Shown here: positions 1 through 64,000 of the stretch, piece by piece | Numbering within the stretch: the first letter of the stretch is position 1 | How the letters are laid out: every line of letters starts with the position of its first letter | Source of the DNA: Steroidobacteraceae bacterium | Lineage (GTDB): Bacteria; Pseudomonadota; Gammaproteobacteria; Steroidobacterales; Steroidobacteraceae | NCBI GenBank assembly: GCA_025458905.1 | Contig: JALORN010000029.1 | Span: 1 to 64,000 of the forward strand | DNA length: 64,000 bases | Direction of reading: 5' to 3' | Position numbers and translations under genes: made by a program | Notes under the pieces: generated by a model | Database searches by the model: none | Seen by the model: the letters and a program-made list of their open reading frames with translations, nothing else | Told to the model about the DNA's origin: nothing

Positions 1-209
1 GTGCTTGAACTCCGGCGTGAAACTCCGCCTTCCCATCCAACACCTCCGAGATCATCATCGCACCTAACCTCGGTGTCCGGAAAACCGGGGCAAGCCCATC
101 CGGATTTTGCAGCAGCGCGGGACCTTCAATCACTCTAGATGCGACAGGGTGGTACGATGCTTCCGGTCCAGACGGGCTGCAGCAAATCACTGTTCCGGGT
201 CGGAGTGGG

Positions 210-896
210 GTGAGCTTCTTCGAGGACATGAGCGCGCGCCGCGACGCCCTTGCTTCGATGAACCTGGGCGTTAGCATGTTCGACATAGCGATTCGTGAGA
301 GTGGCGCTGGTATAGACGACGCGTTCAATGCTCTCTTTCCAGGTGTTGCTAGTGTGGTCTGGCGGGCACACGAACTGGAGTCGGCGATTTCGGTTAACCA
401 TGGCGATATCCTTCGGGCCATTGAAGGTGCAGTGGCCGCGGAAGAGTGGGATAAGGTGGACAACCTTGTTGAGAGCATGAATAGCGCTATGGAGGCTAGC
501 GGTGCACTCGCCGAGTTCGGGCTTACTGAAATTGGGCGCACTGGTGGAGGTGCTGCTGCGGACGACGCTGCGCGCGGTTTAGGCCGCGTTGGCGCCGGCA
601 CAGCTGTTGTCGGCGGCGCGTTCGGGGGTTACGAAGCCTGGAGGGGCTTCGCGACAGATGATGACGCTCGGATGTACGGTGGCTTCTTGGATATAGCTGC
701 AACCGGCGGAGCGGCGTTCCTCAGTGGAGGATGGACCTTGGCCGGTGCAGGTGCGTGGTATGCGGTCGGCGGTGGCGAAGGTGTAGTCGGCGCATTGAGT
801 GACACTTGGGATCGGATGAACGATCGATCTAATTGGAGCTTAGGCTACGGCGTCGCGGTGAGCAGCCCGGAGTCGTTAGGACAATGTCGACGGTGA
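210..896 (+). CDS. Hypothetical Gly/Ala-rich, membrane-prone protein
   Basis: I do not recognise a family. The protein is 228 aa from a GTG start. The N-terminal half is helical and acidic (FFEDMSARRDAL, WDKVDNLVESMNSAM). The C-terminal half, about residues 120-200, is Gly/Ala-rich and hydrophobic (AGTAVVGGAFGGYEAW, FLSGGWTLAGAGAWYAVGGG), as in pore-forming or pre-toxin regions of secreted toxins. The frame is open upstream from position 21 without an ATG or GTG, so this may be the 3' part of a longer gene. Base composition is clearly less G+C-rich than in everything after 1.64 kb. The next gene encodes a small membrane protein, so an effector/immunity pair is conceivable, but that rests only on context and composition. 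Confidence 0.55.
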   Translation: MSFFEDMSARRDALASMNLGVSMFDIAIRESGAGIDDAFNALFPGVASVVWRAHELESAISVNHGDILRAIEGAVAAEEWDKVDNLVESMNSAMEASGALAEFGLTEIGRTGGGAAADDAARGLGRVGAGTAVVGGAFGGYEAWRGFATDDDARMYGGFLDIAATGGAAFLSGGWTLAGAGAWYAVGGGEGVVGALSDTWDRMNDRSNWSLGYGVAVSSPESLGQCRR

Positions 897-945
897 TCGA
901 GCCAAATCGTCTTGGCTTACCGCGTAAGGGGCGGGAGGATGCGGT

Positions 946-1365
946 GTGATTCTGGCATACGTGGACGAGTTAGCGTTCGGGTTGAGCTTGATCGTGCCGA
1001 TACTCTTTATACTGGGTAAGCAGGCGTTGCTCATTGCACCGAGAGGCGATGTGGTGCTGAGAGTCTTTTTGGTTATCGCCGGCATGGGTGGCATTGCGGC
1101 CTACATCGCGGCAGCCGAGAAACAGAGCATTCTGGCCCTTGGACTTGTAGTGCCAGTGCTGCAGATTGGAGTTTATAGGCTTGCGGCTAGGATTTTTTTT
1201 GCCAAGTACGCTAGGCAGCCTGTGTCCGCTTACTGGGACCCAGACGCACGGCGAGAACGTGCGTTCGCTCCGGATCGCCTTTTCTCGTACTTTTTCACCG
1301 TATGGGCTTTCAGCTTGTCGCCAGTCGTATTGGGATACTTGAGTAAGGTTGTGGAGGGATCCTAG
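946..1365 (+). CDS. Small multi-pass membrane protein
   Basis: This is a 139-aa protein starting at GTG 946 behind a GGGAGG-type ribosome site. Hydrophobic segments lie at about residues 8-28 (ALLI-rich), 38-58 (VFLVIAGMGGIAAYIAAA), 64-82 and 115-133, giving three or four predicted membrane spans with a charged stretch between the last two (DPDARRERAF). No family is recognised. It follows the Gly/Ala-rich protein by 49 bases on the same strand and shares its lower G+C content, so the two were probably acquired together. By position it could be a cognate immunity or partner membrane protein, which is inference. Bases 1366-1642 downstream hold no gene that I can support. Confidence 0.55.
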   Translation: MILAYVDELAFGLSLIVPILFILGKQALLIAPRGDVVLRVFLVIAGMGGIAAYIAAAEKQSILALGLVVPVLQIGVYRLAARIFFAKYARQPVSAYWDPDARRERAFAPDRLFSYFFTVWAFSLSPVVLGYLSKVVEGS

Positions 1366-1642
1366 TAGGCATTGAACGGGGTATTGTGATCGCGGTAATT
1401 CTCAGTCGCGGTGTTTTCATTTCTGAACTGCGTTCGACGAGGTACTGCGGCAGATAGATTCGGCAGGGTTGTCGATTCGGGCGAGAAAGCGCTACGCGAC
1501 GAGACCACGCTCTGCAAGCGTCGCCGCACGGGCGCATGCCAAGGTTTGCTTTCCGACCGCCGTCACGCTTGCGTTTAGATGAATGATAAAGGACGTCATC
1601 AGTCACTAGCCCAGCGCGAGTCAGGACCAGCGTCGTTCGCAC

Positions 1643-2860
1643 CTACAGCGCCTTCGTAAAGAAGATCGCCCCCTCGACGCCCGCCCCCGCCGCGCCGGCG
1701 TTGATGCTGCCGGTGCCCTTGATGCCCCAGCCGCAGCCGCTGTCGTAGACGAGCTCGACCTTCTCCGAGAGCTTGGCCGGCCCGGGCAGGAAGCTCCCGG
1801 TGTCGACGCCGACGCCGATCGTCATGGAGTACGACCCGTCGGTCGGGTTGAACTGGGTGGAGCCGACCAGGGCGCCGGCGTTGCCTTCCCAGCCGACGTT
1901 GCCGGAGGAGTCGCTGCTGAAGCCCGCGGTGGCCTCGCCGCCACCGACCTTCGAGGTCGTCGAGGTTTCTCCGCTCTTCAGGTCGCGCGACGACTCGATC
2001 GTGTAGGCGCCATCGACGCCGACCGAGCCCTTGGTGCGCAGGTACTCGCTGGCCGCGCACTTGGGCGCTGCGGGCACCGCGGCTTCGCACTGTGGGCGGA
2101 TGTCCTGGTCGCTGCGCACGATGAAGGCGCGGTAGCGGACCTTCTTGATCAGGGCATCGTCGAGTTGCAGCTGCTGGTCGACGCGGATCGCCGGCGGGCC
2201 GGCCTGGTCGCCGCCGGTGAGTTTCATGACGAACGGGCCGCGCATCTTCGTCTTGTCCTGGGGCGGCAGCACCGACCACGGTCGGTGCTTCTCCCAGCGG
2301 CCGTTGTTCAGCAGGTCCATCGGCTCGCCGGGCAGGCCTTCGATCGTCACGGTGCCGTCGGGTGCCACCTGTCCGGTGAAGTTCCAGTCGCGGAACTGCC
2401 TGCCGTCCCTGAGGTTGACCGTGAATCCACCGGCGCCCGCGGCGGCGGCGGCCGGCGCGAGCATCATCGTCGGGCTCGCGGCATTGCCCTGGTAGACGTA
2501 CATGATGCGGCCGCGGCCGCTGATGGCGCCGCTGCGGCTCACGTCCATCGTGAACTGCTGCGCGCAGGCCTGGGTCTGCAGCATCAGGGTGGTCTGCGTC
2601 ATGCCCTTGCCGAAGCTGGTGACGGCGTCGCCTTCCTTGCCGGAGGTCGCGCTGATCACCTGCGCCTGGTAGCGCCCGACCCAGGCGGGCGGGATCTCGC
2701 CGGGCGCGGCGCTCGCGGGCGATGCGGCGCCGACCGCGGTGAGGGTCAGAACTGTGAAGAGGCCCGCAAGGCCCGCGGGGCCTCGCGAGCGGGCACGTGG
2801 CGCGGCGGGTCGCGGCGCACCGCGGTGCAGGAATCGACACTCGCGTCGACGGGCGTTCAT
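1643..2860 (-). CDS. Secreted protein of unknown function
   Basis: The predicted protein is 405 aa, starting at ATG 2860 preceded by a strong AAGGAGG site. The ATG overlaps the stop of the TPR gene (ATGA), so the two are translationally coupled. A long, Arg-rich n-region is followed by a hydrophobic stretch and an AxA site (GLFTVLTLTAVGAASPASAA), a signal peptide for export. The mature part is rich in Gly/Thr/Ser with many short beta-like segments. It shows patterns such as GDWNFTGQVAPDGTVT that recall lipocalin or porin-like strands, and a few Cys. No catalytic motif is seen. Co-translation with an exported TPR/lipocalin-like protein suggests a shared periplasmic or outer-membrane role. Confidence 0.7.
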   Translation of the reverse strand: MNARRRECRFLHRGAPRPAAPRARSRGPAGLAGLFTVLTLTAVGAASPASAAPGEIPPAWVGRYQAQVISATSGKEGDAVTSFGKGMTQTTLMLQTQACAQQFTMDVSRSGAISGRGRIMYVYQGNAASPTMMLAPAAAAAGAGGFTVNLRDGRQFRDWNFTGQVAPDGTVTIEGLPGEPMDLLNNGRWEKHRPWSVLPPQDKTKMRGPFVMKLTGGDQAGPPAIRVDQQLQLDDALIKKVRYRAFIVRSDQDIRPQCEAAVPAAPKCAASEYLRTKGSVGVDGAYTIESSRDLKSGETSTTSKVGGGEATAGFSSDSSGNVGWEGNAGALVGSTQFNPTDGSYSMTIGVGVDTGSFLPGPAKLSEKVELVYDSGCGWGIKGTGSINAGAAGAGVEGAIFFTKAL

Positions 2861-3840
2861 CGCGCACCCTCCTTGCCCGAACCCGAATAGCCCTTGGCGT
2901 AGGCCTTGCGATAGGCGGCGAGCGCGGGCTCCTTCCCGCCTTCCTGCTCGAGCACGCGACCCATCGCGTAGTCGTAGAGGCCGTTCTGCGGCGCGAGGGC
3001 CTGGGCCTTCTGCAAGGCGGCACGCGCGCACGCGGTGTCCTTCAGCGCGAGGCAGCCGATCGCGAGGCTGCCGAAGGGCGGGTCCAGGTTCGGGTAGTTC
3101 GCGGTCACCCACTCGAGGATGCGGCGCGCATCGCCCTGCGAGCCGATCTCCTGCAGGGTGGTCGCGAGGTTGTGCAGGTAGACCGCATTGGTGGGCTGCA
3201 GGACGGCGGCGCGCGCGAAGCCGTACCAGGCCTCGCGGTAGTAGCCCTTCATGAAGAAGATCGCGCCCTGTGCATACCACGCCTCGGCCTCGCCGCCGGC
3301 ATAGCGGCCGGCGTTGGCCTTGGCGCGCTGTGCCATCGCCTGGCGCTCGCGGTCGTTGCCGAACGCCTCGGCCACCTTCTGCACGCGCGCCAGCAGCTGC
3401 GGCATCGTCTCGCTGGCCGGCTTCGGCGGCACCTTCGACAGGAAGGACTGCAGCGCCGCGGGCGTCATCCACATCGACCAGCCAGGCTCGTCGCTGAGCA
3501 TCTGGAACGGCAGCACCAGCGTGTCGGCCGAGCGGCTGAAGGCGCCGCTGCGCCGGCCTTGGGCCATGTCCTGGAACGCGACCGTGATCTGCCGGCCCTT
3601 CACCGAATACGTGCCGGTGTCCGTCACGGTCTCGTCGGGCTGGGTCGCCTTCAGCGTGAACTTGCCGTTGCCGAAGGTGATCTCGACGACGGCGCCGGCC
3701 TTCGGCACCTTGCCGTCCTGGTCCTTCATCAGGCGCCAGGTGCCAGTGGGGTCGGCCGAGGACGGGCCGGCGGAGACGGGCAGGCTGGCTGCGACCAGCA
3801 GCAGCGACAGCAGGACTCGGGGAAGGGCGGACGGGCGCAC
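2857..3840 (-). CDS. Exported lipocalin-like and TPR-repeat protein
   Basis: This 327-aa protein has a clear signal peptide (residues 1-24, LLSLLLVAASLPVSA). A beta-rich N-terminal section (TGTWRLMKD, KFTLKATQPDETVTDTGTYSVKGR, about 30-125) resembles the lipocalin-like domains used in bacterial tolerance proteins. It is followed by TPR-like helical repeats at about 175-320 (AEAWYAQGAIFFMKGYYREA, NAVYLHNLATTLQEIG, YDYAMGRVLEQEG). TPR proteins usually act as scaffolds, so a periplasmic protein-binding role is likely. It is upstream of and overlaps the secreted-protein gene. Its start codon lies 13 bases from the end of a perfect 41-bp inverted repeat, so any transcript from further upstream would carry a very stable hairpin close to its ribosome site. 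Confidence 0.72.
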   Translation of the reverse strand: MRPSALPRVLLSLLLVAASLPVSAGPSSADPTGTWRLMKDQDGKVPKAGAVVEITFGNGKFTLKATQPDETVTDTGTYSVKGRQITVAFQDMAQGRRSGAFSRSADTLVLPFQMLSDEPGWSMWMTPAALQSFLSKVPPKPASETMPQLLARVQKVAEAFGNDRERQAMAQRAKANAGRYAGGEAEAWYAQGAIFFMKGYYREAWYGFARAAVLQPTNAVYLHNLATTLQEIGSQGDARRILEWVTANYPNLDPPFGSLAIGCLALKDTACARAALQKAQALAPQNGLYDYAMGRVLEQEGGKEPALAAYRKAYAKGYSGSGKEGAR

Positions 3841-3852
3841 GCGGGCCTCGGA

Positions 3853-3937
3853 GAAAAAAAGGGGACAGATTTATTTTCCGATTTACTTTCCCGGGACGGG
3901 AAAGTAAATCGGAAAATAAATCTGTCCCCTTTTTTTC
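3853..3937. repeat. Perfect 41-bp inverted repeat with CTGTCCCC core
   Basis: The two 41-base arms (3853-3893 and 3897-3937) are exact reverse complements with a 3-base loop (GGA). Each arm reads from a poly-A run through GGGGACAGATTTATTTTCC. It is A+T-rich in a very G+C-rich region. The right arm abuts the TAG stop codon of the SDR gene, and the left arm ends 13 bases before the start of the TPR gene. As RNA it would form a very stable hairpin flanked by A and U runs, able to terminate transcription on either strand. The core is the CTGTCCCC-type repeat known from many beta/gammaproteobacterial genomes, often near REP-associated transposases. A half copy occurs at 10358-10382. Confidence 0.95.
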
Positions 3938-4648
3938 CTACCAGGGTAGCGCCTGGCCGGTCCAGAGCCAGAACTTGCCGGAGCGCTCGGGGGTGAGGCC
4001 GTCGATCACGCGGCGCAGGCCGGCGATGCTCGGCGGCGCCTCGAGCGGGGCGCGTGGGCCGCCCATCCGTGTCTTGATCCAGCCGGGGCAGAAAGCGGCG
4101 GTGACGATGCCGCGCGGCGCGAGGTCGGGGGCGAGGTTCTGCATCAGCATGTTGAGCGCCGCCTTGCTGGTGCGGTAGGCATGGATGCCGCCCTTGGCGT
4201 TGGGCGAGGAGCCCTCGGTCGAGGAGATCGCGACGAGCTTCTTCTGCGTGCTCGCCGCGACGTGTTCGACGAAGGCCTCGGCCATCTTCATCGGTGCCAT
4301 CAGGTTCACGCGCAGCACCTCGGCCCAGATGCCATAGTCCATCGAGCCGAACTCCTGGCGGCGGTCGCCCTCCGCGTGCGCCTTCGGCCCGAACACGCCC
4401 GCGTTGTTCAGCAGCACGTCGATCGGGCGGCCGGCGAGGCGCCCGGCAAGCGCGTCGATCGTGGCGAAGTCGGCGACGTCGAGCGGGTGGACCTCGAGCG
4501 CCGGGCAAGAGGCGCGCAGTGCGTGCAGGTCACCGGCGCCGGCGGGATCGCGGCAGGTGGCGAGCACCTTCCAGCCGGACTCGGCGTATTGCCGGGCGAA
4601 CTCGAGGCCGAGGCCGCGGTTGGCGCCGGTGATCAGGACTACGGGCAT
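3938..4648 (-). CDS. Short-chain dehydrogenase/reductase (SDR)
   Basis: This 236-aa classical SDR has the Rossmann motif TGANRGLG at residues 7-14, NNAG at about 80-83, a Ser in the active-site strand (AISSTEGS) and YRTSKAAL carrying the catalytic Tyr/Lys pair. It should reduce or oxidise a carbonyl/alcohol with NAD(P)H; the substrate is unknown. The start at ATG 4648 follows a GGAGA site and puts the glycine motif at the usual distance. It is a close paralogue of the SDR at 51096-51818: both share the RPIDVLLN-type segment, VLRVN..PMKMAEAFV.HVAAS and a C-terminal LPW. The stop codon lies directly against the 41-bp inverted repeat. Confidence 0.88.
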   Translation of the reverse strand: MPVVLITGANRGLGLEFARQYAESGWKVLATCRDPAGAGDLHALRASCPALEVHPLDVADFATIDALAGRLAGRPIDVLLNNAGVFGPKAHAEGDRRQEFGSMDYGIWAEVLRVNLMAPMKMAEAFVEHVAASTQKKLVAISSTEGSSPNAKGGIHAYRTSKAALNMLMQNLAPDLAPRGIVTAAFCPGWIKTRMGGPRAPLEAPPSIAGLRRVIDGLTPERSGKFWLWTGQALPW

Positions 4649-4706
4649 GAGGTTCTCCGGGGCGGTGAACGGTGAGGATCGCGCGAAAGTGCCGGTCGGG
4701 CCAGGA

Positions 4707-5552
4707 TCACGCCGCTGCGCCGAACGTCGCGACGAACTCGCGGTGCAGCACCAGCGCGGGGTCCTCGCCGGCACGCGGCTGGTCGAGCTGGGACGTGCGA
4801 TAGCCGCTGCCGAGCCCGACCACGCGGACCCGCGTGCCGTCGACGGTGAAGCGCACGCGCCATTCCTTCACGGACAACACGAACGCCGACCCGTCCGGCC
4901 GGATCCGCCGGTAGGGATGGGGCTCGGGGCCCATCGAGAGCGTTGCGAGGATGCGCTCGCGCAGCGCGAGGCCCGAGCGCGACTCGACCCAGGCGATGCG
5001 CGCCTCGACCGACGCCTCGATGTCCACTGCGTGCGAGGCGACCGGGTCCGGCGGCGCAGCGCCCGGCGTCGCGCCCGAGTCCAGCCAGCCGCTGCGGGCA
5101 CCGGGATGCGCGTCGGTGTAGGGCACGTAGGGCTTGATGTCGAGCACCGGCGTGCCGTCGACCAGGTCGACGTCGAGCAGGTGCAGGGTCAGGCCCTCGA
5201 TGCGCTCGAGCCTCAGCGCCGACAGGCCGAGCGGGTTCGGCCGGTGCGGCGCGCGGGTCGAGAACACGCCCTTGCGGCCACTGGTGCTGCGCGGCGGCAG
5301 CACCTTGGGCCGCCAGGAGGGGTTCAGGTGGAACCAGAAGATCACCCAGACGTAGTCCCAGCCGTCGAGGTCCACGAGCGCGTGCTCGAAATTCCTACCG
5401 GGCAGCAGCTCGATGCGGCCGGGCACGCCCCGTGCGGCGCGCGGCTGGCGCGGTGCATCGACCTTGGTGACGAGGCCGGTGCGCGCGTAGCCGATCGGCT
5501 CGAGCGCCAGGCTCGAGGTCGATGCTGGCGGCAGGCTGTCCATCGCGGGCAT
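4707..5552 (-). CDS. trmO: tRNA-Thr(GGU) m(6)t(6)A37 methyltransferase TrmO (TsaA/YaeB family)
   Basis: TrmO-family proteins use SAM to N6-methylate the threonylcarbamoyl-adenosine at position 37 of tRNA-Thr. The 281-aa product carries the family hallmarks in order: an N-terminal PIGYARTGL segment, VPGRIELLP, WDYVWVIFWFH, the signature TRAPHRPNPLGLSALRLE, DLVDGTPVLDIKPYVPYTD, and a C-terminal extension with PYRRI and WRVRF as in the E. coli protein. Start codons at 5552 and 5543 are both possible and neither has a strong ribosome site. It is divergently oriented to the saccharopine-dehydrogenase-like gene, with about 50 bases between the starts. It is a housekeeping RNA-modification gene among metabolic genes. 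Confidence 0.9.
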   Translation of the reverse strand: MPAMDSLPPASTSSLALEPIGYARTGLVTKVDAPRQPRAARGVPGRIELLPGRNFEHALVDLDGWDYVWVIFWFHLNPSWRPKVLPPRSTSGRKGVFSTRAPHRPNPLGLSALRLERIEGLTLHLLDVDLVDGTPVLDIKPYVPYTDAHPGARSGWLDSGATPGAAPPDPVASHAVDIEASVEARIAWVESRSGLALRERILATLSMGPEPHPYRRIRPDGSAFVLSVKEWRVRFTVDGTRVRVVGLGSGYRTSQLDQPRAGEDPALVLHREFVATFGAAA

Positions 5553-5602
5553 TGTAGCCGCGGCGTCGCGGTGCCAAGGTGGCCGGGCAGGAGGTGGTGG
5601 AG

Positions 5603-6934
5603 ATGGCGCAGCCCAGCGGGTTCGTGCCGCGCGCATCGCGTCCGCTCGACCTCGTGGTGTTCGGCGCCTCGAGTTTCGTCGGGCGGCTGCTCTGCGAGGA
5701 GTTGTGGCGTCTGTACGGAAGCGGCCCAGACGGTGGCACAGGCGGCCCATTGCGCTGGGGCCTCGCCGGGCGGTCCCGGGCGCGGCTCGAGGCGGTGCGC
5801 GACGGACTGCGCGCGCGGGCGGAGGGCGAGCCTTCGGCAGCGCGCGGCGCCGCCTCGGGACTGCCCTGTCTCGTGGCGGACGCCGCGGACGCGGGGTCCC
5901 TCGCCGCGCTGTGCCGGCAGGCCCGGGTCGTGGTCTCCACGGTCGGTCCCTATGCCCTGCACGGCGAGCCGCTCGTGGCCGCGTGCGCCGCATCGGGCAC
6001 CGACTACGCGGACCTGACCGGCGAGGTGCCGTGGATCCGGCGGATGATCGAGCGTCACTCGGCCGCGGCGCTCGCCTCGGGTGCACGGCTGGTGCACTGC
6101 TGTGGGTTCGACTCGATTCCGTCGGACCTCGGCGTGCTGTTCCTGCAGCGCGAGGCGCAGCGGCGCCTCGGTGCCCCCTGTGCGCGGGTCTCGATGCGCG
6201 TACGGGCGATGCGCGGCGGCGTCTCGGGCGGGACCGTGGCGAGCCTGCTGAACGTGTTGCGCGAGGCCGCGGCCGATCCAGTGCTGCGCCGCATGCTGGT
6301 CGATCCTTACTCGCTGAGCCCCACCGAGTCGGCGGAGGTCGCCGGGGCCAGGCGCCCCCGGCAGCCGCGCACGCGCGGGGCACGCTTCGATCCCGAGTCG
6401 GGCTGCTGGACGGCGCCGTTCGTGATGAGCGCGATCAACGTGCCGGTCGTGCTGCGCAGCCACGCGCTGCTGGGCCATCCCTGGGGCGGCGGCTTCACCT
6501 ACGACGAGGCGGTCTCCACCGGCCGCGGCCTGCCGGGGCGGTTGCGCGCGAGCGGCCTCGCCGCCGGCCTGGCCGCGTTCACCGTGGCCGGCGCCCTGGC
6601 ACCGACGCGGGCGCTGCTCGAGCGCTTCGTGCTGCCGGCGCCGGGCGAGGGACCTGACGAGCCATCGCGCCGGCGCGGCTGCTTCGACCTGCGCTTCATG
6701 GGCACCACGGCCGATGGCCGGCACCTCGCGGCCCGGGTCACCGGTGATCGCGACCCGGGCTACGGCTCGACCGCGCGGATGCTGGCGCAGGCCGCGACCT
6801 GCCTCACCGAGACCACCGACGAGCCTGCGCGCCGCGGCGGGTCGTGGACGCCGGCGAGCCTGCTGGGCGAGCGACTGATCGAACGCCTCGAAGCTTTCGC
6901 GGGAGTGAAGTTCGAACTGCTGCCGGGCCGCTGA
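5603..6934 (+). CDS. Saccharopine dehydrogenase-like NAD(P)-binding protein (trans-acting enoyl reductase family)
   Basis: The product is 443 aa from ATG 5603, chosen because a perfect AGGAGG lies 8 bases upstream; an in-frame GTG exists at 5579. The N-terminal dinucleotide fold has VVFGASSFVGRLL. It is followed by STVGPYALHGEPLV, GTDYADLTGEVPW and HCCGFDSIPSDLG, the typical succession in the saccharopine-dehydrogenase/trans-acting enoyl reductase family. A hydrophobic stretch in the C-terminal half (ASGLAAGLAAFTVAGAL) suggests membrane association. In actinobacteria relatives work in lipid or polyketide reduction; the substrate here cannot be told. Confidence 0.85.
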   Translation: MAQPSGFVPRASRPLDLVVFGASSFVGRLLCEELWRLYGSGPDGGTGGPLRWGLAGRSRARLEAVRDGLRARAEGEPSAARGAASGLPCLVADAADAGSLAALCRQARVVVSTVGPYALHGEPLVAACAASGTDYADLTGEVPWIRRMIERHSAAALASGARLVHCCGFDSIPSDLGVLFLQREAQRRLGAPCARVSMRVRAMRGGVSGGTVASLLNVLREAAADPVLRRMLVDPYSLSPTESAEVAGARRPRQPRTRGARFDPESGCWTAPFVMSAINVPVVLRSHALLGHPWGGGFTYDEAVSTGRGLPGRLRASGLAAGLAAFTVAGALAPTRALLERFVLPAPGEGPDEPSRRRGCFDLRFMGTTADGRHLAARVTGDRDPGYGSTARMLAQAATCLTETTDEPARRGGSWTPASLLGERLIERLEAFAGVKFELLPGR

Positions 6935-6954
6935 TGCGCGGCCGCCGCACTCCG

Positions 6955-7977
6955 CTAGGACGAGGGCAGGGCGGGCGACCCGGCGAGGCGCGCTGCGATC
7001 CCGGACTCGAGCTCCCGCTGTTCGCGCGGATCGGCGAGCGGCCGGCTCTCCCAATGCGACAGGGGCCAGAGGGTCGCGGCCGCGTAGTCGGGTGCGTGCA
7101 GCTGGGGCTGCAGCTGGGCGAGCCAGTTGCGGACCGGCATCGCACGCTGCGCGCGCAGCCGCTCGAGGTCGATCGTCGCGGTGGCGTGGGCTTCGGCATC
7201 GACGGTCGTGGCGGCGAGCACGCGGCCCTCCGGGTCGATCACCTGCGAGGGCCAGCGGGCCTGCATCTGCGGGCCCGTCGAGTCGAGCGGGCCCATGTTG
7301 GCACTGACGAGGTAGCAGACGTTCTCGTGCGCGCGCACCTCGCGAAGGTGGGTGAAGCCCGAACCTTCGTCGCCGGCGGCAAAGGCCGAGCCGAGCGGAT
7401 GCAGGATCACGTCCGCGCCGCGCATCGCCAGCGCCCGCGCGACCTCGGGAAACTGTGCGTCCCAGGCGATCATCATGCCGAGGCGACCGAGCGGCGTCTC
7501 GACCACCGGGAACAACGACTCGCGGCCGAACAGCTCGACCCAGCGCTGGTACACGTCCCCGGGCCGGGTCTTTGCCGAGAGGGCATAGAGCTTGCGGTAG
7601 CGCAGCACCAGCTCGCCGTCGGGCGCGACCACGAAGCCGGTCAGGAAATGCCGGCCCGGAAACTCCGGCATCGCCTCGAACAACGTCCCGGCGACGTACG
7701 CGTCGAGCTCGCGCGCGAGCCGGCCGATGCGCTCGGTCTCGGGCCCCGGCAGGCGGACGGCCGCGGCATTCCAGTCGGCGAGCGGCACGCCCATCGCCCA
7801 GCCGTGGAACGAGAACTCGGGCAACAGGAACAGGCGGCTGCCGGTCTCGGCGGCGAGGCGACGCAACACGGCCTCGGTGTGGCCGAAGTTGGCGACGAAG
7901 CGGGCCGGGTCGAAGCCTCGGCCGGCGACGAAGCTCGAGGTCAGCGCAAGCTGGACGGCAGTCGCGGAATACTTCAT
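6955..7977 (-). CDS. Nitrilase-superfamily homologue lacking the catalytic Cys
   Basis: This 340-aa protein has the carbon-nitrogen hydrolase fold. The catalytic Glu is present in LPEFSFHGW (E54) and the Lys in LRYRKLYAL (K129). At the nucleophile position, where the family has ICxDxxFPE, this protein reads MMIAWDAQFPEVARAL: the Cys is Ala171 (codon 7465-7467, GCC on the coding strand). The rest of that block and RGADVILHPLG are well kept. It therefore cannot use the usual thioester mechanism and may be a pseudo-enzyme or binding/scaffold protein. The gene follows an amidohydrolase gene on the same strand after 75 bases, so the two are probably co-transcribed. Confidence 0.88.
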   Translation of the reverse strand: MKYSATAVQLALTSSFVAGRGFDPARFVANFGHTEAVLRRLAAETGSRLFLLPEFSFHGWAMGVPLADWNAAAVRLPGPETERIGRLARELDAYVAGTLFEAMPEFPGRHFLTGFVVAPDGELVLRYRKLYALSAKTRPGDVYQRWVELFGRESLFPVVETPLGRLGMMIAWDAQFPEVARALAMRGADVILHPLGSAFAAGDEGSGFTHLREVRAHENVCYLVSANMGPLDSTGPQMQARWPSQVIDPEGRVLAATTVDAEAHATATIDLERLRAQRAMPVRNWLAQLQPQLHAPDYAAATLWPLSHWESRPLADPREQRELESGIAARLAGSPALPSS

Positions 7978-8052
7978 GCGTGACCGGCCTGGACACCCCG
8001 AACGTGGGCCCGGTCGCCCTGCGGGGTGCTCGAAAGGGGCGACGGGCCGCGA

Positions 8053-9234
8053 TCAGGCCGCGGCGCCCTGCTCCTCGACGACCTGCGGACGCGCCGTGTC
8101 TTCCCAGCGGTAGAACTCGAGCGGCGCATCGCGCAGCGTGATCCGGCGTTGCTCGGGCGTCAGGTCCTCGCGCTGGAGGAAGGCTGCGAGCTGGCCGCGC
8201 TCGTAGTCGAGGTGCGGGTAGTCGGCCGAGAACAGCAGGCGGTCCGGCGCCTTCGTCCACTTGATGAAGTCCGGCACGAACCGGTCCTCGGGCTCGAAGC
8301 CGAACCAGATCTGGCGCTGGATGTACTCCTCGGCGTGCAGCTTCATGCCCGGCGCGTGCGCGCGCATCATCTCGGCGAACTTCTCCTGCCGCTCGTGGTA
8401 GCGGTCGACGATCGTCGGCACCCAGCCGACGCCGCACTCGAAGATGCCGAACTTCGTGTCCGGGAAGGTCTCGCAGATGCCGCCGGTGATCAGGTTGTCG
8501 AGCAACTCCATGCCGGCGTAGACCATGCCGAAGATGTCGGTCACCGGCGTCGGCGACTTGCGGTTGAACTGGAAGCCGGGGATCGGGAACTTGATCCAGG
8601 CGTGCAACACGATCGGCACGCCGAGCCTGCCGGCTTCCTCGTAGATCGGGTAGTAGTGCTCCTGCGAGGGGATCACGTAGTCGTCGTCGCGCGCGCCGAG
8701 GACCTCGTTGTTGAGGTAGACCGCAGGGAAGCCGAGTTGCTTCACGCAGCGGCGCATCTCCTTCACGGCATGCTGCGGGTCGGCGGCGTTCAGGATGCCG
8801 ATGCCGAAGAGGCGCGTCGGCTGCCGGCGGGCGAAGTCGTGCAGGTAGTCGTTGTAGGCCTCGGACATGGCGTTACCGAGCGCCACGTCGACGATGCCCG
8901 CGGGCCACCAGCCGGCCTCCGGCATCAGCAGGCTCCGGTCGAAACCCTCGACGTCGAGGAAGTCCTGCACGCGGTAGTCCGGGTCCGTGGCGCCGGGCCT
9001 GCCCTTCGGGCCCGGCGTCTGGTAGCTGCGCGGCTTCGGGGCGACGGTCGCGGGCCAGCGCGGTGGCACGGTGACGCGGCCGATGCTGCGGTAGGTCATG
9101 CCGTTCTCTTGCCAGTGACGCGGCGCCTCCGGATGCGCCAGCAGGTCGGGTCCGAGGTAGCGTTCCCAGATGGCCGGTGTGGTGCTGATGTGCGAGTCGC
9201 TGTCGATCAGCAGGTGCGGGGCGGGCTTGTTCAT
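8053..9234 (-). CDS. Amidohydrolase family protein (amidohydrolase-2/ACMSD-like)
   Basis: The product is 393 aa from ATG 9234. It matches the metal-dependent amidohydrolase-2 family, which includes ACMSD-type decarboxylases and hydrolases acting on aromatic or cyclic acids. Visible features are an N-terminal LIDSDSHISTT (the DxDxH metal site), FDRSLLMPEAGWWP, a mid-protein IVLHAWIKF with a metal-ligand His, and LLFSADYPHLDYERG with the conserved Asp near the C-terminus. Its start lies 136 bases from a divergent LysR gene, the classic arrangement of a regulator with its catabolic target. The Cys-less nitrilase homologue follows. Substrate unknown. Confidence 0.85.
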   Translation of the reverse strand: MNKPAPHLLIDSDSHISTTPAIWERYLGPDLLAHPEAPRHWQENGMTYRSIGRVTVPPRWPATVAPKPRSYQTPGPKGRPGATDPDYRVQDFLDVEGFDRSLLMPEAGWWPAGIVDVALGNAMSEAYNDYLHDFARRQPTRLFGIGILNAADPQHAVKEMRRCVKQLGFPAVYLNNEVLGARDDDYVIPSQEHYYPIYEEAGRLGVPIVLHAWIKFPIPGFQFNRKSPTPVTDIFGMVYAGMELLDNLITGGICETFPDTKFGIFECGVGWVPTIVDRYHERQEKFAEMMRAHAPGMKLHAEEYIQRQIWFGFEPEDRFVPDFIKWTKAPDRLLFSADYPHLDYERGQLAAFLQREDLTPEQRRITLRDAPLEFYRWEDTARPQVVEEQGAAA

Positions 9235-9370
9235 GGCGGTGTCCGCAGGCGAGGGGGGGGCAACCGGCCTGATTCTCGGCCGGCGAGCCGATAAGCGTCT
9301 ATTTCGTGATGGTGGCGTGCGATAGGCTCGCGTTATCACGCAGGCGCCACGGGCGCCGGGCAGGGCCTGC

Positions 9371-10342
9371 ATGGACCTCATCCAGCTCAAGCGCTTCCTG
9401 GTCGCGGCGGACACCGGCAACCTGCGGCGCGCGGCGACGCTCCTGCACCTCAGCCAGCCGGCGCTGACGCAGAGCATCAAGGGCCTCGAGGGCACCCTCG
9501 GCGTCGCGCTGTTCGAGCGCAGTGCGCGCGGCGTCACGCTCACGTCCTCCGGCCGGGCGCTCGTGCCGCGCGCGCGCATGATGCTGAACGAGCGCGAGCG
9601 CATCTCGCGCGACCTCGAGGCCATCCGCAACGAGAGCGCCGCGCGGATCGCGGTCGGCGTCGGCCCGTACTTCAGCCGCCAGCTGTTCCCGGCGGCGCTG
9701 CTGCGAACGCTCGAGGCGCACCCGCATGCCAAGGTGCAGGCCGTCGAGGCACACACCACCGAGCTGGTGCGCATGCTGCAGGAGGGCAGCATCGAGCTCG
9801 CGTTCTGCGTCCGCAACCCGGTGATCGACGACGACCACAGCCTCGAGTTCGAGGCCCTCCATACCGAGCGCTACTCGATCATGGCGCGCGCCGGGCATCC
9901 GTTGTTCCGCCGTCGGCGCGCGACCGATCGCGACGTCGCGGCCCATGGCTGGGTGGTCCACGACTCGCAGGCTACGGCGACCTACCTCGGGCGACACTTC
10001 GAGCGCCTTGGCCTCGAGCCGCCGCGGTGGTCGATCACCACCCTGTCGCTGCCGCTGATGGTGGCGCTGCTGACGAAATCGGACCTGCTGGCGCTGTTGC
10101 CCGAGGACTTCGTGCGCCCGGAGGTTGCGGCCAGCCGGCTGCGGCGGGTCACCGGCCATGGCATCCGCGTCGACGGGGCCGCCGGCATCCTGACGCGCCG
10201 CGACGCGGTGCTAGGCCCGACTGCGAAGGAACTCGTATCGCACCTGCGCAGCGCCTGCGCGGACGCACGCCGCGACATGGCCCGGGTGCATCGCGCGAGC
10301 CGTGGCCAGGGTGAAGGTGCGCCCGAAAACGACCCGCCCTGA
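9371..10342 (+). CDS. LysR-type transcriptional regulator
   Basis: This 323-aa LTTR has an N-terminal helix-turn-helix (residues 1-60, LIQLKRFLVAADTGNLRRAA, LSQPALTQSIKGLEG, LFERSARGVTLTSSGRAL) and a periplasmic-binding-like effector domain from about 90 on. It is divergent from the amidohydrolase and Cys-less nitrilase genes, which are its probable targets. The intergenic region holds a loose dyad CGTGAT (9305-9310) / ATCACG (9335-9340) that could be an operator; this is weak. The gene converges on the GPH symporter gene, and a half copy of the CTGTCCCC repeat lies between them. Confidence 0.92.
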   Translation: MDLIQLKRFLVAADTGNLRRAATLLHLSQPALTQSIKGLEGTLGVALFERSARGVTLTSSGRALVPRARMMLNERERISRDLEAIRNESAARIAVGVGPYFSRQLFPAALLRTLEAHPHAKVQAVEAHTTELVRMLQEGSIELAFCVRNPVIDDDHSLEFEALHTERYSIMARAGHPLFRRRRATDRDVAAHGWVVHDSQATATYLGRHFERLGLEPPRWSITTLSLPLMVALLTKSDLLALLPEDFVRPEVAASRLRRVTGHGIRVDGAAGILTRRDAVLGPTAKELVSHLRSACADARRDMARVHRASRGQGEGAPENDPP

Positions 10343-10357
10343 GCCAAGAGCGAACCC

Positions 10358-10382
10358 GAAAATAAATCTGTCCCCTTTTTTT
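10358..10382. repeat. Half copy of the CTGTCCCC repeat
   Basis: These 25 bases (GAAAATAAATCTGTCCCC followed by seven T) match the outer part of one arm of the inverted repeat at 3853-3937 base for base. Here only one arm is present. It sits between the convergent LysR and GPH-symporter genes, and its T run touches the symporter's TGA stop codon. It may be a solitary member of the same dispersed repeat family, or the remains of a full palindrome. Confidence 0.85.
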
Positions 10383-11734
10383 CAGCTGGCGGCGGCGCGC
10401 AACTCGGCGAGCCGGCGCGCATCCAGGCGGTAGAGCGCCAGCAGCAGGATGCCTGCCGCGCAGCTGACCGCCGGGACCACCGAGACCGCGAAGCGCATCA
10501 TCTGCAGCGCCGACTCGGGTTGTGCGCCCTTGCCCGCGTCGCCCGGCACCAGGCCGGCGGCCGAGAACGCGAAGCCGACCACCAGCGGCCCGACGACGAA
10601 CGAGGTGGTCTGCATCAGCTCGAACCCGCCGACGAACAGCCCTTCACGCCGCTGCCCGGTGGTCAGCCGGTCGAGTTCGATGGTGTCGGTCAGCATCGCG
10701 AGCGCCACCAGCACCGAGCCGCTGCCGACCGAGCCCTGGAAGACCGCGCGCGCGAGGAACAGGGTGTCCGGCTCCTGCGGCGTGGCCAGCATCCACGACA
10801 GGTAGCCGACCAGGTTGCCGAGCAGCAGCCCGATGAACACGGTACGGCGCTCGACGCGCCGCAGCACCAGGCTCCAGAACGGCACTGCCGCGATCCCGAC
10901 CAGGTTCGAGACCAGGTTGTACCGGGCCAGCGCGCCCTCGCCCTTGCCGAGCACGTAGCTCATGAAGAACAGCATCGCGGCGCCCGTGAAGGCCGTGCCG
11001 AGCTGCAGCGTCATCTTGGTCAGCAGGATCGTCAGGTAGGGCGTGTTCGACGCCACGGTCCGGAACCACGCCCGCGCATCGAGCGTCTCGGCCGAGCGCT
11101 CGGTGACGCGCGCCCGTCCCGTCGCGAACACCACGCAGAGCATCGTGCAGCCGACGACCGCAGCGGCCGCGAAGGACATCGTGGAGTAGGCCGCCCGGTC
11201 ACTGCCGAGCAACGCCACCAGCGCCGGTGCGCCTGCGGCGATCACCACGCCCGAGGAATAGACGAAGAACGTGCGCCAGGCCATCACCGAGGCCCGCTCG
11301 CCGTAGTCGTCGGTCATCTCGGTGCCGAGGGCCATGTAGGGGATGCTGAACACCGAGTAAGCGGTGCAGTACAGGAGGAATGCACACAGCACGAACAGGT
11401 ACAGGGAGTTGCCCTCGAGCCCGAGCGGCGGGTTGAAGACCGCGACCACCGCGAGCGGGCAGAGCAGCGCGCCCCCGAGCAGCCACGGGCGCCGCCGGCC
11501 CCAGCGGCTGCGCGTGCGGTCGCTCAGCGTGCCGATCAGCGGGTCGACGGCGGCGTCGTAGAAGCGCGTGACCGCGAAGATCGTGCCGGCGATGGCAGCC
11601 GGCACGCCGGCGTGACGCACCAGGAAGAACATCGCGAACAGGTTGACGAGGTAGAGCATCGACGTGGTGCCGAGGGCACCGATGCCCCAGCCTGCCTTCA
11701 GCGCGGCCGGCAACCGGTTGTCGTTCGCCTGCAT
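10382..11734 (-). CDS. MFS transporter, GPH (glycoside-pentoside-hexuronide:cation symporter) type
   Basis: The product is 450 aa with about twelve hydrophobic segments. The family features are KAGWGIGALGTTSMLYLVNL at the N-terminus, FYDAAVDPLIGTLSDRTRSR followed by WGRRRPWLL, and FSIPYMALGTEMTDDYGERA. This is the MelB/GPH symporter signature set, so cation-coupled uptake of a glycoside or similar solute across the inner membrane is expected. It is a paralogue of the transporter at 38182-39591. Its start lies 160 bases from the divergent PhyH gene. The stop codon overlaps the T run of the repeat at 10358-10382. Confidence 0.87.
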   Translation of the reverse strand: MQANDNRLPAALKAGWGIGALGTTSMLYLVNLFAMFFLVRHAGVPAAIAGTIFAVTRFYDAAVDPLIGTLSDRTRSRWGRRRPWLLGGALLCPLAVVAVFNPPLGLEGNSLYLFVLCAFLLYCTAYSVFSIPYMALGTEMTDDYGERASVMAWRTFFVYSSGVVIAAGAPALVALLGSDRAAYSTMSFAAAAVVGCTMLCVVFATGRARVTERSAETLDARAWFRTVASNTPYLTILLTKMTLQLGTAFTGAAMLFFMSYVLGKGEGALARYNLVSNLVGIAAVPFWSLVLRRVERRTVFIGLLLGNLVGYLSWMLATPQEPDTLFLARAVFQGSVGSGSVLVALAMLTDTIELDRLTTGQRREGLFVGGFELMQTTSFVVGPLVVGFAFSAAGLVPGDAGKGAQPESALQMMRFAVSVVPAVSCAAGILLLALYRLDARRLAELRAAAS

Positions 11735-11893
11735 GGGCGGAGTCTCGCCACCGTGGGCCGGGACGGTCAATTCGAATCGCCACGAGTGCGATAACCGGCG
11801 CCGATCGGGCGGTGCCCGGAAGACGGCAGCGGGGACGGACGACATGCGGCCGCGGGTGCCGGGGTCGGGCACAATGGCACGACGGAGGCCCCC

Positions 11894-12727
11894 ATGACGA
11901 CCCGCCGACTCGAGGACGCCCTGGCCGCGAACCGCCGGGAGTACGCGCAGCACGGCGTCACCTGCCTGCGTGGCCTGTTCGACGCGGCGCGGGTCGCCAG
12001 TCTCGCGGCGGCGAGCCGCGACGTGATCGAGCGCCCGCTGGAACACGGCAACGCGGGATACATGCAGGGGCCGATGACCGCGGTGAACTTCCTGTACCGG
12101 CGTCCCGGACCGTTTCGCGACTTCGTGTTCGGCTCGCCGGCGGGCGAGATCATCGGCCGGGTGATCGGCTCGGGCACGATCCGGATGTACCACGACTACC
12201 TCTTCAGCAAGCAGCCGTGCTGCGAGAAGGTGGTGCCCTGGCACACCGACGGCGGCGGCTACGCGCTGCAGGGCGAGATGATGCCGAACCTCTGGGTGGC
12301 GCTGACGCCGGCGAACGCCGCCAACGGCCGGCTCGAGTTCATCGGCGGCTTCCATCGCGGGCCGGTCGCCCGGCGCTGGAGCGAGCGGCGCGAGGTCGAG
12401 GGCCCGAGCGAGCCGCTCCTGCCCGACTTCGAGGATCCCGCCGAGCCGGCGACGCGCCGGTATCCGCGTCTCGCCTGGGACCTCGCCCCCGGCGATGCGG
12501 TGCTGTTCCATCCCTACACACCGCATCACTCCAAGGCCAACCGCTCGCCGACGACGCGCACTGGCTATGCGTTGCGGGTGGTGGGCGACGACGTGCGCTG
12601 GTGCCTGGCCAAGAGCCAGTGGCTGCGGGTGCCGGGTTTCCGGTACGAGTCGGTCGCGGACGGCACGCCGGTGACGCAGGACGACTTCCCGGTGATGTGG
12701 CGCGACGCGGCTGCCGCGGCGGCCTGA
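11894..12727 (+). CDS. Phytanoyl-CoA dioxygenase (PhyH) family protein
   Basis: PhyH-family enzymes are Fe(II)/2-oxoglutarate-dependent hydroxylases. The 277-aa product shows the metal triad: WHTDGG (H117, D119) and a distal His in TPHHSKAN (H211 or H212). A downstream Arg in the TRTGYALRVV strand is a candidate 2-oxoglutarate ligand. The N-terminal helix EYAQHGVTCLRGLFD is typical of the family. The start ATG has a GGAGG site. The gene leads the block that continues with the exported nitrilase and DUF1838 genes on the same strand, although 191 bases separate it from the nitrilase gene. The substrate is probably a small organic acid or hydrophobic compound; it is not identifiable. Confidence 0.85.
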   Translation: MTTRRLEDALAANRREYAQHGVTCLRGLFDAARVASLAAASRDVIERPLEHGNAGYMQGPMTAVNFLYRRPGPFRDFVFGSPAGEIIGRVIGSGTIRMYHDYLFSKQPCCEKVVPWHTDGGGYALQGEMMPNLWVALTPANAANGRLEFIGGFHRGPVARRWSERREVEGPSEPLLPDFEDPAEPATRRYPRLAWDLAPGDAVLFHPYTPHHSKANRSPTTRTGYALRVVGDDVRWCLAKSQWLRVPGFRYESVADGTPVTQDDFPVMWRDAAAAAA

Positions 12728-12918
12728 GGCGCAGCAGGCCTCTGGGGCCCGTCCCGGCGCCTCGACTGCTCGGATGGCGGACCGAGGCCGCGACGCGCTT
12801 GTGTCCCCCCGGCGGAAGGCTATCGTAGGTATCAGCGGAGTCGATCGTCCCCCGGGGCCGTCAGCCCTGTCGCGCGGTGGCGTGCTCCCGCCCATCCAGG
12901 CCTCCCGAGGAGCAAACC

Positions 12919-14148
12919 GTGTCCGAACACAAGCCAGGTTCCGATCGACGCATGCCACACCGTGATCCGTCGGGCCGTGATCAGTTGAGCCGTGATCAGC
13001 TGAGCCGCGATCAGCGGGGTGGCGGTCTGCTGGGGCGTCGCGAGCTGCTGGGCGCGGCCACGCTCGGCGCCGCCGCGGCCACGCTCGGCGCGGGCGCGCC
13101 GGTCGCGCAGGCCGCGGCCGATCCGAAGGTCAGCGTGCACGCCAAGGGCAAGTACGAGCAGGTGCCGCTGCGCAAGGACGTGCTGCGCGTGACGGCGGTG
13201 CAGTCGAACATGCGCTCGGTGCGCGACACGAAGAACCCGGCGAAGGAGATGAAGGCCAACGTCGAGCACATGCTCGAGCTGGTCGACGCCGCCAACGGTT
13301 TCCCGGGACCGCAGGACCTGGTCTGCTTCCACGAGCAGCCGATCATGGGCTGGCAGCCCTGGACGCTGGAGGAGGCGCTGCGCGTCGCGATCGAGATCCC
13401 CGGGCCCGAGACCGAGGCACTCGGCAGGAAGGCGAAACAGCACGGCTGCTACATCACCTTCGGCACCTATGCGCGCGACAAGGACTGGCCGGGCCACCTG
13501 CTGCTGAACGGCGTGCTGATCGCGCCCGACGGCACGGTGGCCGCCAACCACTGGAAGACCAACAACTCGCGCGGCTTCAAGCCCGGCTGGGACATCTTCA
13601 CCACCTCGATCTACGACGTGCTCGACCGCTACCGCGAGATGTACGGCGAGGACGCCGTGCTGCCGATCGCGCGCACCGACATCGGCAACATCTCCTGCTC
13701 GATCACGCCCGGACAGCCGGACGTGATGCGCGCCCATGCCATGAAGGGGCTCGAGATCCGCCTCAGTTCCTCCTCCGGGGGCTACAACCTCGAGGATGCG
13801 GCGATGATCTCGCTGCACAACCGGCTCTGGACCGTGGTCTGCAACCAGTCGCTCTCGCCGGAGCAGCCGGGCTTCCCCGAGTTCTCCGGCTCGGGCGACA
13901 CCGCGATCTTCGGGCCGAACGGCCGCATCGTGGCGCGCGCCCGCTCGTTCAACGAGGAGTTCGTCTCGACGGTGATCCCGATCGGCGAGTTCCGCCGCAC
14001 GCGCAGCATCCCGGACGTCCCGATCGAGATGCTGATGCCGGTCTACTCGAAGTACGTGCCGCGCAACGGGCCGAACTCGCAGCTCGACTACGTGCCGAAG
14101 ACCTCGGAAGAGGCCTCGCAGCACTTCATCAAGAAGCGCAACTGGTGA
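12919..14148 (+). CDS. Tat-exported nitrilase/amidase-family protein
   Basis: The product is 409 aa from GTG 12919, chosen because GAGGAG precedes it. The N-terminus carries a polar segment with three SRDQ-type repeats and then GRRELLGAATLGAAAATLGA, a twin-arginine signal ending near AQAA (about residue 66). The mature part is a carbon-nitrogen hydrolase with all three catalytic residues in place: E139 (FHEQPIMGW), K213 (NHWKTNN) and C260 (GNISCSITPG). It should hydrolyse a nitrile or amide in the periplasm. The DUF1838 gene follows after 45 bases, and the pair is probably one transcript. The sequence TPGQPDVMRAHAMKGLEI replaces the usual FPE block, so this is a divergent branch. Confidence 0.82.
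   Translation: MSEHKPGSDRRMPHRDPSGRDQLSRDQLSRDQRGGGLLGRRELLGAATLGAAAATLGAGAPVAQAAADPKVSVHAKGKYEQVPLRKDVLRVTAVQSNMRSVRDTKNPAKEMKANVEHMLELVDAANGFPGPQDLVCFHEQPIMGWQPWTLEEALRVAIEIPGPETEALGRKAKQHGCYITFGTYARDKDWPGHLLLNGVLIAPDGTVAANHWKTNNSRGFKPGWDIFTTSIYDVLDRYREMYGEDAVLPIARTDIGNISCSITPGQPDVMRAHAMKGLEIRLSSSSGGYNLEDAAMISLHNRLWTVVCNQSLSPEQPGFPEFSGSGDTAIFGPNGRIVARARSFNEEFVSTVIPIGEFRRTRSIPDVPIEMLMPVYSKYVPRNGPNSQLDYVPKTSEEASQHFIKKRNW
12974..13017 (+). repeat. Three tandem 15-base repeats in the nitrilase leader
   Basis: Three near-identical 15-base units (GCCGTGATCAGTTGA and variants) run in tandem in the reading frame and encode SRDQL-type units ahead of the Tat signal. The repeat length is a multiple of three, so slippage would change leader length without breaking the frame. 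Confidence 0.85.
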
Positions 14149-14193
14149 GCCCCTGCGGCACCGGTCACGCATCGACCCGAGGAGCGATCCGAC

Positions 14194-15105
14194 ATGAAGA
14201 TCAAGCGACGTGAAGCACTGGGCCATCTGGCTGGCGCGATGGGGGCGGGCGCGCTCGGCGCGGGCGGCGTGGGCGCCGGACGGCTCGCCGCCGGCGGCGC
14301 CGGCGCGGCGGGCCTCGCCGGCATGGCCGCGGCGGCAGGCCGCGGTGCCGCCTTCGACCCGGCGAACCCGGACCACCTCGCGATGGCGTTCCGCAAGCTC
14401 GCCTACTCGATGGACGACACCCTGACGTTCTGGTGGATGCGCGGCACGCGCTACGGCGTGGTCGGGTCGGTCGCGACGCCGTTCTGGGACATGTACGTCG
14501 CGGCCTGGTTCACCACCCGCGACCTGCCGGACGGCCGCTACGAGGTGCGCTCGGCGAGCGGCAACCTCTACACGCCGGTCGGCGGCACGACACTGCTCGA
14601 GAAGTTCGCGAATCCCTTCACCGGCCGGACCATCGACATCAACTACAACCGGCCCAGGGTGACCACGGCGATCTACGACAAGAAGGGTGGCAGCCCGTTC
14701 GCCGGCAGCGATCCGCCGGGCATGAAGTCGACGCGCAATACCGACGTCGGGCCGGCGTGGATCGTCGGCGACATGCTGCACGTGCAGGGCGACCTGACGC
14801 TCGACAGCCGGCCGCTCGATGGCGCCAGGAAGGGCTTCACGGTCAACGACTGGTCGACCTACATCGGCAGCGTCGCCGACGTGATGGACCCGCGGAAGAA
14901 GAACCCGCCTGCGGCGCAGATGTTCAACGACATCCTCGACTTCCCGCCCTACCTACAGATGGGCGACCACCCCGGCACCTTCGTGTCGCGCTGCTACGGC
15001 CGCAAGGTGTACGACATCAGGTCGATGCCCGCCGTTTGGCTCTCGCTGTTCGAGAAGAAGTTCCCGGACGTCGCGAAGGACCCGGGCGCCGTGCTGCGCG
15101 CCTGA
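14194..15105 (+). CDS. DUF1838 family protein, exported
   Basis: This 303-aa protein has a Gly/Ala-rich N-terminal leader (KIKRREALGHLAGAMGAGAL; RR pair at residues 5-6) that looks like a Tat signal. The body has the DUF1838 pattern: RKLAYSMDDTLTFWWMRGTR, ANPFTGRTIDINYNRPRVTT, DWSTYIGSVADVMDPRKKNP, LQMGDHPGTFVSRCYGRKV and a C-terminal LPxWL-like segment. DUF1838 proteins have no established activity. ATG 14194 follows GAGGAG. It lies 45 bases after the exported nitrilase, and a strong hairpin follows its stop. It is one of three such proteins in the window (also 17702-18556 and 20525-21541). Confidence 0.82.
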   Translation: MKIKRREALGHLAGAMGAGALGAGGVGAGRLAAGGAGAAGLAGMAAAAGRGAAFDPANPDHLAMAFRKLAYSMDDTLTFWWMRGTRYGVVGSVATPFWDMYVAAWFTTRDLPDGRYEVRSASGNLYTPVGGTTLLEKFANPFTGRTIDINYNRPRVTTAIYDKKGGSPFAGSDPPGMKSTRNTDVGPAWIVGDMLHVQGDLTLDSRPLDGARKGFTVNDWSTYIGSVADVMDPRKKNPPAAQMFNDILDFPPYLQMGDHPGTFVSRCYGRKVYDIRSMPAVWLSLFEKKFPDVAKDPGAVLRA

Positions 15106-15125
15106 ACGCGCGGCCGGCGACGACG

Positions 15126-15155
15126 ACGGCCGCCGCGGGCGATCGCGGCGGCCGT
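15126..15155 (+). terminator. Hairpin after the DUF1838 gene
   Basis: A perfect 12-bp stem (15126-15137 with 15144-15155) has a 6-base loop and is followed by only a short T run (TTTC counting the closing T). It is placed 21 bases after the stop of the nitrilase/DUF1838 unit, so it probably ends that transcript. Confidence 0.6.
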
Positions 15156-15226
15156 TTCATTAGTGGAACCGGCGGTGCGCCGCGGCGCGGGACGCCGGGT
15201 GCGGGACGCGTGTAACGTCCCTGCCC

Positions 15227-16225
15227 ATGGACACCGCAACGCTGCCGATGGCACGGGTATCGCACTCCGTGCTGCATCCCGACTTCATCGCCGGCCAGGT
15301 CGCGGCGCGCTATCCGCTCGCCGGGCCGGTCAAGGCGTTCCTGCTCTACCGCGGCATCAACGACGTCTACCTGGTCGCGACCGGAGGGCAGAAGTTCGCA
15401 CTGCGCGTCTGGCGCCGCGGCGGGCGCGAGATCGACATGGACGCGGTGTCCTACGAGGTCGAGTTCCTCGACTTCCTGCGCAACCGTGGCTTCCCCGCCT
15501 CGGCACCGCTGCGCGCCCGCGACGGCTCGCTCTACTTCAAGGTGGATTCGCCCGAGGGCGCCCGCGCGCTCGCACTGTACGAGTGGGCGCCCGGCAGGAA
15601 GTTCGGCGAGTGCCTCGACGAGGGCACCGCGGAGCGCATCGGCGCGCTGTTCGCGCAGCTGCACGGGCTCGGCATCGAGTACCAGGGCACGCGGCCGCAC
15701 GACGTCGCACAGGTCGTCGCCTTCCGCTCCAACGTGCCCGCGCTTCTCGACTTCGTCTACGACCGGCCAGAAGACGTGCGCGACTTCGCGAAGGTCGCGG
15801 AGGCGCTCGCGGCGCGGCTGCTCGAGGTCCGCGCCGACGACCTGCCGCTCGGCGTCTGCCACCGCGACTTCCACCCGAGCAACGTGCACGTCGACGGCGA
15901 CGGCCGCATCACGCTGCTCGACTTCGACGGCGTCGGCACCGACTACCTGATGCAGGACGTGCAGAACTACCGCTGGGGCAACCTGTTCTACGGCTTCGAC
16001 GACCGCTACGCCGATGCCTTCGAGCGCGGCTACGAGTCGGTCCGGCCGTTCACCGCCGACGAGAAGCGCCATGCAGACCTGTTCCTGCTGGCGAAGACCT
16101 TCCGCCTGGTCTCCGGCATGGCCCAGATCTCGGTCGCGGTGGGCCGCGGCACGCTGCGGTTCCGCAGCCTCGACTGGCTCGGTGGCTACATCCGTGACAA
16201 GGCGCGGCCGCTCGGCCTGCTCTGA
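15227..16225 (+). CDS. Phosphotransferase of the APH/choline kinase-like fold
   Basis: This 332-aa protein-kinase-like phosphotransferase has Brenner's motif CHRDFHPSNVHVD (H212, D214, N219) and the metal-binding DFDG (232-235). The conserved Lys region in the N-lobe is not obvious (KFALRVWRRGG may serve). The N-terminal KAFLLYRGINDVYLV and ALYEWAPGRKF fit the SrkA (YihE)/homoserine-kinase-like branch, whose members phosphorylate Ser/Thr of proteins or small alcohols with ATP. Resistance to an aminoglycoside cannot be assumed. The hydrolase gene begins 22 bases after its stop, so the two may be co-transcribed. Confidence 0.83.
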   Translation: MDTATLPMARVSHSVLHPDFIAGQVAARYPLAGPVKAFLLYRGINDVYLVATGGQKFALRVWRRGGREIDMDAVSYEVEFLDFLRNRGFPASAPLRARDGSLYFKVDSPEGARALALYEWAPGRKFGECLDEGTAERIGALFAQLHGLGIEYQGTRPHDVAQVVAFRSNVPALLDFVYDRPEDVRDFAKVAEALAARLLEVRADDLPLGVCHRDFHPSNVHVDGDGRITLLDFDGVGTDYLMQDVQNYRWGNLFYGFDDRYADAFERGYESVRPFTADEKRHADLFLLAKTFRLVSGMAQISVAVGRGTLRFRSLDWLGGYIRDKARPLGLL

Positions 16226-16247
16226 GGCGCGCCCCGTCGCGGCACCC

Positions 16248-17057
<810 letters not shown>

Positions 17058-17067
17058 GCGAGAGGCC

Positions 17068-17093
17068 CGCCCGGGCGCCGGGGCGCCCGGGCG
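17068..17093. terminator. Bidirectional hairpin between convergent genes
   Basis: A perfect 12-bp G+C stem (17068-17079 with 17082-17093) with a two-base loop lies 11 bases after the hydrolase stop and 10 bases after the hsp20 stop on the other strand. It has no T run, so it may be a barrier or RNA-stability element rather than a strong intrinsic terminator. Confidence 0.55.
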
Positions 17094-17102
17094 AGGTACC
17101 AG

Positions 17103-17549
17103 TCAGCCGGAGATCGTGATCCGCCGCGGCAGGGCGCGAGCCTGCTTGGGGATCGTGACCGTGAGCACGCCGTTGCGGCCGGTGGCCTTGACGTTGTCGT
17201 CGTCGGCCGTGTCCGGCAGCACGAAGCGACGGTAGAACCGCCCGTGGCCGCGCTCGGTGCGGCGGTACTGCAGTTCCTGGCGGTCGTTGCCCGACGACTC
17301 GGGCAGGCGCTCCCCCGAGATCGTCAGCACGCCGTCCTCCAGCGTCAGGTCCACCTTGGTGGTGTCGACGCCCGGCAGGTCGACATAGAGCTCGAAGCGC
17401 TCCGGATATTCGTGGATGTCGACGGCCGGCACCCAGGCGACCGTGGCCGCGCTCGAGTCGTTGCCGATCGCGTTGCCGAACAGCCGGTTGATCTCCTCCT
17501 GGAGCCGCGGCATCACGCTCCACGGCTCGTACTTCGCCACATCGTTCAT
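17103..17549 (-). CDS. Small heat-shock protein, Hsp20/alpha-crystallin family
   Basis: This 148-aa small heat-shock protein is an ATP-independent holdase. An N-terminal arm (PWSVMPRLQEEINRLFGNAI) is followed by the alpha-crystallin domain at about residues 42-140 with VPAVDIHEYPERFELYVDLPG, LTLEDGVLTISGER, FYRRFVLPD and GVLTVTIPK. The C-terminal extension is short (RRITISG) with an I-x-I-like end. The start ATG 17549 has a perfect AGGAGG at good spacing. A sigma-32-like promoter is visible 65-95 bases upstream, preceded by a hairpin that isolates the gene from the DUF1838-like gene. Confidence 0.95.
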   Translation of the reverse strand: MNDVAKYEPWSVMPRLQEEINRLFGNAIGNDSSAATVAWVPAVDIHEYPERFELYVDLPGVDTTKVDLTLEDGVLTISGERLPESSGNDRQELQYRRTERGHGRFYRRFVLPDTADDDNVKATGRNGVLTVTIPKQARALPRRITISG

Positions 17550-17613
17550 GGCAAATACCTCCTGTGCGAGTGGGTTGCTTGGCGGTGGGGCACCGCGCCC
17601 CATCCGCGGCCAG

Positions 17614-17641
17614 AACTGGGAGCGGGCCGCGGATTTTCAAG
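17614..17641 (-). promoter_or_regulatory. Sigma-32-like heat-shock promoter of hsp20
   Basis: Read on the minus strand, CTTGAAAA (17641-17634) is followed after 12 bases by TCCCAGTT (17621-17614). The known sigma-32 consensus is CTTGAAA, 11-16 bases, CCCCATnT. The -35 matches fully and the -10 in most positions. It lies just upstream of the hsp20 ribosome site. Confidence 0.55.
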
Positions 17642-17666
17642 GGGCGCGCCAACGGCGGCGCGCCCC
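17641..17666 (-). terminator. Hairpin after the DUF1838-like gene
   Basis: A perfect 10-bp stem (GGGGCGCGCC, 17641-17650, with 17657-17666) and a 6-base loop is followed on the minus strand by TTGAAAA. It lies about 35 bases after the stop of the DUF1838-like gene and touches the -35 element of the hsp20 promoter. Confidence 0.55.
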
Positions 17667-17701
17667 TGCCGCCCCAGCCGCGGCGAAGGCCGGCCGGGCG
17701 G

Positions 17702-18556
17702 TTACCGCTGCAGGGCCTCGATCTCCGCGAGGTCCTTCGGCGGCTCGCGATACAGCGGCGCGTTGCGGTCGATCCAGTCGCGCAGCGAGGCCGGCAGGTC
17801 GGCATAGCGGTCGACGCGCCAGGAGGTGCGGTGGGTGTAGACCGGCTTGCCGTTGCCGATCGGGTGCCAGCTGACCAGCGTCAGCGTCAGGGTGGTCGAG
17901 GGCTGCACCGTCGAGCCCTTCGGCTGCACCCAGAACTCGTACATCTCGTAGCTGCCGGTGCCGTCCGGGCGCTCGCGCGCGTTCGGTGCGCTGAACACGA
18001 CGACGTCGCCGACGCGCCGCGCGTCCATCGCCGAGCCGATGTCGACCATGCGCTTCGCGGCGCCCGCGCCCTGCGTCGAGGTGGCGCGGAGCGTGTCGCC
18101 GTCGAGGCGGAAGGTCATGTACTGGTAGGGGTAGAACCAGGCGTCGTTCGGCTTGCCGCCGACCTGGTCGATGACCGCGCCGGTCTTCGGGTCGCGGAAG
18201 ATGTACATCTTGCGGCTCGCCTTGTGCACGGTGCCGTCGGGGTCGCGGCGGATCAGGCGCGCCATGTCCACGCCCTCGACGTTCGCGAGCAGTTGGCCGC
18301 CGGGGAAAGTCTTCACCGTGCCGGTCGAGTAGTAGTAGACGGGCCGGCCGTCGCGGCCCATGTTGCTGTCGACGAACACCTCGAACAGCGCCGGGTCGAA
18401 GCCCGCCGCCGCGGCCGGCCCGGGTGTCGCCGACGACAGCAGCAAGGCGGCGAGCCCGAGTGCCAACGCGGCGCCACGGCCGGTGCGTGTCGCGCGACGG
18501 CTCCGCGGCCCGGTGAGCTTCGGGAACGGCCGTAGTCGCATCCGTGGTCGCTGCAT
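17702..18556 (-). CDS. DUF1838-like exported protein
   Basis: The product is 284 aa from ATG 18556 behind GGAGG. A long basic n-region and a hydrophobic stretch (GRGAALALGLAALLLSSATP) give a signal peptide with a cleavage site near AAA. The body resembles DUF1838: KMYIFRDPKTGAVIDQVGGK, FYPYQYMTFRLDGDTL, VVVFSAPNARE, and a C-terminal HRTSWRVDRYADLPASLRDW that parallels the end of the other two members. The family has no known activity. The gene is third in a same-strand unit after DUF1838 (20525-21541) and DUF885 (18573-20492), separated from the latter by 16 bases. Confidence 0.7.
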   Translation of the reverse strand: MQRPRMRLRPFPKLTGPRSRRATRTGRGAALALGLAALLLSSATPGPAAAAGFDPALFEVFVDSNMGRDGRPVYYYSTGTVKTFPGGQLLANVEGVDMARLIRRDPDGTVHKASRKMYIFRDPKTGAVIDQVGGKPNDAWFYPYQYMTFRLDGDTLRATSTQGAGAAKRMVDIGSAMDARRVGDVVVFSAPNARERPDGTGSYEMYEFWVQPKGSTVQPSTTLTLTLVSWHPIGNGKPVYTHRTSWRVDRYADLPASLRDWIDRNAPLYREPPKDLAEIEALQR

Positions 18557-18572
18557 CGCATTCGCCTCCGTG

Positions 18573-20492
18573 TCAGCCGCGCGCGCCGCTGCGCGCCGGC
18601 GGGGTCCTGGCGGCGAGCCAGGCGTGGATCTTGTCCTCGAGCACCGACAGCGGCAGTGCGCCGGAGTCGAGCACCTGCGAGTGGAACTCGCGCGGGTCGA
18701 AGTCCTCGCCGAGCGCCTGCTCGGACTCCGCGCGCAGGCGGCTGATGGTCAGCTGGCCGAGCTTGTAGGCGAGGGCCTGGGCGGGAATCGCGATGTAGCG
18801 CTCGACTTCCGCGGTCGCGTCGGTGCGGCTCATGGCCGAGTTCTCCAGCATGTAGTCGATCGACTGGTCGCGGCTCCAGCCGAGCGCGTGGATGCCGGTG
18901 TCGACCACCAGGCGCATCGCGCGGATCAGCTCGTCGTTGTAGTGGCCGTAGAGCTGGTAGGGATCGGTGAACAGCCCGAGGCGCGGGCCGAGCTGCTCGG
19001 CGTAGAGCGCCCAGCCCTCGACGTAGGCGGTGTTGCCGTCGAAGCGCTGGAACGGCGGCAGCGCGGCGTTCTCGACGGACAGCATCACCTGGTAGTGATG
19101 GCCCGGGATCGCCTCGTGCAGGAACAGCGTCTCGAAGCCCCAGGTGGAGCGCGACGGCAGGTCGTAGGCGTTGTAGTAGAAGACACCGGGGCGCGAGCCG
19201 TCGGGTGTGCCGTTCTGGTAGGAGCCGGACGCCGAAGTGCGCTCCTTGAATGCCGGCACCGGGCGGATCGACAGCGGCGAGCGTGGCACGCGCGCGAACT
19301 CGCGGTCGACCACCGCGCGCACACGACGATCGATCGCCTCGAAGGCCGTGGCGATCGCCTCGCGCGACGGCGGTACGAAGCGCGGGTCGGTCGTCATGAA
19401 GCGCGCGAATTCCTGGCGCGTGCCGGCGAAGCCCACCTGCTCGCGGACCCGCTCCATGCCGGCCTGGATCCGCGCGACCTCGGCGAGCCCGATGCGATGG
19501 ATCGCCTCGGGCGTCATCGTCGTCGTGGTCCTCTGCTCGATCAGGTAGCGGTAGAGCGCCGCGCCGCCGGGCATCTGGCCGAGGCCGACGCTGTCGCGCG
19601 CCTTCGGCAGGTACTCGTCGCGCATGAAGTCGCGCAGCCGCGCGTGGGCCGGGGCGAGGCGCTCGCGGATGAAGCTCGCGTAGCGGGCGGCGAGCCGCGC
19701 GCGCTCGGCCTCGTGCACTGCAGCCGGGAACTTCAGCACGGGCTTGTAGAACGTCGAGCCCTCGATCCCTTCGGCGAGCAGGTTGTCGAGCTGCTCGACG
19801 ACGTTGCGCACCACGAGCTTCGGCTGGGTGACGCCCGTCGCGAGGCCCTGGCGCATGCGACCGATCGCCGCGTCGAGGTAGGCGACATAGCCGGCGAGGC
19901 GCTTCAGGTTGCTCTCGTAGGCGGCGACGTCGTCGAACGCCGCGATGCCCTCGCCGGAGGCGATCTGCGGCACGAAGGTGTGGAAGCCCGCGAAGTGGTC
20001 GACGGGGCGCACCGCGGTCGCGGCGAGCAGGGCCGGCTCGTAGCCGCGGCGATCGAGGTCGCGGGTGTAGCGGAACACGTCGTAGCTGATCCGGTCCGCG
20101 GGACCGAGCGCCGCCCGGTCGATGCGCGCGAGCGCCGCGAGGTCGTCCTCGGCGGCGCGTCGCTCCGCCGCGAAATAGGCGTCGCTCAGGTAGTCGCCGA
20201 ACCGGTCGGCGTGACGCAGGTCGCCGCGGAACAGCGCATCGAGCGGGTTGCGCGCGAGCCTGGCCTCGTCGCTCTGCACGAACAGTGCGCGCAGGCTCTC
20301 GTGCGGCGTGTCGGGTCGCGCCACCGCGGGTGCGCCGGCATTCCCGGCCGTGGCGGCGGAACCGCCCGGCGCAGGCGACGCGGCTGCCGCGCCGACGGCG
20401 ACGCTCGCGCCGAGCAATGCCGCCGCGCCGGCCGCGAGGCGCGCAGGTCCGGCCGACCCGATGCGGCCCGCGGAGTGCCCGGGGATCCTCAT
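18573..20492 (-). CDS. DUF885 family exported metallopeptidase-like protein
   Basis: This 639-aa protein has an Ala-rich signal region (residues about 18-38). DUF885 proteins are predicted zinc peptidases. The hallmark HEAIPGHHYQ is present (H459, E460, H465, H466), followed by TAYVEGWALYAEQLG, the conserved downstream ligand region, and DLPSRSTWGFETLFLHE just before it. Length is usual for the family. It lies between the two DUF1838-type genes on one strand with gaps of 16 and 32 bases, so the three are almost certainly one operon, acting in the periplasm. The natural substrate is unknown. Confidence 0.87.
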   Translation of the reverse strand: MRIPGHSAGRIGSAGPARLAAGAAALLGASVAVGAAAASPAPGGSAATAGNAGAPAVARPDTPHESLRALFVQSDEARLARNPLDALFRGDLRHADRFGDYLSDAYFAAERRAAEDDLAALARIDRAALGPADRISYDVFRYTRDLDRRGYEPALLAATAVRPVDHFAGFHTFVPQIASGEGIAAFDDVAAYESNLKRLAGYVAYLDAAIGRMRQGLATGVTQPKLVVRNVVEQLDNLLAEGIEGSTFYKPVLKFPAAVHEAERARLAARYASFIRERLAPAHARLRDFMRDEYLPKARDSVGLGQMPGGAALYRYLIEQRTTTTMTPEAIHRIGLAEVARIQAGMERVREQVGFAGTRQEFARFMTTDPRFVPPSREAIATAFEAIDRRVRAVVDREFARVPRSPLSIRPVPAFKERTSASGSYQNGTPDGSRPGVFYYNAYDLPSRSTWGFETLFLHEAIPGHHYQVMLSVENAALPPFQRFDGNTAYVEGWALYAEQLGPRLGLFTDPYQLYGHYNDELIRAMRLVVDTGIHALGWSRDQSIDYMLENSAMSRTDATAEVERYIAIPAQALAYKLGQLTISRLRAESEQALGEDFDPREFHSQVLDSGALPLSVLEDKIHAWLAARTPPARSGARG

Positions 20493-20524
20493 GACGCGAC
20501 CTTAGCAGGGATACCCCCGGCCGT

Positions 20525-21541
20525 TCAGTCCCCCTCGTGGCCGAACACGCTGCCGTTGCCGCCGCGCCCGGCGGCGCGGCGGCGGTCGATCTCCTTCTTC
20601 GAATAGGTCCAGGTGTTCTCGTTGCGCGCGAGGCCATCCCAGGTGATCGGCGCCTCGAGGTACTTCGGGTGGTTCTTCTCGGTGTAGCGACGGATCGGCT
20701 CGGGCAGCTCGCCCCAGCCGTCCATGAACTTGAACGACTGCGAGTGGTAGATCATCAGGCCCGGCCGGTTGCCCATCTCCATGAACGGCAGCCACGGCGA
20801 GACGCGCTTCCACGAGGTGTGGCAGCTCGCCGAGGTCACCTTCGGGTCGTTGATCTCGGCGAGACTGCCGGAGATCGCCCACAGCTCGCCCGACTGGTAG
20901 AGGTCCTGCTGCGCGTGCAGCGGATAGTCCTTGCGCGACATCGGGCTCTTCTCGGTGCCGCGCAGCACGTCGAGCTGGAACACGATGCGATCGCCGTTGG
21001 TCATGTACGGGTAGGGCGGCGCGAACGGCCCGCCGCGCAGCGTGTACACGCGGTTCACCGGGTCGTTCAGGATGTGCAGCACGTCGAGGCGCGCGCCGGT
21101 CAGCGGGTTGGTCCAGGCGTCGAGCACCTCGCCGCTCTTCGGGTCGCAGTAGAACAGCGCCTCGCGATGGTAGAGGCGGAACGCCTGGTCCTGCGGGCTC
21201 CACTCGAGCCGGCTCGCGCCGATGCCGTAGGTGTCGAAGAGCAGCACGTTGCCTTCGTCCGGGATCCAGGCCCAGGCCTTGCCCGGGAAGCCGCCGTAGA
21301 CGGGCGCGCCCGAGAGGTCGGCCTGCAGCTTCAGCAGCGCGACCAGGTTGTCGAGCGGCTGCGAGAGGTCGAGCGGGCCGTTGCGAAAACCCTCGGGCAT
21401 GGGGCCCGTGATGCGGCCGACCCTGCGGCGCGGCGTCGCGGCGCGGGCCGCAGGCGTGGCGGCGGCGAGGACGCCCGCGGCGAGCGGTGCGCCGAGCATG
21501 CCGGTCAGCACGCGTCGGCGGCGCGGAGAATGATCCGTCAT
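20525..21541 (-). CDS. DUF1838 family protein with Tat signal
   Basis: The 338-aa protein starts at ATG 21541 with GAGGAG upstream. The leader RRRRVLTGMLGAPLAAGVLA and the AAxAA site are a twin-arginine signal. The body is DUF1838: GKAWAWIPDEGNVLLFDTYG, RLYHREALFYCDPKSGEVLD, WTNPLTGARLDVLHILNDPV, YPYMTNGDRIVFQLDVLRG, SCHTSWKRVSPWLPFMEMGN and a KNHPKYLEAP end. It is the first gene of the DUF1838/DUF885/DUF1838-like operon. Its start lies 180 bases from the divergent Usp gene. Export through Tat suggests a folded or cofactor-bearing protein. Confidence 0.82.
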   Translation of the reverse strand: MTDHSPRRRRVLTGMLGAPLAAGVLAAATPAARAATPRRRVGRITGPMPEGFRNGPLDLSQPLDNLVALLKLQADLSGAPVYGGFPGKAWAWIPDEGNVLLFDTYGIGASRLEWSPQDQAFRLYHREALFYCDPKSGEVLDAWTNPLTGARLDVLHILNDPVNRVYTLRGGPFAPPYPYMTNGDRIVFQLDVLRGTEKSPMSRKDYPLHAQQDLYQSGELWAISGSLAEINDPKVTSASCHTSWKRVSPWLPFMEMGNRPGLMIYHSQSFKFMDGWGELPEPIRRYTEKNHPKYLEAPITWDGLARNENTWTYSKKEIDRRRAAGRGGNGSVFGHEGD

Positions 21542-21721
21542 CGTGTCGGCTCCTCGTCGCAGGGGATGCGATCCCTGGATACCGCGAGGCGCCGTCCCGA
21601 CGCCATCGGCGCGCTCGCGCCGTTCGCCTGGCGAGCAGCGGCGCTCGCGGTTAGCCCGGATGCCGTCCCAGCCCCGCAGGCGCTAGCATCCGCTCCAGCT
21701 TTTTTTCCACTGGAGTCGCCC

Positions 21722-22702
21722 ATGGCCTCGATCCGTCGCATCCTCGTCGCCGTCAAGGATCCGTCCGCGCGTCGGCAGGCGGCCGTGGAGAAGGCCGCGC
21801 AGCTCGCGACCGGGCTCGGCGTGCCGCTCGAGCTGTTCCACGCGCTCAGCGAGCCCTTGTACGTCGACGCCGCGCTGATGGCCGGCAAGCCGCTCAAGCA
21901 GCTCGAGAACGAATGGCGGGGCCGCAACCTCGAGCGCCTCGAGAAGCTGGCGGAGGGGCTGCGGGCCGACGGACTGGCCGTGTCGACCGCCTGCGAGTGG
22001 GACCATCCCGCGTTCGAGGCGGTCATCCGCCGCGCGCAGCGCAGCCGCAGCGACCTGATCGTCGCGGAGCGGCACGCCACGCGCCACCTCGCGCCCTGGC
22101 TGCTGCGCTTCAACGACTGGGAACTGCTGCGTCGCAGCCCGGTGCCCGTGCTGCTGGTGAAGTCCGGCGCCGCCTGGGATCGCCCGGCGGTGCTGGCCGC
22201 GATCGACCCCGCCCATGCCTACGCGAAGCCGGCGAAGCTCGATGCGGCGATCCTCGGTCTCGGCGGCGCCGTGGCGAAGGCGCTCGGCGGCAAGCTGCAC
22301 GCGGTGCACGCCTTCGTGCCGACGCTGCTCGACGTGCGCAACCTCGACCTCGACGACCCGAACCTCTCCGCCACCATCGAGGCGCGCGCCGCGGCGCAGG
22401 CCCGGGCCGCGTTCGACAAGGCGCTGGCGGGGTCGGACGTGCCCGCCCCGCGGCGCCACCTGCTCGCGCGTCACCCGGTGGACGCGATCCCGGAAGCCGC
22501 GAAGCAGGTGGGCGCGGGTCTCGTCGTCATGGGCGCCGTGTCGCGCTCGGGCCTGAAGCGCCTGATCGTCGGCGACACCGCCGAGCAGATCCTCGACTCG
22601 CTCGCCCGCGACGTACTCGTGGTCAAGCCGGCCCACTTCAAGGCGCGAGTGCCCTCGCGCCGGCGCGGCGTGCAGATGATCGCCTCGCCCAGCATCGTCT
22701 AG
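21722..22702 (+). CDS. Tandem universal stress protein (UspE-like)
   Basis: This 326-aa cytoplasmic protein has two Usp domains in tandem. The first (1-150) begins IRRILVAVKDPSARRQAAVE and ends RRSPVPVLLVKSG. The second (155-310) begins VLAAIDPAHAYAK and ends with GLVVMGAVSRSGLKRLIVGD, matching the G-x2-G-x9-G nucleotide-loop pattern, then LARDVLVVKPAHF. The arrangement resembles E. coli UspE. The C-terminal RRRGVQMIASPSIV is an extra tail. ATG 21722 follows GGAG. It is divergent from the DUF1838 operon and 95 bases ahead of the next gene. Confidence 0.87.
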   Translation: MASIRRILVAVKDPSARRQAAVEKAAQLATGLGVPLELFHALSEPLYVDAALMAGKPLKQLENEWRGRNLERLEKLAEGLRADGLAVSTACEWDHPAFEAVIRRAQRSRSDLIVAERHATRHLAPWLLRFNDWELLRRSPVPVLLVKSGAAWDRPAVLAAIDPAHAYAKPAKLDAAILGLGGAVAKALGGKLHAVHAFVPTLLDVRNLDLDDPNLSATIEARAAAQARAAFDKALAGSDVPAPRRHLLARHPVDAIPEAAKQVGAGLVVMGAVSRSGLKRLIVGDTAEQILDSLARDVLVVKPAHFKARVPSRRRGVQMIASPSIV

Positions 22703-22797
22703 CCCGGGCGCGGCGCGCCGGCGGTGCGTGGGTGGGCCGCCGGACCGTCGTGGCGCGCTGCGGCATGGCATGATCCCCGCCAGTCGGGACACCGCCC

Positions 22798-23862
22798 ATG
22801 TCCGCCCAGCCTCTCAGCCATCACGAGATCCTCGGCCTCGTCGGTCCGTTCGCGCGGGCCGGCCGGCACGTCGACCTGGCGGCGACGCAGCGCCAGGAGC
22901 GGCGGATCGCCTTCCGGCCGCTGGACCTGCCCGCCGCGCCTGCCGCGGACGGCGCGGCGGCCGGGCAGGACGCGACCGCCGGTCACGGCGCGCCGGCGCT
23001 GCGCGAGACCTTGGTGCTCGAGAGCTTCGGCACGGGCACCTTCCGGCTGACGCGGACGCTGGCGAGCCTCGACGACGGCCTGCGCGCCACCGTCCAGGGC
23101 CTCGGCCCCGACCCGGCGGTGTTGCTCGCGCAGGTGCTGGCGGTCGAGCCGCGAACGCAGTTCCGCCGCGGTGCGGGCTGGTCGATGGCGCTGAGCTACG
23201 AGCTCTACACCGCGACCGCGGGTGCCATCCCGCCCGTCCCGGCCGCCGCGACCGTGCCGCCGGCCGAGCCGGTGCTGGTCCGCGGCGAGGTGCGAGTCGC
23301 CGGGTTGACGTTGAGCCTGTCGTTGTCCGCCGTGAAGGGCGTCGCCGGCGAACTGACGCTCGAGCCGGGCGGGCCCGCGCGGCCCGACCTGCCGCAGGAC
23401 CTGCTCGCGGTCCTCGGCTGGAACTGGGCGCGCCTCGTCGAGACCCGCGAGGGCTGGCGCAGCAAGCTGCGCCTGCGCGGCAACACGCTGCGTCGCAGCG
23501 CGGGCGCCGAGCGTGCGCTGGAGCGTGCCGCCGTGCACCTGGCGCAGACGCTCGCGGAGCCGCCGGCGCGCTTCCACGAACGCTGGCGCGCGGCGCGCTG
23601 GGGGGTGGTGCTGCGACGCTCGCTGCCGGTGCTGACGGTGATCAGCGTCATGGTCGCCGCGCTGCTGCTGCCACGCGCCGAGATCCGGCAGCGACCGGGG
23701 CTCGTGACGCTGATCTTCCACGTGCCGATCGTGCTGATCGCGCTGAGCTTCGCGGTGCAGGAACTGGCGCAGTTCGAGATCCCGCCCCTGCCGCGGCGCA
23801 GCGCCGCGCCGTCGTGGCTGAAGGCCGGCGAGGACCCGGGCCGAGGTAGGCCACGGCCGTGA
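22798..23862 (+). CDS. Unknown protein with two C-terminal membrane segments
   Basis: The 354-aa product is not recognised. The first 270 residues are soluble-looking with alternating beta-like segments (RRIAFRPLDLPAAP, SFGTGTFRLTRTLASLDDG, RGEVRVAGLTLSLSLSAVKG). Two hydrophobic segments lie at about 277-294 (LTVISVMVAALLLP) and 303-320 (VTLIFHVPIVLIALSFAVQE). The rest of the tail is basic. The most likely topology is a large cytoplasmic domain anchored by a hairpin. It sits alone between the Usp gene and the convergent M48 gene. Confidence 0.7.
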   Translation: MSAQPLSHHEILGLVGPFARAGRHVDLAATQRQERRIAFRPLDLPAAPAADGAAAGQDATAGHGAPALRETLVLESFGTGTFRLTRTLASLDDGLRATVQGLGPDPAVLLAQVLAVEPRTQFRRGAGWSMALSYELYTATAGAIPPVPAAATVPPAEPVLVRGEVRVAGLTLSLSLSAVKGVAGELTLEPGGPARPDLPQDLLAVLGWNWARLVETREGWRSKLRLRGNTLRRSAGAERALERAAVHLAQTLAEPPARFHERWRAARWGVVLRRSLPVLTVISVMVAALLLPRAEIRQRPGLVTLIFHVPIVLIALSFAVQELAQFEIPPLPRRSAAPSWLKAGEDPGRGRPRP

Positions 23863-23878
23863 CGCGCCTGCGCGCGGG

Positions 23879-24724
23879 CTATTTCAGCGGATGGAGCTTG
23901 CCGCCCGCGTCCGGGCGATCGAGGCCGTCGAGGCCGGCACCGAAAGCCGCCTCGAGCTGGCGCAGACGCTCATCCGGCGCCGGGTGCGTCCGGTAGAGGA
24001 GCGTCACGCGATCGTCCGTGCGATCGACGCTCGCGATCTTCTGCAGCACCGCCGGCAGGCCGAAGGGGCTGTAGCCCGCGCGGGCCGCGAGCACCATGCC
24101 GTGGCGGTCCGCCTGGAACTCGGCCCCCTGGTCGAGCCGGCGCGCGAAGATCTCGGCGCCCGTGCCCACGAGCCTGCGGACCAGCGCCTCGCGGTCGCCC
24201 TCGAGCTGCTTCTGCAGCGATTGCACGCCCATCTCCAGCAGCAGCGACTTGCGCATGAGGTCGAGGTGGTGGCGCTCGACCACGTGCGCGATCTCGTGCC
24301 CGAGGACGCCGGCGAGCTCGGCCTCGTCGCCGAGGCTCGCGTACAGGCCGCGCGTGATCAGCACGTAGCCGCCGGGTGCGGCGAACGCGTTCACGTCCGC
24401 CGAGTCGACGACGCCGAACCGCCACGGGAGATCCGGGCGCTCGCTGCCCATCGCGATCCAGCGACCGACGGTGTTCACGTAGCGCTGCAGGCCCTCGTCG
24501 GCCACGAGCGGCGCCACGCCGAGCAGGTTCGCCGCGGCGGCCTGGCCGGCACGGATCTCGTCCTCCACGGTCAGCGCGAGCGCGGGACGCAGCGCCTCGG
24601 GCACGCGCTGCTGCAACAGGTCCCGCACGCTCTGGGCGCTCGCCGCCGGCGCGACGAGTGCCGCCGGCACCGCGAGCACGAGGGCGAGCGCCGCCGGCGC
24701 GAGGCAGTGCCTAGCGCGGTGCAT
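23879..24724 (-). CDS. M48 family zinc metalloprotease, exported
   Basis: This 281-aa protease has a signal peptide (residues 1-30, LALVLAVPAALVAPAASA) and the gluzincin motif HEIAHVVERH (H143, E144, H147) with the third ligand in GAEFQADRHG (E202). Other M48 hallmarks are VNAFAAPGGYVLITRGL before the motif and THPAPDERLRQLE near the end. It belongs to the BepA/LoiP-type periplasmic proteases that act on outer-membrane or envelope proteins. It ends an operon (AmpG-like MFS, CHASE2, SH3b, M48) and overlaps the SH3b gene by 14 bases. Confidence 0.9.
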   Translation of the reverse strand: MHRARHCLAPAALALVLAVPAALVAPAASAQSVRDLLQQRVPEALRPALALTVEDEIRAGQAAAANLLGVAPLVADEGLQRYVNTVGRWIAMGSERPDLPWRFGVVDSADVNAFAAPGGYVLITRGLYASLGDEAELAGVLGHEIAHVVERHHLDLMRKSLLLEMGVQSLQKQLEGDREALVRRLVGTGAEIFARRLDQGAEFQADRHGMVLAARAGYSPFGLPAVLQKIASVDRTDDRVTLLYRTHPAPDERLRQLEAAFGAGLDGLDRPDAGGKLHPLK

Positions 24725-25277
24725 CGCGGGCCTCGCGGGGCGCGGGCGGATACGGGAGCGGGCGCCGCGCGAGGCGGTGGGCCGCCGCGTAGGCGCTCGC
24801 CTGCGCCGGTTCGACGGCGGTGCGCTCGAGCGCGTCGAGCGCGCTCGGGTCGGCCTGCGCGCTGCGCAGCTGTTCGGGCGTCAAGCCGCGGATGCCCGTG
24901 GTCACGGCGACGTTGCCCGAGCCCGCGCGGCCGGTCGCGACGCGCGCGGCGGTCTCGAGCTCCCGCACGGTCGGCCCGGAGGCACCCACGGGCCGGCTGC
25001 TCACGTGCAGCAGGCGCACCCAGCCGCGCTTGCCGCCGCTGACGACGCCCAGCCAGCCGCCGCGGCGCTCGACGATCGTGACCGCGGATTTCGCCGGCAG
25101 GCGCGCGAGCGTCGGCGCGTCCACCACCGGCCGCGCCTTGAGTTCCGTGTCGCGCGTCGTCGTGCCGGGCGTCGGCGACGGCTGCGACTTCGCCTGCGCC
25201 TGCGCTTGCGACTGTGCCTGTGCCTGTGCCGGTCGAGGCGCGAGCGCGAGCGGCAGCAACAGCGCCACCACCAGCAC
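24711..25277 (-). CDS. Exported SH3b-domain protein
   Basis: The product is 188 aa if GTG 25277 is used. ATG 25415, inside the CHASE2 gene, would give a longer n-region; no start has a clear ribosome site. A hydrophobic signal (VLVVALLLPLALAPRPAQA) is followed by a Gln/Ala/Ser low-complexity linker. A bacterial SH3 domain follows (DTELKARPVVDAPTLARLPA, VTIVERRGGWLGVVSGGKRG, WVRLLHVSS), then a helical tail. SH3b domains usually bind peptidoglycan or envelope proteins. It lies between the CHASE2 gene and the M48 protease gene, overlapping the latter, which supports a shared envelope function. Confidence 0.72.
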   Translation of the reverse strand: MLVVALLLPLALAPRPAQAQAQSQAQAQAKSQPSPTPGTTTRDTELKARPVVDAPTLARLPAKSAVTIVERRGGWLGVVSGGKRGWVRLLHVSSRPVGASGPTVRELETAARVATGRAGSGNVAVTTGIRGLTPEQLRSAQADPSALDALERTAVEPAQASAYAAAHRLARRPLPYPPAPREARDAPR

Positions 25278-25330
25278 GGACAGCGGGACCGTGGCAGGGT
25301 GCCGGCCCGCGCGCCGCAGCGGCGCCCGAG

Positions 25331-27127
25331 TCAGGGCGAGGCCGTCGCGCCGGCCGGTGCGAGGCCCAGCTGCTCCAGCCGCTGCGGAATGCGGGCGTCC
25401 TGGCAGGTGTGGCATGTCTCGGAGAACGATTCGCTCAGTACGACGGATCCGCGGGCCGGGCGCTCGGCGAGCAGCAGGGCGGTGGCGAAGGCCTCCTTGC
25501 CCTGCCGCGCCCAGTCGTCGCGGGACTCGACCGTGAAGCGGGTCGAGTGCAGGGCGAGCCGCAGGCCCGTGCCGTCGCCGCTGGCCCCCAGGGCGAGCAG
25601 GCTCTGCTCCAGCATACGACAAAGATCGAGCAGGGCGGTGCAGGTCTTCTCGGGTGGCACGAGCCAGTAGAACAGTGCGACGTCCTCGTGCAACTTCTCG
25701 AACAGCGGGGCCGTGCCGAAGAGTTGCGGCGCCGCCGCGCCGTAGCGGGTGAGCCCCGACTGGCGCTGCAGGATCCGGTGGACGCGGGCGCGGCGGGCCG
25801 CGGGCGCCGTCACGCGGCACACGAGCAGCAGCACTTGCGCCGTGCGGCCGGGATCGAGCGCGGAGGAGAGCCACGGGTGGCCGTTGCGGCGCAGCACCAG
25901 CACGCGATGGTAGAAGCCCGCGAGGATGAAGTAGGCGAACGCCGCGGTGAACGGTGCGGTCAGGTCGACGAACCACGTGGTGTAGTTCAGGAACAGGTAG
26001 GTGAGCGCGAGGAACGCGCCCTGCATCACGGTGAATGCGGTGCGCAGCAGCAGCTCGTCGACGTTGTTGCGGAAGGCGGCGGCGAGCAGGAACACCGCGC
26101 CGGCGGCGACCAGGAAGTAGATCCAGTCCGGCAGCTCCTTCAGGTAGTCCCGGTTCCTCAGGTTGTCCATGGCGGTGGCCAGGATCTCGACCCCGGTGTG
26201 TGCCTGCGCGACGGGTGTCGGCCGGATGTCGAACAGCGCAGGCGCCGTCGAGCCGACGATCACGATGCGGTCGGCGAGCCCGGCGGCCAGCTCCCCGGTG
26301 CCGCGCAGCAGCTGCTGGTGGAGCAGGTGGAACGGGACGCTGCGATAGGCCGGTGGCGGGCCGCGCCAGTTGAGCAGGATGTCGGGCGACGCCGGCAGCT
26401 CGCCACCGAGCCCGGCGACCACGTTCGCCGCCAGCGAGAACATCCGGTAGCCGTGCACGTCGCGGTGGACGTGGTAGGTCCGGGCGATGCCGTCGCGCCC
26501 GGCGAAAAGGTTGATCGTGCCGAGGCGCCGGCCGTCGAGCACGTCGAAGAAATAGGGCACGACGGCTGCGGCGGTGGCTCCCGGCACGGCGTCCGGGAGC
26601 GGCGTGACGCCCGCGAGGTGCGCCAGTTCGAGCCGGCTCAGCCGGTCGTTCGCCGCATCGAGGCGGATCATCGCGAAGTACGTCTGCGGATGGCTCGCGG
26701 CCACGTCGCGCAGGTGCTGGTCGGAATCGGGCTGGCCGCGATCGAGGTCGGCGAAGACGACGTCGAACACGACCGCGGCCACCCCGGCCTGCGCGAGTCC
26801 CTCGACGAGCTCGGCCATCACGGTGCGCGGCCACGGCCAGCGCCCGTACTCCGGCGCCATCGCCGCGAGGCTGGCCTCGTCGATGTCCACCAGCACGATC
26901 CGCGGATCCGGCGCCGGCGTGCGGAAGCGGTTGCGCATGACGAGGTCGTACGCCTGGGACTTCATGCCGAGGTCCGTGCCCGTGGCGATCGCCAAGCCCG
27001 TCGCGGCGACCACGAGCGCGGCCAGCACGAGGTAGAAGCGGTTGCCGAGCCGCTCGGAGAGCCAGCCGAGCGGGCGGGTCAGCAGGCGCGCGAGATGCCG
27101 CGGCGAGGGTGCGGGCACGGGTCGCAT
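25331..27127 (-). CDS. CHASE2-domain membrane protein with degenerate cyclase-like C-terminus
   Basis: The product is 598 aa from ATG 27127 (GTG 27130 also possible). One N-terminal membrane span (FYLVLAALVVAATGLAIA) leads into a periplasmic CHASE2 sensor domain at about 50-320 (RIVLVDIDEASLAAM, VAAVVFDVVFADLDR, ILLNWRGPPPAYRSVPF, GLADRIVIVGSTAPALFDIR). Three C-terminal spans follow (about 325-405), as is usual for CHASE2. Instead of a normal output domain there is a ~170-residue tail with the outline of the C-terminal half of class III cyclases (DVALFYWLVPPEKTCTALLD, GLRLALHSTRF, GKEAFATALLLAERPARGSV, VVLSESF). The metal-binding Asp residues are absent, so it is probably a non-catalytic sensor/adaptor. 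The MFS gene ends 6 bases before its start. Confidence 0.82.
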   Translation of the reverse strand: MRPVPAPSPRHLARLLTRPLGWLSERLGNRFYLVLAALVVAATGLAIATGTDLGMKSQAYDLVMRNRFRTPAPDPRIVLVDIDEASLAAMAPEYGRWPWPRTVMAELVEGLAQAGVAAVVFDVVFADLDRGQPDSDQHLRDVAASHPQTYFAMIRLDAANDRLSRLELAHLAGVTPLPDAVPGATAAAVVPYFFDVLDGRRLGTINLFAGRDGIARTYHVHRDVHGYRMFSLAANVVAGLGGELPASPDILLNWRGPPPAYRSVPFHLLHQQLLRGTGELAAGLADRIVIVGSTAPALFDIRPTPVAQAHTGVEILATAMDNLRNRDYLKELPDWIYFLVAAGAVFLLAAAFRNNVDELLLRTAFTVMQGAFLALTYLFLNYTTWFVDLTAPFTAAFAYFILAGFYHRVLVLRRNGHPWLSSALDPGRTAQVLLLVCRVTAPAARRARVHRILQRQSGLTRYGAAAPQLFGTAPLFEKLHEDVALFYWLVPPEKTCTALLDLCRMLEQSLLALGASGDGTGLRLALHSTRFTVESRDDWARQGKEAFATALLLAERPARGSVVLSESFSETCHTCQDARIPQRLEQLGLAPAGATASP

Positions 27128-27133
27128 CACGCC

Positions 27134-28453
27134 TCAGGGCAGCGGCGCCGCCGGCTGCAGGCGTGGGGCGAGGATGCGTCGCCCGCCGGGGATCGCGAGG
27201 GCGAGGCCGAGTGCGACGGCGGCGAACGCGGCCATCGCGGCGAGGATCGCCACGGGCCCGCCGCTGCGCTCGAGCGACGGGAGCAGGAATCCGCACAGGC
27301 TCGCCCCGAGATTGCCCGGCGAGTTGAACAGGGTCATCTGCGTCGCGGCCACTGCAGGCGTCGACAGCCCCAGCGCCATCGCGCTGTAGGGCACGTTGAT
27401 CACCAGGCGCAGCGTCAGGAACGCCATGGTCAGCAGCGTGATGGGCAGCACGCTCGACCACCAGGGCTGCGCCGCCAGCATCGCCGCGCACGCCAGCAGG
27501 CACGCGAGCACCGCCATCCGGTACATGCGCAGCGGCCCGAGCCGGTCCGCGGCTGGGCCGAGCAGCAGGAACGCGGCGACGCCGGCGGCGAGGTTGATAC
27601 CGCCCGTCAGCGCGCTGTACTCGGCGGCGCCATACCCGGCGAGGCGCGTCGCCATCGCGGGCAACACACTGAGGCTCATGCCCCAGGCGGCGCCGATCGA
27701 CAGCGCGGCGAACCACAGCAGCAGGCACTCGCGCCGCGCCATCGCGCGCCAGGCCTGCGCGAGCAGCGGACGCCACGCATCGACGTGCAGCGCCGCGGTG
27801 CCGTGCGAAGGGGCACCGCGCATCCAGGGCAGGAGGCGCTCCCCGGGACGTTCGCGGAACGTCGCCGCGAGTGCCAGCACCGCGGCGACGTAGACCGTGC
27901 AGGCGAGCGCCGCGCCGCGCATTCCGTGGGACGCGAGCAGCCCGCCCGCGACCGTCGAGGTCGCGGCGATGCCGAGCGACTGGCCGCCGAACATCACGCC
28001 GGCCGTGCGTCCGCGCTCGACCTCGGGCACGAGGTCGGCCGCCAGGCCGTCGACCGAGACGTCCTGGAAGTTCACGACCAGGTTGAGCGCGAAGCCCAGC
28101 GCCGAGAGCGTCGCGACATCGTCCACCGAGGGATCGACGAGCGCGAGCACGCCGAAGCCGGCGAGCAACCCGAGTTGCGACCCGACGATCCAGGCGCGGC
28201 GCCGTCCCATCGGCAGCCAGGTGAAGCGATCGACGATGAACCCGTTGAGGAACTTCACGCCCCACGGGAACATCGCCGCACCGACCACCGCGCCGACCTC
28301 GGCCATCGAGGCACCGTTGGCGGCGAGCCATGCCGGGACGGCAAAGTTGAACAGGCCGATCGCCATGCCCTGGGCGGCGTAGAACAGGAAGAAGTAGGCG
28401 AGCCGCAGGCGGCGGCTGCCCGACAGCGTCGCAGGTTCGGGGCGCTGCGTCAT
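27134..28453 (-). CDS. MFS permease, AmpG-like
   Basis: This 439-aa protein has about twelve membrane spans. Segments such as GMAIGLFNFAVPAWLAANG, WGVKFLNGFIVDRFTWLPMG, the basic loop RRRAWIVGSQ and VVNFQDVSVDGLAADLVPEVERG match the AmpG/acetyl-CoA-transporter branch of the MFS. AmpG imports anhydromuropeptides in wall recycling. That role would fit the SH3b and M48 genes downstream, but the substrate is not proven by sequence. It is the first gene of a four-gene operon. The 225 bases between its start and 28679 hold no other gene and probably the divergent promoters. Confidence 0.75.
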   Translation of the reverse strand: MTQRPEPATLSGSRRLRLAYFFLFYAAQGMAIGLFNFAVPAWLAANGASMAEVGAVVGAAMFPWGVKFLNGFIVDRFTWLPMGRRRAWIVGSQLGLLAGFGVLALVDPSVDDVATLSALGFALNLVVNFQDVSVDGLAADLVPEVERGRTAGVMFGGQSLGIAATSTVAGGLLASHGMRGAALACTVYVAAVLALAATFRERPGERLLPWMRGAPSHGTAALHVDAWRPLLAQAWRAMARRECLLLWFAALSIGAAWGMSLSVLPAMATRLAGYGAAEYSALTGGINLAAGVAAFLLLGPAADRLGPLRMYRMAVLACLLACAAMLAAQPWWSSVLPITLLTMAFLTLRLVINVPYSAMALGLSTPAVAATQMTLFNSPGNLGASLCGFLLPSLERSGGPVAILAAMAAFAAVALGLALAIPGGRRILAPRLQPAAPLP

Positions 28454-28678
28454 GTGCGTCGATCATCGCAGCGGTCGTTGCGAAGTCAACGTGCCGCGCC
28501 CACACGGAGCCACGGCGGCGCCTGCGCTGGCAGCGTGCGGACGGTGGCGTCGTGGCCCGGGGTGGCGGCCGCGGCCGGATCGGCGTCCGATGCGCCGCCT
28601 GCATGGGGGGTGACGCGGAATCGAATGGCGTGCCGGGCGCGTTGGCCTAGATTGGGCGCCATCGCAAGGAGAGCCGAC

Positions 28679-28741
28679 ATGCCGACCCAGGTCCCCGCAC
28701 CCCGTCGAGCGGCGCCGCCATCGGCGCCAGGATCACGCTAG
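28679..28741 (+). CDS. Possible 20-codon leader reading frame
   Basis: ATG 28679 is preceded by AAGGAGA at ideal spacing, one of the better ribosome sites in the region. It opens a 20-codon frame rich in Pro, Ala and Arg (MPTQVPAPRRAAPPSAPGSR) that ends at a TAG two bases before the start of the methylaspartate ammonia-lyase gene, which has no good site of its own. It could be a translated leader that couples or attenuates expression of the next gene, or chance. Pro-rich composition would slow ribosomes. The evidence is its position and ribosome site only. Confidence 0.35.
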   Translation: MPTQVPAPRRAAPPSAPGSR

Positions 28742-28743
28742 CC

Positions 28744-30021
28744 ATGCGCGTTCGCGACCTGCTGTTCGCCGAGGGCCTCGGCGCGTACTGGTACGACGAC
28801 CAGGCGGCGATCCGCGCGGGCGCCCGCCAGGAAGGGTTTCGCTACGAGGGCACGCCGCTCACCCCGGGCTTCCGGACGATCCGCGGACCGGCGCGCGCGC
28901 TGTCGATCGGGCTGCAGCTGGAGGACGGGTTCGTCGCCTGGGGCGACGCGATGACCGTGCAGTACGCCGGGGCCGGCGGGCGCGAGCCGCCGTTCGACCC
29001 GGCGGCTGCGCGCGACTTCGTCGAGCGGGAACTCGCGCCGCGCCTGCGGGGCAGCGAGGTCGGCTCGTTCCGCGAGGCGCCGGTCGCACCGCCGGCGGCG
29101 GGCGGGCAGGGGTCGCCTGCCGTGCCGCGGGCGCTGCAGTACGGCCTCAGCCAGGCGACGCTGGCGGCGGTCGCCCACGCGCGTCGCGTCACGCGCGCCG
29201 AGGTCATCTGCGAGGAGTGGCGCCTGCCGGTGGTGGCGGAGCGCGTGCCGCTGTTCGCGCAGAGCGGCGACGAGCGCCACCTCAATGCCGAGAAGATGAT
29301 CCTCAAGCGCGTGGACGTGCTGCCCCATGGCCTGATCAACAACCGCGAGAAGTTCGGGCGGCGCGGCGAGCGCTTCGCGGAGTATGCCGCCTGGGTCGCG
29401 CGACGCGTCCGCGAGATCGGCGACGTGGATTACGTGCCGGTGCTGCACTTCGATCTCTACGGCACGGCCGGCGTCGAGTTCGAGGGCGACGTCGAGGCGA
29501 TCGGGGCCTGCCTCGCCCGCATCGAGTCCAGCCTGCAGCCCTACCGCGTGCGCATCGAGACACCGTTCGACTTCGGCTCGCAACGTGCCCAGATCGACGG
29601 GTTCCTGCGGTTGCGCGCGGTGCTCGGGCGGCTCGGCTCGCGCATCGAGCTGGTCGCCGACGAGTGGTGCGACACGCTCGAGGACGTGCGCGCCTTCGCC
29701 CGCGAACGCGCGGCGCACCTGCTGCAGGTCAAGATGCCGGACATGGGCTCGCTCGCCGACAGCGTCGAGGCGGTGCTCGAGTGCCAGCGGCAGGGCATCG
29801 GCGCCTATCTCGGCGGCAGCTGCGCCGAGACCGACCTGTCGGCCCGCGCCGCCGCGCACGTCGCGCTGGCGACCCGCCCCGCGATGGTGCTCGCGAAGCC
29901 CGGCATGGGCGTCGACGAGGGCCTGGCGATCGTCGGCAACGAGATGAGCCGGACGGTCGCCGAGCTGCGCGCGCGCTCGGGTCAGTCCCAGAGTGGCGGC
30001 TTCCAGACCATCAGCGCGTAG
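28744..30021 (+). CDS. mal: Methylaspartate ammonia-lyase
   Basis: This enolase-superfamily enzyme removes ammonia from threo-3-methylaspartate to give mesaconate (EC 4.3.1.2), a step of glutamate fermentation and of the methylaspartate cycle. The 425-aa product keeps almost the same numbering as the characterised enzymes. Metal ligands are D237 (LHFDLYGT), E272 (RIETPFD) and D306 (VADEWCDTLED), the base is K330 (LQVKMPD) and His195 lies in DVLPHGLINN. The long signature GAYLGGSCAETD and the C-terminal LAKPGMGVDEGL are intact. No glutamate mutase subunit or mesaconase gene is visible in the window, so its partner pathway is unclear. Its 3' end overlaps the convergent DUF2269 gene by 40 bases. 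Confidence 0.93.
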   Translation: MRVRDLLFAEGLGAYWYDDQAAIRAGARQEGFRYEGTPLTPGFRTIRGPARALSIGLQLEDGFVAWGDAMTVQYAGAGGREPPFDPAAARDFVERELAPRLRGSEVGSFREAPVAPPAAGGQGSPAVPRALQYGLSQATLAAVAHARRVTRAEVICEEWRLPVVAERVPLFAQSGDERHLNAEKMILKRVDVLPHGLINNREKFGRRGERFAEYAAWVARRVREIGDVDYVPVLHFDLYGTAGVEFEGDVEAIGACLARIESSLQPYRVRIETPFDFGSQRAQIDGFLRLRAVLGRLGSRIELVADEWCDTLEDVRAFARERAAHLLQVKMPDMGSLADSVEAVLECQRQGIGAYLGGSCAETDLSARAAAHVALATRPAMVLAKPGMGVDEGLAIVGNEMSRTVAELRARSGQSQSGGFQTISA

Positions 30022-30461
30022 ATCGCGACGACACCCGCGAACGCGGGCCAGCCGAGCGCGAACCAGAGCGCGAAGCTGCGGTGGTAGGACCCGGGCAGCG
30101 GCTCGCCGCGCTCGACCGCCGCGTTCGCGAGCCGCCGCATCCGCAGCTGGAGCCCGACCACCGGCAGCCAGCAGAGGCCGACCAGCACGTACAGCGCATA
30201 GCTCGCCACCAGCCAGGCGGCCGTCCACGGATAGCCCAGGATCGAGATCATCGCCAGGCCGGTCAGCGGCTGGACGATCACCGCCGGCGTGGTGAAGAGC
30301 CAGTCGGCGAGCACGACGCTGCGGCTGGTGGCCGCGATCGCCCGCGGGTCGCCGCCCACATGGGCGCGCCACATCGAGAACGCCGTGCCGATCCCCGTGC
30401 CGAACAGCACCGTCGACGAGAGGATGTGCAGCAGCTTCAGCGGCAGGTACCACTCGCTCAT
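29982..30461 (-). CDS. DUF2269 family membrane protein
   Basis: This 159-aa integral membrane protein has four predicted spans and the DUF2269 pattern: LPLKLLHILSSTVLFGTGIG with a His in the first span, WLFTTPAVIVQPLTGLAMI, YPWTAAWLVASYALYVLVGL and LGWPAFAGVVAIYALMVWKP. Function is unknown. The ATG at 30461 overlaps the TGA of the SDR-DoxX gene (ATGA), so the pair is translationally coupled. DUF2269 and SDR-DoxX proteins are often neighbours. The 3' end runs 40 bases into the end of mal on the opposite strand. Confidence 0.87.
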   Translation of the reverse strand: MSEWYLPLKLLHILSSTVLFGTGIGTAFSMWRAHVGGDPRAIAATSRSVVLADWLFTTPAVIVQPLTGLAMISILGYPWTAAWLVASYALYVLVGLCWLPVVGLQLRMRRLANAAVERGEPLPGSYHRSFALWFALGWPAFAGVVAIYALMVWKPPLWD

Positions 30462-31798
30462 CGGCGATCTGCCAGCGCCATCATGATCGCGACCGCCGGC
30501 AGGAGTGCGAGGTTCTTCAGCAGGCCGCCGAAGGGATCCATCCAGCTGCCCGGCAGCTGCACGCCGATGAACAGCGTGTAGGCGAGCAGCGAGCCGATCA
30601 TCAGGGTGCCGACCCAGCGCGTACGCCATTTTGCGAGCAGCAGCAGGCCGAGCAGGAGGTCGATCGCGGCGGCGGCGCGCACCAGGGGCACGGCGAGCGT
30701 CGCGCCGATGCCGGCAGGCTCGAGGATGGCGGCAGCCTGCGACGCCGGCGTCGCGAACCCGACCCAGGCCGAGAAGATCCAGACGACTGCGAGCATCAGG
30801 CGCAGCAGCGGGTCGAGCAGGTGGAGCCGCGCCTGCCAGCGGTCCTGCACGAAGCTCGGTCGCACGGCGAGCGCCTCGCGCAGCGAGCGTGGCCGCCGGC
30901 CTAGCAGTGCCGCGAGCCTGTCGGAGGAGCCGGGCAGGCCGACGTTGCCGCGCGCCAGCATGGCGTCCATCGTGCGCCCGAGCGGTCCGGTGCCGAAGCG
31001 CTCGCCCGCGGCGGCGGCGAGGGCCACGAGCGGCCGCGGCACCCGCAGCGTGAGCCGCGGCGCCGGCACGCGCAGCCAGGCACGCCACTGGCGCAGGTAG
31101 TCCTCGAGCGTCAGCGTCTCGGGTCCGGTCACCTCGATGATCGAGCGCGCGATCGCGTCGGGTCGCAGAAGTCGCGCCACCAGCTCGGCGAGGTCCTCTG
31201 CGCACACGGGCTGCAGGCGCTGGGCGCCACTCCCCGGCAGCACCAGCACGGCCGGGAGCGCGGCCATCGCGCGCAGCAGCGAGGTGCCGCCATACGACCC
31301 CTGCGCCGAATAGACCACCGAGGGGCGAAGCACCACCCAGTCGAGATCCAGGCTCGCGAGGCGCGCATCGCCGCGATGCTTGGAGGCGACGAACTCGCCA
31401 TCGGCAGGATCACCGAGTGCCGAGACCTGCACGACGCGCCGCACGCCGCGCCGCGCGCAGGCCGCGAACAGCGCGCCGGGCGCCTCGACGTGCACGGTCT
31501 CGAAGCGGCCCTGCGCGCCTTCGCGCAGGATGCCCGCGCAGTTGACCAGCGCCTCGATGCCATCGAGGCGCGGCAACCAGTCCTCGGCCGCGGTGTCCGA
31601 GTCGAAGTCGCAAGCGACGAGCATGGGGGCCAGGCTCGATACCGGCCCGCCTGCCGGCCGTGGACGACGTATGCCGCTCACGACCTCGTGCCCGTCGGCG
31701 AGCAGGGCCGCTACGACGTGCCGGCCGATGAAGCCCTCGGCGCCGGTGACCAGCACCTTGCATGGGCCTGCGGCCTCGGGGCGTTCATGCGCGTCCAC
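30458..31798 (-). CDS. SDR (NAD(P)-binding epimerase-like) fused to a DoxX-like membrane domain
   Basis: The product is 446 aa from GTG 31798, which has no clear ribosome site. Residues about 12-290 form an atypical SDR (VLVTGAEGFIGRHVVAALL, ALVNCAGIL, VVQVSALG; the usual YxxxK reads EFVASKHRGD). Residues about 320-440 are four membrane spans of a DoxX-like domain (LLRLMLAVVWIFSAWVGFAT, AAAAIDLLLGLLLLAKWRTR, MIGSLLAYTLFIGVQLPGSW). This fusion is known in proteobacteria, where the domain pair is thought to link redox chemistry to the membrane; no substrate is established. The gene is coupled to the DUF2269 gene. Confidence 0.82.
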   Translation of the reverse strand: MDAHERPEAAGPCKVLVTGAEGFIGRHVVAALLADGHEVVSGIRRPRPAGGPVSSLAPMLVACDFDSDTAAEDWLPRLDGIEALVNCAGILREGAQGRFETVHVEAPGALFAACARRGVRRVVQVSALGDPADGEFVASKHRGDARLASLDLDWVVLRPSVVYSAQGSYGGTSLLRAMAALPAVLVLPGSGAQRLQPVCAEDLAELVARLLRPDAIARSIIEVTGPETLTLEDYLRQWRAWLRVPAPRLTLRVPRPLVALAAAAGERFGTGPLGRTMDAMLARGNVGLPGSSDRLAALLGRRPRSLREALAVRPSFVQDRWQARLHLLDPLLRLMLAVVWIFSAWVGFATPASQAAAILEPAGIGATLAVPLVRAAAAIDLLLGLLLLAKWRTRWVGTLMIGSLLAYTLFIGVQLPGSWMDPFGGLLKNLALLPAVAIMMALADRR

Positions 31799-31901
31799 GG
31801 ACGCAGCGTACCCAGCCGGCGCACCTGCCGCGAGGTCGGCGGGTGGCGGGTGCGTCGGGTCGCGCCGCCGGGGCCGTGCCGAGGCTTCGCGCGGCCGCCG
31901 C

Positions 31902-32891
31902 CTACCGGCCCGGGCTCGGCGTCTTGTCGCCCGGTGCCGGCACTTCCACCGTGACCTTCTGCAGCACGCGTTTGTTCTGGTCGTCGAAGTACCAGACCTC
32001 GTAGGTGCCGGGTGCCTTCGGCGGCGCGAGGTAAACCGGTTGGTTCCGCGCGTTGCGATAGCCGACCGCATCGCGCAGATCCAGCCGCGCGCCCGGCCGG
32101 GCCAGCACGATGTAGTCCTGGTTGCCGCCGGGGCCCGCCCAGTCGACGGTGATCCATTCTCCGAGTGGCACCCTCTTCGGAGCGCCGAGCGTCACGCGGC
32201 CGGCCCCGCCCGAGGGCGTAGCCTGCTGCATCGCGACGGCCGCTCCCCCGGCTGCAGGGGCCGCAGCGGGTGCGACGGGCGCGACCGGCGCGACGGGCGT
32301 CCGCGCAGGCAAGGCCGCCGGCGCCGCCGCGGGTGGCGTGGGCACGCGCGGGACGTCTGGCCCAGCCCCGACTCGCCGCTGCGGAACCGCGGCGGGGGCC
32401 GGCAAGGGGCTGCCTTGGTCGTCCTGCGCGGTGCGACGCTGGATGTCGAGATCTTCCATCTCGTCTTCGTCGCCGGTCGCGCGCCCGGCGCTGGGACGCG
32501 GCGGCGGCGGCGTGCCGTCCTTTCCCGGCAGCAACGGGGCGTCCCGGACGGGGCGGCCCTGCCTCACGCGTGGATCGAGCGGCCGGACGTTGCCGGGCGT
32601 ACCCGCGCCGGCATTCTCACCGTCGCTGCGTACCGGCCCAGGACCTCCCTCGCCATTCCGTGGCGGCGGCGGCGCGCCGTCGCGACCGGGCAACAGAGGG
32701 GCGTCCTCGATCGCGCGTGCTGGTGCAGCCTGGCGCGTGACGGGAGCCGGTGCTGCCTTGGCCGGTGCGGCCCTGGGTAGTGGCGTCGCGCCCGGCGGGG
32801 TCGGCGCGGGAGCCGGCGACTGCGCAGCGCTCGTGAACGGCAGGCCGAGCAGTGCGCACAGGGCGATACGTGAGGCGGATCGAAGGATCAT
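31902..32891 (-). CDS. Secreted Pro/Ala-rich protein with C-terminal Ig-like domain
   Basis: The product is 329 aa with a signal peptide (residues 1-23, IALCALLGLPFTSAA). A long disordered Pro/Ala-rich region contains two copies of a DAPLLPG[R/K]DG.PPPPR unit (residues 63-78 and 117-132) and further Ala/Pro repeats (VAPVAPVAPA). The C-terminal ~95 residues form a compact beta-domain (PLGEWITVDWAGPGGNQDYI, PVYLAPPKAPGTYEVWYFDD), resembling Ig-like domains found in von Willebrand-type and carbohydrate-binding secreted proteins. It is probably a periplasmic or surface adaptor. It stands alone on this strand, 123 bases after the LysR gene. Confidence 0.75.
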   Translation of the reverse strand: MILRSASRIALCALLGLPFTSAAQSPAPAPTPPGATPLPRAAPAKAAPAPVTRQAAPARAIEDAPLLPGRDGAPPPPRNGEGGPGPVRSDGENAGAGTPGNVRPLDPRVRQGRPVRDAPLLPGKDGTPPPPRPSAGRATGDEDEMEDLDIQRRTAQDDQGSPLPAPAAVPQRRVGAGPDVPRVPTPPAAAPAALPARTPVAPVAPVAPAAAPAAGGAAVAMQQATPSGGAGRVTLGAPKRVPLGEWITVDWAGPGGNQDYIVLARPGARLDLRDAVGYRNARNQPVYLAPPKAPGTYEVWYFDDQNKRVLQKVTVEVPAPGDKTPSPGR

Positions 32892-33014
32892 CCATGCCGC
32901 TCCCGAAAGGGCCTGATGTCCGACTGTAGCCAGAGTGGGCCGGTGGAGGTTCCGCTCGCGGGCGTGGCATCCGTGCCGCGGCTGCGCGTGGCGGGCGCGT
33001 CGGCCCGAGGGTGG

Positions 33015-33923
33015 TCATGGGCCGGAGAGTGGTGAAGCGGCCCGCATCACGTCGATGAACGCGCGCAGCTTGCGCGCCCCGGCGGCGCGGCGCGGGAAGT
33101 AGAGGAACAGCCCCGGTTCCTCGATCGCCGCGGACGGCAGCAGCTCGACCAGCCGGCCCGTGGCGAGCGCGTCCCTGACCAGCGGTTCGAACACGTAGGC
33201 GATGCCGATGCCGGCCAGCGCGAGGTCCCGTGCCTGGCTCGCGTCGGAGATCCGCACCGTCCCGCGGACCGGCACGGCCACGTCGCGCGCGCCGTCCTTC
33301 AGGTCCCATTCGTAGATCGCGCCGGAGCTGAGCAGGCGAAAGCCGATGCAGTTGCAGCGCGCGAGATCCTCGAGGGTCGCGGGCGGCGGATGCGTCGACA
33401 GATGTTCGGGCGAGGCCACGAGGATCGCGCGGAACGGTGGCGTCATCCTCACCGCGACCATGTCCTGCGCGATCATCTCGCCGAGTCGCACCCCGGCATC
33501 GAAGCCCTGCCCCACCACGTCGACCAGCGCGTCGTCGCTGATGACCTCGACGGTCAGCCGCGGGTGGCGTCGCGCCATCTCGGCGAGGATCTGCGTCAGG
33601 CCCATCGCGAAGGCGATCCGCGGCACGTTCAGGCGCAGCACGCCGCCCAGGTCGCGCTGGCCGGCGGCGACGCTCTCGGCCGCGGCGTCGATCTCGCTGA
33701 ACGCGCGCTGTGCCACCTCGACGAACGCCTTGCCGGCCTCGGTGAGCGCGACGCTGCGGGTCGTGCGGGCGAACAGCGGCGCGCCGAGTCGACTTTCGGC
33801 CGCGCGCACCGCGTGGCTCACGGCAGAGGCACCGAGGCCGAGTTCCGCGGCGGCGCGGGCGAAGTTGCGGGTGCGGGCCACGGCCAGCACGACCGGGAGA
33901 TGGGCAAGCAGGGTACGGTCCAC
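33015..33923 (-). CDS. LysR-type transcriptional regulator
   Basis: This 302-aa LTTR has the winged helix-turn-helix at residues 1-60 (LPVVLAVARTRNFARAAAEL, GASAVSHAVRAAESRLGAPL, TTRSVALTEAGKAFV). The effector domain follows, with the layout of the CrgA-like branch. It is divergent from an SDR gene, with a 111-base gap that contains the dyad TATCG-N11-CGATA. The SDR is its likely target. Confidence 0.92.
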   Translation of the reverse strand: MDRTLLAHLPVVLAVARTRNFARAAAELGLGASAVSHAVRAAESRLGAPLFARTTRSVALTEAGKAFVEVAQRAFSEIDAAAESVAAGQRDLGGVLRLNVPRIAFAMGLTQILAEMARRHPRLTVEVISDDALVDVVGQGFDAGVRLGEMIAQDMVAVRMTPPFRAILVASPEHLSTHPPPATLEDLARCNCIGFRLLSSGAIYEWDLKDGARDVAVPVRGTVRISDASQARDLALAGIGIAYVFEPLVRDALATGRLVELLPSAAIEEPGLFLYFPRRAAGARKLRAFIDVMRAASPLSGP

Positions 33924-33933
33924 TCATGAATGG

Positions 33934-33954
33934 TATCGCATAGATTGCACGATA
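33934..33954. promoter_or_regulatory. Candidate LysR operator between divergent LysR and SDR genes
   Basis: A dyad TATCG (33934-33938), 11 bases, CGATA (33950-33954) lies 10 bases in front of the LysR start. LysR regulators usually bind interrupted dyads of the T-N11-A type located between the regulator and its divergent target. The position and arm spacing fit that rule. Confidence 0.5.
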
Positions 33955-34034
33955 AGGGCTGGATTGTGTGACACAGGCGCATCGCCGATCTTGTCGCCAT
34001 CGATTCCACCCACCCCCGCCGCAGGAGCTCCCCC

Positions 34035-34910
34035 ATGTCCACTGCCCCCGAAATCGCCCGTGTCTGGTTCATCACCGGCGCCACCTCCGGCTTCGGCCTG
34101 GCACTCGCCCGGGCCGTCCTCGCTCGCGGTGAGCGCGCGGTCATCACCGGCCGCCGGGCCGACCGCCTGCAGGCGATCGCAGCCCCCCATGGCGAGCGCG
34201 CCCTGCCGATCCCGCTCGACGTCACCGATGGGGCGGCACGCGAGGCCGCCGTCGCGAGCGCGCTGGCGCGCTTCGGCCGGATCGACGTGCTCGCGAACAT
34301 CGCTGGCCGCGGCTCGCTCGGGGCGGTCGAGGAGTTCTCGCCGGCGCAGCTGCGCGAGCAGATGGACGTCAACTTCTTCGCTGCCGCGGAGCTCGCGCGC
34401 TCGGTGCTGCCGGCGATGCGTGCGCAGCGCTCGGGCCACATCCTGAACCTCACCAGCATCGGGGGCCTGGTCTCGATCGGCGGCTTCGGCGCGTACTGCG
34501 CCTCCAAGTTCGCGCTGGAGGCCTGGAGCGAAGCCCTGCGTGACGAGGTGGCCGCGCTCGGCATCAGGGTCACCATCGTGGAGCCGGGCGCGTTCCGCAC
34601 CGAGTTCGCCGGCGACGCCAACATGCGCCCGGCCCATCCGATGGCGGTCTACCGGCCCGTCGTCGCGCCCGTCGAGGACTATCTCTACGGCGGCGCCGCC
34701 ACGCACCTCGGCGATCCTGCCAGGGCAGCCGCGCTGATGATCGAGGCGGTCGAGAGCGACACCCCGCCGCTGCGCCTGATGATGGGCGCGGACGCCTTCG
34801 GCCTGTGGGACACCGTGATCGCGGCACGCCAGGCCGATCTCGCGGCCTGGCGCGAGCGCGGCCTCGCCACCGCCTTCGAGGATGCAGCGCCGCGGCCGAT
34901 CGGCGGATGA
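34035..34910 (+). CDS. Short-chain dehydrogenase/reductase (SDR)
   Basis: This 291-aa classical SDR has FITGATSGFGLALARAV (TGxxxGxG), ANIAGRGSLG in place of NNAG, LNLTSIGGL with the catalytic Ser and YCASKFALEAWSEAL with Tyr/Lys. RVTIVEPGAFRTEF follows. The set is typical of the subfamily annotated as oxidoreductases acting on hydrophobic alcohols or ketones. ATG 34035 follows AGGAG. It is divergent from a LysR gene and converges on the aldehyde dehydrogenase, a pairing that would suit alcohol-aldehyde-acid oxidation, though that is inference. Confidence 0.9.
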   Translation: MSTAPEIARVWFITGATSGFGLALARAVLARGERAVITGRRADRLQAIAAPHGERALPIPLDVTDGAAREAAVASALARFGRIDVLANIAGRGSLGAVEEFSPAQLREQMDVNFFAAAELARSVLPAMRAQRSGHILNLTSIGGLVSIGGFGAYCASKFALEAWSEALRDEVAALGIRVTIVEPGAFRTEFAGDANMRPAHPMAVYRPVVAPVEDYLYGGAATHLGDPARAAALMIEAVESDTPPLRLMMGADAFGLWDTVIAARQADLAAWRERGLATAFEDAAPRPIGG

Positions 34911-34917
34911 AGGGGCG

Positions 34918-34945
34918 ACGCGGCCAGCGAGCCTGCTGGCCGCGT
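34918..34945. terminator. Hairpin between convergent SDR and ALDH genes
   Basis: A perfect 11-bp stem (ACGCGGCCAGC, 34918-34928, with 34935-34945) and a 6-base loop lies 7 bases after the SDR stop and 26 bases after the ALDH stop on the other strand. It is followed by TCT only, so it is a moderate terminator candidate for both directions. Confidence 0.55.
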
Positions 34946-34971
34946 TCTGGCTCGCCCGGCTTCGGAGTGGG

Positions 34972-36477
34972 TCACCAGGTGAGCGTGACCGCCTTGGTCT
35001 TGAGGTAGGAGTCGAGCGCCTCCTTGCCGAACTCGCGGCCCCAGCCGGACTGCTTGTTGCCGCCGAAGGGCATCATCGGGTCGAGCGCGGCGTGCATGTT
35101 CACGGCGACCTGCCCGGAGTCGATCTTGCCGACCATGCGGATCGCCTTCGAGAGGTCTCGGGTCCACACCGAGCCCGAGAGACCATAGATCGTCGAGTTC
35201 GCCGAGCGCGCGACCTTGTCGAAGTCGTCGTCACCGAAGGTCTGCACGCAGAGCACGGGGCCGAAGATCTCGTTGGCGACTGGCGTCATCGCATCGTGCG
35301 TGCGAGTCAGCACCGTCGCCTCGTAGAACCAGCCGGCGCGCGACGGCGCCTTGCCGCCGCAGACGAGTTCGGCGCCTTCCGCGACGCCGGCCGCGACGAA
35401 GCCGGCGACGCGCTCGCGCTGCTTCTCGGAGATCAGCGGGCCGAAGTCGTGCGCCGGGTCGAGTCCCGGGCCGGGCTTGAAGGCCTTCGCGACCGCCGCC
35501 ACGCCCTCGACGACCTGGTCGTGGATCCGCTCGTGGACGAAGAGGCGCGTGCCCGCCATGCAGTTCTGGCCCTGCAGGAAGAAGCAGGCGCGCGCGATGC
35601 CGGGGATCACCTGCGCGAGGTCGGCGTCGTCGAAAACCACCACCGGCGACTTGCCGCCGAGCTCGAGCGTGACCTTCTTGAGGTTGCCGGCCGCGGCCTT
35701 GACGATCTGCCTGCCGACCGCGGTCGACCCGGTGAAGGCGATCTTGTCGACGCCCGGGTGCGCGGCGAGCGCAGCGCCGGCGGTGGCGCCGTAGCCGTTG
35801 ACGAGGTTCATCACGCCGTCGGGCACGCCGGCTTCCTGGCAGAGCTCGACCAGTCGCATCGCCGTCAGCGGCGTGAGCTCGGCGGGCTTCAGCACCATCG
35901 TGCAGCCGGTGGCCAGCGCCGGCGCGACCTTCAGCATGGTGATCGGCAGCGGCGCGTTCCAGGGCGTGATCGCGCCGACCACGCCGAGCGGCTCGCGCAG
36001 CGTGAAGCTCAGGTGCTGGCCGGGCAGCTTGCCGCCGGGCGCGGCGGGCAGGGTGGCCCCCTCGATCTTGGTCGGCCAGCCGGCGTAGTAGCGGAAGAAC
36101 TCGGGCACCACCATGCCGCAGACATATTGCGCCAGCGGCAGCGGCAACCCGTTGTCCAGCACCTCGAGCTCGACCAGCTGCTGGAAGTTCTGCTGGATCA
36201 GGTCGGCGAGCTTCCAGAGGATCTCGCCGCGGCGGTGCGAGGTGTAGCTGGACCAGGGGCCCTCGAACGCCGCACGCGCAGTCCGCACTGCGGCATCGAT
36301 CTCCGGCTCACCGCCGGCGGCGACCTCGCCGATCTCGGCACCGCTCGCCGGGTCGTGGATCCGGAAGGTCTCGCCGCTCGCCGAAGGAACCCAGCGACCG
36401 CCGATGAAGTGTCCGTGCCGGCGGGCGAGGAAATCGAGGGTCGGCCTCGACAGGGAATAAGACGGCGGCAGGCTCAT
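34972..36477 (-). CDS. NAD(P)-dependent aldehyde dehydrogenase
   Basis: The 501-aa enzyme has every catalytic element of the ALDH superfamily: TPWNAPL with N174, VLKPAE with K197, FTGSTAVGR for cofactor binding, LELGGKSP with E272 and GQNCMAGT with the nucleophile C306. The C-terminal EIFGPVLCV and PFGGNKQSGWGREFG are intact. It oxidises aldehydes to acids with NAD+ or NADP+. The length and motifs match the phenylacetaldehyde/betaine-aldehyde/vanillin-type groups; the substrate cannot be told. The FAD oxidoreductase gene starts 168 bases away on the other strand and may share regulation. Confidence 0.95.
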   Translation of the reverse strand: MSLPPSYSLSRPTLDFLARRHGHFIGGRWVPSASGETFRIHDPASGAEIGEVAAGGEPEIDAAVRTARAAFEGPWSSYTSHRRGEILWKLADLIQQNFQQLVELEVLDNGLPLPLAQYVCGMVVPEFFRYYAGWPTKIEGATLPAAPGGKLPGQHLSFTLREPLGVVGAITPWNAPLPITMLKVAPALATGCTMVLKPAELTPLTAMRLVELCQEAGVPDGVMNLVNGYGATAGAALAAHPGVDKIAFTGSTAVGRQIVKAAAGNLKKVTLELGGKSPVVVFDDADLAQVIPGIARACFFLQGQNCMAGTRLFVHERIHDQVVEGVAAVAKAFKPGPGLDPAHDFGPLISEKQRERVAGFVAAGVAEGAELVCGGKAPSRAGWFYEATVLTRTHDAMTPVANEIFGPVLCVQTFGDDDFDKVARSANSTIYGLSGSVWTRDLSKAIRMVGKIDSGQVAVNMHAALDPMMPFGGNKQSGWGREFGKEALDSYLKTKAVTLTW

Positions 36478-36645
36478 GCTCGGTCCTCCGGGAATCGGCG
36501 CATCCTAGTCGCTGGCCGAGGGAGCGCGGCGCCGGTGCCCGCTCCGGCGTTCCGGCCGTCCGATCCGTGGCCGGGGTCTCGCAGGACGGTACGGGTCGGG
36601 AGGGTGGATTGAGCTGGTGCGCCGCCGGCCGGTAGGCTGCGAGCC

Positions 36646-38076
36646 ATGGTTGACGCGACCGCCGTCGAGACGGCCCCGATCCTGCCGCCCTCGTCGGCGA
36701 ACTTCTCGGCCCACGTGCCCGTGCTCGTGGTCGGTGGCGGTGGCTGTGGCCTCACCGCCGCGCTCGCCGCGAGCCAGGCGGGCGCCGAGGTGCTGGTGCT
36801 GGAGCGCGACGCCTCGGCGCTCGGCACCACGGCGATGTCGACCGGCCTGATCCCGGGCGCGAACACACGGCTGCAGCGCGAGCGGGGCATCGTCGATTCG
36901 CCCGAGCTGTTCGCTGCCGACATCGTCCAGAAGGCCAAGGGCCAGACCGACCAGGGCATCGCGCTCGCGCTGGCGCGCGAGTCGGCGCGCACCATCGAGT
37001 GGCTGATCGACGACCACCAGGTGCCGCTGTCGCTGGTCGACAGCTTCCTCTACCCGGGCCACAGCGTGATGCGGATGCACGGCTCGCCGAACCGCACCGG
37101 CTCCGAGCTGATGGGCTCGCTGGCCGCGGCCTGCGAGCGCCGCGGCATCGACGTGTTGACCGAGGCGCAGGTCACCGAGCTGTTCGCCGATGCGGGTACG
37201 GGCGTCGTGCGCGGCGCGCGGCTGCGCCGGCCCGACGGCAGCACCGAGGACATCGGCTGCGACGCGCTGGTGCTCGCCTGCTGCGGCTTCGCCGGCAACG
37301 AGGCGATGGTCAGGCAGTACATCCCGGAGATCGAGGGCGCGACGTTCTTCGGTCACCCGGGCAACAAGGGCGACGCGATCCGCTGGGGCCTCGCGCTCGG
37401 CGCCGCGGTGCGCGACATCCACTCCTACCAGGGCCACGGCGGGCTGGCCGCCGGGCGCGGCATCCCGATCCTCTGGCCGCTGATCATGGAAGGCGGCTTC
37501 CAGGTCAACGTGCACGGCCGGCGCTTCTCGAACGAGGCGCGCGGTTATTCGGAGCAGGCGGTCGAGGTCGTCGCGCAGCCCGGGCACGTCGCCTGGGACG
37601 TCTACGATGCGCGGCTGCACCGGCTGATGCTCGAGTTCGACGACTACCGCGATGCCGTCGAGGCACGCGCGGTCCTCTCGGCCGACTCGGTGGTGGCGCT
37701 CGCGGCGCTCGCCGGCATCGACGCCTCCGGGCTCGCGGCCACGGTCGCCGAGGTCGCGGCGCTGGTGAAGAGCGGCGAGGCCGATGCCTGGGGTCGGCGT
37801 TTCGCCGGCAAGCCGCCGCTCGCCGCGCCCTACTACGCGGTCAAGGTCACGGGCGCGCTGTTCCACACCCAGGGCGGCCTCGCGGTCGACCCGGAGGGGC
37901 GGGTACTGCGCGAGGACGGCTCGGCGCTGCCGAACCTGTTCGCGGGCGGTGGCGCGGCGCGCGGCATTTCCGGGCCTTCCAGCTGGGGCTACATGGCCGG
38001 TAACGGCCTGCTGACCGCCACCACCTTCGGCCGGCTCGCCGGCGAGGCAGCGGCCCGTCAGGTGGCCCACGGATAG
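36646..38076 (+). CDS. FAD-dependent oxidoreductase (fumarate reductase/ketosteroid dehydrogenase type)
   Basis: This 476-aa flavoprotein of the FAD-binding-2 family has the N-terminal VVGGGGCGLTAALAASQAGA (dinucleotide motif from residue 30), followed by ERDASALGTTAMSTGLIPG. Mid-protein it has VLACCGFAGNEAMVRQYIPE and HPGNKGDAIRWGLALGAAV. The C-terminal part has ALFHTQGGLAVDPEGRVLRE, LFAGGGAARGISG and the last FAD contact YMAGNGLLTATTFGRLAG. Relatives are fumarate reductases, 3-ketosteroid dehydrogenases and tricarballylate dehydrogenases, all acting on C-C double bonds. A GPH-type symporter gene follows after 105 bases and could import its substrate. Confidence 0.87.
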   Translation: MVDATAVETAPILPPSSANFSAHVPVLVVGGGGCGLTAALAASQAGAEVLVLERDASALGTTAMSTGLIPGANTRLQRERGIVDSPELFAADIVQKAKGQTDQGIALALARESARTIEWLIDDHQVPLSLVDSFLYPGHSVMRMHGSPNRTGSELMGSLAAACERRGIDVLTEAQVTELFADAGTGVVRGARLRRPDGSTEDIGCDALVLACCGFAGNEAMVRQYIPEIEGATFFGHPGNKGDAIRWGLALGAAVRDIHSYQGHGGLAAGRGIPILWPLIMEGGFQVNVHGRRFSNEARGYSEQAVEVVAQPGHVAWDVYDARLHRLMLEFDDYRDAVEARAVLSADSVVALAALAGIDASGLAATVAEVAALVKSGEADAWGRRFAGKPPLAAPYYAVKVTGALFHTQGGLAVDPEGRVLREDGSALPNLFAGGGAARGISGPSSWGYMAGNGLLTATTFGRLAGEAAARQVAHG

Positions 38077-38181
38077 CGGCGCGGCTCCCCCGGGCGGGGT
38101 GTTACCGTAGGCAACGGCGGGCCTCGAGGGAGGGGCCGGCCCGACCCCCGGACGGATCCGGCGGGCGCAGGACTCGAACAG

Positions 38182-39591
38182 GTGGCGAACATGGCGACCA
38201 ACATGCAGACGAACACCGCCCTGAACCCGGCCGCCGGCGCGGCGCCGCAGCCGACCTCGCTGCTCGCCGACCCGAACTGGAAGCTGCATGCCGGCTGGGG
38301 CATCGGCACGCTCGGGGCCTCGTTCCTGCTGAACAGCTTCGCCGCGCTGCAGGCGGCGTACCTCACCACGGTGCTCGGGGTCGCGGCCGCGACGGCCGCG
38401 GGGCTGCTGTTCGTCGCCAAGCTCTGGGACATCTTCAGCAACCCGCTGATGGGCTGGCTCTCGGACCGCACCCACACCCGCTGGGGCCGCCGCCGCCCCT
38501 ACCTGCTGCTGGGCGGCGTGGTCTCCGGCGTCGCGATGGCCACCTTCTTCACCTCGGCGCTGACGCCGGTGTCGCAGTCGCAGGTGCTGATCGTGCTGTC
38601 GCTGGCGCTGGTGGGCACCGGCTACACGATCTTCAACGTGCCCTACATGGCGATGCCGTCGGAGATGGTCGACGACTACCATGAGCGCACGCGGATGATG
38701 TCCTGGCGCGTCGGCTTCATCGGCATCGGCACGCTGATCGGCGCCTCGGCGCAGAAGGTCGCGGAACTGCTCGGCGAGGGCGCGCTCGGCTACGCGCGCA
38801 TGGGCGTGCTCTACGGCCTGCTGATCTTCACCTTCATGGCAGTGACGTTCTTCGGCACCGCGAAGGCGCCGATGCGTGCCCGCGACGCCAAGCGCGTGTC
38901 GTTCAGCGAGCAGCTGAACACCGCCATCGCGAACAAGCCGTTCATGGCGCTGCTCGCCGTGAAGTTCGTGCAGCTCTTCGGCCTCTTCACCTCCACGGCG
39001 ATGAGCTTCTTCCTCGTCAAGTTCGTGCTCGGCAAGGACAAGCCCGGCGACTGGATGGTGCTGTTCCTGGTCGTCAGCACGATCGCGCAGGTGCTGACGA
39101 TCCCGTTCTGGCGGCAGCTGTCGCAGAAGATCGAGAAGCAGAAGACCTTCTCGCTGGCGGTGGTGATGTTCTCGCTGTCGTCGCTGACCTGGCTGGTCGC
39201 GAGCCCCGCCGAGACCATGTGGTTCTTCTGCCTGCGCGCCGCGCTCAAGGGCTTCGCCGCCGCCGGGCTGATCCTGATGGCGCAGTCGATGCTGCCGGAC
39301 GTCATCGAGTACGACTACCGCAAGACCGGGATGCGCCGCGAGGGCGTGTTCTCCGGCTGGTACAGCTTCGTCGAGAAGGTCGCGTCGGCGTTCGCGCCCT
39401 CGCTGCTGCTGCTCGGCTACGCCTGGTTCGGCTTCCAGTCGAAGGCGCCGGTGCAGACCCAGGAGGCGATCGACGGCATCCGCTACTGCGCGGCCTTCCT
39501 GCCCTGCCTCTACTTCGGGCTGTCGCTGGTTCCGCTCGCCTTCTACCGCCTCACGGCGCGCGACCTGCAGGCAATGCCCAAGGCCGCCTGA
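38182..39591 (+). CDS. MFS transporter, GPH symporter type
   Basis: The product is 469 aa (GTG 38182; ATG 38191 or 38203 are alternatives). It has about twelve spans and the GPH features LHAGWGIGTLGASFLLNSFA, LWDIFSNPLMGWLSDRTHTR followed by WGRRRPYLL, and NVPYMAMPSEMVDDYHERTR. VIEYDYRKTGMRREGVFSGW in the C-terminal half parallels IELDRLTTGQRREGLFVGGF in the transporter at 10382-11734, so the two are paralogues. It should be a cation-coupled importer and follows the FAD oxidoreductase gene on the same strand. Confidence 0.87.
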   Translation: MANMATNMQTNTALNPAAGAAPQPTSLLADPNWKLHAGWGIGTLGASFLLNSFAALQAAYLTTVLGVAAATAAGLLFVAKLWDIFSNPLMGWLSDRTHTRWGRRRPYLLLGGVVSGVAMATFFTSALTPVSQSQVLIVLSLALVGTGYTIFNVPYMAMPSEMVDDYHERTRMMSWRVGFIGIGTLIGASAQKVAELLGEGALGYARMGVLYGLLIFTFMAVTFFGTAKAPMRARDAKRVSFSEQLNTAIANKPFMALLAVKFVQLFGLFTSTAMSFFLVKFVLGKDKPGDWMVLFLVVSTIAQVLTIPFWRQLSQKIEKQKTFSLAVVMFSLSSLTWLVASPAETMWFFCLRAALKGFAAAGLILMAQSMLPDVIEYDYRKTGMRREGVFSGWYSFVEKVASAFAPSLLLLGYAWFGFQSKAPVQTQEAIDGIRYCAAFLPCLYFGLSLVPLAFYRLTARDLQAMPKAA

Positions 39592-39749
39592 GGCCTTCCG
39601 GGCGGACCTCGCCGGCCACGGCCCGACCTTCCCCGCCCCGGCGTCAGTCTCGTCCGACGCCAACTCGTCGTGCACGCGGACGGGCGACTCGCGCCACCCG
39701 ACTCACCATCCCCGGCACGGCGCGCCTGCGGCGCGCGGGGAGGGGCACC

Positions 39750-40100
39750 GTGTTCTATTCCGAATCCGCCGGTTCGCCGGCTCCGGGCCTGGCCTGTGCG
39801 CAGCCCCTCGCCGAGGGCCGGAAAGCCCTTGCGGAAGCACGGCGGACCCTGGGCCTGGCACGCCTGCGGGTCCTCGCCGCCCATCACTACGCCACCTGCG
39901 GCAGCGGCGCAGCGGCGGGCGGGCCGCGTTGCCGCGGCGCCCGCCGCGTCGCGCCTGAGGTGCTGCGCTGGCACCAGCAGATGCGGCAACTCGATTCGCG
40001 CATGCTGGCGCCCGAACGGTCGGCACCGCTGCGCAACGCCTGGGGCCTGGCGCGAGCGCTGGCGGACGGCTGGGTCCGCTGGCTGCAGCGTCCGCGCTGA
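39750..40100 (+). CDS. Small hypothetical protein
   Basis: This 116-aa basic protein is read from GTG 39750, which has GGGGAGGGG directly upstream. It shows Leu/Ala-rich helices (AEGRKALAEARRTLGLARLR, VAPEVLRWHQQMRQLDSRML, AWGLARALADGWVRWLQ) separated by a Gly/Cys-containing segment. No family is recognised. A competing frame over the same bases is Pro/Arg/Ser-rich and looks like noise, which favours this one. It converges on the hemerythrin gene with 18 bases between the stops. Confidence 0.5.
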   Translation: MFYSESAGSPAPGLACAQPLAEGRKALAEARRTLGLARLRVLAAHHYATCGSGAAAGGPRCRGARRVAPEVLRWHQQMRQLDSRMLAPERSAPLRNAWGLARALADGWVRWLQRPR

Positions 40101-40118
40101 GCCGAGGCGGACGAAGGG

Positions 40119-40634
40119 TCAGTGCAGCAGGGGGCGCGTCCCGACCGGCTCCCCGACGTCGACGTATTCGAGGCTGTAGCCGAAGTAGCCGCGCGTCTCC
40201 AGCTCGCGGAACAGCAGCCCTTCCTCCTCGGCGAAATGCCGCGCCGCGTGCCGCCGCAGCACCTCGATCCGCGGCACGAACAGCGGGTCCTCGCGACTGC
40301 CCTGCTCGAGCATGCCCATCAGCGCGAGCAGCGGCTCGTGCTCGACGGCAGAGGTCGCCGCGGTCACGATGCCGTCCGCCTGGAGCAGCGCGTGGGCGGC
40401 GGGATAGAACACGTCGAGCTCGATCGAGGTGTGCCGGGTCAGCAGGGCGTCGAGCTCACGCAGGAGGCCATCGGGCGGCTGGGCGGACGAGGTCGCGCCT
40501 GCAAGCCTGCCGAGCTTCTGCTCGATCAGCCGATGTTCTGCAGCGAGCTGGGCCGCGAGCTCGCCGAGGGTCGAGAAGCGGCGCGGGGACGGATCCGCGC
40601 CTGGCCGCGGCGGGTTGCTCGGTGGGATGGACAC
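40119..40634 (-). CDS. Hemerythrin HHE cation-binding domain protein
   Basis: The product is 171 aa from GTG 40634, which has a GGAGAG site. The four-helix hemerythrin-like domain (residues about 22-155) provides the di-iron ligands: AEHRLIEQKL, LLTRHTSIELDVFYPAAH, SAVEHEPLLALMGML and LRRHAARHFAEEEGLLFREL. Such proteins bind oxygen or sense or repair oxidative and nitrosative damage at a non-haem di-iron site. The FYPAAHAL variant and the Pro-rich N-terminus are typical of the short bacterial members. No partner gene points to a specific role. Confidence 0.88.
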   Translation of the reverse strand: MSIPPSNPPRPGADPSPRRFSTLGELAAQLAAEHRLIEQKLGRLAGATSSAQPPDGLLRELDALLTRHTSIELDVFYPAAHALLQADGIVTAATSAVEHEPLLALMGMLEQGSREDPLFVPRIEVLRRHAARHFAEEEGLLFRELETRGYFGYSLEYVDVGEPVGTRPLLH

Positions 40635-40797
40635 CCGGTCTCTCCGGCGGCATCGCGGCCCGCGACACCTCGACCTTGCTCCGGCCCGCGGGCGCGCGCC
40701 ATGCCCCGGCGGAGTCCCGCGCTGTCGGCCGGCGCGGACGCGAGGCGCGATGTCGCGGGACGCAGCGCGGGGGTGCCGCGCGGCGCGCCAACGAAAA

Positions 40798-40823
40798 GGG
40801 CCCGGGCGTTGCCGCCCGGGCCC
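40798..40823 (-). terminator. Intrinsic terminator of the TonB-receptor gene
   Basis: An 11-bp perfect stem (GGGCCCGGGCG, 40798-40808, with 40813-40823) with a 4-base loop is followed on the minus strand by TTTT. It lies 46 bases after the stop of the TonB-dependent receptor and is a textbook Rho-independent terminator. Confidence 0.8.
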
Positions 40824-40869
40824 CTGCGTCGATCGATCCGCCAGCGGGCGCGGACCGCGCCGCCGCGGC

Positions 40870-43004
<2,135 letters not shown>

Positions 43005-43143
43005 TGCTGGGCTTCCCCTGGTTGGTGGGCGTCGGCGCATTCGCCGCGCGACAGGCTGATTTCTGGGGACGGAATGTAGCAGAGAGGGCGCCCCCGTGGC
43101 GCCCCCGACGCGCACCGTAAGGCTGCCCGGCAGACAGATGTTG

Positions 43144-45780
<2,637 letters not shown>

Positions 45781-45948
45781 TGGATCAGGGATTCCCCGGC
45801 ACGAATCTCGCGGGCAGCAGTTCGTAGCGAGTATCGGCGGCGCCGTGAGCCGACTTGAACCGAGTGTGTGAGCCAGTTCCGTGGCACCCGATCAAGAAAC
45901 GGGCGCAGTTGGCCGTCAACCTTCGCGGCAAGCCACACAGTGTCCACG

Positions 45949-46803
45949 ATGTCCCCACACGCTCCGCTTCCGTCGTCACCCGAGGCCGCCAGGACTCGCG
46001 TGCTCGTCGTCGAGGACAATGCGGTCAACCAGCAACTGGTGCTCGCGATGCTGGCGCGCGGCGGCTACGTCGCCGAGGTCGCCGCCGACGGGCACGAGGC
46101 GCTGGCGCTGCTGCGCGCGCGGCGCTTCGACCTCGTGCTGATGGACCTGCAGATGCCCGGGATGGATGGGCTGCAGGCCACGCGCGAGCTGCGCCAGCCC
46201 CGGTCCGGCGTGCTCGACCCGGCGGTGCCGGTGATCGCGCTGACGGCCAACGCCTTCGCCGAGGATCGCGCGCGGAGCTTCGCCGCCGGCATGAACGATT
46301 TCCTGACCAAGCCGATCGACCCACGGCGCCTGCAGGACACGCTGGCCAAGTGGCTGCCGCCGCAGCCCGTCGCAGGCGCGGCGGCCGCAGTGGCCCGGGC
46401 GGCCTCGGTGGCCCACACCGCGGGGAGCGCGGAGCCCGACGACCTCGAGGTGCTGGATCGTGTGGGCCTGTTCGACCGGGCGATGGACGATGCCCAGCTC
46501 GCGGCGGACCTGGTCGCCGCCTTCCTGCACGAGTGCCCGGCGCTGCGCGACGCGCTGCACCTGGCCATCGAACGGCACGACGTGATCGCCACCATGAACG
46601 TCGCGCACACCCTCAAGGGTGCGGCCGGCAACGTCGGCGCGCAGCGGGTGGCCCGCATCGCCGCGCAGCTGGAGCGGCAGGCGGCCGCAGGCCCGGCGGC
46701 GCGCCTCGGCGAGCGTCTCGCCGAGCTCGAGCAGCACCTCGCGGAGTTCGAGACGGCCGCGCTCGCGATGTGCACCGGCCTCGCGCAGGCGGGCGCGCCG
46801 TGA
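45949..46803 (+). CDS. Response regulator with REC and Hpt domains
   Basis: The product is 284 aa from ATG 45949. GTG 45868 would add a non-homologous-looking extension, and no strong ribosome site is seen. The receiver (about 15-140) is complete: VLVVEDNAVNQQLVL, LVLMDLQMPGMDG with the acceptor Asp, IALTANAF and FLTKPIDPRRL. The C-terminal Hpt domain carries the phospho-His in NVAHTLKGAAGNVGAQR. It should take phosphate from a kinase and pass it on through Hpt, probably from the divergent hybrid kinase whose own receiver is defective. Its stop overlaps the start of the next gene (GTGA). Confidence 0.92.
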   Translation: MSPHAPLPSSPEAARTRVLVVEDNAVNQQLVLAMLARGGYVAEVAADGHEALALLRARRFDLVLMDLQMPGMDGLQATRELRQPRSGVLDPAVPVIALTANAFAEDRARSFAAGMNDFLTKPIDPRRLQDTLAKWLPPQPVAGAAAAVARAASVAHTAGSAEPDDLEVLDRVGLFDRAMDDAQLAADLVAAFLHECPALRDALHLAIERHDVIATMNVAHTLKGAAGNVGAQRVARIAAQLERQAAAGPAARLGERLAELEQHLAEFETAALAMCTGLAQAGAP

Positions 46804-48722
46804 GCGCCTCGGGACAGCCGATCCTCGAGGAACTGCGTGGCACCGGCCGGCTGCCCTCGCCGGGCGGCGTCGCGCTCAAGCTGATGGAGCTGACGCGGCG
46901 GGAGGACGTGAGCGCGGGCGAGCTGTCGCGGACGCTGCAGATGGACCCGGCGCTCGCCGGCCGGGTGCTGCGGGCCGCGAACAGCGCGGCCCTCGGCGGG
47001 CGCGCGGCGGTGTCGATCGCCGATGCCGTGGTGCGCGTGGGGTTCGAGGGAGTGCGCCGGCTCGCGATGAGCTTCTCGCTGCTCGAGCGCAACGGCGCCG
47101 GTGCCTGCCGCGAGTTCGACTACCGCGGCTTCTGGTCGCGCTCGCTCGCCGCTGCGGTGGCGGCCGAGCGCCTCGCGCGCGAGACCCAGGCCGCCGCGGC
47201 CGACGAGGCGTTCACGCTCGGGTTGCTGCACGACGTCGGTGCGCTGGCGCTCGCGACCGTGCACCCGAAGGAATACGGCTACGTGCTGGGCGCGACCGGG
47301 CAGTCGGACTGGCAGCTGCGCGAGCGCGAGCGCGAGGTGTTCCGCGTCTGCCACCGCGAGCTGACCGGGATGATGCTCGCCGACTGGCAGATCCCGCGAC
47401 CGCTGGTCGAGGCAGTGGTCGGGCGTGGCCTCGTCGAGGCGGGAGCGCCCCCGCGCGCGCAGCGGCTCGCCGACCTGGTCGAGCTCGCGGTGACCACCGG
47501 GCGCCTCGTGGCGGCCGAGAAGCCGCTGGCGCGGGAGGTGTTCGACAGCCTTGGCCCGCTGCTGCAGCGGCTCGGGCTCGCGCGCCCCCTGTTCGAGCTG
47601 CTGCTCGAGGACGTCATCACCGCCTGGCGCGAATGGGGCGTGGAACTCGACGTCGAGACCCGCGACACCTCCACGGTCGAGTTGCTGGCGCTGTACGACG
47701 GCGACTCACCCTCGACGCGCGCCGCGGCGGATGCCGCCATCGCCGCGTCGCGGGAGCCGCGGCTGCGCGTCGTGCTCGCCGAGGACACCGAGTCGCAGCG
47801 CATCGGGATGACGCGCCTGCTCGAGGCCCAGGGCTTCGAGGTACGCGCGGTGGTCGACGGGCATGCCGCGCTCGAGGCGCTGCGCGAGCAGCCGGTCGAC
47901 CTGCTGGTGACGGACCTCGTCATGCCGCGGCTCGACGGCATCGCGCTGTGCCGTGCGGTCCGCCAGTCGCCCGCGAACGACGGCTGCTACGTGATCGTGT
48001 TCACCGGCCACGGCGACGAGGACAAGCTGGTTCAGGCCTTCGAGGCTGGCGCCGACGACTACCTCACCAAGCCGGTGGTGCGCCGCGAGCTCGAGGCGCG
48101 GCTGCGCGCGGCGCGGCGCGTGACGGCACTGCAGCGCGCGCTCGCGCGCGAGGCCGACTCGCTGCGCGAGCTCAACGCGCGGCTCGAGGTCGCGAACCGC
48201 CAGCTCGCCGCGGCGGCGCTGACCGATTCCCTGACCGGCCTGCCGAACCGTCGCCACGTGCTCGAGCGCCTGCGCCAGGAGTGGTCGGCTGCCGCGCGCC
48301 ACCAGCGCCCCTTCGGCGTGGTGTTCGTCGACCTGGACCACTTCAAGGCGGTCAACGACGTGCGCGGCCATCATGCCGGCGACATCGTGCTCGAGCGCGT
48401 CGCCCGCGTGCTGCGGCGGGTGATCCGCACCGAGGACACTGCCGGCCGCTTCGGGGGCGAGGAGTTCGTGGTGCTCTGCCCGGGCTCGAACCTGCCGCAG
48501 GTGGCGCGCGCCGCGGAGCGCATCCGCGTGGAGCTCGAGGCCGAGGAGTTCACCATCGGCGGCGAGTCGTGGCGCGTGACGGCGAGCCTCGGCGTCGCGG
48601 CGGTGGGCGCCGTGCGCGGCGAGTCGAGCTGGGACGAGGCCCTGCGCCGCGCGGACGCCGCGCTCTACCGCGCCAAGCGGCTGGGTCGCAACCGGGTGGT
48701 CAGCGCGGCGGCGGTGGAGTGA
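46800..48722 (+). CDS. HDOD-REC-GGDEF protein (diguanylate cyclase)
   Basis: The 640-aa protein starts at GTG 46800, overlapping the previous stop by four bases. Domains in order: HDOD (about 10-275; GELSRTLQMDPALAGRVLRA, FTLGLLHDVGALALATVH); a complete receiver (about 320-440; VVLAEDTESQRIGM, DLLVTDLVMPRLDG, DDYLTKPVVR); a coiled linker; and GGDEF (about 475-635; LTDSLTGLPNRRHVLERL, FVDLDHFKAVND, GRFGGEEFVVLCPGS). The active site is GGEEF, which supports c-di-GMP synthesis. An RTED sequence five residues before it is an RxxD inhibitory site. Phosphorylation of the receiver probably controls the cyclase. Confidence 0.93.
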   Translation: MSASGQPILEELRGTGRLPSPGGVALKLMELTRREDVSAGELSRTLQMDPALAGRVLRAANSAALGGRAAVSIADAVVRVGFEGVRRLAMSFSLLERNGAGACREFDYRGFWSRSLAAAVAAERLARETQAAAADEAFTLGLLHDVGALALATVHPKEYGYVLGATGQSDWQLREREREVFRVCHRELTGMMLADWQIPRPLVEAVVGRGLVEAGAPPRAQRLADLVELAVTTGRLVAAEKPLAREVFDSLGPLLQRLGLARPLFELLLEDVITAWREWGVELDVETRDTSTVELLALYDGDSPSTRAAADAAIAASREPRLRVVLAEDTESQRIGMTRLLEAQGFEVRAVVDGHAALEALREQPVDLLVTDLVMPRLDGIALCRAVRQSPANDGCYVIVFTGHGDEDKLVQAFEAGADDYLTKPVVRRELEARLRAARRVTALQRALAREADSLRELNARLEVANRQLAAAALTDSLTGLPNRRHVLERLRQEWSAAARHQRPFGVVFVDLDHFKAVNDVRGHHAGDIVLERVARVLRRVIRTEDTAGRFGGEEFVVLCPGSNLPQVARAAERIRVELEAEEFTIGGESWRVTASLGVAAVGAVRGESSWDEALRRADAALYRAKRLGRNRVVSAAAVE

Positions 48723-48726
48723 GGCC

Positions 48727-49995
48727 ATGAGCGACGCTCCCCCGCCCCGGCAGCGGCCCGACGCGACGGCCGCGACGCCGGTCCCTGCGCGAGTCTCGGT
48801 CGCGCGCCAGCCGGTGTTCGACGCGAAGCTGCAGGTGCTCGCCTGGGAACTGCTCTACCGCGATGCGCCCGGCAGCGAGGAGGCGCGGATCGAGGACGGC
48901 TCGGTCGCGACCGCGCGCGTCGCGATCGCGGCACTGATGGACATCGGCCTCGAGCGCCTGGCGGGACAGGCCCCAGTGCACGTCAACGTGCCGGAGGCGC
49001 TGGTGCGGCGCGCCGCCGAGTTCCCGCTGCCGCTCCCGCCGTCGCGGGTGGTGCTCGAGGTGCTCGAGGACGTGCGCGCCGACGACGAGGTGCTCGCGGG
49101 CCTGCGGCTGCTGAAGGCAGCTGGCTACCGGCTCGCCCTCGACGACTTCACCAGCGCGGACGCGGACGAGCGGCTCCTCGCCCTCGCCGACTCCGTCAAG
49201 GTGGACCTGCTGGCCGAGCCGGCGGCGACCCTCGAGTCCACCGCGAAGTCGCTGCGCGCCCGCGGCCTCGAGCTGATCGCCGAGAAGGTCGAGACGCGCG
49301 AGCAGTTCGAGCGCTGCGTCGCGCTCGGCTTCACCGGCTTCCAGGGCTACTTCCTGCAGCGCCCCGAGACCTTCACCGGCCAGCGCGCCCCGGCCCTGCG
49401 CCTGCCCGCGATGCAGGTGATGGCGGCGCTGCAGCAGCCGGACTACACTGTGGAACAGCTCGAGCGGCTGGTCTCGCAGGACCTCGGGCTGGTCCACCGG
49501 CTGCTGCGCTGCCTCAACAGTGGCTACTACAACCTGCCGCGGCGCGTGACCTCGATCCGCCAGGCGATCGTGGCGCTCGGTCGCGAGAACCTGCTGCGGC
49601 TCTGCGCCGCGGTGGCGCTGGCGGAGTTCAGGGACCGACCGGACTGGCTGCTGGTCAACGCACTGGTGCGCGCACGGATGTGCGAGCTGCTGGCGCCGCA
49701 GGCGGGGCGCGAGTCCAGCGGGTTCTTCTTCGCCGGGCTGCTGTCGCACCTCGACGCGCTGCTCGGCCTGCCGACCCCCAAGGCGATCGGCGACCTGCCG
49801 CTGACGCCGACGGTCGAGCGCGCGCTGGTCGCCGGCGCCGGCCCGATCGGCGCCGCGCTGCGCGCGATCCTCGACTGGGAGCAGGGCCGGTTCGAGGCCT
49901 GTCGCGCCGCCGGCCTCGACGAGGGCCAGCTGCGCCGGGCCTACCTCGAGGCGGTCGAGTGGGCCGAGCAGGTCCGGCCGCTGCTGAAGGCCTGA
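48727..49995 (+). CDS. EAL-HDOD domain protein
   Basis: The 422-aa protein starts 5 bases after the cyclase gene, with GAGG upstream. Residues about 20-235 form an EAL-like domain (VARQPVFDAKLQVLAWELLY, VHVNVPEAL, YRLALDDFTSADADERLL, KVDLL, ELIAEKVETREQF) in which the EAL signature is ELL. Residues about 240-400 form an HDOD domain. This architecture is the YuxH/CdgJ type, where the EAL part is normally inactive as a phosphodiesterase and may bind c-di-GMP or proteins. Sharing a transcript with an HDOD-REC-GGDEF protein suggests that the two act together. Confidence 0.9.
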   Translation: MSDAPPPRQRPDATAATPVPARVSVARQPVFDAKLQVLAWELLYRDAPGSEEARIEDGSVATARVAIAALMDIGLERLAGQAPVHVNVPEALVRRAAEFPLPLPPSRVVLEVLEDVRADDEVLAGLRLLKAAGYRLALDDFTSADADERLLALADSVKVDLLAEPAATLESTAKSLRARGLELIAEKVETREQFERCVALGFTGFQGYFLQRPETFTGQRAPALRLPAMQVMAALQQPDYTVEQLERLVSQDLGLVHRLLRCLNSGYYNLPRRVTSIRQAIVALGRENLLRLCAAVALAEFRDRPDWLLVNALVRARMCELLAPQAGRESSGFFFAGLLSHLDALLGLPTPKAIGDLPLTPTVERALVAGAGPIGAALRAILDWEQGRFEACRAAGLDEGQLRRAYLEAVEWAEQVRPLLKA

Positions 49996-50003
49996 GGCGC
50001 GCG

Positions 50004-51023
50004 TCAGTCGGCGACCCGGATCACGACCTTGCCGAGGTTGCGTCCCGCGAGGATGTACTCCGACGCGTCGGCGATGCTGCCGAGCCCGTGGAAGGGCGTC
50101 GGGTCGACCAGCACCCGCAGGCGGCCGCCGTAGTAGAGCTCGAGTATCCGGCGCGCCGCGTCGTCGAAGTACTCGCGGAATGCCTGGTTCTGGAAGGCGC
50201 GCACCGAGGCCGACTTCCAGTAGAGCTTGTGGTAGATGCGCGGCTGCGCGAGCGCCTCGACCGGCTTGTCGAAGTCCGACGTGTGGCCGCTGATCACCAG
50301 CCGTCCGCGCATCGCGAGGTGGTCGAGGAAGGCGTCGAAGACCTCGCCGCCGACCGAGTCGTAGGCGATGTCGATGCCGCGCGGGTATTCCTCGGCGAGC
50401 ACGCGCCGCAGGTCCTCGCGGCGGTAGTTGACCACGCGGTCGACGCCGAGCGTGCGCAGCAGTGCGGCCTTGTCGTCGCTGCCGGTGAGGCCGATCACGT
50501 GCGAGCCGGCGAGCTTCGCCACCTGCACGACGATGTGGCCGAGCCCGCCGGCGGCCGCCGACACGGCGACCGTCTCGCCGCCGCGCAGCTCGCCGATGCG
50601 CTCGAGGCCCACCATGCCCGAGATGCCGGTCGGCACCAGCGTCAGGATCTCGGGCGTCGCCTCGCGCACGCGGATCAGCCGCTCGACCTCGGCGACCTGG
50701 TACTCGCGGTAACCGGTGCCGAGGCGGGTGGTCGCCACCGCATCGCCCTCGCGCAAGGCCGTGACGCCCGGGCCGAGCGCCACCACCTCGCCGACCGACT
50801 CGATGCCCATGTCGTACGGCGGCCGCACGTCGACGTAGCGGATGCGGTTGCGGCAGAGGTTCTTGTCGAAGATCGCGTTGCAGCCGGCCCAGCGGTTTCG
50901 CACCACCACCTGGCCCGGGCCCGGGTCGACCCAGGCCTGCGTGGTGACGGAGGTCGAGGTGCGGAAGTCGCCGGTGAGCTCGTGGATCACGAGCTTGCGG
51001 TAATGGGCGGGCAGCGTCGGCAT
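50004..51023 (-). CDS. Zinc-independent MDR reductase (PTGR3/ZADH2-like)
   Basis: This 339-aa medium-chain reductase begins YRKLVIHELTGDFRTSTSVT and continues VVVRNRWAGCNAIFDKNLCR and PPYDMGIESVGEVVALG, like the ZADH2 (prostaglandin reductase 3) group. The Rossmann motif is VAVSAAAGGLGHIVVQVAKL, with VIGLTGSDDKAALLRTLGVD after it and DIAYDSVGGEVFDAFLDHL later. No structural zinc cysteines are seen, as expected for quinone/enone reductases. It should reduce activated C=C bonds with NADPH. It is divergent from an SDR gene, with 72 bases between the starts. Confidence 0.87.
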   Translation of the reverse strand: MPTLPAHYRKLVIHELTGDFRTSTSVTTQAWVDPGPGQVVVRNRWAGCNAIFDKNLCRNRIRYVDVRPPYDMGIESVGEVVALGPGVTALREGDAVATTRLGTGYREYQVAEVERLIRVREATPEILTLVPTGISGMVGLERIGELRGGETVAVSAAAGGLGHIVVQVAKLAGSHVIGLTGSDDKAALLRTLGVDRVVNYRREDLRRVLAEEYPRGIDIAYDSVGGEVFDAFLDHLAMRGRLVISGHTSDFDKPVEALAQPRIYHKLYWKSASVRAFQNQAFREYFDDAARRILELYYGGRLRVLVDPTPFHGLGSIADASEYILAGRNLGKVVIRVAD

Positions 51024-51095
51024 CGGTTCGCGGGCATGGCGGCCGCGGAGGCGGCACGCTAGATTGCGCCGGATCATAGCGAAGGAGTGCGGGCG

Positions 51096-51818
51096 ATGCC
51101 GACGGTTCTGGTGACGGGTGCTGCGCGTGGCCTCGGGCTCGAGCTGGTGCGCCAGTACGCCGCCGACGGCTGGACCGTGCTCGCGTGCGCGCGGGCGCCG
51201 GCGCAGGCCGCCGCCCTCGAGGCGCTCGCCGCCGGCGCAGCCGGCCGGGTCGAGGTGCATGCGCTCGACCTCGACGACCATGCGACCGTCGATGCGCTGG
51301 CGGCGCGGCTCGCGGGCCGCGCGATCGACGTGCTGCTGAACGCGGCCGGCGTGATGGGGCACGGCAGCTTCGCGGCCGAGGGGCTCGCCTTCGGGCGCTT
51401 CGGCCGTTCCGACTTCGACGACTGGATGCAGGTGCTGCGCGTCAACACGATCGGCCCGATGAAGATGGCCGAGGCCTTCGTCGGCCACGTGGCCGCGTCG
51501 CGGCAGAAGAAGATCGTCGCGCTGAGCAGCGTCGTCGGCTCGATCGGCGGCAACCGCGCCGGCAGCCTCTATGCCTATCGCGCCAGCAAGGCGGCGCTGA
51601 ACGCGATCATGCGCTCGATGGCGCTCGACCTCGGCAAGAGCCACGACATCGTCGCCGCACCGATCCATCCGGGCTGGGTCCGGACCGACATGGGCGGGCC
51701 GCGCGCCGACATCGACGTCGCCACCAGCGTCGCCGGGATGCGCCGCGTGATCGACGGGCTCGATGCCGCCCGCGCCGGCCGCTTCTGGGCCTACGACGGC
51801 AGCGAATTGCCCTGGTGA
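51096..51818 (+). CDS. Short-chain dehydrogenase/reductase (SDR), paralogue of the SDR at 3.9 kb
   Basis: The product is 240 aa from ATG 51096, which has AAGGAG 8 bases upstream. Motifs are VLVTGAARGLGLELVRQYAA, LNAAGVMG in place of NNAG, ALSSVVGSIGG and YAYRASKAALNAIM, ending PIHPGWVRTDMGGPRADIDV and a C-terminal LPW. By eye it matches the SDR at 3938-4648 along its whole length, including the shared IDVLLN, VLRVN..(G/A)PMKMAEAFV and MGGPRA. This looks like one subfamily with two copies in the window. It is divergent from the MDR reductase. Confidence 0.9.
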   Translation: MPTVLVTGAARGLGLELVRQYAADGWTVLACARAPAQAAALEALAAGAAGRVEVHALDLDDHATVDALAARLAGRAIDVLLNAAGVMGHGSFAAEGLAFGRFGRSDFDDWMQVLRVNTIGPMKMAEAFVGHVAASRQKKIVALSSVVGSIGGNRAGSLYAYRASKAALNAIMRSMALDLGKSHDIVAAPIHPGWVRTDMGGPRADIDVATSVAGMRRVIDGLDAARAGRFWAYDGSELPW

Positions 51819-51858
51819 GCCGGCCCCCACACCGCCGCGCCGTCCCCGGTCGGCTGCT

Positions 51859-52632
51859 TCAGAGCCGCAGGCGCTCGAAGTAATCGCGGACCCGCTCGCG
51901 GTAGCCCTCGCTGCTGGTCACCGTCGCGCCGCCCGCGAGCACCAGGATGAAGTCGCCGCGCGGGGTGCGGCTGACCTCGCGCACGTGCGCGACGTTCACC
52001 AGGCAGGAGCGCGAGATCCGCAGCATCGTCTCGCCGGCGAGTGCCTGCTCGGCCTGGGCGAGCGTGCTGCGTGCATGGTACACGTCGCGGCCGACGCGGA
52101 TCCTCACGTAGTTGCGGTCCGACTCGACCAGCTCGATGTCGGCGACGTCGAGCATGTGCAGCGCACCGTTCGACTCGGCGAGCAGCCGGGGGCGCCGGTC
52201 GACGGGGGGCCGCGCGAGGCGCTCGAGCTGCGACAGCACGGCGTCGAGCGCCGCCTGCCGCTCGGCCGGCGGCGCGACGCGGCGCGCGCGCACGCGCTCG
52301 AGGGTGCGCCGGAAGCGCGCCTCGTCGAACGGCTTCAGCAGGTAGTCGGTCGCGTTGACCTCGAACGCCTCGAGCGCATAGTGGTCGTAGGCGGTCACGA
52401 ACACGATCGCCGGCAGCGTCGCCGGTTCCAGGGACCGCGCGATCTCGAGGCCGTTCATCGTGTCCATCTGGATGTCGAGGAACAGGAGGGCGGGGGGCCG
52501 CGCGCGGATCGCCTCGAGCGCGACGCGCCCGTCGCCGAACTCGCCCACGACGCGCAGGTCCTGCTCGGCCGCACAGCACTCGCGCAGGGTGCGGCGGGCC
52601 GCCGGCTCGTCGTCGACGATGATGACGTCCAT
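51859..52632 (-). CDS. LytTR-family response regulator
   Basis: This 257-aa regulator has an N-terminal receiver (DVIIVDDEPAARRTLRECCA, LLFLDIQMDTMNGLEIARSL with the acceptor Asp, FVTAYDHYALEAFEVNATDY, LLKPFDE) and a C-terminal LytTR DNA-binding domain (about 155-255; IELVESDRNYVRIRVGRDVY, LRISRSCLVNVAHVREVSRT). LytTR regulators bind promoters of their own circuit and nearby genes. It follows its partner kinase gene after 25 bases. The pair corresponds to the YehT/YehU or AlgR/AlgZ type. The direct target is not evident; UrcA is the nearest divergent gene. Confidence 0.93.
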   Translation of the reverse strand: MDVIIVDDEPAARRTLRECCAAEQDLRVVGEFGDGRVALEAIRARPPALLFLDIQMDTMNGLEIARSLEPATLPAIVFVTAYDHYALEAFEVNATDYLLKPFDEARFRRTLERVRARRVAPPAERQAALDAVLSQLERLARPPVDRRPRLLAESNGALHMLDVADIELVESDRNYVRIRVGRDVYHARSTLAQAEQALAGETMLRISRSCLVNVAHVREVSRTPRGDFILVLAGGATVTSSEGYRERVRDYFERLRL

Positions 52633-52657
52633 CGCGTGACGGTCCTCCGCCCGCCGC

Positions 52658-53911
52658 TCAGCCGGCGGCGACGGCGTCGCGGCGCGCGGCGGGCAGCTCG
52701 CGCAGCGCCGGCAGCGTGACCTCGCCGAGCCACGCGGGCCGCGGCGATCCGTCGAGCGGTCCGGCGCGCAGCGAGGCGCGGCCGCCGAGCTGCACCGCGA
52801 GCCGCTCGCGCACGTTGCGCAGGCCGATGCCCTCGCGCCCGAGCGCCCGGCCGGCCGCGACGTCGTTGGCCACCCCGATGCGGATCGTCGCGTCCGCACC
52901 GTCGCCGCTGGCCTCCACCGTCACGCGGATCCCGACCGGCCCGTCGTGCCCGGCGAGACCGTGCACCACCGCGTTCTCGACCAGCGGCTGCAGGATAAGG
53001 CTCGGCACCCACACCGACGGCAGCGAGCCCGCCGCCGGCAGCTCGATCGAGAGGCGGTCGGCGAAGCGCTTCTGCTGCAGCTCCAGGTAGAGCTGCACGA
53101 ACTGCATCTCGTCGGCGAGCCGCGTCCACTCGCGCTCGCCCGCCGCCAGCAGCCGGCGCAGCAGGTCGGCGAGCTGCACCACCATCGCCTGCGCGGCCGG
53201 CGGGTCCCAGGCGATGTTGCCGCGGATGGTGTGCAGCAGGTTGAAGAGCGTGTGGGGCGAGAGCTGCATTCGCAGCGCCGCGAGCCGCGCAGCGGACCAC
53301 TGGCGCTCGAGCGCGGAGACGCGCAGCTGCGTGTCGCGATAGCGCTCGTAGAGGACGAAGCCGGTCAGCAGCGCGAGCCCGAAGCCATATTTCAGCAGGA
53401 AGTCGGTGAAGCTCGCGATCCACTGGGTGAACATCTTCTCGTTGAGCCAGAACGCCAGCGTCAGCGGGTCGTCCCAGTGGCCCTTCGACATCTCCTTGCC
53501 GGAGAGCAGGTGCTGCGACACGAGGATCGCCGGGCGCGCGAGCAGCGCGAAGCCGAGGCCCATCAGCAGCTGCACGGGGAGCTTCCACCACAGTGGCTTC
53601 CAGTCGAGGCGCAGCGAGGCGGCGTAACAGGCGAGCAGCAGCGGGAACAGCAGCGCGTGCTGCAGCACGCGCGACTGCCAGGGCGCGAACACCAGCTCCT
53701 GCGTGAACGCCGACAGCGTGGATCCCATGCTGTAGGCGTACAGCACGGCCGACAGCGTCACGTAGCTCCAGAACAGGAACACGATCGCCACGAACTGCCA
53801 GGGCGCGAGGCAGCCGGCGATGCGCCGGCCGGCCCTGGCCGCCTGGGGCAGCGGCAGGCCCCGCGGCGGGGCGGGGGTCGCGGGCGCGACCTCGATCGGC
53901 CTGGCACTCAT
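52658..53911 (-). CDS. LytS/YehU/AlgZ-type sensor histidine kinase
   Basis: The 417-aa kinase starts at ATG 53911. A hydrophobic N-terminal part with about four spans (FVAIVFLFWSYVTLSAVLYA, VLQHALLFPLLLACYAASL, LLMGLGFALLARPAILVSQ, DFLLKYGFGLALLTGFVLYE) leads to the His_kinase domain with LRMQLSPHTLFNLLHTIRG, whose His is the phospho-acceptor. The usual N of NPHF is Ser here. The ATPase domain has VPSLILQPLVENAVVHGLAG (N box) and GREGIGLRNVRERLAVQLG (G box). It pairs with the LytTR regulator downstream. The 294 bases before its start hold no other gene. Confidence 0.92.
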   Translation of the reverse strand: MSARPIEVAPATPAPPRGLPLPQAARAGRRIAGCLAPWQFVAIVFLFWSYVTLSAVLYAYSMGSTLSAFTQELVFAPWQSRVLQHALLFPLLLACYAASLRLDWKPLWWKLPVQLLMGLGFALLARPAILVSQHLLSGKEMSKGHWDDPLTLAFWLNEKMFTQWIASFTDFLLKYGFGLALLTGFVLYERYRDTQLRVSALERQWSAARLAALRMQLSPHTLFNLLHTIRGNIAWDPPAAQAMVVQLADLLRRLLAAGEREWTRLADEMQFVQLYLELQQKRFADRLSIELPAAGSLPSVWVPSLILQPLVENAVVHGLAGHDGPVGIRVTVEASGDGADATIRIGVANDVAAGRALGREGIGLRNVRERLAVQLGGRASLRAGPLDGSPRPAWLGEVTLPALRELPAARRDAVAAG

Positions 53912-54205
53912 GGCACCTAGGGTAGCGCAGGCGCCGGCGCGCGGCCCGCTCCGGGGCGCGCGGCGGGACCGACGCGTCGGCCGCCGGGACGGGAGCCGGC
54001 ACCCTCGGGGACGAGGCCGGCAGCCTGCGGGACGGGGCGGCGAGGAGGCAGGTACGGACGCGTCGTCCGCAGGGACCGGTCCGCGGCCCGCCGGCAGACG
54101 GCACGGGCACGCCGGAGGTTTCATCTACGCCACGGATCGCGCGGTCGAGACTCGAAGCGCCCGCAGCCGGACCCGACCCAACCCATGCACGACAGGAGAA
54201 ACGCC

Positions 54206-54562
54206 ATGCCTTCCCACCGCACCTTCGTCGCCACCGTCGTCGTCGCCACCGCCGGCCTGGTCGCCAGCGTCGCCTCGGCCACCGGGCGTCCCGCCGCCGC
54301 CGCCGCCTCGGTCGAGGTCTCCCGCGTCGTCGTTTCCTACGGCGACCTGAACCTCGACAGCGAGCGGGGCGTGCAGCAGCTGCAGCGCCGCCTCGTCGGC
54401 GCGGCACGCGAGGTCTGCGGGCGTCCCGAGCCGCGTGACCTGCGGCTCGCGGCGCGCGCACGCGAATGCGCCGACGCCGCGATCGCGCGCGCGGTCGCCG
54501 AGGTGGGCAATGCGCGCCTCGCGCGGCTCAATGCCGGTCGCTCGAAGTCGCTGCGCGGCTGA
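54206..54562 (+). CDS. UrcA family protein
   Basis: This 118-aa exported protein is read from ATG 54206, which has AGGAGA at good spacing (an in-frame ATG at 54185 has none). A signal peptide (VATVVVATAGLVASVASA) is followed by the UrcA core VEVSRVVVSYGDLNLDSERG and VQQLQRRLVGAAREVCGRPE, then RARECADAAIARAV with the paired Cys. UrcA proteins were described as responsive to uranium, lead and cadmium in Caulobacter and are widespread in Alpha- and Gammaproteobacteria; their role is not known. It converges on otsA with only one base between the stops. Confidence 0.88.
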   Translation: MPSHRTFVATVVVATAGLVASVASATGRPAAAAASVEVSRVVVSYGDLNLDSERGVQQLQRRLVGAAREVCGRPEPRDLRLAARARECADAAIARAVAEVGNARLARLNAGRSKSLRG

Positions 54563-54563
54563 G

Positions 54564-55973
54564 TCAGCGCACCCGGCGGACCCGCGGCGGGCGTTCGATC
54601 GCGGTGGCCTCGCCGAGCGCCGCGATCATCCGCGTGTGCCAGGCGGCGATGTCGTTGCGCCGCAGCACCGCGAGATTGGCGGCGTGCCGGTCGAGCCGCT
54701 CGGCGAGCGGCATCGACAGCGCCATCTGGATCGCGAGCGCCACGCCGCGGGTGTCGTGCGGGTTCACCAGCACGGCGCCGGCGAGCTCGCGGGCCGCGCC
54801 GGCGAGCGAGGAGAGCACCAGCACGCCCGGGTCCTCGGGGTCCTGCGCCGCGACGAACTCCTTCGCCACCAGGTTCATGCCGTCCCGCACCGGCGTGACG
54901 AGGCCGACCTGGGCGGCGCGCAGGAAGCCCATCAGGGCCTCGTGCGGGAAGTTGCGGTTGAGGTAGCGGATCGGCGTCCAGTCGGTCTCGGCGAAGCGCC
55001 CGTTGATCCGGCCGGCGGTCTGTTCGAGGTCGCGGCGGATCCGCGAGTACGCCCGCAGGTCGGTGCGCGACAGCGGCGCGATCTGCAGGTAGGTGAGGCG
55101 CCCGAGGTTGTCGGGGTGGATCTCGAGGAAGCGCTCGTAGGCCTGGAAGCGCTTCACCAGCCCCTTGCTGTAGTCGAGCCGGTCGACACCGATCATCAGC
55201 CGCCGCCCCAGCAGCCCGGCGATCATGCGCCGCACCTCGTCGGAGCCCTGCGACTCGACCGCCTCGCGCTGCACTGCCTCGACGTCGACGCCGATCGGGT
55301 ACGCGCCGAGCACGACGCGCCGCTCGCCGGCGCGCACCGAGCCATCCGGCAGCAAGGCCTCCGCGCCGTGCAGCTGCAGCACCGCCGAGCGGAACGACTC
55401 GACGTCGCCCTCGGTCTGGAACCCGAGTACGTCGTAGACGAGCATCGCGTTGACGAGCTCGCCGTACACCGGCAGCACGCGCAGCGCCTCGACGTGCGGG
55501 AACGGAACGTGCAGGAAGAAGGCCGCCGGCTGCTGCGCGCCCTGCTCGCGCAGCGCCCGCGCCAGCGGGATCAGGTGGAAGTCGTGCACCCAGAGCAGGT
55601 CGTCGTCGCGCAGCAGCGGGGCGAGCGACGCGGCGAAGCGCCGGTTGACCGCGAGGTAGCCGGCATAGTCCTCGTCGGAGAAGTTCACGGTCTCGAGGAA
55701 GTAGTGGAACGTCGGCCAGAGGGCGCCGTTGCTGAAGCCGTTGAGGAAACGCGTGAACTCGGCCTCCTCGAGGTCGATCGTCGCGAACGAGATGCCGTTG
55801 CGCGTGACGACCTCCGGGTCGTCGTCCTCGCGCTCGCCCACCTGGCCGCTCCAGCCGAACCACAGGCCGCCGCGCGCCTGCATCGCCGCCAGCACGCCCA
55901 CCGCGAGGCCGCCGGGCGCCGCGCCGCGCCGCGGGATCGAGACGCGGTTCGAGACGGCGACCACGCGGCTCAC
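54564..55973 (-). CDS. otsA: Trehalose-6-phosphate synthase
   Basis: The 469-aa GT20 enzyme joins UDP-glucose and glucose-6-phosphate to make trehalose-6-phosphate in the cytoplasm. Signatures are VVAVSNRVSIPR followed by GGLAVGVLAA, GLWFGWSGQV, WVHDFHLIPLARALRE, GVDRLDYSKGL and RDGMNLVAKEFVAAQ. The start GTG 55973 overlaps the stop of the GH15 gene (GTGA), giving coupled translation. It is the third gene of the otsB-GH15-otsA operon. Confidence 0.96.
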   Translation of the reverse strand: MSRVVAVSNRVSIPRRGAAPGGLAVGVLAAMQARGGLWFGWSGQVGEREDDDPEVVTRNGISFATIDLEEAEFTRFLNGFSNGALWPTFHYFLETVNFSDEDYAGYLAVNRRFAASLAPLLRDDDLLWVHDFHLIPLARALREQGAQQPAAFFLHVPFPHVEALRVLPVYGELVNAMLVYDVLGFQTEGDVESFRSAVLQLHGAEALLPDGSVRAGERRVVLGAYPIGVDVEAVQREAVESQGSDEVRRMIAGLLGRRLMIGVDRLDYSKGLVKRFQAYERFLEIHPDNLGRLTYLQIAPLSRTDLRAYSRIRRDLEQTAGRINGRFAETDWTPIRYLNRNFPHEALMGFLRAAQVGLVTPVRDGMNLVAKEFVAAQDPEDPGVLVLSSLAGAARELAGAVLVNPHDTRGVALAIQMALSMPLAERLDRHAANLAVLRRNDIAAWHTRMIAALGEATAIERPPRVRRVR

Positions 55974-57766
55974 CGTGCGTCCTCCCACGGCCGGCTGAGC
56001 CGCGTCGCGCACTGGATGATGCCGACCAGGCTGTAGGTCTGCGGGAAGTTGCCCCAGAGCTCGCCGGTCTGCGGGTCGACGTCCTCGGAGAGCAGGCCGA
56101 GGCGGGTGCGCGCCGCCAGCATGGCCTCGAAGCGCTCGCGCGCCTCGGCGGTGCGGCCGGCCATGTAGAGCGCGTTGACGTGCCAGAAACCGCAGATGGT
56201 GAACGCCGTCTCGGGCCGGCCGAAGTCGTCCGGGTGCGCGTAGCGCATCAGCCAGCGGCCGCGGCCGAGGCGCTCCTGCACCGCCCCGAGCGTCGCGAGG
56301 AAGCGCGGGTCCGTGCCTTCGACCAGCCCGAACTCGGGCAGCAGCAGCAGCGTCGCGTCGAGCTCCGCGCCGTCGAGCACCGAGCTGAAGCGGCCATGCT
56401 CCGCGTTCCAGGCGCGCGCGAGCAGCTCGCGCCGCATCGGCACGGCGCGGTCGCGCCAGTAGCGGGCGCGTTCCGGGAGGCCGAGGTGCTCGGCGATGCG
56501 CGCCAGCCGGTCGCAGCCCGCCCAGCTCATCATCGCGGCGAAGGTGTGCACCTGCGAGATGCCGCGGAACTCCCACGGTCCCGCGTCCGGCTGGCCGAAC
56601 ACCTCGACGGCGCGCTCGCCGATGCGCTCGAGGCGCGCGAACGCCGCCGGGTCGCCGGGACTGGTGAGGCGCCGGTCGAAGAACATCTGCGTGGCCGCGA
56701 GGATCACCGCGCCGTACACGTCGTGCTGCACCTGGTGGTACGCGGCGTTGCCGACGCGCACCGGGCCCATGCCGCGATAGCCGTCGAGCGACTCGACGAC
56801 GCGCTCCGGCACCTCGGCCCCGCCGCCGACGCCGTAGAGCGGCTGCAGCGCGACCTCGTCGGAGCGCGCGACCGTATGGTCGAGGAAGTGCAGCAGGTGC
56901 TCCATCGTGCGGGTGGTGCCGAGCTGGTTCAGCGCCTGCACGACGAAGTAGGCGTCGCGCAGCCAGCAATAGCGGTAGTCCCAGTTGCGGCCGGAGCCCG
57001 GCGCCTCGGGGATCGAGGTCGTCAGGGCCGCGAGCACGGCCCCGGTGTCCTCGTAGGTGCAGAGCTTCAACGAGATGGCGGCGCGGATCACCGCGTCCTG
57101 CCACTCGAACGGGATCGCGAGCGCGCGCACCCAGTCGCGCCAGTACTCCAGGGTCTCCTCGAGCCACAGCCGCGCCAGCACCAGCGGCGCTTCCTCCAGG
57201 CTCTCGTCGGGGCCGAGCACGAAGGCGATCGGCCGCTCGATCACCTCGGGCCGGCCTTCCAGGATCGAGGACAGGGAGGCGTCGGTCGTCACGCGCCAGG
57301 CGAGGGCCCCGCTCGCGAAGCTCAGGTGGTGCGAGCCCGTCCGCACCTGCGGCCGGCTCGCCCCATAGTCGCTGGTCGGCTCGATGCGGATCCGTGCGAC
57401 CGGCCGTCCCGCGAGCGGCTCGACGAGGCGCACCAGCGTCATCGGACGGAACATCCGCCCGCGGCTGCGAAAGCGCGGGCAGAAGTCCGTGACGCGGAGC
57501 GCGTTGCCGTGCACGTCGCGCAGCGTCGTGGTGAGCACCGCGGTGTTGCGCACGTACTCGTGGCCCGCCTCCACGAGGTCACAGAGGTCGATCGCGAACA
57601 CGCCCGCGGGCCGGTCCCGCGACGGCGTCGCCAGCAGCGCCGAGAACACTGGGTCGCCGTCGGGGCGCGGCAGGCAGCACCAGACGACGCGCGCCTGCAC
57701 GTCCACCAGCGCGGCGACCTGGCAGTTCCCGATCACGCCCAGCTCGAGGTCGAGCGGCTCAGGCAT
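55970..57766 (-). CDS. Glycoside hydrolase family 15 protein (trehalase/glucoamylase-like)
   Basis: This 598-aa GH15 enzyme has an N-terminal beta-domain (LELGVIGNCQVAALVDVQAR, VWCCLPRPDGDPVFSALL) and an alpha/alpha-barrel with GSGRNWDYRYCWLRDAYF, AATQMFFDRRL, GPWEFRGISQVHTFAAMMSW and LGLLSEDVDPQTGELWGNFP, the last with a conserved catalytic Glu. In this operon setting the best guess is trehalose or alpha-glucan hydrolysis. It starts 8 bases inside the end of otsB and overlaps the start of otsA, so the three proteins are made from one message. Confidence 0.92.
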   Translation of the reverse strand: MPEPLDLELGVIGNCQVAALVDVQARVVWCCLPRPDGDPVFSALLATPSRDRPAGVFAIDLCDLVEAGHEYVRNTAVLTTTLRDVHGNALRVTDFCPRFRSRGRMFRPMTLVRLVEPLAGRPVARIRIEPTSDYGASRPQVRTGSHHLSFASGALAWRVTTDASLSSILEGRPEVIERPIAFVLGPDESLEEAPLVLARLWLEETLEYWRDWVRALAIPFEWQDAVIRAAISLKLCTYEDTGAVLAALTTSIPEAPGSGRNWDYRYCWLRDAYFVVQALNQLGTTRTMEHLLHFLDHTVARSDEVALQPLYGVGGGAEVPERVVESLDGYRGMGPVRVGNAAYHQVQHDVYGAVILAATQMFFDRRLTSPGDPAAFARLERIGERAVEVFGQPDAGPWEFRGISQVHTFAAMMSWAGCDRLARIAEHLGLPERARYWRDRAVPMRRELLARAWNAEHGRFSSVLDGAELDATLLLLPEFGLVEGTDPRFLATLGAVQERLGRGRWLMRYAHPDDFGRPETAFTICGFWHVNALYMAGRTAEARERFEAMLAARTRLGLLSEDVDPQTGELWGNFPQTYSLVGIIQCATRLSRPWEDAR

Positions 57767-58559
57767 GTGCGGTGACCCCCGGGGCGGGCGCCTGCGCCGC
57801 GCGCTCCGCGAGGACGGCGAGGAGGCGGCGCACCTGCGCCGGGTCCGACATGCGCTCGCGCCCTGAGATGCGCCCGCCGACGGCGATCGACAGGCCGCCG
57901 AGGTACTCGACCACGCGGAAGGCATCGAGGTCCGTGAAGTCGTCGCCGATCACCACCGGCTGGCGACCCAGGAACGGCGGCTCGCGCAGGAAGTCCCGCA
58001 CCGCCGAGCCCTTGGTGAAGAGTCGCGACTTGATCTCGACCACCATGTCCCCCGGCTGCAGCGCGAAGCCTTCCGGCAGCGCCTCGAGGACCTGCGCAGC
58101 GAACGCGCGCAACTCGGCGCCGCGCCCGGGCGCGCGCCGGTAATGCAGCGCCAGCGCCTCGCCCTTGTCCTCGAGCAGCAGCCGCGGGTCGGTCGCGACC
58201 AGCTGGACGAAGCGGTGGCGCGCGGGTTCGAGCGCATCGCGGCGTGCCGGCGCGCGGTGCACGGTGCCGAGCGCGTCGCGCCGCTCGTAGCCGTGCACGC
58301 CTGCCGCTGGCAGCCTCAGCGGCGCGAGCAGCGCGTCCAGCTCGTCGAGGGTCCGGCCGCTGACCAGCGCCAGCGCGCCACCGAGCGCTTCGTGCACGCG
58401 CGCGAGCAGTGCCGGCAGCCCCGGGTCGACGTGGATGGCGTCCGGGGTCTCGGCCAGCTCGAGCAGCGTGCCGTCGAAGTCGAGGAACAGGCAGGGCCGC
58501 TGGCCAGGGGCCAGCAGCGTCTCGATGGGCTCGAAGGTGGCGGCGCGGTCGGTCGGCAA
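57759..58559 (-). CDS. otsB: Trehalose-6-phosphate phosphatase
   Basis: The 266-aa HAD-family phosphatase dephosphorylates trehalose-6-phosphate. It has the nucleophile motif LFLDFDGTLLEL (D27, D29), LALVSGRTLDELDALLAP, the family's VHGYERRD and the metal motif IGDDFTDLDAFR. The reading frame begins with TTG 58559, a rare start; no ATG or GTG lies at a sensible distance ahead of the first motif. It is the first gene of the trehalose operon and divergent from a LysR gene 135 bases away. Confidence 0.93.
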   Translation of the reverse strand: MPTDRAATFEPIETLLAPGQRPCLFLDFDGTLLELAETPDAIHVDPGLPALLARVHEALGGALALVSGRTLDELDALLAPLRLPAAGVHGYERRDALGTVHRAPARRDALEPARHRFVQLVATDPRLLLEDKGEALALHYRRAPGRGAELRAFAAQVLEALPEGFALQPGDMVVEIKSRLFTKGSAVRDFLREPPFLGRQPVVIGDDFTDLDAFRVVEYLGGLSIAVGGRISGRERMSDPAQVRRLLAVLAERAAQAPAPGVTAHA

Positions 58560-58694
58560 CTCGGGTGCTCCGCGGGGTCCCCGCGCGGCTGCGGTCGCCC
58601 CACTGTATGCACGCGGACCGTGCGAACCCAGCTAGAAGACTTCAAGCCCGACGTTTAGTTTTCCTCAACAGGGACGCCACGCAGGACGACGCCG

Positions 58695-59624
58695 ATGCCC
58701 CAGCCCCTGCCTCCGCTGAACGCGCTGCGCGCCTTCGAGTCGGCCGGCCGACTGCAGAGCTTCACGCGCGCTGCCCGCGAGCTGCACGTGACCACGGCGG
58801 CGATCAGCCACCAGATCAAGGGGCTCGAGAAATACCTCGGCGTGCGACTGTTCCGCCGCACGCCGCGGCGCCTGACCCTCACCGACGCGGGCGCGGCCGC
58901 GTGGGCGCGGATCCACGAGGGATTCGAGCAGCTGCGGCTCGGCGCCGACACGCTGCGCAGCCACCGTCGCGGCGGCGCACTGACCCTCGGCGTGACGCCG
59001 GCCTTCGCGACCCGCTGGCTGCTGCCGCGCCTGCCGGCGTTCCGCGCGGCACACCCCCAGGTGGCGCTGCGCATCGTCGCCGGCGTCGCGCCGGTGGACT
59101 TCGAGCACGGCGACACCGACGCGGCGATCCGCTTCGGTCGCGGCGTGCACGACGGTGTCGATGCGCAGCCGCTGTTCGGCGAGTGTCTGGCGCCGCTCGT
59201 GGCGCCGGCGCGCCACCGCGACTTCCCGCTGCGGCGCCTCTCGGACCTGCGCCAGGCGCCGCTGATCCACGACGACTCGATGCGCCGCGCCGGGCGGATG
59301 ATCGGCTGGGAGCAGTGCCTGCACGATGCCGGGCTGGGGGACGTCGACGCCGGTCGCGGCCTGCGCTTCGACGACAGCCACCTCGCGTTGCAGGCCGCGG
59401 CGCTCGGAGGCGGGGTGGCGCTCGGTCGCCTGGCGTACGCGGCAGGCGACCTCGAGGCCGGGCGGCTGGTGGCGCCGCTACCGCTGCGACTGCCGCTCGA
59501 CGCGGGCTATCACCTGCTGGTGCCGCGCGGCCGCCTCGCGTCGCCGGCGCTGATGGCCTTCGCCGGCTGGGTGGTCGAGGAAGCGCAGGTTTTCCAGCAG
59601 GCCCTCGCGCGGTTCGCCGCCTGA
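58695..59624 (+). CDS. LysR-type regulator, GcvA-like
   Basis: This 309-aa LTTR starts with PLPPLNALRAFESAGRLQSF, TRAARELHVTTAAISHQIKG and LEKYLGVRLFRRTPRRLTLT, the pattern of the GcvA/AmpR branch. The effector domain includes GALTLGVTPAFATRWLLPRL and DAAIRFGRG. It is divergent from otsB and tail-to-tail with the NmrA-like gene. Regulation of the trehalose operon is possible by position, but GcvA-like proteins usually control amino-acid or beta-lactamase genes. ATG 58695 follows AGGA. Confidence 0.92.
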   Translation: MPQPLPPLNALRAFESAGRLQSFTRAARELHVTTAAISHQIKGLEKYLGVRLFRRTPRRLTLTDAGAAAWARIHEGFEQLRLGADTLRSHRRGGALTLGVTPAFATRWLLPRLPAFRAAHPQVALRIVAGVAPVDFEHGDTDAAIRFGRGVHDGVDAQPLFGECLAPLVAPARHRDFPLRRLSDLRQAPLIHDDSMRRAGRMIGWEQCLHDAGLGDVDAGRGLRFDDSHLALQAAALGGGVALGRLAYAAGDLEAGRLVAPLPLRLPLDAGYHLLVPRGRLASPALMAFAGWVVEEAQVFQQALARFAA

Positions 59625-59637
59625 GCGCGCGGGCGGC

Positions 59638-60429
59638 TCACTCCTGGAAGAACTTCCAGAGGGTCTTGCGCGCCGGGTCGTAGGCCGTGTACGTCTTGCC
59701 GATCGTCGCGGGATCGCCGATCGCGTCGACCGCGAGCTTGGCGACGTCGATCCGCGAGATGTAGCTGAAGGCCTCCGGGTCGTCGACCAGCACAGCCTGG
59801 CCGGTGGACTTGCCCTCGCTGAGGCCGCCCGGGCGGATGATGGTGTACTGCAGGCCGCTCGCGCGCAGGTGATCCTCGGCCTGGCCCTTGAGCTCGATGA
59901 CCTCCTTCAGGAACGAGCGCGCGGGGCGCGGCGCCGCCTCCCGCGAGTTGCCGGTGCCGATCACCGTGACGAACACGAAGCGCGTCGCACCGGCCTCCTT
60001 CGCGGCGTCGATCACGTTGCGGTTGCCGACGAAGTCCGGGCGTCGCGCGTTCTCGCCGCGCGAGGTCCCGAGCGTCGACACCACCACCTTGTAGGCGCCG
60101 CCGGCAAAGGCCGCGCGCACCGTGTCGGCCTCGAGTGCGTCGGCGACCACGGTCCTGGCGCCGATCGCCTTCAGCGCGTCGACGTTGGAGGTGGCGCGCA
60201 CCGCGACGGTCACGTCCTCGCCCTTCTCGCGCAGCATCCTGACGATCTCGAGGCCCGTGGCGCGGTTGCCGCCGAACACCAGGATGGGGCCGCCCGGCGA
60301 GGCGTAGGGTGCGGGGGTGAGCACGTTCACCGGGGTGTGGAACGAGCCGCTGAACACGAACACGTAGCTGGCGACCAGCGCCACCAGCGCCAGCACGAGC
60401 CAGCCGAGAGCCTTGAGCACGGTCATCAT
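59638..60429 (-). CDS. NmrA-like NAD(P)-binding protein, membrane anchored
   Basis: The 263-aa protein starts at ATG 60429, with GGAGG 9 bases upstream. One N-terminal anchor (LGWLVLALVALVASYVFVFS) precedes an atypical SDR fold: PILVFGGNRATGLEIVRMLR, VVADALEADTVRAAFAGGAY, VSTLGTS and FVFVTVIGTGN, then YTIIRPGGLSEGK. It lacks YxxxK and belongs with the NAD(P)-binding, NmrA-like group often annotated as SDR oxidoreductase. Function is unknown. It converges on the GcvA-like gene with 13 bases between the stops. Confidence 0.82.
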   Translation of the reverse strand: MMTVLKALGWLVLALVALVASYVFVFSGSFHTPVNVLTPAPYASPGGPILVFGGNRATGLEIVRMLREKGEDVTVAVRATSNVDALKAIGARTVVADALEADTVRAAFAGGAYKVVVSTLGTSRGENARRPDFVGNRNVIDAAKEAGATRFVFVTVIGTGNSREAAPRPARSFLKEVIELKGQAEDHLRASGLQYTIIRPGGLSEGKSTGQAVLVDDPEAFSYISRIDVAKLAVDAIGDPATIGKTYTAYDPARKTLWKFFQE

Positions 60430-60571
60430 CCCGGGAATCCTCCAGAAACGGGTCGGCAACCGAATCCTGCCACAGCCCCCGTCGGCGCCGCGGGCCGGTC
60501 GTACCCGGTCCGCACCGCGGCCCCCGCGGCAGCGCTAGAATTCCGGTGTCGACCCGAATGGAGCGCCGCGC

Positions 60572-61246
60572 ATGCCACGTCACACATCGTCCTGCCCGCC
60601 GGTGCCGGCGATCGCCCCGCTCGCCTGCGGTCCACGTGCGCCTGCCACGATCACGCGCCGGGCACGGGTGTTCGCGTTCTTCGCCGCGGCCTCGGCTGCA
60701 GTGATTGCGCTCCTCGGGTCGGCGCCGGTCCCCGCACAGGTGGGCGCTCAGGGCGGCGGCTACACCGGCTATGGCGGCACCCGCTGGAGCACCGACTACG
60801 GCATCGGCGCCGGCCGCTGCGATCGCGACTCGATCATCGTGCAGGCCGAGGACTCGCGGAAGACGCTGGTCCAGCGCCACGAGGAGAACCTCAAGAACCG
60901 CACCGTCGGCATCATCGGTGCCACCACCGGCAGCGGCGTGCTGCTCAGCACGCGGCTCGGTGGCCGGCTCGACGATCGTGACCGGCACTGTCTCGGCCAC
61001 GTGCTCGAGCTCGGCGCGGTCGGCCGCGAGGTCAGCTGGGTCAACCCCTCGACCCGGCAGGCCGTCGTCGCGGTGGTCAACGAGTTCACGCCCGGCACCC
61101 GCATCCCGACCGGCAGCGGGCCGAAGGGCCAGGAACGTTGCCGGGTGCTGGTGCTGACCACGACGGCCGTCGGGGTCGCGGCGCGCGGCCCGGCGCAGAC
61201 CTTGATCGCCTGCCAGGCCAATCCCGGGGTCTGGTCGATCCGCTGA
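60572..61246 (+). CDS. Surface-antigen-like exported protein with glycine-zipper segment
   Basis: The 224-aa product has a signal/anchor region (residues about 34-54, VFAFFAAASAAVIALLGSAP), a Gly/Tyr stretch (QGGGYTGYGGTRW) and a glycine-zipper-like NRTVGIIGATTGSGVLLST. The C-terminal domain matches the 17-kDa surface-antigen pattern: VSWVNPSTRQAVVAVVNEFT, CRVLVLTTTAVGVAARGPAQ and a final ACQANPGVWSI. The two Cys may form a disulphide. A lipobox is not seen, so a periplasmic or outer-membrane location is inferred. ATG 60572 follows GGAG. Confidence 0.7.
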   Translation: MPRHTSSCPPVPAIAPLACGPRAPATITRRARVFAFFAAASAAVIALLGSAPVPAQVGAQGGGYTGYGGTRWSTDYGIGAGRCDRDSIIVQAEDSRKTLVQRHEENLKNRTVGIIGATTGSGVLLSTRLGGRLDDRDRHCLGHVLELGAVGREVSWVNPSTRQAVVAVVNEFTPGTRIPTGSGPKGQERCRVLVLTTTAVGVAARGPAQTLIACQANPGVWSIR

Positions 61247-61277
61247 GCGACGTCGGGCCGTCGCGGGCGCCAAGGGC

Positions 61278-62426
61278 TCAGTTCGCGGCGGGCGCGAGCG
61301 CGGCGAGTGCCTCGGCCTCGCGACGGGCGGCGATCCCGGCCTTCAGCGCGTCGCGTTCCGTGGCGGGTCGCTGCAGGTGCCAGGCGAGCGTGTCGTGCAC
61401 GGTGTCGAGCATCGGCCGCACGCTGAGCCCGGCCGCGAGTGCCCGCTTCGCCGAGGTCTCGGCGAACGCCGCCGACTCGCCGCTCGCGGGCTGCCACACC
61501 GGCATGTCCGACCAGGGCTCGATCCGCTGCGCCTCGAGGAAGGCCGGCGGCGCCCAGCGCGCCACGGGAGGGGCGGCCGGCTTCGCGAGCCGCTTCGCCG
61601 CCGCGATCGAGGTGTCGACCAGGCTGCCCATCGTGAAGCGGCCCGGCGGCGAGACCAGGTTGAAGGTGCCGCCGATGTGCTGCTCGAGGGTGCGGATCGT
61701 GAACTCCGCCAGGTCGCGCACGTCGATCACCTGGATGCGGTCCGCCGGCGAGCCGGGCGCGAGGAACTCGCCGCCGCGGGCCGCGCGCGCCGGCCAGTAG
61801 GTGAAGCGGTCGGTGTTGTCGTCAGGGCCGACGATCAGCCCGGGCCGCAGCACCGTGGTGCGCTCGCCGTACGCGTCGAACGCGGCGCGCTCGCAGAGCG
61901 CCTTCAGCGGGCCGTAGGTCGCGCCGTCGACCTTCTCGATGCCCTCGTCGGCGAGCTTGCCGACCGGCGAGTCCTCGTCGCGCGGTACCGAGAAATCCGG
62001 GTAGACCGAGATGCTGGAGACGAACGCGTAGCGGCCGACGTTCTTCGCGAGCGGCCCCGCGGCCAGCCGCACCTGCCGCGGGAAGTAGGCAGAGTTGTCG
62101 ATCACCGCGTCCCAATGGCGGTTCGCGAGCCCCGCGACGTCGTCGTTGCGGTCGCCCTGGATGCGCTCGACCTGCGGGAACCGCCCCGTATTGGTGCGGC
62201 CGCGATTGAAGAAGGTGAGCACGTGGCCGCGGCGCAGCGCGACCTCGGCCATGTGCAGGCCGATGAAGCGCGTGCCGCCGAGCAGCAGGATGCGCAGCGA
62301 CTGCGCGGCACGGCGCACCGGCGGGGTGGTCGCGCTCGCGGTGGACGGGCCTGCGAGGGTGCCGGCTGCGGTGGTGGCGACCGCGGCGGTCGCGGCGAGG
62401 GAGGCGAGGGCGTCGCGGCGGTCCAT
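61278..62426 (-). CDS. Exported NAD-dependent epimerase/dehydratase family protein
   Basis: The product is 382 aa from ATG 62426, chosen because GGAGG lies 9 bases upstream; ATG 62432 overlaps the stop of the peptidase gene but sits only 3 bases from that site. The leader MDRRDALASLAATAAVATTA looks like a Tat signal. The fold begins LRILLLGGTRFIGLHMAEVA, with FVSSISVYPDFS, ATYGPLKALCERAAFDAYGE (YxxxK) and RPGLIVGPDD. It is an extended SDR acting on a sugar nucleotide or similar, unusually with an export signal. It is coupled to the upstream S9 peptidase gene. Confidence 0.83.
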   Translation of the reverse strand: MDRRDALASLAATAAVATTAAGTLAGPSTASATTPPVRRAAQSLRILLLGGTRFIGLHMAEVALRRGHVLTFFNRGRTNTGRFPQVERIQGDRNDDVAGLANRHWDAVIDNSAYFPRQVRLAAGPLAKNVGRYAFVSSISVYPDFSVPRDEDSPVGKLADEGIEKVDGATYGPLKALCERAAFDAYGERTTVLRPGLIVGPDDNTDRFTYWPARAARGGEFLAPGSPADRIQVIDVRDLAEFTIRTLEQHIGGTFNLVSPPGRFTMGSLVDTSIAAAKRLAKPAAPPVARWAPPAFLEAQRIEPWSDMPVWQPASGESAAFAETSAKRALAAGLSVRPMLDTVHDTLAWHLQRPATERDALKAGIAARREAEALAALAPAAN

Positions 62427-62428
62427 GG

Positions 62429-64000
62429 TCATCGACCTCCGGGCGGGGCGTAGGTGGCGAGCCAGTCGCGGACGGTGTGGTACCAGAAGATCGAGTTCTG
62501 CGGCTTCAGGATCCAGTGGTTCTCGTCCGGGAAGTACACCAGCTTCGAGGGCACGCCGCGCTTCTGCAGGGTGTTGAACAGCTCGATGCCGTGGTTGACG
62601 GGCACGCGCAGGTCCGTCTGCCCGTGGATCACCAGGGTCGGGGTCGCGAAGCTGCCGGCGCTGGTGTGAGGCGAGTATCGCGCGAACTCCTCCGGCCGCT
62701 CCCAGAACTCGAAGAAACGGTCCTTCTCGGCACCGTAGTCGGCGCCGATCTGCGTGAAGCTGTTGTAGACCGCCCCGTGCGCGACCAGGGCCTTGAAGGG
62801 ATGGGGCCGGCCGAGCAGCGTGCTCGCGAGGAAGCCGCCGTAGCTCGCGCCGGCGGCGACGAAGCGCTCGCGATCCGCCCAGGGCTGCGCCGCGAGCCAC
62901 TCGGCGGCCTTGATCGTGTCCTCGTAGGGCAGGGTGATGCGGTCCGGGTTGATCGAGTCGGCGAAGTCGTGGCCGAAGCCGCTCGAGCCGTGGAAGTTGT
63001 GCCAGGTGACCACGTAGCCCCAGCTGGCGAACACCTGCGCGTTCCAGCGCCACTGCACCGAGTCCTGGATGGTGTTGTGCGGCCCCCCGTGCAGCAGCAT
63101 CAGCACCGGGTACCGCTTCGCCGGGTCGAAGTCCGGCGGATGGACGACCCACATCTGGATCTCGCGGCCGCGCGCGCCCGCGTACCTCACGCTCTCGACC
63201 TTGCCCTGGCGGATCGCCGCGAGCGTCGCGGCGTCGAAGCTCGAGAGCGCGGTCGCCGCGCCACTCGCGAGGTCGAGCCGCACCAGCGTCGGCGGCTCCG
63301 AGAAGGACTGCCGGATCGCGACCGCGGCCGGCTTCGCGCCGCCGCCGCGCGCGAGTGCGAGGCCGCTGAAGCTCGAGGCGGCGGTCACTGGCCTCGGCCT
63401 GCCGGGCGTGGCGAGGTCGAAGCGCCAGACGCGGTTGGTGGCCGCATCGTCGACCTGTCCGTAGATCGCCTTCGAGTCCGGGCGCCAGCGCAGGCCCGCG
63501 GCCGAGCGCTCCCAGTCGCCCGTGAGGTCGCGGAGCCCTCCGCCCCGACGGTCGAGCAGCAGCAGCCGGGCGCGGTCGGCGTAATACGTGGGGATCTTCT
63601 GCTGCGTGAAGGCGAGCCAGCGGCCGTCGGGGCTGTAGAGCGGCTCGCCGTCGTCGCCGCGGTTGTCCGCGGTGACGTTGCGCGGCGGCTTGCAGCCGCA
63701 GGCCTCGACCACGATCACGTCGTAGTTCGGCAGGTTGCCGACGCGGTCGACGTTCGCGGCGAAGGCGACCTCGAGGCCGTCGGGCGAGACGTCGTAGGAG
63801 GAAGACGAGTATTCGTTCTTCGACAGCGAGTAGCCCGACTGGCGCGTGATCGCCTGCGGCTCGCCGCTGCCGTCGGCGGGGATGGAGAAGAGGTGCGGCT
63901 CGCGCTCGTCGAGGTAGTGGTCCCAGTAGGCGATCGGCGCGCGCGTCCAGACCTTCGCGGTCATCTTCGACTTCGCTCGCTCCTCGACGCGCCGGCCCTG
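62429..64000 (-). CDS. S9 family peptidase (acylaminoacyl peptidase/DPP-like), 5' end outside the window
   Basis: The frame stays open to the right edge, and an internal ATG at 63964 is unlikely to be the true start: typical relatives are some 650-700 aa and only the last ~520 are here. The beta-propeller half (SGYSLSKNEYSSSSYDVSPD, GEPLYSPDGRWLAFTQQ) precedes the alpha/beta-hydrolase domain with LLHGGPHNTIQDSVQWRWNA. The nucleophile is in AAGASYGGFLAST, with HGQTDLRVP and FPDENHWILK supplying Asp and His. It cleaves short peptides from the N-terminus. The exported epimerase gene follows with overlapping or nearly overlapping codons. Confidence 0.9.
   Translation of the reverse strand, partial: QGRRVEERAKSKMTAKVWTRAPIAYWDHYLDEREPHLFSIPADGSGEPQAITRQSGYSLSKNEYSSSSYDVSPDGLEVAFAANVDRVGNLPNYDVIVVEACGCKPPRNVTADNRGDDGEPLYSPDGRWLAFTQQKIPTYYADRARLLLLDRRGGGLRDLTGDWERSAAGLRWRPDSKAIYGQVDDAATNRVWRFDLATPGRPRPVTAASSFSGLALARGGGAKPAAVAIRQSFSEPPTLVRLDLASGAATALSSFDAATLAAIRQGKVESVRYAGARGREIQMWVVHPPDFDPAKRYPVLMLLHGGPHNTIQDSVQWRWNAQVFASWGYVVTWHNFHGSSGFGHDFADSINPDRITLPYEDTIKAAEWLAAQPWADRERFVAAGASYGGFLASTLLGRPHPFKALVAHGAVYNSFTQIGADYGAEKDRFFEFWERPEEFARYSPHTSAGSFATPTLVIHGQTDLRVPVNHGIELFNTLQKRGVPSKLVYFPDENHWILKPQNSIFWYHTVRDWLATYAPPGGR

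Follow-up and report, generated by a model that had tools for sequence, protein, structure and literature searches.

A candidate MmoS/MmoQ-like phosphorelay to a c-di-GMP synthase in a Steroidobacteraceae genome, with its kinase divided between two divergent genes

MmoS-MmoQ, of the Methylococcus mmo locus and its copper switch, is the described system closest to the gene cluster presented here. Among the genomes searched, a pair of this type is found at locus L276 (genome G559), which is considered to be an mmo locus because an MmoQ-like HDOD protein (520 bits to the MmoQ chain) is encoded together with two Phenol_Hydrox genes and a Cpn60 gene. Methylococcus is a gammaproteobacterium and G559 shares its class with the window, which points to a probable gammaproteobacterial origin of the window. 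At L276, the kinase is a single polypeptide with the domain order PAS-PAS-GAF-HisKA-HATPase-REC-REC-Hpt, and its REC-Hpt coding region is directly upstream of the cyclase gene (14 bases, using the first start codon). In Caulobacter, binding of c-di-GMP to a pseudo-receiver gates the kinase ShkA, whose path includes a functional receiver as well (PMC7010744, PMC12632262). ZpdA and CdgJ of Vibrio cholerae are phosphodiesterases with an N-terminal EAL and a C-terminal HDOD domain, and ZpdA is reported to be active (PMC12607878); EAL-HDOD is also a common form in Acidithiobacillus (PMC6416229). The HDOD-containing protein SadB binds c-di-GMP, the binding domain not being evident there (PMC6543031), and the HDOD domain of DVU0330 displays no activity on c-di-GMP (PMC4114195). 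In the passages covered, mostly from outside the subscription journals, no function of an HDOD-REC-GGDEF protein is described, and nothing joins MmoS/MmoQ, HDOD-GGDEF proteins and methanotrophs.

The cluster is situated in a 64,000 nt stretch of DNA (termed the window) from a draft genome of 4.28 Mb in 109 contigs, which is 85.8% complete and 2.6% contaminated. Its genes, termed K, A, B and C, are listed in Table 1.

Table 1. Features of the cluster and their positions in the window.
Feature	Positions	Strand	Domains and length	Basis
K, hybrid histidine kinase	43144-45780	minus	PAS-PAS-HisKA(H522)-HATPase-pseudo-receiver	
K/A divergent intergenic region	45781-45948		168 bp	sequence
A, predicted stand-alone phosphorelay intermediate	45949-46803	plus	REC(D66)-Hpt(H220), 284 aa	Pfam, residues
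B, putative MmoQ-type diguanylate cyclase	46800-48722	plus	HDOD-REC(D372)-GGEEF with RxxD site, 640 aa, GTG start	Pfam, residues
C	48727-49995	plus	EAL-HDOD, 422 aa, starts 4 bases after B	Pfam, residues

A first-pass annotation of the window had described A, B and C as a coupled unit. Their positions, the 4-base overlap of A and B (GTGA, 46800-46803) and the 4-base gap between B and C (48723-48726) are all reproduced. All Pfam matches for these three genes exceed the curated cut-offs: Response_reg (4e-30) and Hpt (7e-14) in A, HDOD (1e-46), REC (6e-28) and GGDEF (8e-46) in B, and HDOD (4e-18) and EAL (2e-13) in C. The annotation was thus correct in assigning an HDOD domain to C, and also in describing B as having GGEEF (at 552), an RxxD site (at 543) and a full receiver, with D372, T402 and K424 intact. 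K scores strongly for HisKA and HATPase, has H522, and shows two hydrophobic stretches (19-residue windows from about positions 18 and 199). Its C-terminal receiver has Ala785 in place of the phospho-accepting Asp and Gly819 in place of the Thr, with K841 retained; this agrees with the pseudo-receiver earlier noted in the divergent kinase. All residues of a His-Asp-His-Asp chain are present, i.e. H522 of K, D66 and H220 of A, and D372 of B. A simple scan of the cluster finds no sigma-70-like promoter and no intrinsic terminator, and no sigma-70-like site in the K/A intergenic region.

B and the L276 protein share the HDOD-REC-GGDEF order, each has an intact receiver Asp and an intact GGEEF, and in both loci a REC-Hpt coding region is directly upstream of the cyclase. 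In a search of PDB sequences, MmoQ is the best match to the HDOD part of B (E-value = 1.6e-42). Unlike MmoSQ, where a single HK-REC-REC-Hpt kinase is directly upstream, the REC-Hpt of the window is a gene of its own, and the kinase core is encoded divergently, together with a dead receiver. No monooxygenase is found by Pfam among the eight flanking open reading frames scanned (two of which are parts of one receptor). On balance, K-A-B is probably a phosphorelay of the MmoS/MmoQ type that leads to a c-di-GMP synthase; its kinase is made up of two divergent genes, and C is located beside it. The four-gene set is, on sequence grounds, a local assembly and a variant of the MmoSQ kind, with the step from A to B being supported by other genomes.

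This support comes from 62 HDOD-REC-GGDEF loci (8 from a class search, 36 and 18 from two orders). One of these, L297, was set aside because an in-frame stop splits the gene (an Hpt-ending kinase adjoins it), and 61 were counted. In 27 of the 61, a gene with an Hpt domain is directly upstream on the same strand. The upstream genes are tandem-receiver hybrid kinases ending in REC-REC-Hpt in 26 of the 27, the mmo locus L276 among them (that of L329 is cut by the contig edge), and in L272 the upstream gene encodes Hpt alone and overlaps the cyclase by 4 bases. A 4-base overlap is present in 8 of the 27 junctions, using mechanically assigned starts. The 27 loci belong to families f135, f151, f182 and f199, and all 27 cyclases fall in one 35-row branch of the tree (support 100, starred); thus they may have one evolutionary origin. 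Of the other 34 loci, L331, L330 and L343 have an upstream kinase or receiver gene without Hpt, and L275 has an Hpt kinase two genes upstream; a contig end is near in a few (L320, L328, L330, L348). Every one of the 27 cyclases with an Hpt gene upstream retains its receiver Asp, versus 26 of the 34 without (8 losses). The chance that all eight losses would fall among the 34 is about 0.006 for independent loci, which these are not. All 27 also have GGEEF and RxxD. A stand-alone REC-Hpt gene, as in the window, is beside none of the 61 cyclases. The pairing with Hpt genes, together with the retention of the Asp, is the main evidence that the Hpt of A feeds the receiver of B, and this predicted relay step is well supported. 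It is also the part that stands of a complete circuit proposed in the first-pass annotation; the four genes as one unit hold only in part, as described below.

No full-length match to B at E ≤ 1e-45 is present in the 395 other genomes of the order (three candidates scored per genome). Where a B match is found (48 genomes of the order), the aligned part is REC-GGDEF, and a search of genome contigs with B retained 80 loci, nearly all with the REC-GGDEF or GGDEF part only. L100 was considered as a full-length B and rejected, as its HDOD-GGDEF and GGDEF-REC parts are in separate open reading frames. Among 368 other genomes of the class, 7 together gave 8 full-length matches. Two of these seven lie in orders where B matches at E ≤ 1e-70 are present in 35 of 121 and 17 of 100 genomes, counts that include the two centre genomes and, among the 17, one partial match.

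Alignments to relatives over the full length of B, e.g. positions 15–636, confirm the order HDOD, receiver, GGDEF. In the tree, B groups with HDOD-REC-GGDEF proteins and not with plain REC-GGDEF proteins (SH-aLRT 92, not starred); it should be noted that B has a long branch and an odd letter make-up, and that its top single identity (44%) is to a plain REC-GGDEF protein. An origin of B by fusion of an HDOD domain to the family's own REC-GGDEF is not supported by this grouping. With respect to the clade that has an mmoS-like kinase upstream, B is unplaced in the tree (p-AU = 0.109 for B inside it). B has a His at position 144, the only His at that HD position among 62 aligned HDOD-REC-GGDEF proteins; the others have mostly Ala or Ser. 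The first look of the B search gave 93 candidates in the own genome versus 3–57 in the 20 same-genus genomes listed, and the own genome is also larger (4.28 Mb versus 1.4–3.6 Mb in 23 same-genus genomes).

K and A do not appear to be a literal split of one tandem-receiver kinase. The kinase core of K groups with single-receiver kinases, and its nearest relative is a paralogue on contig C31 of the own genome (61% identity; support 96, starred); a split is not supported on these grounds. The A receiver has its highest identity (58%) to the second receiver of the REC-REC-Hpt kinase at L221, from genus g5; the nearest by path are single-receiver kinases of g5, which is of the own family, and the starred set containing A (support 98) comprises both single-receiver kinases and receivers followed by an Hpt. 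This is compatible with A alone having arisen from the REC-Hpt end of a kinase of the family. All 27 tandem-receiver kinases compared that adjoin HDOD cyclases (L275 and L297 included, L329 left out) retain the Asp of their first receiver, and therefore the dead receiver of K is not a trait of MmoS-type kinases.

The own family has HK-REC-REC-Hpt kinases paired with REC-GGDEF genes (L178–L196), which resemble the cluster in having tandem receivers, an Hpt domain and a receiver-cyclase next door. They differ in that their cyclases are without HDOD and form a branch separate from B, and in that the genes are mostly convergent, some being on the same strand.

Like ShkA, K is a kinase that carries a pseudo-receiver and whose path likewise includes a functional receiver. 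The ShkA pseudo-receiver, REC1, is placed between the catalytic domain and a functional receiver; in K the pseudo-receiver is the last domain, and the part of ShkA that it matches (positions 370–483) is REC2. Its nearest match in the sequence search is a histidine kinase receiver (7c1j), and ShkA REC1 is not among the matches listed. ShkA-like gating of K by c-di-GMP thus lacks sequence support; by analogy with ShkA the dead receiver could gate the kinase, but its sequence does not resemble REC1.

The EAL domain of C was earlier termed degenerate. It is atypical: the motif is ELL, the DFGxG loop is absent, and Pfam covers profile positions 112–236 only. Its residues, however, do not mark it as inactive. 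We take the catalytic EAL set to be E, N, E, DD, K, E and Q, with E41 and N87 of C assigned by known motifs; the ten columns compared were drawn from C itself. C, with its EAL and HDOD domains, holds the whole set (E41, N87, E111, D139, D140, K158, E186 and Q206), and solved EAL phosphodiesterases have identical residues at the positions aligned with E111, the DD pair, K158, E186 and Q206. A dead EAL domain is thus not supported. Among 20 relatives of C from other genomes, one (L215) is without most of the EAL positions, one (L211) is without the last Glu, and in several the Asp of KxD is replaced by Glu or another residue. C has the domain order of ZpdA and CdgJ, with which it was compared by domain order and EAL positions alone, and its activity is a predicted one; an EAL-HDOD phosphodiesterase of Bacillus, YuxH/PdeH, is a further protein of this kind. 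The most likely role of C is to bind or degrade c-di-GMP, whereby it would counteract B or serve as its read-out.

Relatives of C are found in 49 of 396 genomes of the order, the own genome included (48 of 395 others). B is beside C in none of 29 non-self loci with flanks of up to 1.5 kb; one of these (L033) has a histidine-kinase-like stretch with 30% identity to K. In 20 wider loci, from 55 non-self places, no REC-Hpt, HDOD-REC-GGDEF or HisKA kinase gene is near C; a HATPase-REC gene is present in L207 and L208, and receiver or GGDEF genes in some loci. The check proposed for the unit had been that its genes be co-conserved, and none of the 20 has a K, A or B gene beside C. GGDEF genes are within about 6 kb of the C homologue in six of the 20 (L203–L206, L209, L212).

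The corresponding site in the same genus displays a similar picture. In G309 (L215), a TonB receptor, a C-like gene, ADH and SDR genes correspond to the immediate flanks in the window, without K-A-B; the C-like protein has 41.5% identity to C. In G391 (L201), a closer relative of C (53%) precedes ADH and SDR, and the receptor is absent. In eight of eight further stretches, the TonB receptor adjoins the ADH end, and domain models detect no REC, Hpt, GGDEF, EAL, HisKA, HATPase or HDOD there. K, A and B are therefore all absent from the site in 10 same-genus stretches; these are 10 of 16 non-self ADH places. In L198–L200 and L202, also of this genus, C is among other genes. Thus K-A-B was either inserted here or lost elsewhere, beside a separately carried C; no composition boundary is seen at the K-A-B insert. 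Relatives of K (L280–L284) are likewise without such neighbours, and co-conservation of the four genes is not supported.

The proposed mechanism is as follows. K would sense a signal via its membrane-anchored N-terminus and PAS domains and would autophosphorylate on H522. Since its own receiver is without the acceptor Asp (A785), phosphate would pass in trans to D66 of A, from there to H220 of the Hpt domain, and then to D372 of B. The phosphorylated receiver would activate the GGEEF domain, with RxxD providing product inhibition. Coupled translation of A and B may help to fix their ratio. C, carried elsewhere in the genus without K-A-B, would now likely be read from the A-B operon. We infer every phosphotransfer step, the cyclase activity, the activity of C and the co-transcription from sequence comparisons.

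The place of K in this scheme is open to another explanation. A and B may be a true relay pair while K is not their kinase but a divergent neighbour with a decaying receiver, A being charged by other hybrid kinases. The receiver of K without its Asp fits this, as do the relatives of K at L280–L284, which have no A, B or C neighbours, and the closeness of the K core to a paralogue in the own genome. The own genome also has 63 matches to B, mostly receivers or GGDEF domains, and with so many other receivers the specificity of K for A is not assured. Against this, K lies divergent to A, the three genes are jointly absent from the site in the 10 same-genus stretches examined, and its HisKA and HATPase domains score strongly with H522 of K present. 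We regard this explanation as somewhat unlikely.

The connection of C with the other genes is also open to other readings. K-A-B may be beside C by chance, with no functional link to it, and the site with a C-like gene and no K-A-B, the relatives with neither, and the 20 wider loci would all agree with this. The 4-base gap, however, makes a transcript shared by B and C likely, GGDEF genes are near C homologues in six of the 20 loci, and an EAL-HDOD gene adjoins an HDOD-REC-GGDEF gene in another genus; a chance neighbourhood thus seems rather unlikely. That genus is represented by L332 and L333, where the EAL-HDOD gene (33%–35% identity to C) is divergent from the HDOD-REC-GGDEF gene, and overall an EAL gene is within 3 kb in seven of the 61 loci. 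Grouping of B with L332/L333 is rejected (p-AU = 0.00026, from a quickly built tree in which B has a long branch), and the EAL-HDOD/HDOD-REC-GGDEF neighbourhood therefore probably arose more than once; this repeated juxtaposition favours a working link between such proteins. It also keeps alive the idea that the HDOD domains pair. In its strong form, the cluster would be mainly a c-di-GMP turnover pair of B and C, complexed via HDOD-HDOD contact, with the phosphorelay input secondary. The probably independent juxtapositions would support this, but L332 and L333 are of one genus and B is beside C in none of the 29 narrow or 20 wider loci, and we consider it quite improbable. A further proposal, of a kinase relay re-wired in trans (its own receiver killed, the phosphate carried by a separately translated REC-Hpt coupled to the cyclase) in which the HDOD domains of B and C join cyclase and phosphodiesterase in a complex with its c-di-GMP output under the control of phosphorylation, is unlikely. 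An MmoS/MmoQ-like relay from K through A to B is the reading we prefer.

This relay offers a concrete wiring for HDOD-REC-GGDEF proteins. By appearance, MmoQ-type proteins are intact cyclases under phospho-control, and the role of MmoQ in the copper switch thus becomes a question of c-di-GMP. If the parallel is true, the MmoS-MmoQ copper switch of methanotrophs would also signal through c-di-GMP, since all 27 Hpt-upstream cyclases retain the phospho-Asp together with GGEEF and RxxD. Many genomes within a single order have the MmoSQ arrangement, and in at least one instance (L302) no monooxygenase is found among the neighbour proteins scanned; MmoSQ-type pairs thus exist away from sMMO genes. 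The mmoS-mmoQ-like pair of L302 (positions 5441–10902) has a 4-base overlap and is located among RmuC, aminotransferase, phosphorylase and subtilase genes.

Several other observations concern the surroundings of the cluster. The TonB-dependent receptor gene of the window (40870-43154, minus strand) is in two overlapping frames, with the plug in one and the barrel in the other, whereas its homologue at L215 (4694-6958) is a single open frame of 754 codons; the split is due either to a frameshift or to an assembly error. A second two-component pair near the cluster consists of LytTR response regulator and His_kinase (PF06580) genes (window positions 51859-54124, minus strand). A further HDOD locus in the own genome (L236, G000:C53, positions 6040-9196) encodes a receiver protein and, after it, two HDOD proteins in tandem. 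In many of the loci L178–L196 and L218–L234, PAS(n)-HisKA-HATPase-REC-REC-Hpt kinases adjoin REC-GGDEF genes, and REC-EAL and PAS-HATPase-REC genes are frequently close by; this is a recurrent c-di-GMP module of the family, with variable first receivers.
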